33,510 bases of DNA from an uncultured Hyphomicrobiales bacterium (GTDB taxonomy: Bacteria > Pseudomonadota > Alphaproteobacteria > Rhizobiales > Beijerinckiaceae), in the NCBI GenBank assembly GCA_903884435.1, contig CAISEY010000014.1, positions 1 through 33,510 on the forward strand. The letters are read 5' to 3'. The notes beneath the pieces were generated by a model, which worked only from the letters and a program-made list of their open reading frames with translations, was not told the origin of the DNA and made no database searches. The position numbers and the translations under genes are program-made. Every line of letters starts with the position of its first letter. Position 1 is the first letter of the stretch. Below, piece by piece: positions 1 to 33,510 of the stretch.

Positions 1-62
1 CCGTCGAGGCCTGGGTGCGCGAGCGCGCGAGCGCGCTGACGAAGCGTTTTCCGATTTACTGA
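1..62 (+). CDS. glyA: Serine hydroxymethyltransferase, C-terminal end only (partial)
   Basis: Only the last 19 codons are in the window; the reading frame ends in RFPIY followed by TGA at 60-62. The sequence shows a short charged helix-like tail (VRERASALTKRF) and this FPIY ending, which I recognise as typical of alphaproteobacterial GlyA, the PLP enzyme that converts serine and tetrahydrofolate to glycine and methylenetetrahydrofolate. Context supports it: glyA directly upstream of nrdR and the rib genes is a common alphaproteobacterial order. There are 27 bases between its stop and nrdR, so the two are probably co-transcribed. With so little sequence the call rests mainly on the tail and on synteny. 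Confidence 0.75.
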   Translation, partial: VEAWVRERASALTKRFPIY

Positions 63-89
63 GGGCCGCGGCGCGGCGGGGATGAAAAG

Positions 90-590
90 ATGCGTTGCCC
101 CTATTGCGGCAGTCTCGACACGCAGGTGAAGGATTCGCGTCCGACCGAGGACTCCTCCTCGATCCGCCGCCGCCGCGTGTGTCCCGATTGCGCCGGGCGA
201 TTCACCACCTTCGAGCGCGTGCAGTTGCGCGAACTCACGGTGCTGAAAAAATCCGGCCGCCGCGTGCCGTTCGACCGCGACAAGCTGATGCGCTCCATCG
301 AGATCGCGCTGCGCAAGCGTTCCGTCGATCCCGAGCGCGTCGAGCGCATGGTCAACGGCATCGTGCGGCAACTCGAGAGCCAGGGCGACGCCGAGATTTC
401 CAGCGACCGCATTGGCGAACTCGTCATGGAAGGGCTGCGCTCGCTCGACGACGTGGCCTATGTGCGTTTCGCCTCCGTCTACAAGAATTTTCGCGAGGCG
501 CGCGACTTCGGCGCCATCGTCGACGAACTCGCGGGCGACGAGGGCCCGGGCGAGAAGCCGCGGCGCGAACCAGTTTCCGGGGGCGCATGA
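90..590 (+). CDS. nrdR: NrdR, ATP-cone transcriptional repressor of ribonucleotide reductase
   Basis: NrdR represses ribonucleotide reductase genes when dATP is high. The 166-residue protein has the expected order: a zinc ribbon with Cys3, Cys6, Cys31 and Cys34 (RCPYCGS and VCPDCAG), then an ATP-cone domain from about residue 49 to 139 ([15 protein letters not shown] through [11 protein letters not shown]). Length is normal for the family, with a slightly extended hydrophilic tail. The start ATG follows a purine-rich GGGGATGAAAAG stretch. The stop overlaps the ribD start by 4 bases (ATGA at 587-590), which implies translational coupling. NrdR beside rib genes is a widespread arrangement and does not imply that it regulates riboflavin synthesis. 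Confidence 0.97.
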
Positions 591-1726
591 GTTCGCGGTT
601 CGATCTCGACGCGGCGCCGGACACGGCGACCGACACGGCCTACATGATGGCCGCCATCAACTGGGGCCGGCGCAATCTGGGGGCGACCGCGCCCAATCCC
701 GCCGTCGGTTGCGTCATCGTGCGCGATGGCGTCATCATCGGCCGCGGCGCGACGCAGGCCGGCGGGCGCCCGCACGCGGAGACCGAGGCCATTCGCGACG
801 CCGGGGAAGCCGCGCGCGGGGCGACGCTCTATGTCAGTCTCGAACCGTGCAGCCATCATGGCGTCACCTCGCCCTGCGCCGACGCCATTGTCGCGGCGGG
901 CCTCGCGCGCGTCGTCTCCGCCATCGAGGATCCGGCCCGGCGCGTCGCCGGTCGCGGCCACGCCAAGCTCGTTGAAGCGGGCATCGCGCTTCGCACGGGC
1001 ATCGCGGCGGGCGCCGCGCGGCGTCTGACCCTGGGCCATATCCTGCGCGTCACCGAAGGCCGGCCGATGGTGACGCTGAAACTGGCGGAAACCGCCGATG
1101 GCTACGCCGCTGGCGGCGAACACGATCCGCGCCTGATGATCACCGGCGCCGCCGTCAACAACCGCGTCCATGTCATGCGCGCCATGCACGACGCGATCAT
1201 GGTGGGCGTCGGCACGGTGCTGGCGGACGATCCATTGATGACCGTGCGGCTGCCGGGGCTCGAGGGGCGCAAGCCCCTGCGAATCGTGCTCGACACGCAT
1301 TTGCGCACGCCTCTGGCCTCGCGCCTCGCGGCGACGGCGGGAGACTGGCCGACGCTGGCGATCGCGGGCGAGGGCGCTTCCGCCGACGCGGAGGCGGCGC
1401 TTGTCGCGAAGGGCGTCCGCGTCGAACGGGCGCCGCTCGACGCCGCGGGACACGTCGATCTGTCCGCCGCGTTGCGGTTGCTCGGCAAGCTCGGGCTGAC
1501 GCGGGTCTTCAGCGAAGGCGGGCCGACGGTGGCGGGCCAGCTCATCGAGCGGGGCCTCGCCGACGAGATTGTGATCTGCACCGCCCTGAAGCCGTTGGGC
1601 CGGCCCGGCGTTCCGATGCTCGATCCGGCCTCGCGCGCGGCGCTCGCTGATGAAAAACGCTATGTTCCGCTCGACGACGGATTGCTCGGCACGGATCGGG
1701 TTCGTCATTTCGAGAGGAGAAGCTGA
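587..1726 (+). CDS. ribD: Bifunctional diaminohydroxyphosphoribosylaminopyrimidine deaminase / 5-amino-6-(5-phosphoribosylamino)uracil reductase
   Basis: RibD carries out the second and third steps of riboflavin synthesis: deamination of the pyrimidine formed from GTP, then NADPH-dependent reduction of the ribosyl side chain. The N-terminal deaminase domain shows the zinc-binding motif HAE at residues 63-65 and [11 protein letters not shown] with Cys88 and Cys97. The C-terminal reductase domain runs from about residue 150 to the end, with [11 protein letters not shown] and the [12 protein letters not shown] segment. The protein is 379 residues, normal for the family. I chose the ATG at 587 because it overlaps the nrdR stop and begins just before the deaminase domain; the open frame reaches further upstream only as an out-of-frame overlap with nrdR. 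TGATG couples it to ribE. Confidence 0.97.
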
Positions 1727-2331
1727 TGTTCACGGGTCTCGTCAGCGACGTGGGGCGGGTGATTTCCATCGTCGAACGCGGCGAATTGCGGCGGGTGCGT
1801 TTCGCCACGTCCTACGCGCCGGAAACCATCGCGACGGGCGCCTCTATCGCCTGCGGCGGGCCGTGCCTGACCGCCGTGGACTTTGGCCGCGACGCGGGCG
1901 GGAACTGGTTCGAGGTCGATGTCGGCGCGGAAACGCTGGCGCGCACCACCGCAGGCCTGTGGCGGCCGGGAACGCGGGTCAACCTCGAACGGTCCCTGAA
2001 AATTGGCGACGAACTCGGCGGACATCTCGTCAGCGGCCATGTCGATGGCGTCGCCAGAATCATCGCGCGCCGGGATTTCGACGGCATGGCCCGTTTTGAC
2101 ATCGAAGCGCCGCACGGACTGTCGAAATTCATCGCTGAAAAGGGCTCGGTGTCCCTCGACGGAACTTCCCTCACCGTCAACAGCGTCGATGGCGATTGCT
2201 TCTCGATCCTGCTGATCCCGCACACGCTCGCGGTGACGACCTGGGGCGACCGGCGCGAAGGCGACGCACTCAATCTCGAGATCGACCAGATGGCGCGCTA
2301 CGCCGCCCGGCTGAGCGAGACGCGAGGATAA
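1726..2331 (+). CDS. ribE: Riboflavin synthase, alpha chain
   Basis: Catalyses dismutation of two 6,7-dimethyl-8-ribityllumazine molecules to riboflavin and the pyrimidinedione. The 201-residue protein starts [10 protein letters not shown], the conserved N-terminal segment of the first lumazine-binding barrel, and has the second barrel from about residue 98 (LGGHLVSGHVDGVARI, then SVSLDGTSLTVN). Two tandem barrels and about 200 residues are standard. Its ATG shares one base with the ribD stop (TGATG at 1724-1728). The rib operon is then interrupted: the next plus-strand gene, ribH, starts 667 bases downstream beyond a convergent small gene. Some genomes call this gene ribC. Confidence 0.97.
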   Translation: MFTGLVSDVGRVISIVERGELRRVRFATSYAPETIATGASIACGGPCLTAVDFGRDAGGNWFEVDVGAETLARTTAGLWRPGTRVNLERSLKIGDELGGHLVSGHVDGVARIIARRDFDGMARFDIEAPHGLSKFIAEKGSVSLDGTSLTVNSVDGDCFSILLIPHTLAVTTWGDRREGDALNLEIDQMARYAARLSETRG

Positions 2332-2396
2332 GGCCGGCGCGCGCCCCCGACGGAGGCGCGAACCGATCCTTTCCGGGATCGCTTGATCCGGCGCGG

Positions 2397-2726
2397 CTAG
2401 TCGCTGGACGACAGATCCTCGCATGTGTAGCCGATAAAGCAGCTCCTGATGTTCTTCGTGCGAACGAAGGCAGGCGTCAGATCGTCATCGGCCGAGCAGG
2501 CTTCGGCGTCGTGGACGTAGAGATCGAACCGGTTCGGACCCGTCTTCAACACAACGCCCTTCGGTTTCGAAAGCACCAGGTCGTGAGCTTGCGCGCAGGA
2601 CATGGAGAGCGTGTCGTTTTGCGCCTGCGAGACTTGCGGTCTTGGCGGTTTCGCCCTTTTCGTTTGCGCGAAGGCGGACGTCGCAAAGGCGCACAGAGCC
2701 ACGCCGAGAATGACTTTCCGAAACAT
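2397..2726 (-). CDS. Small exported protein with four cysteines, function unknown
   Basis: A 109-residue protein with a clear signal peptide: MFRK, a hydrophobic core VILGVALCAFATS, and a likely signal peptidase I site after AFA (residues 18-20). The mature part has a Lys/Arg/Pro-rich linker (about 22-32) and then a compact region with Cys44, Cys77, Cys96 and Cys102, an even number compatible with two periplasmic disulfides. The C-terminal pattern of Cys, then FIGYTC, resembles small uncharacterised rhizobial secreted proteins that I recall but cannot name. It lies opposite to the rib genes, between ribE and ribH. The AT-rich upstream region has an FNR/FixK-type box and a TATACT element, so control by oxygen is a reasonable inference. 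Confidence 0.85.
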   Translation of the reverse strand: MFRKVILGVALCAFATSAFAQTKRAKPPRPQVSQAQNDTLSMSCAQAHDLVLSKPKGVVLKTGPNRFDLYVHDAEACSADDDLTPAFVRTKNIRSCFIGYTCEDLSSSD

Positions 2727-2802
2727 TTTAATCTCCTTGGGTTCGTTCCCAGTTAACGAAAGATCACTCTGGTCATTACAAGCATCGTGGTCTCAACGTC
2801 AC

Positions 2803-2818
2803 AAGTATAAATATACTT
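2803..2818 (-). promoter_or_regulatory. Perfect AT palindrome containing a candidate -10 element
   Basis: AAGTATA and TATACTT flank a 2-base spacer, in the most AT-rich stretch of the window. Read on the minus strand it supplies TATATT (2815-2810) or TATACT (2809-2804) as -10 hexamers, placing transcription start near 2797-2803, about 70-77 bases before the start codon at 2726. The centre of the upstream FNR/FixK-type box would then be about 39-45 bases from the start site, the spacing expected for class II activation. The palindrome itself could also be an operator. This is inference from position only. Confidence 0.4.
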
Positions 2819-2834
2819 TTATTTTATTTTATCT

Positions 2835-2848
2835 TTGACACGTATCAA
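2835..2848 (-). promoter_or_regulatory. Candidate FNR/FixK-family binding site
   Basis: TTGAC-ACGT-ATCAA matches the TTGAY-N4-RTCAA consensus of FNR, FnrL and FixK regulators in both half-sites. The site lies 109 bases upstream of the small four-cysteine protein and 150 bases upstream of ribH. Spacing to the minus-strand TATACT element favours control of the small protein. An effect on ribH is possible, but no good -10 was seen in that direction. One 14-base match can occur by chance, although it sits in a promoter region rather than a gene. Confidence 0.55.
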
Positions 2849-2998
2849 TTTTATAGACCCGCCGGGATCCCTATGTACAAGGATCATGGCGTGCTCGCCT
2901 TCAACCGCGGTCGCGCCACCGGCCGGCCTTAGCCGCGGGGTTGCGCGCCGGGCCTCACCTCTCTATTCAACGCTCTCTCAATTCACGGAATTTGACCC

Positions 2999-3472
2999 AT
3001 GGCCGAACCCCGCCGCGCCGCCGTCCCGACATATGCCGCGCCCGGCGCGCGGTTCGTCATCGCCGAGGCGCGCTTTTACGATTCGATTGGTTCGATGCTG
3101 CTCGACGGCGCGAAGCGCATGCTCGACGCCGCGGGCGCGACCTATGACGTTATTTCCGTTCCGGGCGCGCTTGAATTGCCCGCGGCCATCCACATCGCCA
3201 CGCGTGGCGGGCGTTACGCCGGCGCCATCGCGCTCGGCTGCGTCATCCGCGGCGAAACCTTCCATTTCGAGATCGTCGCCGAGCAAAGCAGCCGCGCGCT
3301 GATGGACCTCACCGTCGATCACGAATTGCCCGTTGGCAACGGCATTCTCACCGTCGAGAACGAGGACCAGGCGATCGAGCGCGCCGATCCCGCGCGGGGC
3401 GACAAGGGCGGCGACGCCGCCCGCGCCGCGCTGGCGCTCTTCACGCTCAAGCAACAATATGGCGCGCGCTGA
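2999..3472 (+). CDS. ribH: 6,7-dimethyl-8-ribityllumazine synthase
   Basis: Condenses 5-amino-6-ribitylaminouracil with 3,4-dihydroxy-2-butanone 4-phosphate to form the lumazine substrate of riboflavin synthase; the family forms pentamers or icosahedral capsids. The 157-residue protein shows the core signature: SVPGALELP at 53-61, [14 protein letters not shown] at 80-93 with the catalytic His89, then [10 protein letters not shown] at 111-120 and the [10 protein letters not shown] helix. The N-terminal 15 residues are a variable, proline-rich extension. The only nearby ATG is at 2999, with a weak GGA-containing upstream region. Its stop shares one base with the nusB start (TGATG), so it begins a ribH-nusB-thiL transcript separate from ribDE. 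Confidence 0.97.
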
Positions 3473-3921
3473 TGTCGCGCGAACATCGCGCCAACGCGCG
3501 GCTCGCCGCCGTTCAGGCGCTCTACCAGATGGATGTCGCGGGCAAGGGCATCAACGAGATCCTCGCGGAGTTCGAGACCTTCTGGATCGGCCAGGAAGTC
3601 GAGGGCGACCAGTACAAGCCCGCCGAAATCGAATATTTTCGCGACGTGCTGAACGGCGTGCTCGCCGACCAGCAGGCGCTCGACACGCAAATCGACTCGA
3701 CGCTCCAGGAAGGCTGGCCGCTGCGGCGGGTCGAGGCGGTCATGCGTGCGGTGTTGCGCGCCGGCGCCTATGAACTGAAGAAGCGCCGGGACGTTCCCGT
3801 GCGCGTCGTCATCACCGAATATGTCGATATCGCCGCCGCGTTTCTGGCGCGCGACGAGGTGGGCATGATCAACGCGGTGCTCGACGCGCTGGCGCGCAAG
3901 TTGCGCGCGGACGAGTTCTAG
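3472..3921 (+). CDS. nusB: Transcription antitermination factor NusB
   Basis: NusB binds BoxA RNA with S10 (NusE) to support antitermination, chiefly in rRNA operons. The 149-residue all-helical protein begins with the family-typical REHRANARLAAVQALYQMD and ends with DEVGMINAVLDALARKLR, matching the F-(V/I)-N-(A/G)-(V/I)-LD-(K/A)-(I/L)-A terminal motif. Length is usual. It is coupled to ribH by a one-base TGATG overlap, the classical ribH-nusB arrangement, and is followed 15 bases later by thiL. Confidence 0.95.
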   Translation: MSREHRANARLAAVQALYQMDVAGKGINEILAEFETFWIGQEVEGDQYKPAEIEYFRDVLNGVLADQQALDTQIDSTLQEGWPLRRVEAVMRAVLRAGAYELKKRRDVPVRVVITEYVDIAAAFLARDEVGMINAVLDALARKLRADEF

Positions 3922-3936
3922 CGCCGGGAGGCGGAT

Positions 3937-4920
3937 TTGGCCGCTCCTTTCACCGAAGACGAACTCATCGCGCGTTGTTTCGCGCCAGTCGCCGGGCCTG
4001 GCGCGCTCGGGCTGCGCGACGACGCCGCGTTGCTGACGCCGCCGGAGGGACACGACCTCGTCGCGACCACGGACGCGCTTGTGGCGGGCGTGCATTTTTT
4101 CGCGCAGGATCCCGCCGCGGAGATCGCGCGCAAGGCCTTGCGCGTCAATGTGTCCGATCTCGCGGCCAAGGGCGCCGATCCCCTCGGGTTTCTGCTGGCG
4201 CTCGCCCTGCCGCCGGACGTGACGGCGGAATGGCTGATGGAATTTTCCCGCGGCCTTGGCGAGGACGCGGCGTCTTACGGCATTCAACTTCTCGGCGGCG
4301 ACACGGTGAAAACGCCGGGGCCGCTGACAATATCCGTCACCGCGCTCGGAAGCGTTCCGCGCGGCCGCATGGTTCCGCGCACCGGCGCGCGCGCCGGCGA
4401 CCGGCTTTACGTGAGCGGCACGATTGGCGACGCCGCGATTGGTCTGCAATTGCGGCTCGGCAAGGGGCCCGAGGGTCTCTCCGACTCGGCGCGCGCGCGT
4501 TTGCTGGAGCGCTATCTTGTCCCGCGACCGCGCCACGCCCTGCGCCACGCGATGCGCGACTTCGCCAGCGGCGGCATGGACGTGTCGGACGGGCTCGTCG
4601 GCGATCTCACGAAAATGCTGCGCGTTTCCAGCGTTTCCGCGCGGATTCATCTGGCGGACGCGCCGATGTCCAACGCGGCGCGCGAGGCCATCGCGCTCGA
4701 CGCCGCGTTGTTCGACATCGCCGTCACCGGCGGCGACGATTACGAATTGCTGGCGAGCGTTCCACCCGGCGGGGCGGCGGCGTTCGAGGCCGCGGCAAGC
4801 GCGGCGGGCGTGCCCGTGGCCTGCATTGGCGAGGCGATCGCCGGGGAGGCCGCGCCGGTTTTCATTGGCAGGGACGGCGTCCCGAAGAAATTCGCGCGCG
4901 GCAGTTTCAGCCATTTTTGA
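3937..4920 (+). CDS. thiL: Thiamine-monophosphate kinase
   Basis: Phosphorylates thiamine monophosphate to thiamine pyrophosphate with ATP, the last step of coenzyme synthesis. The 327-residue protein has the PurM/ThiL-fold landmarks: LRDDAALL (Asp28, Asp29), TTDALVAGVHF (Asp46), RVNVSDLAAKGADP (Asp74) and LGGDTVKT (Asp122), all Mg-ATP binding positions in the family, and TGGDDYELL near residue 265. The start is a TTG at 3937: GGGAGG at 3926-3931 is 5 bases upstream, and no ATG fits between the nusB stop and the conserved N-terminus. Last gene of the ribH-nusB-thiL run. Confidence 0.95.
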   Translation: MAAPFTEDELIARCFAPVAGPGALGLRDDAALLTPPEGHDLVATTDALVAGVHFFAQDPAAEIARKALRVNVSDLAAKGADPLGFLLALALPPDVTAEWLMEFSRGLGEDAASYGIQLLGGDTVKTPGPLTISVTALGSVPRGRMVPRTGARAGDRLYVSGTIGDAAIGLQLRLGKGPEGLSDSARARLLERYLVPRPRHALRHAMRDFASGGMDVSDGLVGDLTKMLRVSSVSARIHLADAPMSNAAREAIALDAALFDIAVTGGDDYELLASVPPGGAAAFEAAASAAGVPVACIGEAIAGEAAPVFIGRDGVPKKFARGSFSHF

Positions 4921-5062
4921 CGGGTTCCGGCCTGCCCGGACGTTTTGCCGCGGGCCGGTGACGTTGTTCCCGCCCTGGCCTGAAGTAGCTTGAGCGACGC
5001 CCTGACGCGGCCAGGCTCGATCATTCAATGGTCGCCTCGTGACCAGGCGACTGGAGATTCCC

Positions 5063-6094
5063 ATGCTCGTCCAGCACTATTCCGTCGTGCCCTACAAACT
5101 CATCGACATCGTCGCGTTTTTCAGGTCGGTGGCGGTCGCCGTCGCCTTCCAGCGCCACCTGTCGCTCGAATGGAAGACCTATCAGGAAAGCACGGTGATC
5201 AACGCATTTTACACCGTGGCGTTCTGGAAGGAGCCGCCGGGTTCGGTCGAGGTCAACATCGGAACCAAACGCGCCATCGACGCGACGACGAAGGAATTGC
5301 ACCTCCACTATGTCTCCGCCTGGCTGAAAATCCTGTTTTCCAGGGGGCCGGCGGCGGCCAATAAATACACCGACGACATGCTGAAGCTTCGCGAAGCCGC
5401 CCGCGCGGCGGCGCAATCGGCGTTCTCCGACGCTTCGAAGATCAACGCCATGGTCGCGGGCGAGTTGCGAACCTTCATCAACGAACTCGCCACGGTCCGG
5501 CTCGCCGCGACCGTGGGCGTCGCGGCGATCGGGGGCGCGGCGGGCGTCGCGTTCGCGTCCGCCGCCATGACGGAGGCCGGCGTCGCGGGGCTCACCGTGT
5601 TCGGCCTCGCGCCGGGGGCGACAGCGTTTCAGTTCGGCGTCGCGGGACTTTGTTTTTCCGCGACGAATTCCGTGGTCAAGAGCTACGAGCAGGGGCCGTC
5701 CGCGACGGTCGCGGCGGTGAGCGTCGACGCGGGAAAATACGTGGCCAACGAAGCCTCCGGGCGCATCGCTGGCCATTACCTCGAAAAAGCGCTCGAACAG
5801 ACAGCCGAGAACAGCGTCGTCATCCACTACGCGCTGGGAGAGATCAGCCGGTGGTCCGCCATCCTTTCCGACACGGCGCGTCTGCGCGCGCGCACCCGCT
5901 ACAAGGCGACGCGGGAACTCGCGAAATCGGAACAGGCGTTCTCACAGGCCGTCGTGCGGCGCGAGGCCGCCTCGAACACGCTCAAGACGGCGGGCCGTTT
6001 CGCCCGCGGAATTCCCGTCGTTTTCGCGGCCTGGGACATCTGGGACGCGTGGGGCGATTACATGGCCACACAGACCGATCCCGGCGCCCACTAG
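5063..6094 (+). CDS. Protein of unknown function with a central glycine/alanine-rich hydrophobic hairpin
   Basis: I do not recognise this 343-residue protein. What can be seen: an N-terminal aromatic and hydrophobic part (1-95) with no clear signal peptide; a polar helical stretch (100-145); two strongly hydrophobic Gly/Ala-rich segments at about 147-168 and 172-200 separated by a short turn, containing a glycine-zipper-like GVAAIGGAAGVAF; a helical, charged C-terminal half (205-308) rich in Ala, Arg and Glu; and a final hydrophobic aromatic stretch, IPVVFAAWDIWDAW (317-330). Such a buried hairpin is found in pore-forming or membrane-inserting proteins, but that is only an analogy. The ATG at 5063 has TGGAG 6 bases upstream and is preferred over the GTG at 5039. 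It stands alone, with a hairpin over its stop codon. Confidence 0.8.
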   Translation: MLVQHYSVVPYKLIDIVAFFRSVAVAVAFQRHLSLEWKTYQESTVINAFYTVAFWKEPPGSVEVNIGTKRAIDATTKELHLHYVSAWLKILFSRGPAAANKYTDDMLKLREAARAAAQSAFSDASKINAMVAGELRTFINELATVRLAATVGVAAIGGAAGVAFASAAMTEAGVAGLTVFGLAPGATAFQFGVAGLCFSATNSVVKSYEQGPSATVAAVSVDAGKYVANEASGRIAGHYLEKALEQTAENSVVIHYALGEISRWSAILSDTARLRARTRYKATRELAKSEQAFSQAVVRREAASNTLKTAGRFARGIPVVFAAWDIWDAWGDYMATQTDPGAH

Positions 6095-6110
6095 GGCGGG
6101 CGCCGGGTTT
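6080..6110 (+). terminator. Hairpin over the stop codon, candidate terminator
   Basis: CCCGGCGCCC (6080-6089) and GGGCGCCGGG (6098-6107) form a perfect 10-bp stem with an 8-base loop that contains most of the TAG stop, followed by TTT. The T-tract is short, so intrinsic termination would be weak. It separates the unknown gene from the convergent ohr-katA unit. Confidence 0.5.
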
Positions 6111-6117
6111 CGTCCGG

Positions 6118-6561
6118 TCAGGCGCCCGTGACCTCGAGCGCGAAGTCGATGTTGCCGCGCGTCGCGTGGCTGTAGGGGCAAATCTTCTCGTGGGTTTCCG
6201 CGACGAGCGCCCGCGCCTCGTCCACGGGAAGACGGGGAACCTTCACTTCCATTTTCACGGCGATGCCGAAGCCGCCGCCCTCGCGCGGCCCGACGGACGC
6301 GTGACAGGTCACGACGGCTCCCGAGACGTCTTTCTTGTGCTGCCGGCCGATGAACTCCAGAGCGCCGCCGAAACAGGCGGCGTAGCCCGCGGCGAAGAGA
6401 TGTTCGGGAGTCGTGGTCCCGGGCAGTCCGGGACCGCCCATTTCCTCGCGGACCGACAGGTTGACGCTGACGGAGCCGTCGGTCGTTTCCGAATGCCCGT
6501 TGCGGCCTCCGGTGTTGACGGCGGTGGCTGTGACGAGCGGCTTTATCGTGTACGCGGCCAT
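6118..6561 (-). CDS. ohr: Organic hydroperoxide resistance protein, Ohr (OsmC superfamily)
   Basis: A thiol peroxidase that reduces organic and lipid hydroperoxides in the cytoplasm, usually recycled by lipoylated proteins. The 147-residue protein has both redox cysteines in their family contexts: peroxidatic Cys63 in GYAACFGGAL and resolving Cys128 in KICPYSHATRGN. It also has the conserved Arg20 (TGGRNGH) and Glu53 (TTPEHLFAAGY) of the active-site network. These two-cysteine motifs separate Ohr from OsmC. It follows the catalase gene by 30 bases on the same strand, suggesting one peroxide-defence transcript. No ohrR repressor gene is in the window. Confidence 0.95.
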   Translation of the reverse strand: MAAYTIKPLVTATAVNTGGRNGHSETTDGSVSVNLSVREEMGGPGLPGTTTPEHLFAAGYAACFGGALEFIGRQHKKDVSGAVVTCHASVGPREGGGFGIAVKMEVKVPRLPVDEARALVAETHEKICPYSHATRGNIDFALEVTGA

Positions 6562-6591
6562 GATTTTTCCCTCGCGGATGGTTCGACGGGT

Positions 6592-8064
6592 TCAGACTTT
6601 CGGCAGGTCGGAGTCGGGAATGCCCAGCGCCTTCGCCACGCCCTTGCCGTAGGCGGGGTCCGCCTTCAGGCAATTGGCGACGTGCCGCAACTGAATCTCC
6701 CGGGGCGCGCCGCCGACGGAGCGCGCCGTGTTCTCGAACAGCGCCTTCTTATTCTCGTCGGTCAGAAGCCGGAACAGCGCGCCGGGTTGCGAATAATAAT
6801 CGGTGTCCTCGCGATGGTTCCAGTGATCGGCGGCTCCCTCGATCGTCAGCGGCGGTTCGCGATAGTCGGGCTGCTCGCGCCACTCGCCATATGAGTTCGG
6901 CTCGTAACCGATTCTGCCGCCATGATTGCCATCGACGCGCATGGGGCCGTCGCGGTGATAGGAATGAACGGGGCAGCGCGGCGCGTTGACGGGAATCTGG
7001 TGGTGGTTCACGCCGAGCCGGTAGCGTTGCGCGTCGCCGTAGGAAAAGAGGCGCGCCTGCAGCATCTTGTCCGGCGAGAAGCCGATGCCGGGAACGACGT
7101 TGGCCGGGTTGAACGCGGATTGCTCCACCTCGGCGAAGAAGTTCTCGGGATTGCGGTTGAGCTCCATCACGCCAACTTCGATCAGCGGATAGTCGCCATG
7201 CGGCCAGACTTTCGTCAGGTCGAAGGGATTGTAGGGAACCTTCGAGGCGTCCTTCTCGGGCATGATCTGGACGAACAGGGTCCATTTGGGGAAATCGCCC
7301 TTTTCGATGCTTTCGAAGAGGTCGCGTTGATGGCTTTCGCGGTCCTTGCCGACGATGGCCTCGGCCTCGGCGTCGGTCAGATTTTTGACGCCCTGCTGGC
7401 AACGGAAATGGAATTTCACCCAGTGCCGCTCGTTGGCGGCGTTGATGAAACTGAAAGTGTGCGAGCCGAACCCGTGCATGTGCCGGTAGGTCGCGGGCAG
7501 GCCGCGGTCGCTCATCACGATGGTGATCTGGTGCAACGCTTCGGGAAGCGAGGTCCAGAAATCCCAGTTGTTGCGGGCGCTGCGCAAGTTGGTGCGCGGA
7601 TCGCGCTTCACGGCGTGATTGAGGTCGGGGAATTTCAGCGGATCGCGCAGGAAGAAGACCGGCGTGTTGTTGCCGACGAGATCCCAGTTGCCTTCCTCCG
7701 TGTAGAACTTCACCGCGAAGCCGCGAATGTCGCGCTCGGCGTCCGCCGCGCCGCGCTCGCCCGCGACCGTGGTGAAACGCGCGAAGAGGTCGGTCTTCTT
7801 GCCAATGGCGGAGAAGATTTTCGCGCGGGTGTAGCGCGTGATGTCGTGCGTCACGGTGAAGGAGCCATAAGCGCCGGAGCCCTTGGCGTGCATCCGGCGT
7901 TCCGGGATGACCTCGCGATCGAAATGCGCCAGCTTTTCGAGCAGCCACACGTCCTGGAGCAGAACAGGGCCGCGCGGGCCCGCCGTGACCGCGTTCTGGT
8001 TGTCGACGACCGGCGCGCCGGCGGCGGTGGTCAGCCGGGGTTTTTTCGACATGTCTTCGGACAT
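6592..8064 (-). CDS. katA: Heme catalase, monofunctional small-subunit type
   Basis: Decomposes hydrogen peroxide to water and oxygen. The 490-residue protein has the catalytic distal His59 in [12 protein letters not shown], the conserved distal Asn in [11 protein letters not shown] (131-141) and the proximal heme ligand Tyr342 in [15 protein letters not shown]. Its length and lack of the C-terminal flavodoxin-like domain place it among small-subunit catalases. No signal peptide is seen, so it is cytoplasmic. ATG at 8064 is preceded by AGGAGA (8075-8070 on the minus strand), a strong ribosome-binding site. It leads a probable katA-ohr transcript. An AT-rich patch about 100 bases upstream, with the palindrome GATATTATC at 8176-8184, is the best promoter candidate. 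Confidence 0.97.
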
Positions 8065-8189
8065 CGCGTTCTCCTGGTGTGAGCGGGTGGGCGAACTCGT
8101 CGCGCCGTCGGCTGAAACCGCCGGCGGGGCGACGGGTGGAAACTAGCCAAAGCCCGTGCTTCGGTAAAATCGAATGATATTATCGAAAC

Positions 8190-8224
8190 CATCGACACGC
8201 CCGATCATGCGGGGCGCGTCGATG
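8190..8224 (-). terminator. Long hairpin after the TTT receptor gene, candidate terminator
   Basis: CATCGACACGCCC (8190-8202) pairs with GGGCGCGTCGATG (8212-8224), giving 12 base pairs with one mismatch and a 9-base loop. It begins 25 bases past the stop of the minus-strand gene ending at 8250. Reading on, the minus strand has GTTTCGATAAT, a poor T-tract. It probably ends the lyase/receptor transcript before the catalase promoter. Confidence 0.5.
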
Positions 8225-8249
8225 GCGATGGTCGGCTTGTCGCGCGCCT

Positions 8250-9263
8250 TCACTGATCCGCGATGATCCGTCGCGTGCGCTCCACGACCGCTTTCGGCGT
8301 CGCGAACAGTTCGCCGATCAATTGTGTCATTTTTTCGGGAGCGAAGGGGCGCACTTCCAGATTGAGTTTCGTCGCGTCCTCGACGAATTCCCTGTCGATC
8401 ATCGTGGCGGCGAAGGCGCGGCGCAGGACTTCGAGGCGGTCGCGCGGGATTTGCGGCGGCGCCGTAACCGGGCGTCCGTAGGTCCAGGGCGCCAGAACCA
8501 GTTTCAGGGTTTGCAGGTCTTCCGTCGTCCTCGCCTGTTCGAAGGCCGTCGGCGTGTCCGGCAGTTCGGGATGGCGCTCGAGGCCGGACTGATAAACGAG
8601 TTTGATCTTGCCCGCGGCCCATTCGTCGCGGACCTCGGTTTTCAGCGTCGTCAGGGACAGGGCGCAATGGCCGTCGACCTCTCCCTTGGCGATCGCGAGC
8701 CGGATGTCGGCGATGCCCGGATAGCCCATCACGAGCCTGAACTTGTAGCCGAACACGGCTTTCAACGTGCGCGCCTCGACCGCCGTGCCGCCGGCGGGGC
8801 CGGTGGCGCCCATGATGAATTCGCTTGTCGTCAGATCGTCGCGCGATTTCATGCGATCGGACCAGATTCCGCAGGTCGAGGTTTCCGTGGAGATGCTGCC
8901 GAGCCAGTCGAAGGCCCGCGGATCGAATTTCGCCTGGTCGGGATTGAGCAGGGGATCGGTCGTGTTGGGCGGCAGGATCAGGCCGATCACCGAGCCGTCG
9001 CGCGGGGCGACGTTGATGAGGGACTGCACCGCGTTGAGTCCGCCCGCGCCGGGGATCGCCTGCACGGACATGGTTGGATTGCCCGGAATATGGCGCGTGA
9101 TGTGACGCGCCAGAACGCGCGCGTAACTGTCGAAGCCGCTTGGCGGCGCGTAGGGCACGATGATGCGCAGCGCGCGGCCGGCGTAAAACTTCTCCGGCGT
9201 TTCCTGCGCGCCGGCGGCGCCGGCGGCGAGGAGGAGCGCGAGGCCGCCGGCGAGCGCTTTCAT
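8250..9263 (-). CDS. Tripartite tricarboxylate transporter (TTT/Bug) family substrate-binding receptor 1
   Basis: A periplasmic receptor of the TctC/Bug family, which captures carboxylates or related small molecules for a TctAB permease. The 337-residue protein starts MKALAGGLALLLAAGAAGA with cleavage likely before QET, followed by the family hallmark start of the mature protein (KFYAGRALRIIVPYAPPSGFD) and PGAGGLNAVQ near residue 80. The ATG at 9263 shares one base with the stop of the lyase upstream (TGATG), so the two are translationally coupled. No tctA or tctB gene is in the window. It is visibly similar to receptor 2 (11693-12715): both share IPGNP, PGAGGLNAVQ, NVAPRDGSV and TDPLLNP in the same order. 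The ligand cannot be predicted from sequence. Confidence 0.93.
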   Translation of the reverse strand: MKALAGGLALLLAAGAAGAQETPEKFYAGRALRIIVPYAPPSGFDSYARVLARHITRHIPGNPTMSVQAIPGAGGLNAVQSLINVAPRDGSVIGLILPPNTTDPLLNPDQAKFDPRAFDWLGSISTETSTCGIWSDRMKSRDDLTTSEFIMGATGPAGGTAVEARTLKAVFGYKFRLVMGYPGIADIRLAIAKGEVDGHCALSLTTLKTEVRDEWAAGKIKLVYQSGLERHPELPDTPTAFEQARTTEDLQTLKLVLAPWTYGRPVTAPPQIPRDRLEVLRRAFAATMIDREFVEDATKLNLEVRPFAPEKMTQLIGELFATPKAVVERTRRIIADQ

Positions 9264-10657
9264 CACATGACTCCCGGGTCTGTCGCGCGGGCGCGCCTGA
9301 TGAATTCGATCGCGCGGTCGGTCGCCTCGGGCGAAAGGCCGATGTATTTTTTCGGGTCGAGCTTTTGCGCGAGGCCGATGTCGGCGGCTGCCTTCGCGAG
9401 CGCGGGCCGCGCCATGATTTCGTCGATGAATTGGGTGTTGTTGTCCCAGGCGGCGCGCGCGGCGAGGCGCACTTCCTCGTGCGCCGTGTGCTTGCCGATC
9501 TTTTCGCCGAGCAGGAACATGGCTTCCTCCGCCATGATCAGTCCGTTGGTGCGGCCGAGGTCGCGCGCCATGGCCTCGGGATTGACCTTCATGTTGACGA
9601 CCATGCGCACGGCGGCTTTCGTCAACTTGTCCATGGCCGAGCTCACGTCGCCGAGCGCGTCGGCGCTGGAGATCTGGTCGCGTTCGTAAAAGGACATCTG
9701 CCAGTCGCGCAGAATGTCCGCCAGATGCGGCACGGCGCGCGCCTGCGTCAGGACCGTGCGCGAAAAGCTTGGATTGACCTTGTGCGGCATGGTGGAGGAA
9801 CCAACGTTCGACGTGGGCTCCTCGATCTCGCGGAAGTCGTCGCCCTGCAACACGAAGACTTCCTGCGCGATCCGTCCGAGGCTTTTCGACGTGATCGCGA
9901 GCAGCGCGCCATATTCGGCGAACATGTCCTTCGCGCCTTTCCAGTCGGCGGGCCAGGGCTCCGCGGTTCCCAGTTCCTTCGCGACTTCGGCCTCGATGTC
10001 GAACGCGTCCTTGCCGAGCGCGGCGTAACTTCCGACGGCGCCGGAGATCATCGTCGTGTCGTTGCGCGTGAGCCAGCCCTTGAGCCGCTCGATGTTGCGG
10101 CGGTTTTCCCCCAGCCAGCTTCCGACCTTCACGCCGAAGGTGAAAGGCAGGGCGTGGCGGCCCACCGTGCGACCGATCATCGGCGTCGCGCGATGTTCGT
10201 TCGCGATCTTCAGCAGGGTTTCCTCGACCTGGCGCAAATCCGAGATGAAGACGAGCGCGGCCTCGCGGCATTGCCGCAACTGAACGGTGTCGTAGATGTC
10301 CTGCGTCGTCGCGCCGTAGTGAATGTACTCGCCGGCGTCGCCCTTCGTCTTTTTGGCCCAGACGTTGAGCAGCGCGACGAGCGGATGGCCGACGCGTTTG
10401 TATTCCGCCGCGACTTCTGGCTGCGGCACGGACTCGAGATTGGCGGTGCGGGCGATTTCCTCCGCGGCGGCTGGCGGAATGACGCCGCGCCGCGCCTGCA
10501 CCCTGGCGAGCGCCGCCTCCATGCGCATCAGCAACGCTTGTGTGTGGGGCAGGGCGAAGAGCTCGGGGATGGGCGGCGTGTCCGCGGCGCGGGCCGGTCC
10601 CGCCGCGATGGCCGCCAGCAGCGTCGCCGCGGCGGCCGCGGTCGTGAGTGCGTTCAT
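9263..10657 (-). CDS. Exported lyase of the fumarase/aspartase superfamily (adenylosuccinate lyase / carboxymuconate cycloisomerase type)
   Basis: A 464-residue superfamily member with the expected motifs: HPLVALLNVW at 91-100, IHYGATTQDIYDT at 112-124, GRTVGRHALPFTFGVK at 162-177, and the catalytic signature loop GSSTMPHKVNP at 286-296. The end resembles the adenylosuccinate-lyase C-terminal domain (AHEEVRLAA at 392-400, LDPKKYIGLSPEATDRAI at 433-450). Two things are odd. First, it has a signal peptide: MNALTTAAAAATLLAAIAAGPARA, with a good AxA site at 22-24. Second, the His of the THG motif in true adenylosuccinate lyase is Val165, and the surrounding ALPFTFG is closer to 3-carboxymuconate cycloisomerase. 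ATG 10657 is chosen over upstream in-frame starts because GGGAGA precedes it. It is coupled to TTT receptor 1. The reaction is unknown; a role on a periplasmic carboxylate is inferred. Confidence 0.88.
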   Translation of the reverse strand: MNALTTAAAAATLLAAIAAGPARAADTPPIPELFALPHTQALLMRMEAALARVQARRGVIPPAAAEEIARTANLESVPQPEVAAEYKRVGHPLVALLNVWAKKTKGDAGEYIHYGATTQDIYDTVQLRQCREAALVFISDLRQVEETLLKIANEHRATPMIGRTVGRHALPFTFGVKVGSWLGENRRNIERLKGWLTRNDTTMISGAVGSYAALGKDAFDIEAEVAKELGTAEPWPADWKGAKDMFAEYGALLAITSKSLGRIAQEVFVLQGDDFREIEEPTSNVGSSTMPHKVNPSFSRTVLTQARAVPHLADILRDWQMSFYERDQISSADALGDVSSAMDKLTKAAVRMVVNMKVNPEAMARDLGRTNGLIMAEEAMFLLGEKIGKHTAHEEVRLAARAAWDNNTQFIDEIMARPALAKAAADIGLAQKLDPKKYIGLSPEATDRAIEFIRRARATDPGVM

Positions 10658-10816
10658 GGTCGTTCTCCCGAGGTCTGGCGCGAACGTTGCCACGCCCGCG
10701 GCGACGCGCCAAGCCCCGGCGCTTGCCGGCTCGCGAACGAATTTGATCCAGATCAGATCGCGCGTTCGCGCCCGTGGCATTTTTATTCAAGCCGCCAAAC
10801 GTTCGGGAGAGAAGCC

Positions 10817-11686
10817 ATGCCGCAGGCGCGACGCATCGGACACGCGACATTCGAGACGCCGGATCTCGATCGTGAAATCGATTACTGGGTGAATGTCGCG
10901 GGCCTCGTGCTCGCGGAGCGCGAGGGCAAGCGCGCTTTTCTGGCGACGAAGGTCGGCCAACTCGTCGTCGAACTCAACGAGGGGCCAGAGGCGCGGTGCG
11001 CCGGGCTGTCCTTCGAGGTTTCGCCAAAGACGGATTTCGCCGCGCTCGGGCGTGAACTCGCGGCCGAGGGAGTCGCCAGCGCGCTCGCCAACGACGTCGC
11101 GCCCGGCATGAAGCGCGCGCTCACGCTCGAGGACAACAAGGGCACGAAGGTTCAGCTCTTCTCCGAGTGGAGCTATCTCGGCGATCATCACCAGGTCACG
11201 GGCGTCGGACCGATGAAGCTCGGTCACGTCGCCTTCGTCACGCCGGACGTGAAGGCGGTCACGAGCTTCTACGAGAAAGTGCTGCGCTTCCGCGTGTCGG
11301 ACTGGATCGGCGACTGGTTCTCCTTCATGCGCTGCGGTCCCGATCATCACACCGTGAATTTCGTGCGCGGGGACAAGACCCAGCTCGCCCACATCGCCTT
11401 CGAGGCGAAGGACATGTCGCATATCGCCTCGGCCTGCGATCTTCTCGGGCACAAGGGAATCCCGATCACCTGGGGGCCGGTGCGCCACGGACCGGGCCAC
11501 AACGTTTCCGTCTATCACCAGGACCCGGACAACAACACGGTGGAATTCTACATCGATCTCGACCAGATGAAGGACGAGGAACTCGGCTATTTCGAGCCGC
11601 GCCCCTGGCATCGCGACCTGCCGCAACGCCCGAAAGTGTGGGAAAATGGCACGTCGCAACTTTGGGGGATGAAGCGGCACGCGTGA
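10817..11686 (+). CDS. VOC-family extradiol (catechol 2,3-dioxygenase-like) ring-cleavage dioxygenase
   Basis: A two-domain vicinal-oxygen-chelate protein of 289 residues. The N-terminal module (about 5-117) is the degenerate one; the C-terminal module (132-250) carries the expected metal ligands: His137 in KLGHVAFVT, His192 in LAHIAFEAKD and Glu243 in NTVEFYID, the 2-His-1-carboxylate Fe(II) set of type I extradiol dioxygenases. YHQDPDNN (233-240) just before the Glu also fits that family. It is cytoplasmic, with no signal peptide. ATG 10817 has GGGAGAGAAG upstream. It is divergent from the lyase/receptor pair (159 bases between starts) and convergent with TTT receptor 2 (6 bases between stops). 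The substrate is probably an aromatic diol, but this is inferred; other VOC lyases are less likely given the ligand set. Confidence 0.88.
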   Translation: MPQARRIGHATFETPDLDREIDYWVNVAGLVLAEREGKRAFLATKVGQLVVELNEGPEARCAGLSFEVSPKTDFAALGRELAAEGVASALANDVAPGMKRALTLEDNKGTKVQLFSEWSYLGDHHQVTGVGPMKLGHVAFVTPDVKAVTSFYEKVLRFRVSDWIGDWFSFMRCGPDHHTVNFVRGDKTQLAHIAFEAKDMSHIASACDLLGHKGIPITWGPVRHGPGHNVSVYHQDPDNNTVEFYIDLDQMKDEELGYFEPRPWHRDLPQRPKVWENGTSQLWGMKRHA

Positions 11687-11692
11687 GCGGGC

Positions 11693-12715
11693 TCAGGGCG
11701 TCTGCGTCATCTTTCTGACCCTTTCAATCACGTCCGGCGGCGTGCGGAAAATCTCGTCGACGAGTTCCGCCGCGCGGGCGCCGGAGATGGGGCGGTGCTC
11801 CAGTTTGAGGCGCTTCATCTCGTCGATGAATTCGGGGTCCTTCATCGTCTTGTCGAAGGCCGTCCGCAGGGCCTCGACGCGTTCCCGGGGCACGTCGGGG
11901 GGCAGATAGACCGGACGACCGAAGGCCCAGGGACCGAACACGAGTTTCAGCGCCGCGAGGTCTTCCGGCTTTTTCGCGAGGTCGAAGGCGTTGGGAACCT
12001 CGGGAATATCCGGGTGCGATTCGACGCCGGCCTGGATCACGACCCGGATCTTGCCGGACTTGTAGTCCTCCCACAGGTCGCTTTTCAGCGTCGAGACGAT
12101 CAACGCGCAATGCCCGTCTATCTCGCCCTTCGCGGCGGCGAGGCGCACGTCCGCCTGGGCGGGGTAGCCATGCACGATGCGGAAGTTGAAGCCGAAGATG
12201 GTTTGAAGCGTCCGCGATTCGATGGTCGATCCCGCGGCCGGGCCCGTGCCGCCAATGACGACTTCGCGACCGCGCAGGTCTTCGAGCGTTTTGATCCTCT
12301 CGTTCCAGAAGGCGCAGGCCGACCCCTCGGCGTTGACGCTGCCGATCCAGTTGAACTTGCGGGGATCGAATTTCGAGGTTTCAGGATTGAGAAGGGGATC
12401 GGTGACGTTGCTGGAATTCATCGTCGCCATCACCGAGCCGTCGCGCGGCGCGACATTGGCGAGCGTCTGCACCGCGTTGAGCCCGCCGGCGCCCGGCACG
12501 GTCTGCACGACGATCGCCGGATTGCCCGGAATGAATTTCGGCATGTGGCGCGCGACGGCGCGGGCGTATGTGTCGAAGGACGAGGGCGGCGGATAGGGCA
12601 CGATCATGCGCATCGCGCGGCCCGCGTAGAACTTTTCCACGGCGTCTTGAGCCAGCGCGGGAATGGCCGTGAAAGCGAGAAAAAGCGCGCCAGCCGCGCG
12701 TTGCGTCGTCGTCAC
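11693..12715 (-). CDS. Tripartite tricarboxylate transporter (TTT/Bug) family substrate-binding receptor 2
   Basis: A second TctC/Bug periplasmic receptor, 340 residues, with signal peptide MTTTQRAAGALFLAFTAIPALA cleaved before QDA, followed by KFYAGRAMRMIVPYPPPSSFD and PGAGGLNAVQ. It is a close paralog of receptor 1 over the whole length, and the two flank the lyase and dioxygenase. I chose GTG at 12715 because GGGGGAA lies about 6 bases upstream and the start falls exactly at a normal signal peptide. An in-frame ATG at 12742 is possible but would add nine polar residues before the signal peptide. The gene is transcribed away from azlC with a 97-base spacer. No membrane TctAB partner is present nearby. 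Confidence 0.93.
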   Translation of the reverse strand: MTTTQRAAGALFLAFTAIPALAQDAVEKFYAGRAMRMIVPYPPPSSFDTYARAVARHMPKFIPGNPAIVVQTVPGAGGLNAVQTLANVAPRDGSVMATMNSSNVTDPLLNPETSKFDPRKFNWIGSVNAEGSACAFWNERIKTLEDLRGREVVIGGTGPAAGSTIESRTLQTIFGFNFRIVHGYPAQADVRLAAAKGEIDGHCALIVSTLKSDLWEDYKSGKIRVVIQAGVESHPDIPEVPNAFDLAKKPEDLAALKLVFGPWAFGRPVYLPPDVPRERVEALRTAFDKTMKDPEFIDEMKRLKLEHRPISGARAAELVDEIFRTPPDVIERVRKMTQTP

Positions 12716-12812
12716 GGATCGTTCCCCCGGGGTTTCCGCCATGCTGCCATGCGCGCGGCGGCATTGCAAAAGCGCGTCGCCTCGAGCAGGGTCGCGCCGG
12801 AACGGTGACGAT

Positions 12813-13574
12813 TTGAGCGAACTTTCTTCCACCGCCGGGGCGGATGCGCCCGGCGGACATTCCCCGGCATGGTGGTTTCGGGAAGCCGCGCGGCAGGCCG
12901 CCGTCGGCCCGATGCTGATTGTTTCGGTGAGCCTCGTCAGCGTCGGCGGACTCGCGCGCGACGCCGGCTTTTCGATGGAGATCGCCGTCGCCTCGACCCT
13001 GCTGATCTGGGCGGGGCCGGCGCAGGTTCTGTTTTTCGGCGCGGTGGCGGCGAAAACCGCCTGGCCCGCGATCGCGCTGTCGATTTCATTGTCCTCCATC
13101 CGCTTCGTGCCGATGGTGGTGTCGCTGCTGCCGCTGATCCGCGGTCCGCGGACGCGCACGCCGACGTTGCTCGCGGCGGCCCATTGTATCGCCGTCACCG
13201 TCTGGGCCGAGGGAATGCGCCGTCTGCCGGACGTGCCGAAGGAAGCGCGGCTGCCCTTCTTCTTTGGCTTCGCGCTGATGTGTTTTCTCGGCACGGTCGT
13301 CGCGACGGCGGCGGGATACGCGCTGATTGGCGAATTGCCCGTGCCGCTGGCGGCGGCGCTGCTGTTCATGACGCCGATCTATTTCGTCGCGACTCTGACG
13401 CGCGGCGCGCGGCAAATGGTCGACAGGCTGGCGCTGGTTTTCGGCTTCGCGCTGGCGCCCGCCGCGATGGCTTTCGCGCCCGCCGGGTTCGATCTGCTGA
13501 TCCTCGGCCTTGTCGCGGGCACGGCGGCCTTTCTCGCGGCGCGCGCGCTGGACGCGCGGAAGGCGGCGGCGTGA
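12813..13574 (+). CDS. azlC: AzlC-family branched-chain amino-acid exporter large subunit
   Basis: AzlC with AzlD forms an inner-membrane exporter (LIV-E family) of branched-chain amino acids and analogues. The protein has the family layout: AVGPMLIVSVSLVSVGGLARDAG near the N-terminus, then AGPAQVLFFGAVA and SSIRFVPMVVSLLPLIR, and several further hydrophobic helices to the end. The start is uncertain. TTG at 12813 gives 253 residues, the usual size; in-frame starts further upstream would add a Cys/Arg-rich tail that does not look like a transporter N-terminus. It overlaps azlD by 4 bases (GTGA at 13571-13574), typical of the pair. Confidence 0.9.
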   Translation: MSELSSTAGADAPGGHSPAWWFREAARQAAVGPMLIVSVSLVSVGGLARDAGFSMEIAVASTLLIWAGPAQVLFFGAVAAKTAWPAIALSISLSSIRFVPMVVSLLPLIRGPRTRTPTLLAAAHCIAVTVWAEGMRRLPDVPKEARLPFFFGFALMCFLGTVVATAAGYALIGELPVPLAAALLFMTPIYFVATLTRGARQMVDRLALVFGFALAPAAMAFAPAGFDLLILGLVAGTAAFLAARALDARKAAA

Positions 13575-13918
13575 GCGGCGCGCTCGATCACGGGCTGTGG
13601 CCCTGGGTGGCGCTGATCTGCTTCGGCTTTCTGCCGAGCGAGGTCTGGCGCGTGCTGGCGGTGTTCCTGTCGCGGGGCGTCGATGAATCCTCGCCCGTGC
13701 TCGCCTGGGTGCGGGCGGTGGCCTCCGCCCTGCTGGCGGGCGTGGTGGCCCGGCTGCTGCTCGCGCCCAACGGCGCGCTGGCGACGCTGCCGTTGTGGGG
13801 CCGCGTCGGCCCGCTGGCGCTCGGGATGATCGTCTATTTTCTGGCGCGGCGAAGCGTGATCGCGGCGGTGCTGGCGGGCGAGGCGTCGATCATAGCGGCG
13901 GGCTTCTGGACGGGGTAG
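13571..13918 (+). CDS. azlD: AzlD-family branched-chain amino-acid exporter small subunit
   Basis: The small membrane partner of AzlC. The 115-residue protein has three to four hydrophobic segments: WPWVALICFGFLPSEVWRVLAVFL, then AVASALLAGVVARLLL, PLALGMIVYFLARRS and VIAAVLAGEASIIAAGF. Size and order match AzlD. Start GTG 13571 overlaps the azlC stop, so the subunits are translationally coupled, which would help equal production. A minus-strand open frame of doubtful status overlaps its last 29 bases. Confidence 0.88.
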   Translation: MSGALDHGLWPWVALICFGFLPSEVWRVLAVFLSRGVDESSPVLAWVRAVASALLAGVVARLLLAPNGALATLPLWGRVGPLALGMIVYFLARRSVIAAVLAGEASIIAAGFWTG

Positions 13919-14174
13919 CGCCGGGAACGGCGGCGACGGCGTCGAGGAAAGCCTCCGCGCCGGCGATCAGGTCAAGGCATAGCGAGTGCGTCACGACATC
14001 GTCGGGGTCCGTGCCGCGGTCGCCCGGTTCCTTGAAGCCGCACGCTCCGGCGAGATATCGCGTTTGGACCGCTCCCGGCCCCGCGTCCGCCCGCGCCGGG
14101 CGTTCGAACTCCGGGCGAACTCCCGAATGGGTCCGGGCAATTTCGTCCGTCCGCTCGAAAATCAGGGCCTCGAG
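13890..14174 (-). other. Open frame of 94 codons continuing in frame after the HIT-gene stop codon
   Basis: The 256-base stretch 13919-14174 has no conventional gene. On the minus strand, directly after the TAG of the HIT gene and in the same frame, an open frame runs to TGA at 13892-13890. Its translation looks protein-like rather than a GC-rich shadow: FERTDEIARTHSG, then GACGFKEPGDRGTDPDD and VVTHSLCLDLIAGAEAFLDAV. It has no ATG, GTG or TTG near its beginning; the first GTG comes late. Options are a gene with a rare start, a pseudogene remnant, or readthrough of the HIT stop. HIT itself already has its normal length. I do not recognise the family. Confidence 0.3.
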
Positions 14175-14594
14175 CTACAACGCCGCCCGGATCCGCGCCG
14201 CGTTCGCTTCCAGCGCCGCCTTGTCGCCCATGACGCCGGGCGGCCTCAGCCCCACGCCGTCGTGGCGCGGCAGTATGTGGAAATGCAGGTGGAACACCAC
14301 CTGGCCGCCGGCGGTTTCGTTGAATTGCTGGATGGTGAGCCCGTCCGCCGCCATCGCCCTGTTGACGGCGGCGGCGATTTTCTGCACGCGCAGCATATAG
14401 GGGCCGAGCGCCTCCGGGGGCATGTCGAGCAGGCCGCGCGCGGGCGTTTTGGGGATCACGAGCACATGGCCCTCGGCGCGCGGCATGATGTCCATGAAGG
14501 CGAGGGCGACCTCGTCCTCGAAGACCTTGTGACAGGGCATTTCCCCGCGCAGGATTTTCGCGAAAATGTTGTTCGGCTCGTAGCTGGCGGTCAT
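14175..14594 (-). CDS. HIT (histidine triad) family nucleotide-binding hydrolase
   Basis: A Hint-type protein that probably hydrolyses nucleoside phosphoramidates or adenylated compounds; physiological substrates are usually unknown. The 139-residue protein has the triad HLHFHIL at 102-108 (His102, His104, His106) after GQVVF, and the N-terminal IFAKILRGEMPCHKVFEDE and AEGHVLVIPK segments of bacterial HIT proteins. Length is normal. It lies 20 bases after the ABC solute-binding protein gene on the same strand; the two may share a transcript without an obvious functional link. No strong ribosome-binding site is visible before the ATG at 14594. Confidence 0.93.
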   Translation of the reverse strand: MTASYEPNNIFAKILRGEMPCHKVFEDEVALAFMDIMPRAEGHVLVIPKTPARGLLDMPPEALGPYMLRVQKIAAAVNRAMAADGLTIQQFNETAGGQVVFHLHFHILPRHDGVGLRPPGVMGDKAALEANAARIRAAL

Positions 14595-14614
14595 GGCGGG
14601 TCCGTCGATGGGCG

Positions 14615-15634
14615 TTACTTGAAATATTCGTCGTAAATCTTCGTCCAGGCGGCCACGTCCGAGACCAGCTTTTCCGGCGCCATGTAGGTCGCGCGGTAAT
14701 TGCCGGGGCCGGGGCGCAGGTCCGGCTCCTTCGGCGTCACCGAGGGCAGCACCGGCAATTCGCCGGAGTCCGCCATGATTTTCTGGCCTTCCTCCGACAG
14801 GATGAACTCGAACAGCAGCTTGCCGGCGTTGGGGTGCGGCGCGCCCTTCGTCAGCGACATCGGCAGCACCACCGCGAGCGCCGGCTCCAGTTTCAGCCAG
14901 CCGACGGGGGCGCCGCGCCATTTGCTGATGGGCGCGTGATTGTTGAAGATTTGCAGGGCGATGAAATATTCGCCGGCGATGACCTGATCGAGCACCTGGC
15001 GGGCGGCGGCCTTGATGCCGACGACGTTCTGCTTCGCCAGCTTGCTAAAATAATCGCGCGCTCTGGCCTCGCCATATTCCATCAGCACGAGGCCGACGAA
15101 GCCCTGGCCGGCGGAACTCGAGGGCGTCGAGTTCCACGCCATCCTGCCCTTGTATTTCGGGTCGAGCAGGTCTTCCCAAGTCCTGGGCTCGGTTCCCTTC
15201 GGAACGAGATCGGTGTTGTAGCCAGGCGTCAAAACATATTCCTGCGAGGCCATCCAGTAGCCCTCGGGGTCGCGGTAACGCTCGGGCAGATCGACGGCGG
15301 GCGTCCATTTTTCCACGAGGTTCTGCTTTTTCAGCACGATGGACGTGGTTGTGCCATCGACGATGTCCGCCTGCATCCGCCCGGCGCGCGCCTCGTTGAG
15401 CACGCGCAATTCCATCTCGACCGCGTTGGAGCGGGCGTAGGCGACCTTGATCCCGTATTTTTTCTCGAAGGCCTCGGCGGCCGGGCGCACGAACTGGTCG
15501 ATGATCGAGGTCGTGTACCAGGTGACCGCGCCTTCCTTCTTCGCCGCGTCGATCAGCGCCTGATCGGCGGCGAGCGCGGGGGCGGCCGCGAGCAGGGCGA
15601 GGGCGGCGAGGCCCGAGGTGATGTGACTGCGCAT
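14615..15634 (-). CDS. ABC transporter periplasmic solute-binding protein (Fe3+/family 1 type)
   Basis: A 339-residue exported protein: signal peptide MRSHITSGLAALALLAAAPALA cleaved before ADQ, then the family 1 solute-binding pattern (EGAVTWYTTS, KKYGIKVAYARSNAVEMELRV, TWEDLLDPKYKGRMAWN, and near the end PHPNAGKLLFEFILSEEGQKIM). This resembles Fe3+-binding FbpA-like and related receptors, but the ligand cannot be told. ATG 15634 has GGAGGA a few bases upstream. No permease or ATPase gene is adjacent, so it is an orphan receptor here. A 7-bp hairpin (15648-15668) sits in its leader just upstream of the ribosome-binding site. Confidence 0.9.
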   Translation of the reverse strand: MRSHITSGLAALALLAAAPALAADQALIDAAKKEGAVTWYTTSIIDQFVRPAAEAFEKKYGIKVAYARSNAVEMELRVLNEARAGRMQADIVDGTTTSIVLKKQNLVEKWTPAVDLPERYRDPEGYWMASQEYVLTPGYNTDLVPKGTEPRTWEDLLDPKYKGRMAWNSTPSSSAGQGFVGLVLMEYGEARARDYFSKLAKQNVVGIKAAARQVLDQVIAGEYFIALQIFNNHAPISKWRGAPVGWLKLEPALAVVLPMSLTKGAPHPNAGKLLFEFILSEEGQKIMADSGELPVLPSVTPKEPDLRPGPGNYRATYMAPEKLVSDVAAWTKIYDEYFK

Positions 15635-15783
15635 GCGCTCCTCCGCGTCCCCCGTGGACTTCGGGGGAGACTAGCGCAAAGGGGGGCGGGAATGAAGGGC
15701 GGGCGGAGACGGGCGTCGATAGCTGCCTGTCGCGGCGCTTTCCCGGCCCGGCCCCACCCGACATTCGCCATTTTTCCCCGGCA

Positions 15784-16497
15784 TTGTTACAGATCATTCC
15801 CATCATTCGGGAGCGGGACCAATTTATCGCATGGTTCGCCGAATTTTTCAGCTTCGCGCTGATTCTGTGCGTCGCCTTCGCCGTGGCGGGCGCGGGCGCA
15901 TGGTTCCAGGTGGCGCGGGGCGCCGCCGGGCGGGTGGCGCACGCGACGGCGGATGTCGCGCCGGCGACGGCGGGCATCGTGCTCGGCACGTCGCGGCTTG
16001 TCAGCAACGGGCGCTCCAACCTGTTTTTCAAGCACCGGATCGAGGCCGCGGCCGCGCTCTTTCACGCGGGCAAGGTCGAATATCTCATTGTCAGCGGCAA
16101 CCAGCAGAACGGCGGCCGCGCCAGGGGCGGATACGACGAGCCCGCCGACATGCGCGACGCACTGATCGCGCGGGGCGTGCCGGCGGATCGAATCTATCGC
16201 GACCGCGCGGGGTTCCGCACGCTCGATTCCGTGCTGCGCGCCCGCGACATCTTCGGCCAGGAGCGCGCCATCGTGATTTCGCAGGGGTTCCACGTGGAGC
16301 GCGCTCTGTTCCTCGCCCGCGCCCACGGGCTCGAGTTCACGGGTTTCGCGGCGGCGGACGTGCCCGAGTTTTATGGCCTGCGCGTGCAGGCGCGGGAATT
16401 CGCGGCGCGTCTCGCCGCCGTCTTCGACGTGGCGGTGAACCGGCGGGCGAAGGTCGGCGGGCCGATGGTGATGCTCGGGAAAGACGCGGCGGGGTAG
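15784..16497 (+). CDS. SanA/YdcF-like DUF218 membrane-anchored protein
   Basis: A DUF218-domain protein related to SanA, an inner-membrane protein that affects envelope permeability. One N-terminal transmembrane helix (FFSFALILCVAFAVAGAGAWF, about 20-41) is followed by the DUF218 fold: GIVLGTSRLVSNGRSNLFFKHRI, a segment YLIVSGNQQN, then GGYDEPADMRDALIARGVPADRIYRDRAGFRTLDSVLRA, and IVISQGFHVERALFLAR. These match the SanA layout well. The start is uncertain: TTG at 15784 leaves a reasonable N-terminus but has no clear ribosome-binding site, and no in-frame ATG precedes the membrane helix. It is divergent from the solute-binding protein gene. Confidence 0.85.
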   Translation: MLQIIPIIRERDQFIAWFAEFFSFALILCVAFAVAGAGAWFQVARGAAGRVAHATADVAPATAGIVLGTSRLVSNGRSNLFFKHRIEAAAALFHAGKVEYLIVSGNQQNGGRARGGYDEPADMRDALIARGVPADRIYRDRAGFRTLDSVLRARDIFGQERAIVISQGFHVERALFLARAHGLEFTGFAAADVPEFYGLRVQAREFAARLAAVFDVAVNRRAKVGGPMVMLGKDAAG

Positions 16498-16556
16498 GGC
16501 GGCGCTCCCGGCGGAAATGTCCGCGCGTGCGCGCGAGCCGGTTCGGCTCCGCCCGG

Positions 16557-17792
16557 TCAGTCCTGATCCTGGCGCTCGCCCTTCCTGAACGGCGTGTGCT
16601 CGCCATAGGCCTCGATCGCCGCCTCCATCTGGCGGCGCTCCTGTTTGAGGAAATCCTCGACGGCTTTCGAAAAGCGGGGGTCGGCGATGTCGTGGCTCGA
16701 ATAGGTCGGCATTGGCTCGTAGCCGCGCAGCAGCTTGTGCTCCCCCTGGGCGCCCGCCTCGACGCGCGACAGGCCGCGCGAGAGCGCGAAATCGATGGCC
16801 TGGTAATAGCAAACCTCGAAATGGAGGAACGGGTGTTCCTCGACGCAGCCCCAGTTGCGGCCATAGAGGGCGTCGTCGCCGATCAGGTTGATGGCGCCGG
16901 CGATGAAGCGCCCTTCGCGCTTCGCCATCACCAGCAGCACCCGGTCCGCGAGCGCCTCGCCGAGCAGGGTGAAGAACTTCCGGTTGAGGTAAGGGCGGCC
17001 CCATTTGCGGTTGCCGGTGTCCATGTAGAACCGGAAGAAGGCGTCCCAGTGCGCCTCGGTGAGCCCGGCGCCGGTCGCCCATTCGATCTCGATCCCGGCC
17101 GACAGGGCCTCCTTGCGCTCGCGGCGGATCACCTTGCGCTTGCGCGAGGCGAGCGTGGCGAGAAAATCCTCGAAGGTTTCGTAGCCCTTGTTGAAGAAGT
17201 GAAACTGCTTGTTGGTGCGCTGGAGGAAGCCGAACCCGGCCAGCGCCTCCCATTCCGCCTTCGTCTCGTAGGTGACGTGAATGGACGAACATTTCGACTT
17301 CTCGCGCAGGGCGCGCAGGCCGGCGACGAGGGCGGCGCGGGCCTCCTGCGCGCGCGGGCCGGGGGCGACGAGAAGGCGCCGTCCCGGCGCGGGGGTGAAG
17401 GGCACGCAAACCTGCAACTTGGGATAATAGCGCCCGCCGGCGCGCTCGTACGCGTCGGCCCAGCCGTGGTCGAAGACGTATTCGCCCTGCGAATGGGTCT
17501 TCAGATACGCGGGCGCGCAGGCCGCGAGGCGGCCCGATTCGTCCTCGACCAGAACGTGCGCCGGGCTCCAGCCGGTCCGGGCGGAGGCCGAGCCGGAGGC
17601 TTCGCAGCAATTGAGAAAAGCGTGGGATATGAAAGGGTTGAAGCGCTCTTTTTGAGAGATTGAATCCGCTTCTTCGGAAGGTGATTCAGGCGGTTGAGAG
17701 CCCGGTTCAGGATTGGCGCAGGCGTCCCATTGCGCGGGATCGACCCCGGCGAGGGAGGTCGCGACCCTGATCGTGTATGGACTATCCGACAT
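16557..17792 (-). CDS. FemAB-like / GNAT-fold protein of the PF04339 (DUF482) family
   Basis: A 411-residue protein of the PF04339 family, often annotated as GNAT N-acetyltransferase or peptidoglycan-biosynthesis FemAB-like. Landmarks are WDACANPEPG near the N-terminus, NPFISHAFLNCCEASGSA, the central SRKRKVIRRERK and MDTGNRKWGRPYLNRKFF segments, and the highly conserved AGAQGEHKLLRGYEP around residues 346-360. Function is not established for the family; aminoacyl or acyl transfer is inferred from fold. It follows TTT receptor 3 on the same strand after 60 bases, so the two may be co-transcribed, though no functional link is apparent. Confidence 0.88.
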   Translation of the reverse strand: MSDSPYTIRVATSLAGVDPAQWDACANPEPGSQPPESPSEEADSISQKERFNPFISHAFLNCCEASGSASARTGWSPAHVLVEDESGRLAACAPAYLKTHSQGEYVFDHGWADAYERAGGRYYPKLQVCVPFTPAPGRRLLVAPGPRAQEARAALVAGLRALREKSKCSSIHVTYETKAEWEALAGFGFLQRTNKQFHFFNKGYETFEDFLATLASRKRKVIRRERKEALSAGIEIEWATGAGLTEAHWDAFFRFYMDTGNRKWGRPYLNRKFFTLLGEALADRVLLVMAKREGRFIAGAINLIGDDALYGRNWGCVEEHPFLHFEVCYYQAIDFALSRGLSRVEAGAQGEHKLLRGYEPMPTYSSHDIADPRFSKAVEDFLKQERRQMEAAIEAYGEHTPFRKGERQDQD

Positions 17793-17852
17793 GCGCCCCG
17801 CCTGTTTCCATGTCTGCTTCGACGGCGGGCAAGGCGCGCCCGCCCGGTCCGC

Positions 17853-18884
17853 TCACTTCTCGGTGCCGAGCAACATCCGCGCCTTCTTCACCATCGGCTC
17901 GGGCGTGGCGTAGAGGCGGTCGATCAGGGCCTGCACCTCGGTTCCCGGCAGGGGGCTCATTTCCAGCTTGAGCTGTTCGGCCTCGGCGATCAGGGCGGGG
18001 TCTTTCATGGTCTCGTCGAAGGCCTTGCGCAGCAGGGCCACGCGCTCGGCCGGCACGCCCGGCGGCACGAAGAAGGGGCGGCCCATCTGGTACTTGTCGA
18101 AGATGACGGAGACGATGGCTCGATCCTCGTCGCTCTTCATCAGGTCGGGCAGGAAGGCCACGTCGGGAAGATCGGGGTGTTTCTGCCGCGCGATTTGCAG
18201 GAGCACGGTGATCTCCTTGTCCCGGTGCAGGTTGGGGCGCAGGGTCAGCACGGTTCCATAGGCCATGGAGGAGCCGTCGATCTCGCCACGCTCGAGGGCA
18301 AGCAATTGCGGCGCCGTGCCGCTGTAGCCGGTGATCAGCCGGATTTTGGTGCCGAGCAGCTTGTTCAGCACGGCGACGATGAGGGAGCCGTCGGTGTTCG
18401 GCCCCGACGTGCCGATGACGAAATCCTTTGTCAGCATGTCCTGGGTGGTCTTCACCTTGCTCAGATGCCAGCCAAGCACGACGAACGTGTCCTGCGCGAC
18501 CGTGCCCAGCCAGTTGAGTTTCGTCGCGTCGAAATTCGCGGTCTTTCCGCCTGGCGAAAGGAGGTGCAGCAGGCGCTCGAAGGCGACGCTCGACTGCGGC
18601 GCGCCGATGGCGGTGCCATCCTTCGCGCCGACGTTGGAAAGCGTGTTGGCCATGGTGATGCTGCCGGCGCCCGGCTGGTTCTGGATGACGAAGGCCGGGT
18701 TGCCGGGAATGTGCTTGCCGAGATGGCGGGAGACGAGCCGCGCGTAGGCGTCGTAGCCCGAGCCGGCGTCCGAGCCGACAACGAGATTGATCTGCTTGCC
18801 GCGATAGAAATCCGCCGGCGCCTGCGCGGCGGCGGGGTGAGCGAGGGCGGCGAAGATCGCGAGGGCGGCGGCGAGGCGGGGCAT
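17853..18884 (-). CDS. Tripartite tricarboxylate transporter (TTT/Bug) family substrate-binding receptor 3
   Basis: A third TctC/Bug-type periplasmic receptor, 343 residues. Signal peptide MPRLAAALAIFAALAHPAAA is cleaved before QAP, then DFYRGKQINLVVGSDAGSGYDAYARL and NQPGAGSITMANTLSNV follow, both family hallmarks. It differs clearly from receptors 1 and 2 in the ligand-facing loops (GSDAGSGYD in place of PYAPPSGFD; SITMANT in place of GLNAVQ), so it probably binds a different ligand. ATG 18884 has AGGAGA 6 bases upstream. No TctAB genes are nearby. The 287 bases upstream (18885-19171) hold no gene that I can support. Confidence 0.92.
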   Translation of the reverse strand: MPRLAAALAIFAALAHPAAAQAPADFYRGKQINLVVGSDAGSGYDAYARLVSRHLGKHIPGNPAFVIQNQPGAGSITMANTLSNVGAKDGTAIGAPQSSVAFERLLHLLSPGGKTANFDATKLNWLGTVAQDTFVVLGWHLSKVKTTQDMLTKDFVIGTSGPNTDGSLIVAVLNKLLGTKIRLITGYSGTAPQLLALERGEIDGSSMAYGTVLTLRPNLHRDKEITVLLQIARQKHPDLPDVAFLPDLMKSDEDRAIVSVIFDKYQMGRPFFVPPGVPAERVALLRKAFDETMKDPALIAEAEQLKLEMSPLPGTEVQALIDRLYATPEPMVKKARMLLGTEK

Positions 18885-19171
18885 GGCGTTTCTCCTGCCC
18901 GCATTTTGTCGCCTTTGCGCGCCATGTGCAATTCTCGCGCGACACGGATGCGGCTCCGGGTCGCGGAATTCCCGGGCGAGGACGGGCGCCTGGCGGCGAA
19001 ACGTCAGGCATGAGCGGCTCCCGCGAAGGCGAACATATCGTCGTCGTCCGGAAACCCGCGTCAAAGCGGATTTGCGTCGCGGCGCCTCTGGCAAATTTCC
19101 GCCGACAAGCTAGAAACGCCCGACGCCGCCGCGCGCCGCGCGGCCCGGGCTTCAGCAAGGGAGGTTTCACG
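18885..19171. other. Divergent intergenic region, no gene seen
   Basis: This region separates TTT receptor 3 (minus) from the flavin reductase (plus). Plus-strand frames are open through it but show no domain and no ribosome-binding site. The only clear element is GGGAGG at 19159-19164, the ribosome-binding site of the flavin reductase. No convincing promoter pair was found by eye. Confidence 0.5.
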
Positions 19172-19675
19172 ATGAACGCCGACGCGAAAAAGACAGTGCT
19201 GCGCATGATCCCCTACGGGATCTATATTCTCACCGCCGACGATGGACACGGCAATGTCGCCGCCGCCACGGTCAACTGGGTCACGCAATCGGCTTTCGGC
19301 CCGCCGCTCGTCGTGGTCGCGGTCAAGGCGGATTCGGGCGCCTACAAGACGCTCAAGGCCGCCGGCAAGTTCACGCTGAACATGCTCGGCAAGGATCAGA
19401 AGGGCCTCGCCTTCACCTTCTTCAAGCCGGCGACCGTCGCCGAGGGCAAGATCAGCGGGCAGCCCTATCACAACGGCGCCAATGGCGCGCCGATCCTCAC
19501 CGAGGCGCCCGGCGCGCTCGAATGCAAGGTGACGTCCATCGTCGAACAGGGCGACCATCATGTCGTGGTCGCGGAAGTCACCGAGGCGCATCTGATGAAG
19601 CCGATGGCGGGGCGCCCCGACGCGGCCATTCTCGAAATGAAGGATCTCGGCGACAACGTCTTTTACGGCGGCTGA
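19172..19675 (+). CDS. Flavin reductase-like, FMN-binding split-barrel protein
   Basis: A 167-residue protein of the flavin reductase-like family (PF01613), which bind FMN and often supply reduced flavin to monooxygenases. Typical segments are MIPYGIYILTADDGHGNVAAATVNWVTQSAF at the N-terminus, PPLVVVAVKADSGAYKTLKAAGKFTLNML, and the C-terminal GDHHVVVAEV and LGDNVFYGG. It is soluble and of normal length. ATG 19172 follows GGGAGG with good spacing. No monooxygenase gene is adjacent, so the partner is unknown. A strong intrinsic terminator follows 22 bases after the stop. Confidence 0.9.
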   Translation: MNADAKKTVLRMIPYGIYILTADDGHGNVAAATVNWVTQSAFGPPLVVVAVKADSGAYKTLKAAGKFTLNMLGKDQKGLAFTFFKPATVAEGKISGQPYHNGANGAPILTEAPGALECKVTSIVEQGDHHVVVAEVTEAHLMKPMAGRPDAAILEMKDLGDNVFYGG

Positions 19676-19696
19676 GGTTCTTTCGGAGATTTCCGG

Positions 19697-19726
19697 GCCC
19701 GCGCGATCGCCTCGCGCGGGCTTTTT
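19697..19726 (+). terminator. Rho-independent terminator of the flavin reductase gene
   Basis: GCCCGCGCGA (19697-19706) and TCGCGCGGGC (19712-19721) form a perfect 10-bp stem with loop TCGCC, immediately followed by TTTTT. It is oriented for the plus-strand gene and lies between two convergent genes. Confidence 0.92.
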
Positions 19727-19733
19727 CGCGCGT

Positions 19734-20900
19734 TCAGAAGCGGCCGGACGCCGTCGGGTGGCGCGCGAAAAGGCGGGACACGACAAGACCGGTGCAACCG
19801 AAAACGAGGATGTTCACGATCAGCGAGGGCCGCCCGACATAGTGCAGTCCAAATCCGACCAGCACTGGCCCCACGGCCGCGCCGGTGAAAAACGAGCACG
19901 AATGCATCGCGAAGGCGAGCGACCGGGATTCCGCGTTGAGTTCTGCGACTTCCGCCTGAATGCAATTGTGCAGCAGGAAAAAGCCGAATCCCGAGACGCC
20001 GAACAGGAAGGCCTCGACGGGCCAGGGCAGGGCCAGCATCAGCCCCCAGATTCCGCCGGTGCCGAAAACGCCGCCCCAGGCCATCATCGATCGCTTGCGC
20101 AGGTTGCGCAGCACGAAGGGCAGGACCAGCGAATAGCAAATGCCGCCGAGGCCAAAGGAGCCGAGCACGAAGCCCGCTTCGCGCGCCGTGCCGAGACCGG
20201 CGCTTTCGATGAGCTCGGCGATATAGGGCGTGACGCCGTAGAACGAGAGCCCCTCGAGGGCCACCGTGGCGAAGCACAGGACCGCCTTGGGATTGGCGAA
20301 AACCCGCGCGTAGCTGGCGCGGGCGTCGGAAAAGCGGATGTGCCCGGCCTGTTTTCTGGACGACCCCGCGTCGCGAAAGGCGAAGGTGGAGCAAACCGCG
20401 GCGAGAAGCGCGACGCTGGCGGCGATCCACATGTAGGAGCGCCAGCCGAAATTGACCGCCATGATCCCGGCGAGCGTCGAGCCGAACACCATGCCGGAGA
20501 GGCCCGCGATGAGAAACCGCCCGATGGCGAGCTGGCGGCGCGCCGGCGGGTAATTGTCGCTCATCATCGCCATGGTCACGGGCATGATCCCGCCCGCCGC
20601 GACGCCGCCGATCAGGCGGAACGCAAGAAGGAGTTCGAAAGTTGGCGCGAGGATGGAGCCAAGGATGCTGACGACGAGCAACCAGAGGCAGGCGACGAGG
20701 ACGCGCGATTTTCCATAGAAGTCGCCGAGCGGGCCGAGAACGGGCTGGCCGAGCGCGTAGGGAAAGGCGTAAATCGAGGAAATCAGCGCGGCAGTGGCGA
20801 CCGGAACCGAAAAGTCCCGGCCGATCGAGGTGATGAGCGTGTCCACGGAACGGTTCGACAGCGCGCTCGCCAGACCGCAGATGATGAAAATGAAGAACAT
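19734..20900 (-). CDS. Major facilitator superfamily transporter
   Basis: A 388-residue, very hydrophobic protein with about 12 predicted membrane helices. MFS features include SIYAFPYALGQPVLGPLGDFYGKSRVL (the loop 2-3 motif, G-x-L-x-D-x-x-G-[K/R]-[S/R]) and LAFRLIGGVAAGGIMPVTMAMMSDNYPPARRQ in the loop 4-5 region. The second half begins near FANPKAVLCFATVALEGLSFYG. Substrate unknown; drug/sugar-efflux-like members share this architecture. The ATG at 20900 begins directly in the first helix, which is common for MFS proteins. It follows the GDPD gene on the same strand after 101 bases. Confidence 0.9.
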   Translation of the reverse strand: MFFIFIICGLASALSNRSVDTLITSIGRDFSVPVATAALISSIYAFPYALGQPVLGPLGDFYGKSRVLVACLWLLVVSILGSILAPTFELLLAFRLIGGVAAGGIMPVTMAMMSDNYPPARRQLAIGRFLIAGLSGMVFGSTLAGIMAVNFGWRSYMWIAASVALLAAVCSTFAFRDAGSSRKQAGHIRFSDARASYARVFANPKAVLCFATVALEGLSFYGVTPYIAELIESAGLGTAREAGFVLGSFGLGGICYSLVLPFVLRNLRKRSMMAWGGVFGTGGIWGLMLALPWPVEAFLFGVSGFGFFLLHNCIQAEVAELNAESRSLAFAMHSCSFFTGAAVGPVLVGFGLHYVGRPSLIVNILVFGCTGLVVSRLFARHPTASGRF

Positions 20901-21001
20901 TCGAATGGGAATCCCGGACCGCGCGCGGGGGAAGACCTAGCACTTCCGGCGTGGAAAACGCCAACGCTCCGCGCGGGGCAGGGTCGCGCGCGCGGCGGGG
21001 C

Positions 21002-21778
21002 TCACGGGGGCGCGGCGCCCTCGAAGATCGCCTGGTCGGCCCAGAGCCGCGCCGTGGCGGCCTGTTCCGGGGTGCGGACGGTCCAGGCCATCACTGGCAG
21101 CCCGAGCGCGGTCCTGCACAAAAAGGGCGTCGCGCGCGGCAGGTCGCGGACGCTCCAGGAGAGGAAATCCGGGCGCGTTTCGCCGAAGTGCAGGAATTGC
21201 GCGAGGGCCTGTTTGTCCGCGGGCGGGAGCGCGGCCCATTCGCCGCGGGGATCGTCGTAATTCGCCTGGGCGACGATCCCGAGCGGCGTCCTCGCGAGGT
21301 CCAGCCGCGCGCGGTTCGCCCGGAGATGGGCGACGACGCGGGGATCGAAGGATTTCAGCGCGAGGGGGCCGGGCCAGGCGGCGGCGTGGCGGGCCGCGGC
21401 TTCCGCGAGGGCCATGTCGCCGTCGAAGCGACTCTTGATTTCGCAAACGAGGGTCGTTCCCGGGCCGATCAGGCGAAGGAAATCCGGCAGCTCCATGATC
21501 CGGTCGGAGGAGCCGCTCAGGAAAATTCGCGCCAGTTCCGACGCGGTTCTGGCGTCGACGCGGCCCCCGGCGCCGGTCAGGCGCTCCAGCGTGAAGTCGT
21601 GAAACACCATGGCTTCGCCGTCGCGGCTCGATTGCACGTCGCATTCGATGGCGTAGCCGCCCGCGACCGCGGCCAGAGCGGCGGAGGCGGAGTTTTCGAT
21701 GAGTCCGCGGTCGCGCGCGTGCAGGCCGCGATGGGCGATCGGCCGCGCCGTCAGCCAGGCCGGGCTGACCGGGTTCAA
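21002..21778 (-). CDS. Glycerophosphodiester phosphodiesterase (GDPD, UgpQ-like)
   Basis: Hydrolyses glycerophosphodiesters released from phospholipids to glycerol 3-phosphate and an alcohol. The 258-residue protein has the GDPD TIM-barrel residues: HRG at 16-18, ENS at 28-30, ECDVQ at 45-49, VFHD at 58-61, and CEIK further on. No signal peptide, so it is a cytoplasmic UgpQ-like form. The start is TTG 21778, which overlaps the RidA stop by 4 bases (TTGA), so it depends on coupling with RidA. No glycerophosphodiester transporter genes are nearby. Confidence 0.92.
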   Translation of the reverse strand: MNPVSPAWLTARPIAHRGLHARDRGLIENSASAALAAVAGGYAIECDVQSSRDGEAMVFHDFTLERLTGAGGRVDARTASELARIFLSGSSDRIMELPDFLRLIGPGTTLVCEIKSRFDGDMALAEAAARHAAAWPGPLALKSFDPRVVAHLRANRARLDLARTPLGIVAQANYDDPRGEWAALPPADKQALAQFLHFGETRPDFLSWSVRDLPRATPFLCRTALGLPVMAWTVRTPEQAATARLWADQAIFEGAAPP

Positions 21779-22242
21779 TCCGCGACCTCGAACATGGCCT
21801 CGATTTCGACGGCGGCGTCGAGCGGCAATTCCGCGACGCCGACGGTGGCGCGGGCGTGGCGCCCGGCCTCGCCAAAGATCTCGACCATGAGGTCGGAAGC
21901 GCCGTTCATCACGCCGGGAAGAGCGGTGAAGCCGGGCGCCGCGTTGATGAAGCCGCCGAGCCTGACGACGCGGCGCACGCGGTCGAGGGAGCCGAGCGCG
22001 ATCCGCGCCTGCGCGAGCGCGTTGACGGCGGCGAGACGGGCCGCTTTCGCGCCGGCTTCCGGCGTCACGGCGCCGCCGACCTTGCCGGCGAAACCGGGGT
22101 CGAGTTTCCCGCCGGCGAGCGGCAATTGCCCGGACACCACCAGCAAGGCGCCCGCGCGGACAAAGGGGACGTAATTCGCCACCGGCGCCGGCGCGTCTGG
22201 CAAGGAAAGACCAAGACGCAGGAGACTGGATTCGGCGGTCAC
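21775..22242 (-). CDS. RidA family protein (enamine/imine deaminase, YjgF/UK114 superfamily)
   Basis: RidA proteins hydrolyse reactive enamine/imine intermediates from PLP enzymes; several subfamilies exist. The 155-residue protein has the core VSGQLPL near 37-42, NALAQARIALGSLDRVRRVVRL, and HARATVGVAELPLDAAVEIEAM at the end, with Arg131 at the position of the catalytic arginine of active members. The N-terminal LPDAPAPVANYVPFVRAG places it in the longer Atu1372/SO1404-like subgroup. GTG 22242 is preceded by GGAGAGA. It is coupled to the GDPD gene by a 4-base overlap and is divergent from eipB. Confidence 0.92.
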   Translation of the reverse strand: MTAESSLLRLGLSLPDAPAPVANYVPFVRAGALLVVSGQLPLAGGKLDPGFAGKVGGAVTPEAGAKAARLAAVNALAQARIALGSLDRVRRVVRLGGFINAAPGFTALPGVMNGASDLMVEIFGEAGRHARATVGVAELPLDAAVEIEAMFEVAD

Positions 22243-22374
22243 GGCGTTATCTCTCCGGTTTGAAGGGCGTTGTGTTCTTTCGGCTTTCCAATCCCCGGGC
22301 GCAATCGTAGTTTCGCCACACTGGCGCTGGAAGTGAAGAGTGATTCCGGTACAGCCGGTCTGGAGCTTCATCCA

Positions 22375-23223
22375 ATGACACAGCGAATGCCCTTGTTTCG
22401 TCCGTTGCTGGCGATTTTCGCCGGCGCCTGCGGCCTCGCCGCCGCGAACGGGGCCCTCGCCGCTTCCGCCGCGATGCCGTTTCTGGCGCACAGGGCGATC
22501 TATGATCTGAAACTTGGCAAGACCAGCGGCAGCCAGGCGCCGGCGTCGGCCCAGGGACGCATCGTTTACGAGTTCACCGGCTCGGCCTGCGAGGGCTATG
22601 TCACCAATTTTCGCCAGATGACCGAATTGCAGATGGAAGAGGGCGGCCCGCGCGTTTCCGACATGCGTTCCTCGACCTTCGAGGACGGGGACGGGTCCGG
22701 CTTCCGGTTCAGGACCGACACATACATGGACGGTCGCCTGATGGAGACCGTCGATGGCAAGGCGCGGAAGGCCGGCGACGGCGCCGTGTCCGTTGAACTG
22801 TCGAAGCCGGCGCCCGACCGGCAGGACTACGCGCCAGGCCCGATTTTCCCGACGGCCCACATGCAGTTCGTCATCGAGGCCGCGAAAGCCGGCGAGCGCA
22901 CCAGGGAGACGCCGATCTACGACGGTTCGGATTCCGGAAAGCGGGTCTTCGACACGATGATCGTGATGGGCCCCGCGGCCACGGGCGCGCCTTCGGAAAA
23001 GGTCGCGGCGGACGCCGAAGCGCTGCGCGACGTCCGGCGCTGGCCGGTGTCCGTGAGCTATTTCGATCCGCTGAAACAGGACGCGCCGCCGAACTACGTG
23101 CTTGCCTTCGATCTCTATGAAAACGGCGTCACCGCGAAGCTTCGCATCGATTATGGCGCCTATACGCTCGTGGGCGAACTGGCGAAATTCGAGGCTTTGC
23201 CGCTCAAGCCCTGCGAAAAGTAG
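22375..23223 (+). CDS. eipB: EipB (DUF1849), periplasmic envelope-integrity protein
   Basis: EipB is a periplasmic beta-spiral protein needed for envelope integrity in Brucella and conserved in Hyphomicrobiales. The 282-residue protein has a signal peptide ending in ALA (about 27-29), then PFLAHRAIYDLKL, the RIVYEFTGSACEGY segment with Cys72, and a final KPCEK with Cys280. These two cysteines match the disulfide pair described for the family in both position and context. ATG 22375 is chosen, with GGAG at 22362-22365; ATG 22387 is an alternative. It is divergent from ridA, with 132 bases between start codons. Confidence 0.93.
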   Translation: MTQRMPLFRPLLAIFAGACGLAAANGALAASAAMPFLAHRAIYDLKLGKTSGSQAPASAQGRIVYEFTGSACEGYVTNFRQMTELQMEEGGPRVSDMRSSTFEDGDGSGFRFRTDTYMDGRLMETVDGKARKAGDGAVSVELSKPAPDRQDYAPGPIFPTAHMQFVIEAAKAGERTRETPIYDGSDSGKRVFDTMIVMGPAATGAPSEKVAADAEALRDVRRWPVSVSYFDPLKQDAPPNYVLAFDLYENGVTAKLRIDYGAYTLVGELAKFEALPLKPCEK

Positions 23224-23363
23224 GGCTGGCGCGCGCGGCTTCGCGTCCGGCGAGGGCCATGGCGTGACGTAGCGCACGGCGCGGCGGAGGCCTCCGGTCC
23301 ATTTCTCCTTCCCGGGCCGGATAACCATGCATTTCCGGCCGCCGCTTCGGGAGAGCGCACGTC

Positions 23364-24743
23364 ATGGATAAAGTCTTGTCTGTCTTTTCAGCCGTGTCGT
23401 GGCCCGTCGCGGCGGGCGTGACCGGCGTGTTGCTGCTTCTTTTCATCCTTGTCGCGATCGCGTTCCGCACGGTCGTCGATCCCAACAAGGTTCACATCGT
23501 CCAGTCCTGGTCGAGCACGACCTCCTATGGCAAGGGTCAGGCCGGCGGCAACGTCTATTACAAATGGCCGAGCTGGGTGCCGCTGTTCGGCGTCAGCAGC
23601 ATGGTGCTTCAGGTCAACAACTTCGATCTGAACCTTCACGCCTACAAGGCCTATGACAAGGAGCGGGTGCCCTTCGAGCTGGACATCACCTCCTTCTTCC
23701 GGATCGAGGACACCAATCTCGCGGCCCAGCGCGTGTCGAGCTTCGACGAGTTGAAGGCGCAGCTCATGGCCATCGTGCAGGGCGCTGTGCGCAAGATTCT
23801 CGCCTCGCACGACATCAACGGGATCATGGTCGATCGCGCCACGTTCGGCCAGCAGTTCACCAGCGAGGTCGAGGCCGAGCTGAAGAACTGGGGCGTCGTT
23901 CCCGTGAAGAACATGGAGTTGATGGACATCCGGGACGCCGATGGCAGCAAGGTGATCGCCAACATCATGGCGATGAAGGCCTCGCACATTGAAATGGAGA
24001 GCCGCACCGCCGTGGCGGCCAACATGCAGCGAGCCGAGACCGCGGAAATCGACGCCCGCCAGGCCGTCCATATCCGCGAACAGGACGCCGCGCAGGCGGT
24101 CGGCGAGCGCACCGCCGAGAAGGAAAAAATGGTGGGCATCGCCGACCAGAAATCCCGCCAGGAAGTGAAGGCGCAGGAGGCGATCACCCGCCAGAAGGAA
24201 ATGGACGTTCTGAAGGTCGGGCAGGTCCGCCAGGCGGAAATCACCCGCGAGGCGGCGGTCGTGGCCGCGGAGCAAAGCCGGCAGACGACCATCCTCGAGG
24301 CCGAGGGCCAGCTCGAGGCGACAAAGCGCCGGGCGGAAGGCGCGCGGGTCGAGGGCGAGGCGAAGGGCGCGGCGGAACAGGCCATCCTCATGGCGCCCGT
24401 CAACGCGCAGATCGAACTCGCGGAGAAGATCGCGACGCTCGCCGGTTATCAGGGCTATCTCGTCGCCATCGAGGCCATCAAGGCGCAGATGGCCGTTGGC
24501 GTCGAGCAGGCGAAGGCGCTCGCCGACGCGGACGTGAAGGTGATCGCCAACGCCGGCAACGCGGTCGCCGGCGCCACGAGCGCGATGCAATTGTTCACAC
24601 CGCAGGGCGGCCTCTCCGTCGGCGGCATGATCGAGGCGCTGGGCGCCACTCCCGACGGACGCAAGTTGCTGGACGCGGTGACGACCCGGCTGGCGGCGAG
24701 CGGCGCTTCGCCCGCGCCTCCCGCGACGCCGCCCGCCGCCTGA
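23364..24743 (+). CDS. Flotillin-like SPFH/band-7 membrane protein
   Basis: Flotillins oligomerise in functional membrane microdomains. The 459-residue protein has an N-terminal transmembrane helix (about 15-36), an SPFH domain (about 37-200, with ELDITSFFRIEDTNLAAQRV and VPVKNMELMDIRD), a long coiled coil (about 210-350) of Ala/Glu/Gln/Arg repeats typical of flotillins, and a C-terminal region with LFTPQGGLSVGGMIEALG. The low-complexity end is Ala/Pro-rich. No nfeD gene is adjacent, although many bacterial flotillin genes have one. It lies 140 bases after eipB, in the same direction, and is convergent with dinB (18 bases between stops). Confidence 0.93.
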   Translation: MDKVLSVFSAVSWPVAAGVTGVLLLLFILVAIAFRTVVDPNKVHIVQSWSSTTSYGKGQAGGNVYYKWPSWVPLFGVSSMVLQVNNFDLNLHAYKAYDKERVPFELDITSFFRIEDTNLAAQRVSSFDELKAQLMAIVQGAVRKILASHDINGIMVDRATFGQQFTSEVEAELKNWGVVPVKNMELMDIRDADGSKVIANIMAMKASHIEMESRTAVAANMQRAETAEIDARQAVHIREQDAAQAVGERTAEKEKMVGIADQKSRQEVKAQEAITRQKEMDVLKVGQVRQAEITREAAVVAAEQSRQTTILEAEGQLEATKRRAEGARVEGEAKGAAEQAILMAPVNAQIELAEKIATLAGYQGYLVAIEAIKAQMAVGVEQAKALADADVKVIANAGNAVAGATSAMQLFTPQGGLSVGGMIEALGATPDGRKLLDAVTTRLAASGASPAPPATPPAA

Positions 24744-24761
24744 CAACCCGGAGCGCGGCGC

Positions 24762-26057
24762 CTATCGACCTTCGCGCTTGCCGGCGGTTCCGAAGGCGAT
24801 TCCCGAGACCACGGCGGCCTTGCCGAACTTCGCCCGCAGGGCGTCGATCGCGGCTTCCGTCGCCTTGATCTTGCCGACTCCGGTGTCGACGAGGTCGCCG
24901 TGGTCGGCTTCGACGGCTGGCGAGAGATCGGCGAGCCCGACGCCGATGAGGCGGAACGAGGGGCCCGTGGCTTCCTTCGCGAGCAATTCGCGCGCCGCCT
25001 CGAAGATCCGCCTCGCGAGTTGGGTCGGTTCGTTGAGGGCCCTCGCGCGGGTGCGAAGCCGGAAATCCGCGGTCTTCAGCTTGAGAGTGACCGTCCTGCC
25101 GGCGATCTCCTGGGCTTTCAGCCGGCCCGAGACCTTTTCCGAGAGCAGCCAGAGTTTCCGCGTCAGGCTTTCGAGATCGGCGAGGTCGTGCTCGAACGTG
25201 GTTTCCGCCGAGACGTTCTTGCCATCGCGTTCCGGCGTCACGGGACGCGCGTCGATTCCCCGCGCGAGCCGCCACAACCGTCCGCCCTCCGCGCCATATT
25301 TGCGGAACATGTCCGCCTCGCCGGCGCGCTGGAGATCGCCGATGGTGGCGAAGCCGTCGGCCTCCAGCCGGCGCGCGCCCACCGCGCCGACTCCCCAGAT
25401 GGAGCCGACCGGCCGCGGCGCCAGAAAGGCCAGCGCCTCGGCCCGGCCGATGATCGCGAAGCCGCGAGGCTTGTCGAGGTCGGAGGCCGTTTTCGCCAGA
25501 AACTTGCAATAGCTGAGGCCGACGGAGACGGTGACGCCAATCTCGCGCTCGGCCCGCGCCGCGAACCGGGCGAGCGTCAGGGCGGGGCTCGCGCCATGCA
25601 AAAGGTCGGTCCCCGCGAGATCGAGGAAGGCCTCGTCGATCGACAGCGGTTCGACCAGCGGCGTCAGCGCCAGCATCATTTCGCGGATTTCCCGGCCGAC
25701 GCGGGCGTATTTCGCCATGTCGGGCTTGATGACCACAGCGTCCGGGCAAAGGGGCAAGGCCTTGAACATCGGCATGGCCGAGCGGACGCCGAAGGTGCGG
25801 GCGATGTAACAGCAGGTCGAGACGACGCCGCGCTTGCCGCCGCCGATGATGACGGGCCGGTCGCGCAACGCCGGATTGTCGCGCTTTTCCACGGCGGCGT
25901 AAAAAGCGTCGCAATCGACATGCGCAATGGGCAGGCGCCCCAGTTCCGGGTGGGCAAGAACGCGCGGAGAGCCGCAAGCCTGGCAGCGGCGCGACGCTCG
26001 TGGCGATTGCGCGAGGCAATCGCGACAGATTGTCGCCGCTTCGGGCGAGCCGGTCAC
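24762..26057 (-). CDS. dinB: DNA polymerase IV (Y family) with N-terminal zinc-ribbon-like extension
   Basis: Error-prone translesion polymerase. The 431-residue protein has the catalytic acidic residues Asp48 ([17 protein letters not shown]) and Asp141-Glu142 ([13 protein letters not shown]), the [22 protein letters not shown] palm segment, and the little-finger domain (about 250-370). An N-terminal extension of about 40 residues has Cys11-x2-Cys14 and Cys25-x2-Cys28, a likely zinc ribbon, often seen in alphaproteobacterial DinB. The C-terminus (GTAGKREGR) lacks an obvious beta-clamp-binding motif. GTG 26057 overlaps the DUF3572 stop by 4 bases (GTGA), so the two are coupled. Confidence 0.95.
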
Positions 26058-26359
26058 GCGCCGAAATCCGGGGGCGGTCCGGCGAGCAGCGCGTGCGCGC
26101 GCGCGATGTCGCCCGGCGGGTGGCCGGAGGCCGAGGCGAAGGCCAGTAGCAGCCGCTCGTCGCCCGCGATATGATCCAGCACGCCCGCCAGGAATCCCGG
26201 CGCGGCCGCGGCTTTTCGCAGATTGCGGGGATCGAGGCCGGTGAGACTCAGGAACGGTTCGAGGCGCTCGATGTCGGAGGCGAGAAAGCCGAGGCCTTCC
26301 GCGGCCAGTCCCTCGGCCCATTCCAGCGATTTGGTCAGTTTATTCCCGGGGAGTCCCAT
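26054..26359 (-). CDS. DUF3572 family protein
   Basis: A 101-residue protein of the DUF3572 family (PF12096), known only as a conserved alphaproteobacterial protein near divK/pleD. Recognised by [25 protein letters not shown] and the C-terminal [25 protein letters not shown], and by its position between dinB and divK. All-helical and soluble by appearance. ATG 26359 gives a normal length; the first few residues are less certain. Its stop overlaps the dinB start. Function unknown; coupling to dinB may reflect a role in DNA damage, which is inference only. Confidence 0.88.
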
Positions 26360-26370
26360 GGGGGCGAGCC

Positions 26371-26404
26371 AATTGTCAATTCGTCAAGGAACGGCGCCTA
26401 TACT
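26371..26404 (+). promoter_or_regulatory. Candidate divK promoter region with short palindrome
   Basis: Between the divergent DUF3572 and divK genes lies AATTGTCAATT (26371-26381), a perfect 5-bp inverted repeat about one base, followed by TATACT at 26399-26404. TTGTCA (26373-26378) as -35 would give a 20-base spacer, longer than usual, so the promoter assignment is tentative. The palindrome could be an operator. Confidence 0.3.
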
Positions 26405-26480
26405 CTAGCACATACCCGGAGTTCGCCCACCCTGCCGCTTCGGGGCGCGGAGGGCGAAATTCCCGGAGATCGGGATCGAG

Positions 26481-26852
26481 ATGAAAAAGACAGTTCTCAT
26501 TGTCGAGGACAATGAGCTCAACATGAAGCTCTTCAACGATCTGCTCGAGGCGCATGGTTACGCGACCGTGCAAACGCGCAATGGCGTCGAGGCTGTCGAG
26601 CTGACGCGCAAGCACATGCCGGACCTCATTCTGATGGACATCCAGCTGCCCGAGGTTTCCGGCCTTCAGGTGACCCAATGGATCAAGGACGACGAAAAGC
26701 TGCGTCACATTCCCGTGATCGCCGTCACGGCCTTCGCCATGAAGGGCGACGAGGAGAAAATCAGGCAGGGCGGCTGCGAGGCCTATCTGTCGAAGCCTAT
26801 TTCGGTGGTCAAATTTCTCGAAACCGTTCGTAATTATCTCGGCGGCAAGTGA
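26481..26852 (+). CDS. divK: DivK, single-domain response regulator of cell polarity
   Basis: A 123-residue receiver-only protein. DivK is phosphorylated by DivJ and dephosphorylated by PleC, and controls CtrA through DivL-CckA and PleD in the Caulobacter model. The acidic pocket (ED at 9-10), phospho-acceptor Asp53 in [13 protein letters not shown], Thr in [10 protein letters not shown], and Lys in YLSKPIS are all present. The N-terminal [20 protein letters not shown] is the DivK hallmark that separates it from other CheY-like proteins. pleD follows after 13 bases, the conserved divK-pleD operon. Confidence 0.96.
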
Positions 26853-26865
26853 GGCGCGCCCGGTC

Positions 26866-28236
26866 ATGACAGCCCGTATTCTGATCGTCGATGACATACT
26901 CTCCAACATCAAGCTGCTCGAGGCGCGGCTGAACGCCGAATATTTCGACGTTCTGACCGCGACCAGCGGGCCGCAGGCCCTGACCATTTGCGAGCAGGGG
27001 CTCGCGGACATCGTGCTGCTCGACGTGATGATGCCCGGCATGGACGGCTTCGAAGTGTGCCGCCGGCTCAAGTCCGACATTTCCACCGCGCATATTCCCG
27101 TCGTGATGGTGACGGCGCTCGACCAGCCGTCCGACCGCGTCAGGGGCCTCGAGGCCGGCGCCGACGACTTCCTCACCAAGCCCGTCGACGAGATCGCGCT
27201 GATCGCGCGGGTGCGTTCGCTGGCGCGGCTCAAGGTCGTGCTCGACGAACTGCGCGCGCGCGCCTCGACCTCCGCCGCGCTCGGTCTGCCCGATCCGCTC
27301 GCGCACGTCCTCTCGGACAAGTGCGACGGCGGCCGCATTCTGGTCATCGACGATCGCGAAAGCTCGAGCGAGCGCATCGTCGGCGCCCTCGCGGCGAAAC
27401 ACAAAATGTCCGTCGAGAAGGCGCCGCAGGAAGCCCTGTTCCGCGGGGCGGAAGGCGACTGGGATCTCTTCATCGTCAGCCTGGGCCTGAAGGATTACGA
27501 CGGCCTGCGCCTGTGCAGTCAGGTGCGCTCGCTGGAGCGCACGCGGCATCTGCCGTTGCTGATGATCGCCGACATCGAGGACAGGACGCGCGTGTTGCGC
27601 GGCCTTGACCTTGGCGTCAACGACTTCCTGATGCGGCCCATCGACCGCAACGAACTCGTCGCGCGCGTGCGCACGCAATTGCGCCGCAAACGCTACGCCG
27701 ACGCGCTGCGCGACAATCTCAAGGCCTCCATCGAGATGGCCGTGGTCGATCCGCTGACCGGCCTCAACAACCGCCGTTATCTCGAAAGCCATCTGGCCTC
27801 GTTGCTCGACGTGGCGTCGCGACGCGGCCAGGCGGTGTCTTTCATGATTCTCGACATCGACCATTTCAAGTCGGTGAACGACACATGGGGCCACGCCGCC
27901 GGAGACGAGGTGCTCAAGGGCTTCGCCGCGCGTTGCAAGCGGGTCGTGCGCCAGGTGGATCTGCTGTGCCGCTTTGGCGGCGAGGAATTCGTCGTGGTGA
28001 TGCCGGACACGCCCATGGCGACAGCCGCGGTCATCGCCGAGCGCCTGCGCGCGGCGGTGCAGGGGGAAGGGTTCCAGATCGGCGACGGCCAGAAGGCCAT
28101 TCCCGTGACCGTTTCCATCGGACTGGCGGAGACCGGCGGCAGTCCGGATCCCGACAATCTGTTCCGGCGCGCCGACAGGGCGCTCTACCGTTCGAAAAGC
28201 TCCGGTCGCAACCGGGTCACGGCCGCCGCCGCGTGA
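26866..28236 (+). CDS. pleD: PleD, receiver-receiver-GGDEF diguanylate cyclase
   Basis: Makes cyclic di-GMP and controls polar development in Caulobacter; homologs regulate motility and surface growth. The 456-residue protein has REC1 (1-120) with Asp53 in IVLLDVMMPGMDGF, a second receiver (about 155-272) in which the acceptor position is not an Asp (LFIVSLGLKDYDG), so it is likely an adaptor, and a GGDEF domain (about 290-456). The active site is GGEEF at 371-375 and the inhibitory site RQVD (362-365) lies five residues upstream, so feedback inhibition by c-di-GMP is expected. Start ATG 26866 follows divK by 13 bases. An 8-bp hairpin begins at its stop codon. Confidence 0.96.
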   Translation: MTARILIVDDILSNIKLLEARLNAEYFDVLTATSGPQALTICEQGLADIVLLDVMMPGMDGFEVCRRLKSDISTAHIPVVMVTALDQPSDRVRGLEAGADDFLTKPVDEIALIARVRSLARLKVVLDELRARASTSAALGLPDPLAHVLSDKCDGGRILVIDDRESSSERIVGALAAKHKMSVEKAPQEALFRGAEGDWDLFIVSLGLKDYDGLRLCSQVRSLERTRHLPLLMIADIEDRTRVLRGLDLGVNDFLMRPIDRNELVARVRTQLRRKRYADALRDNLKASIEMAVVDPLTGLNNRRYLESHLASLLDVASRRGQAVSFMILDIDHFKSVNDTWGHAAGDEVLKGFAARCKRVVRQVDLLCRFGGEEFVVVMPDTPMATAAVIAERLRAAVQGEGFQIGDGQKAIPVTVSIGLAETGGSPDPDNLFRRADRALYRSKSSGRNRVTAAAA

Positions 28237-28253
28237 GGCGATGTTTCGCCTCA
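28234..28253 (+). terminator. Hairpin at the pleD stop codon, possible weak terminator
   Basis: TGAGGCGA (28234-28241) and TCGCCTCA (28246-28253) form a perfect 8-bp stem with a TGTT loop. No T-tract follows, so it may be an mRNA 3'-end stabiliser or a weak terminator. Confidence 0.4.
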
Positions 28254-28576
28254 ATCCGGGCGCGATCTCCGGCATAATGAGTTCGCATCGTCGATTCGTT
28301 CCGGCGCCCCGCGCGTTAACCCCAATCGTTTAGGTAAACGAGTGATGAACGGGGAAGATCGCGATTTCGGCGTTGCAATGAACCGGCCGCCGCGTAGTGT
28401 CGAGTCACCGGCGCACGTGGCGCTGGCCCGCCGAAAGGCCCCGGTGATCGGGCGCCAGGGCGGGAGAAAACCGGATCGTCCAGTTCCCTGGACCTCCGGG
28501 AAACGTCAGACGGTCGCCGGGTAAAGTTACCCTGCGGAGTGCTCAGGTCCGCCGCATCTCCTGGGTCCGTGGGGTC
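28254..28576. other. Long intergenic region after pleD without a supported gene
   Basis: No supported protein gene. Open frames on both strands (60 and 100 codons) show no domain and no strong ribosome-binding site. Small structured elements are seen: the inverted repeat CGTTTA-GG-TAAACG at 28327-28340, CCAGGG (28455-28460) that can pair with CCCTGG (28487-28492), and GGGTAA-AG-TTACCC (28519-28532). CATAAT at 28273-28278 resembles a -10 hexamer but lacks a matching -35. It leads into the long hairpin at 28577-28631. Confidence 0.5.
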
Positions 28577-28631
28577 GGCCGGTCGGCAATGGTGGGAGTG
28601 GCCTCCTCGAAACACCATTGTCCGACCGGCC
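28577..28631 (+). ncRNA. Long, nearly perfect hairpin, candidate structured RNA
   Basis: The arms 28577-28594 and 28613-28631 pair over 18 bases with a single bulged A, and enclose an 18-base loop in which GGAG and CTCC can pair further. Outside the stem, CGTGGGG (28568-28574) can pair with CCTTGCG (28633-28639), including G-U pairs, extending the rod. No T-tract follows on either strand, so it is not a simple terminator. The rod-like fold is reminiscent of 6S-type or other small RNAs, but I cannot match it to a known family. Strand is assigned as plus by default. Confidence 0.4.
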
Positions 28632-28694
28632 TCCTTGCGTCTGGCGATCGCGCCTCGCGAATCCGGTCTTGCTTCCAGATTGTTCCGCGCAAGA

Positions 28695-28720
28695 AAAAAG
28701 CCGCCCCGAGGGGCGGCTTC
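28695..28720 (-). terminator. Rho-independent terminator of rpmG
   Basis: On the minus strand GCCGCCCC (complement of 28718-28711) pairs with GGGGCGGC (28708-28701) around a 2-base loop and is followed by TTTTTT (28700-28695). Classic intrinsic terminator, 22 bases after the rpmG stop. Confidence 0.93.
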
Positions 28721-28742
28721 GCAGGCGGCGCCTGAAGCGCGT

Positions 28743-28910
28743 TTACTTGATCTTCGTTTCCTTGAACTCGACGTGCTTGCGCGCGACGGGATCGTATTTC
28801 TTCATCGACAGCTTCTCTGTCTTGGTGCGGGCGTTTTTCGACGTGACGTAGAAAAAGCCCGTCTCGGCGGTCGAGAGCATCTTGATCTTGATATTCGCGG
28901 TCTTGGCCAT
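28743..28910 (-). CDS. rpmG: 50S ribosomal protein L33
   Basis: A 55-residue large-subunit protein beginning [26 protein letters not shown] and ending [11 protein letters not shown], the standard proteobacterial L33. It has no cysteines, so it is the zinc-independent (C-minus) form. ATG 28910 is chosen because it gives the exact family length; the open frame continues 24 codons upstream without a plausible N-terminus. rpmG near divK-pleD is a common Hyphomicrobiales neighbourhood. An intrinsic terminator follows. Confidence 0.97.
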
Positions 28911-29055
28911 GACGAAAGTCCTGAAAGGGGCGGCGGAGGGCGTTTGAGCGCCGGCTCGATTGGCCGCACCATACGGATGCAAGGCGGGAAGTCAAGGATT
29001 TGCCGGCGACGACCGATTGCGGCATCATTCTTTCTTCCGAATGGATGGCCGCTGC

Positions 29056-29529
29056 ATGAAGGTTTCCTTTGTTTTCTGGTTCATCGTGGCTTCGACCCGG
29101 GCTTTCGCGCCCGCGGCGGCCCATGACGGCAAACACTTTTCCGCCGGCGCGCCGGGCGATCCGAAACAGAAGGCGCGCGTCGTCGAAATCGTGATGCGCG
29201 AGGGGGCCGGGGTCATGTCGTTCGCGCCGGACCGGCTCGAGGTCAGGCGCGGCGAGCAAATCCGTTTCCGCCTCAGAAACGAGGGCGCCCTGCCGCATGA
29301 ATTCATGCTCGCGACGGCGCGGGAAAACGCCGATCACGGCAAGCTCATGGAAAAGTTTCCGGAGATGGAGCACGACGATCCCAACGGGACGCGGCTGGCG
29401 CCGGGCGCCTCGGCCGAAATTCTCTGGAAATTCACCAGAAAGGGCGCGTTCGAATTCGCCTGTCTCATTCCCGGACACCACGCCCTGGGGATGCATGGCG
29501 TCGTCATCGTCAAACAGGAGCGGCCATGA
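29056..29529 (+). CDS. Exported cupredoxin, blue-copper-type protein
   Basis: A periplasmic copper protein of the plastocyanin/azurin fold, 157 residues with the chosen start. Signal peptide MKVSFVFWFIVASTRAFAPAAA is cleaved before HDG. The cupredoxin domain carries a full type 1 copper set: His81 (LPHEFML), Cys136, His141 and Met146 (ACLIPGHHALGMHG). ATG 29056 is preferred, with GGATGG about 7 bases upstream; ATG 29041 would add five residues. It overlaps the CusF-like gene by 4 bases (ATGA), so they are coupled. Copper carriage or resistance in the periplasm is the likely role. No copper-responsive operator was recognised upstream. Confidence 0.92.
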   Translation: MKVSFVFWFIVASTRAFAPAAAHDGKHFSAGAPGDPKQKARVVEIVMREGAGVMSFAPDRLEVRRGEQIRFRLRNEGALPHEFMLATARENADHGKLMEKFPEMEHDDPNGTRLAPGASAEILWKFTRKGAFEFACLIPGHHALGMHGVVIVKQERP

Positions 29530-29813
29530 AACAGACGATTGCCCTGCTTTTCGCGGCGTGGGCGTCGGCGGGAGTCCTCGCCCAGGACGCGCTCGACGCC
29601 CTTGGCAAGGTGACGAAGATCGACGCCGCTGCCGGCAAGCTGACGATCGATCACGGGCCGGTCAAAAGCCTCGACATGCCCGCGATGACGATGGTCTATC
29701 GCGCCGGCGACGGCGTCGCCCTGAACGATCTGAAGCCTGGCGACAGGATCAGGTTCGCCGCCGGCAAGGTGGACGGACAATACACCGTCCTCAGGCTCGA
29801 AAAAGCGAAATAG
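29526..29813 (+). CDS. CusF-like periplasmic copper-binding protein
   Basis: A 95-residue protein: signal peptide MKQTIALLFAAWASAGVLA, then a small beta-barrel of the CusF family (PF11604). The metal site can be aligned to E. coli CusF: His43 (IDHGPV) with His36, and Met54 and Met56 (MPAMTM) with Met47 and Met49. The Trp44 that caps the copper in E. coli CusF is replaced by Met51, a common variant, which may give a four-ligand His-Met site. It is coupled to the upstream cupredoxin by a 4-base overlap. No CusCBA efflux genes lie in the window. Confidence 0.92.
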   Translation: MKQTIALLFAAWASAGVLAQDALDALGKVTKIDAAAGKLTIDHGPVKSLDMPAMTMVYRAGDGVALNDLKPGDRIRFAAGKVDGQYTVLRLEKAK

Positions 29814-29822
29814 CGGAATCCG

Positions 29823-30590
29823 TTACACCAGTTCCCTCATCCATCCCTTTCGCCCGAATCGGTAGACCGGCGTGGGCAGATGTCGGCTCATGCCGAGCGC
29901 GATGCGGTTTTCGAGCTCGGCGAGAATCGTGCGCGTGATCGCGACGAGGCCGAGATCGAGCGCCTCGCGGATGGTGACCCAGACAAGTTCGGTGAGTTCC
30001 GAGTCCGGTCCGACGAAGCCCTCGACGCGTTTGCTCACGGCGGTGGCGTCGGCGGCGAGAAACAGCGCGTCGAAGCGGATTTTGTTGCGCGGCGGCGTGA
30101 TGGCGCGGCCGATGAAGTGAATGTCCTCGAGCGAGGGAAATATCCCGTGCGCGGCGAAGTCCCGCCACGCGCCTTCGGGCGCCTGGTCGGGGACGCCCAT
30201 GTCGGCGGCGCCAATCAGCAGTCCGGTTTCCTCGAAAGTCTCGCGGATGGCCGCGAGCGCGACGGCGCGCGCGCCGGCGGGCGAGGGATTGCGCAGGCAG
30301 GCCATCAGCTTTTGTTCGGTGATGGAATCGAGCGCGCCGGCGATGTTCATGCGCCGGTCGGCGGGCTCGACGCGCCCGCCGGGAAACACGAACTTTCCCG
30401 GCATGAACTTGTGCCCGGCGTGACGCCTGCCCATGAGCACCCTGGGTTCGGGGCCCGTGCGGTCGATGAGGATGAGCGTCGCGGCCTGGCGCGGCCTCAC
30501 GCCCGTCACGGGCTGCGCAATGACGCGCGCGTAAAGCTCGCGCGTCAGCTCGGCCGCGAGATCCTGGGGATGGGGGAGGGGCGTGGACAT
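29823..30590 (-). CDS. Nudix hydrolase (NUDT19-like subgroup)
   Basis: Nudix enzymes cleave nucleoside diphosphates linked to another group. The 255-residue protein has RPRQAATLILIDR, KFVFPGGRVEPAD (67-78), and the Nudix helix RETFEETGL at 116-124. The first half of the Nudix box is degenerate: the usual upstream Glu is Arg108 in ARAVALAAIRETFEETG, as in the large NUDT7/NUDT19-like group, some of which act on CoA derivatives. Substrate here is unknown. ATG 30590 gives a sensible N-terminus, although no clear ribosome-binding site is seen. It is convergent with the CusF-like gene. Confidence 0.9.
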   Translation of the reverse strand: MSTPLPHPQDLAAELTRELYARVIAQPVTGVRPRQAATLILIDRTGPEPRVLMGRRHAGHKFMPGKFVFPGGRVEPADRRMNIAGALDSITEQKLMACLRNPSPAGARAVALAAIRETFEETGLLIGAADMGVPDQAPEGAWRDFAAHGIFPSLEDIHFIGRAITPPRNKIRFDALFLAADATAVSKRVEGFVGPDSELTELVWVTIREALDLGLVAITRTILAELENRIALGMSRHLPTPVYRFGRKGWMRELV

Positions 30591-30673
30591 GGAGGACTCG
30601 CTGTTGGCGAGCCCTCCTAGCCTTTCGAGGAAGGCGCGGCGAGTCCCGCGCCTCAAACGCGAGTCCCTTGTCC

Positions 30674-33478
30674 TCAAACGAAGGTCATCGTCGCGCCGGT
30701 CACGGTCGCCAACGTCGTGTTTTTGAACGTGATCGTCTCGCCCTGGTCGGCGAAGACGGTGTCCGCGCCCGATTGCGTCATGTGCGAGGCCGCCGCCGCG
30801 GAATTCGCGTAGCCGAAGCCCGTGAGGTTGAGAATGTCCCAGCTTTCGAAGCCGTAGATCGTGTCGCTGCCAACCGCTGATTTGTCGAACTGGAACACGT
30901 CCGCGCCGCGTCCGCCAAACAACACGTCGTCGCCCGCGCCGCCGTTCAGGGTGTCCGCCCAGTTGGTCATAACGGTTTGCATGAAAGTCCGGAGCGGCGC
31001 GGCGGTGTTGTTCTTGTATTCGTCGCTTTCCGAGAAGCCCGTCACCACGTCCTGGCGGCTCATTCCGCCCGCCATCAGCGCCAGCCAGCCGTTGAGACCG
31101 CCGGAATCCGGGCCGCGCTTCAGCACGTTGTTGTAGAGCAGCGTCACGAAATCCGAATTGTTCTTTCCGCCATAGGCGGACTGGAATTCGGCTGAGTTGA
31201 TGAAGCCGCTGGCGATGCCCGAAAGCGTCTGCCCGCCCGCGAGGATGTCCACCCAGCCGCCGAAACCGGCGGAATCCGGCTGCCGGTTGAGCGTCGCGCC
31301 GTAGAGTCGGAACACCTGGCCGAAGAAGGCGGCGTCGAGCTGCGACGTGGCGAAGGCGCCGGTCTGCGCGTCGGTATTGCCTTTGTACTCGTCGCTGTTG
31401 GAGAAGCCGGTGACGACGCCGGAGCGCGACAGGCCACCGTTCATCAGCGCCAGCCAGCCATTGAGGCCGCCGGAATCGGGCGCGCGTTTGAGCACGTTGT
31501 TGTAGAGCAGCGTGACGAAGCCGGTGTTGTCGAGAGCGCCATAGGCGGCCTGGAACTCCGCCGAATTGACGAACCCCTGGGCGATGGAGTCGAGGCTCAT
31601 GCCGCCGTTCATGAAGCCTACCCAGCCATTGAGGCCGGCGACGTCGGGCTGCCGGTTCAGCGTCGCGCCGTAGAGGCGGAAGATGGTCTTCTGCGCGTCG
31701 GACAGCGCGAGATCGTCGCCGCCCTGGACGGTGTCCTGGGCGCCGTCGGTGGAGAGCATGTTCGCCGAGAGGTTCCCGATGACGTTGTCCCCGCTGCTCG
31801 TGCCGATCACGCCCTCGATCGAGGTGAACGTGTCGGTTCCGCCGAGGCCGTTGGTCGCGGTTCCCTTCGCGAGGTTCACGACGACGCCGCTCGCCGTCAA
31901 CCCGTCCTGGGCGGCGACGGTCGCGTCGAAACTGTAATCGAGAAAGTCCATGCCGAGGCCGCCAGAGATGGTGGTGTTGCCGCCGAGGCCCTGGAACGTG
32001 TCGCCGAAATCGTCGCCGACGAACACGTCATTGCCCGTGTCGGTTCCGCGCACCTTGTGGATATTGAACAATTTATCGGTGTTGCCGAAGCCGTCGATGG
32101 CGACGCCGGTGCGCAGATTGACGTTGACCGCGCCATTTCCGCCGCTGTTGCCGTCGCGGTCGTAACGCAGGATCACGTTGGCGGCTCCGGCGCCGCCATC
32201 GAGCGTGTCGTTGCCAGCGCCGCCGATGATTTGCGTCGTCGTCGCGCCGCCCACGATCGAATCCGCGTTCATCGTGCCTTCGATTCCCTCGATGCCCGAG
32301 AACGTGTCGGTCCCGCCCCAGGGGTCGAGCACCGTGCCCGAGCCCATGTTGATCACCAGCCCGTTCGAGCCGGTATAGTCCGAGTATGACAGGCGATCGT
32401 TGGTCGCGGAGCCGCCGGCAATGACGTCGTTGCCGCTGCCCGGACGGAAGTACGTCCCCTGCGTGCCGCCCGCGAGCGTGTCGTTGCCGGCCTCGCCGTA
32501 GAGGTTATAGAGCTTCCCCAGAATGCCGAGGGGCGTGTTGCTGCTGGTCAGCGAATCGCCGCCGCTGGTGCCGATGACCTCCTCGATGGAGGTGAACTTG
32601 TCGGTCGCCCCGAAGCCGTCGGTCGCGGTCCCGGTTCCGAGGTTTACCGTCACCGCGCCGGTTCCGCCCGAATAATTCGCGTCTCTCGAATAGTCCACGA
32701 TGTCGTAGCCAGAGCCGCCGGTGAACGTGTCGGCGCCGCCGAGGCCGCGGAATTCCACGCCGGAACCATCCGCTGTCATGGAATCGGCGATCTGGGTGCC
32801 GACGAGGCGGTTGACCGTGCCCGTCCAGGTATCGGTTCCGCCCCAGGGATCCGTGACCGACTTCGTGTTCAGATTGATGTTGAGCCCGGTCACGAGCGGC
32901 GTCGTCGAATAGGTGTCGTCATAGGCGAGCGTCAGGAATCCGCCGCCGGCGTAGTTGATCGCATCGTTTCCCGGCCCGAGGCGGACATAGCCGCCGGTGG
33001 AAGCGACATTGACGGTGTCGTTGCCCTTCGTGGCGTCCACCTGGGCGCCGCCGTTGACGTTGATCGTGTCGTCCCCGGCGAAAATATAGCCATAGGCCGG
33101 ATTCTTGCCGCCGCCAGCGCCGAAAAGGTTGGTCGCGAAAGTCGCCGCGCTGTTGTTGGTCAGGCCCGTGATCGTGGCCACCGGGTTGCTCAGCGTCGTG
33201 TCGCTGGCCTGGTAAAGGCCGATCGAGGTAATCGTGCCGCCGTTCGCGCGTCCCGAGGCGTCGTAGGTGAAGCCGGTCCCGTTCAGGACCAGAATGAGGC
33301 CGGTTGCGTTGGTGTTGGCGGGGTTTTGCAGGGACCAGCGCGTCGCGGTGGAGGCGAAGGCGCCGGAGGAGATCCGCGTGCTGCTGGCGTTGAACACATC
33401 GTCGTCGTTGATGAAGTTCAGCGATCCAGACGAGCCGACGAAACCGGTTGGCACATAGTTGATTGTGTACACAGCCAT
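30674..33478 (-). CDS. Large RTX-type secreted protein with duplicated DUF4214 region
   Basis: A 934-residue acidic, Gly/Asp/Asn/Thr-rich protein without a Sec signal peptide, consistent with type I secretion via its C-terminus. Order: N-terminal part (1-130); five copies of a module with the pattern V/I-N-L...GT..D..GGTDTF..IEG..GT (starting near 201, 278, 375, 453 and 534) interspersed with RTX-like GGAGNDTLDGG calcium-binding motifs; two tandem DUF4214 units (about 598-699 and 722-822) that are nearly identical; then a last RTX block NGGAGDDVLFGGRGADVFQF (845-864) and a hydrophobic end, TGATMTFV. ATG 33478 has AAGGAGAG just upstream. No hlyB/hlyD-type secretion genes are in the window. Role in surface or matrix is inferred. 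Confidence 0.9.
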   Translation of the reverse strand: MAVYTINYVPTGFVGSSGSLNFINDDDVFNASSTRISSGAFASTATRWSLQNPANTNATGLILVLNGTGFTYDASGRANGGTITSIGLYQASDTTLSNPVATITGLTNNSAATFATNLFGAGGGKNPAYGYIFAGDDTINVNGGAQVDATKGNDTVNVASTGGYVRLGPGNDAINYAGGGFLTLAYDDTYSTTPLVTGLNINLNTKSVTDPWGGTDTWTGTVNRLVGTQIADSMTADGSGVEFRGLGGADTFTGGSGYDIVDYSRDANYSGGTGAVTVNLGTGTATDGFGATDKFTSIEEVIGTSGGDSLTSSNTPLGILGKLYNLYGEAGNDTLAGGTQGTYFRPGSGNDVIAGGSATNDRLSYSDYTGSNGLVINMGSGTVLDPWGGTDTFSGIEGIEGTMNADSIVGGATTTQIIGGAGNDTLDGGAGAANVILRYDRDGNSGGNGAVNVNLRTGVAIDGFGNTDKLFNIHKVRGTDTGNDVFVGDDFGDTFQGLGGNTTISGGLGMDFLDYSFDATVAAQDGLTASGVVVNLAKGTATNGLGGTDTFTSIEGVIGTSSGDNVIGNLSANMLSTDGAQDTVQGGDDLALSDAQKTIFRLYGATLNRQPDVAGLNGWVGFMNGGMSLDSIAQGFVNSAEFQAAYGALDNTGFVTLLYNNVLKRAPDSGGLNGWLALMNGGLSRSGVVTGFSNSDEYKGNTDAQTGAFATSQLDAAFFGQVFRLYGATLNRQPDSAGFGGWVDILAGGQTLSGIASGFINSAEFQSAYGGKNNSDFVTLLYNNVLKRGPDSGGLNGWLALMAGGMSRQDVVTGFSESDEYKNNTAAPLRTFMQTVMTNWADTLNGGAGDDVLFGGRGADVFQFDKSAVGSDTIYGFESWDILNLTGFGYANSAAAASHMTQSGADTVFADQGETITFKNTTLATVTGATMTFV
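31013..31315 (-). repeat. DUF4214 coding repeat, copy 2
   Basis: Encodes residues about 722-822 of the RTX protein. It shares long identical or near-identical stretches with copy 1 at an offset of exactly 123 codons (369 bases), for example FRLYGATLNRQPD, LLYNNVLKR and PDSGGLNGWLALM. Confidence 0.9.
31382..31687 (-). repeat. DUF4214 coding repeat, copy 1
   Basis: Encodes residues about 598-699 of the RTX protein. Each copy itself contains two related halves (PDVAGLNGWVGFMNGGMS and PDSGGLNGWLALMNGGLS), so the region is a duplicated pair. Confidence 0.9.
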
Positions 33479-33510
33479 GACGCTCTCCTTGGACTTTCCG
33501 GGGCGTTATC

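Follow-up and report, generated by a model that had tools for sequence, protein, structure and literature searches.

All characterised members of the aspartase/fumarase superfamily that we know of work in the cytoplasm or in organelles. The general reaction is outlined in the available part of PMC13411527, in which the first Ser of the SS-loop is the general base, the loop Lys and Asn hold the carboxylates together with a Thr or Ser of the first motif, and the leaving group is protonated by a His that usually belongs to a His-Glu pair. The same text describes that the nitrosuccinate lyase CreD works without this His and has Leu170 at its position. For delta-crystallin, the available part of PMC2779060 describes that Glu294 bonds the active-site His160 of the neighbouring subunit. 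Its primers read Pro-Asp-Ser-Leu followed by the mutated codon, which makes Glu294 the fourth residue after a Pro; in the duck protein this Glu has the number 296, seven after Lys289, which was taken to be the SS-loop Lys.

The window, which is the whole stretch of 33,510 nucleotides analysed here (contig CAISEY010000014.1 of an uncultured Hyphomicrobiales bacterium, assembly GCA_903884435.1), encodes a lyase of this superfamily (Table 1). The best solved relative of the window lyase was PDB 3c8t, a 'fumarate lyase' deposit that matched residues 30-448 at 1.3e-60 and has the same motifs, but it has its own His and Glu at the positions of window residues 165 and 300 and a His at 240. There is little room for a leader in 3c8t because the match begins at chain residue 17, though the construct may lack one. 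PcaB 1q5n (6.3e-50) and the trans-aconitate decarboxylase Tad1 (9h3i/9h4e; 6e-49) resembled the window lyase in having no His-Glu pair, with Trp/Ala in PcaB 1q5n and Asn/Val in Tad1, but both have a His at 240. In addition, no leader was found in L030, the row nearest to PcaB 1q5n, the window lyase missed all three PcaB models, and Tad1 grouped with L002 (support 100/99) and not with the clade of the window lyase. L002 (G000:C303:2800-4080), the other PcaB-like paralog in the genome, is also without the His (Asn/Ala) and is possibly a bacterial Tad1-like enzyme. CreD (5xny) is a likeness in that it is active without the His. By motif spacing from the part of the CreD description available, four of the five residues of the nitrosuccinate lyase fingerprint E49/H118/D125/H253/R341 had counterparts in the window lyase (Glu49, His118, Asp125 and Arg341), but His253, which is required for activity in CreD, corresponded to Lys240, and the window lyase does not carry the full fingerprint.

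Table 1. Features in and around the lyase gene, with window positions
Feature	Positions	Strand	Basis and remarks
Putatively exported aspartase/fumarase-superfamily lyase	9263..10657	minus	464 aa, intact ORF; translation, Pfam
Signal-peptide-like leader, 24 residues, cleavage-like ARA before AD	10586..10657	minus	Translation, hydropathy, leader rule; leaders in 8/8 copies
GATTQDIYDT motif, residues 115-124	10286..10315	minus	Translation, alignment; Thr117/Thr118 predicted carboxylate site by motif spacing (PMC13411527, available part)
GRTVGRHALPFTFG, residues 162-175	10133..10174	minus	Val165 (10163-10165) in place of catalytic His; translation, alignment
Lys240	9938..9940	minus	In place of His kept in 19/20 PcaB-like rows; alignment
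SS-loop GSSTMPHKVNP, residues 286-296	9770..9802	minus	Ser287 predicted general base, Lys293, Asn295; translation, alignment, PMC13411527 (available part)
Arg300	9758..9760	minus	In place of Glu of His-Glu pair; alignment, pair from PMC2779060 (available part)
TctC-like receptor gene	8250..9263	minus	20.6 bits, below the 27-bit Pfam TctC cut-off
Two-domain VOC protein, extradiol-dioxygenase-like	10817..11686	plus (divergent)	Pfam, NCBIfam; neighbour with no link to the lyase shown
Second TctC-like receptor, start uncertain	11693..12742	minus	54% identical to first receptor; neighbour with no link to the lyase shown
AzlC-like gene, start uncertain	12663..13574	plus	Pfam

The lyase and its place in the superfamily

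Translation of 10657..9263 and Pfam bore out the lyase core described in the initial annotation, with GATTQDIYDT, GRTVGRHALPFTFG, GSSTMPHKVNP and an ADSL_C-like end. The coordinates given there were right and the strand, which it had left out, is minus. The Lyase_1 domain scored 120.7 bits (cut-off 27) and the ADSL_C domain at the end of the protein 49.8 bits (cut-off 32.7). GSSTMPHKVNP agrees with the SS-loop pattern GSSxxPxKxN, and GGGAG was found just 5' of the ATG.

A total of eight copies were found, which represent one clade and not eight independent events; the other seven were 61-69% identical to the window copy. Within the genus, 4/51 genomes had a copy at E ≤ 1e-80, the window's own included. 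In the larger samples, scoring covered the four or five best candidates of each genome. In the family sample, 9/298 genomes reached 1e-60, four with clade members and five with relatives of 33-36% identity, while only the window's own genome was found at 1e-80 in the samples of the class (385 genomes), order (397) and phylum (398). For the family to which the L012 genome (Roseomonas harenae) belongs, the sample gave 3/328 genomes. A contig scan, which picks up close relatives only, showed four loci; two in Roseomonas, one in an Acetobacteraceae MAG and one in a Rhodospirillales MAG.

The window lyase stayed below the cut-off of every one of the 17 NCBIfam models listed. The best scores were those of the adenylosuccinate lyase (ADSL) model NF006500 (289.1 of 626 bits), the XcbD 3-sulfopropionylcysteine synthase model (285.5 of 600 bits) and PcaB (256.6 of 595 bits). 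The other two PcaB models gave 209 of 355.75 and 127.9 of 371 bits, and the nitrosuccinate lyase and class II fumarase models 193.1 of 650 and 27.7 of 664.75 bits. PurB resembles the window lyase in its Lyase_1 and ADSL_C domains, but the window lyase scored 242.2 of 326.2 bits with the adenylosuccinate lyase model TIGR00928 and was separated from ADSL in the trees.

The first tree comprised 45 rows, after L033 and L040 (partial or in the wrong frame) had been left out, and gave the clade a support of 100/100 and its split from the 17 ADSL rows a support of 100/100. With three long-branch rows (L031, L032 and L034) also left out, the second tree gave 100/99 for the clade and again 100/100 for the separation from ADSL. 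The clade was inside no PcaB-like subgroup in either tree. Support for a sister group was weak, with 44/55 for the PcaB-like rows as one branch side in the second tree and 92/41 for L031, which stood beside the clade on a long branch in the 45-row tree. The stem branch of the clade in the 45-row tree was also long, at 2.91 changes per column. The comparison with housekeeping ADSL proposed in the initial annotation placed the clade outside that group in both trees. Overall, it is highly improbable that the window lyase is simply a cytoplasmic enzyme of housekeeping or catabolism (ADSL, PcaB, Tad1 or nitrosuccinate lyase) that has been wrongly singled out. Such an enzyme would share the fold family and the best-scoring models with the window lyase, but no listed model was reached at its cut-off, the clade is set apart in the trees as described, and the window's genome holds four other Lyase_1 genes, including the ADSL-type L003 and the PcaB-like L002.

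Leader sequences and predicted export

The window lyase begins with the leader MNALTTAAAAATLLAAIAAGPARA directly before A25-D26, which confirmed the 24-residue leader with an ARA cleavage-like site. A home-made leader rule, consisting of an uncharged hydrophobic 12-residue stretch and a small-x-small cleavage-like motif, was passed by 8/8 clade members, all with a Sec-like leader at the start, compared to 25/399 ATG starts of the window. By eye, 20 of these 25 were in exported or membrane genes and the remaining five ran antisense to other genes, including two antisense to the lyase leader itself. A Shine-Dalgarno-like sequence was seen by eye 5' of the leader start in 6/8 copies (window, L004, L005, L006, L012 and L013).

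The peak 12-residue hydropathy of the clade leaders was 2.01-2.86 (8/8). The leaders of TctC-type receptors in the window's genome and three genus relatives showed 1.95-2.62 from the first start at 11/12 loci, with one locus having no start. The 36 control lyases (L002, L003, L007-L011 and L024-L052) had peaks of ≤1.74, with values for 34/36 that exclude L033 and L043 and include L040, which is in the wrong frame; 12 presumed cytoplasmic window proteins had peaks of ≤1.63. Three of four exported window control proteins were at 2.18-2.45 and the fourth was at 0.42 because its listed start is too far upstream, its real leader being seen with the leader rule. The eight genomes contained 55 Lyase_1 places, eight of the clade and 47 others, and no leader was seen by eye at the first start of 30 of the 47. 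The hydropathy mark of 1.95 was passed by 4/30 of these other loci, all from starts inside the fumarase/argininosuccinate-lyase core, and hydropathy alone was rejected as proof of export for this lack of specificity. No N-terminal leader was found in the other superfamily members examined, namely the controls and these 30 loci. In addition, the core had 0-1 Cys in 8/8 clade members compared to 1-10 in the controls, where a single core Cys also occurred in L030 and L047 (and in L040, in the wrong frame); a low Cys content is only supportive and does not prove export.

A mere Ala-rich N-terminal extension on a cytoplasmic enzyme is an unlikely explanation of these leaders. It would agree with the absence of Lys/Arg before the hydrophobic core in the window copy and with the ease with which GC-rich genomes give Ala-rich frames, as in the five opposite-strand starts among the 25 leader-like window ATGs, but the other seven clade leaders have a basic residue before the core, the cleavage-like small-x-small motif is present in 8/8 and no control lyase has such an N-terminal leader. 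The leader property was also kept despite a mean leader identity of 32% over the 28 clade pairs, against 70% for the core. Export of the lyase clade is therefore likely, and the proposal of a periplasmic superfamily member was well supported at the sequence level by the leaders in 8/8 members, their absence from control N-termini and the position outside ADSL.

In the literature, as judged from titles and the first parts of abstracts, no account of export was recognised for any enzyme of the aspartase/fumarase superfamily, and the available parts of PMC12290011 and PMC5373536 held nothing bearing on such export. An earlier exported member may exist because Table 2 of PMC11533796, as far as available, gives three periplasmic 'argininosuccinate lyase' entries, putative Tat substrates expressed in Achromobacter. 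These entries would be receptors under a wrong label or else further exported members of the superfamily. We suspect that the three are mislabelled TctC receptors.

Neighbouring genes and receptors

The lyase stop and the start of the receptor gene at 8250..9263 share one base (TGATG). The window has three TctC-like genes, and neither TctA nor TctB was found among the six window proteins scanned with Pfam or by eye among the window ORFs. The best NCBIfam model for the divergent VOC protein was HpaD with 135.3 of 321.4 bits, and no curated NCBIfam cut-off was reached. At the contig end, an ORF of 934 aa on the minus strand (30674-33478) had Gly- and Asp-rich repeats and was RTX/adhesin-like by eye.

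No gene common to all lyase loci was seen. A TctC-like gene adjoins the lyase in 4/8 loci, namely the window, L014, L015 and L013 (in the last case a remnant), and was not found beside the lyase in L012 or in the three genus relatives. The lyase neighbourhoods of the genus relatives are alike and contain AzlC-like, HIT-like and ClpA-like genes (HIT and ClpA by eye), the AzlC-like gene adjoining the lyase (Pfam in L017; by eye in L016 and L018). Short-chain dehydrogenases lie on both sides of the lyase in L012, and one lies downstream in each of the two Roseomonas loci. Gene neighbourhood was rejected as a guide to the substrate, the sharing of ClpA-like and AzlC-like genes or of a short-chain dehydrogenase being too small. 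At L013:9371-10795, a reading frame opens with the beginning of a TctC protein (first 68 profile positions) and continues in frame as a short-chain dehydrogenase, which suggests a receptor remnant or a fault in the assembly; a full TctC gene is the second gene upstream.

The initial annotation proposed a coupling of the lyase to a periplasmic TTT receptor, and the search it suggested for leader-bearing homologues beside such receptor genes showed leaders in 8/8 copies but TctC-like neighbours in 4/8 only. An uptake-with-processing module, in which the lyase would process the ligand of the co-encoded TctC-like receptor, is rather unlikely. The TGATG overlap and the immediate TctC-like neighbour or remnant in half of the loci are what such a module would show, but receptor neighbours are expected now and then because at least 115 TctC matches were present in each of 8/8 genomes (the window's G000 and seven relatives), where all 115 candidates scored per genome, out of 193-346 at first look, were matches, and the orientation differs. 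At E ≤ 1e-60, the window receptor P0002 had 72 matches in its own genome, and scoring of 150 candidates per genome gave no match in the genomes of L012, L013, L014 and L015, so no receptor partner common to the loci was seen. The similarity between the window and L014 receptors was no better than E 0.016, while the L014 and L015 receptors were 34% identical to each other. Receptor coupling was thus unsupported as a conserved feature and rejected as a defining one.

Active-site changes and a possible reaction

Glu47, His113, Thr117, Ser287, Ser288, Lys293, Asn295 and Arg326 were invariant in 8/8 clade members, as was the whole SS-loop GSSTMPHKVNP, and the same eight residues were present in at least 19/20 PcaB-like rows and in 17/17 ADSL rows. 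Val165 was confirmed in place of the THG-motif His, which is present in 17/17 ADSL rows. The closeness to the carboxymuconate cycloisomerase form proposed in the initial annotation needs qualification, because Val is not in itself a PcaB mark: PcaB 1q5n has Trp at this position, Tad1 has Asn and 3c8t has His. A change of His to Val was also rejected as a mark of PcaB or a sign of a dead enzyme, as 10/20 PcaB-like rows have no His at 165.

A new observation from the alignment is that the loss of the His at 165 is paired with a second change, the partner Glu of this His being Arg300 in 8/8 members. Both spacing rules, four residues after the Pro and seven after the loop Lys, point to residue 300 in the window protein. 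The 37 other rows included 27 with His at 165, all of which (27/27) also had Glu at 300, five with Glu and no His, and five with neither, including PcaB 1q5n and Tad1. Val165, Arg300 and Lys240 occurred together in 8/8 clade members, so the alignment indicates that the clade is without the whole His-Glu relay and has two additional positive side chains (Lys240 and Arg300). An invariant GDD was also seen at window residues 272-274 of the clade, with Asp273-Asp274 where most control rows have Thr-Glu.

The loss of both His-Glu halves and the long stem branch would suit an exported pseudoenzyme with a binding or scaffolding role, comparable to the reuse of a lyase fold in delta-crystallin. This is improbable given that 8/8 members keep the SS-loop, the residues that bind the carboxylates, Glu47, His113 and Arg326 without change, and that CreD, PcaB 1q5n and Tad1 are enzymes though they have no such His. 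With the serine base and the fumarate-binding residues kept, relay-free catalysis on a succinate-type substrate is the best reading, and a small, distinct and exported subfamily that carries out elimination on a substituted succinate without the His-Glu relay is, with fair confidence, the best explanation of the clade.

In this reaction, for which we infer export, tetramer, activity and leaving-group chemistry, the leader would direct the lyase through the Sec system and the mature protein would fold in the periplasm as the usual superfamily tetramer. Acting there on a substituted succinate, it would catalyse the anti beta-elimination typical of the superfamily, or the addition that reverses it. 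The SS-loop residue Ser287 would remove the proton from the carbon adjoining the leaving group, while Lys293, Asn295, Thr117 and Thr118 would hold both carboxylates. The leaving group would depart without the usual His-Glu proton relay because Val165 and Arg300 stand in place of the His and the Glu of the pair; judging from the alignment, the role of Lys240 and Arg300 is probably to contact a leaving group that is acidic, or an extra acid group. The product would be a fumarate-type acid, importable by ordinary carboxylate uptake.

The clade thus probably breaks down an acidic nutrient outside the inner membrane. If true, an exported branch would bring elimination chemistry on dicarboxylates to the periplasm, where it is not expected. 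As one small clade with one fold and few substrate types, it would also offer a clean target. Finally, the paired loss of His and Glu would be a natural test of the need for leaving-group protonation, which the available part of PMC13411527 names as an unresolved point.
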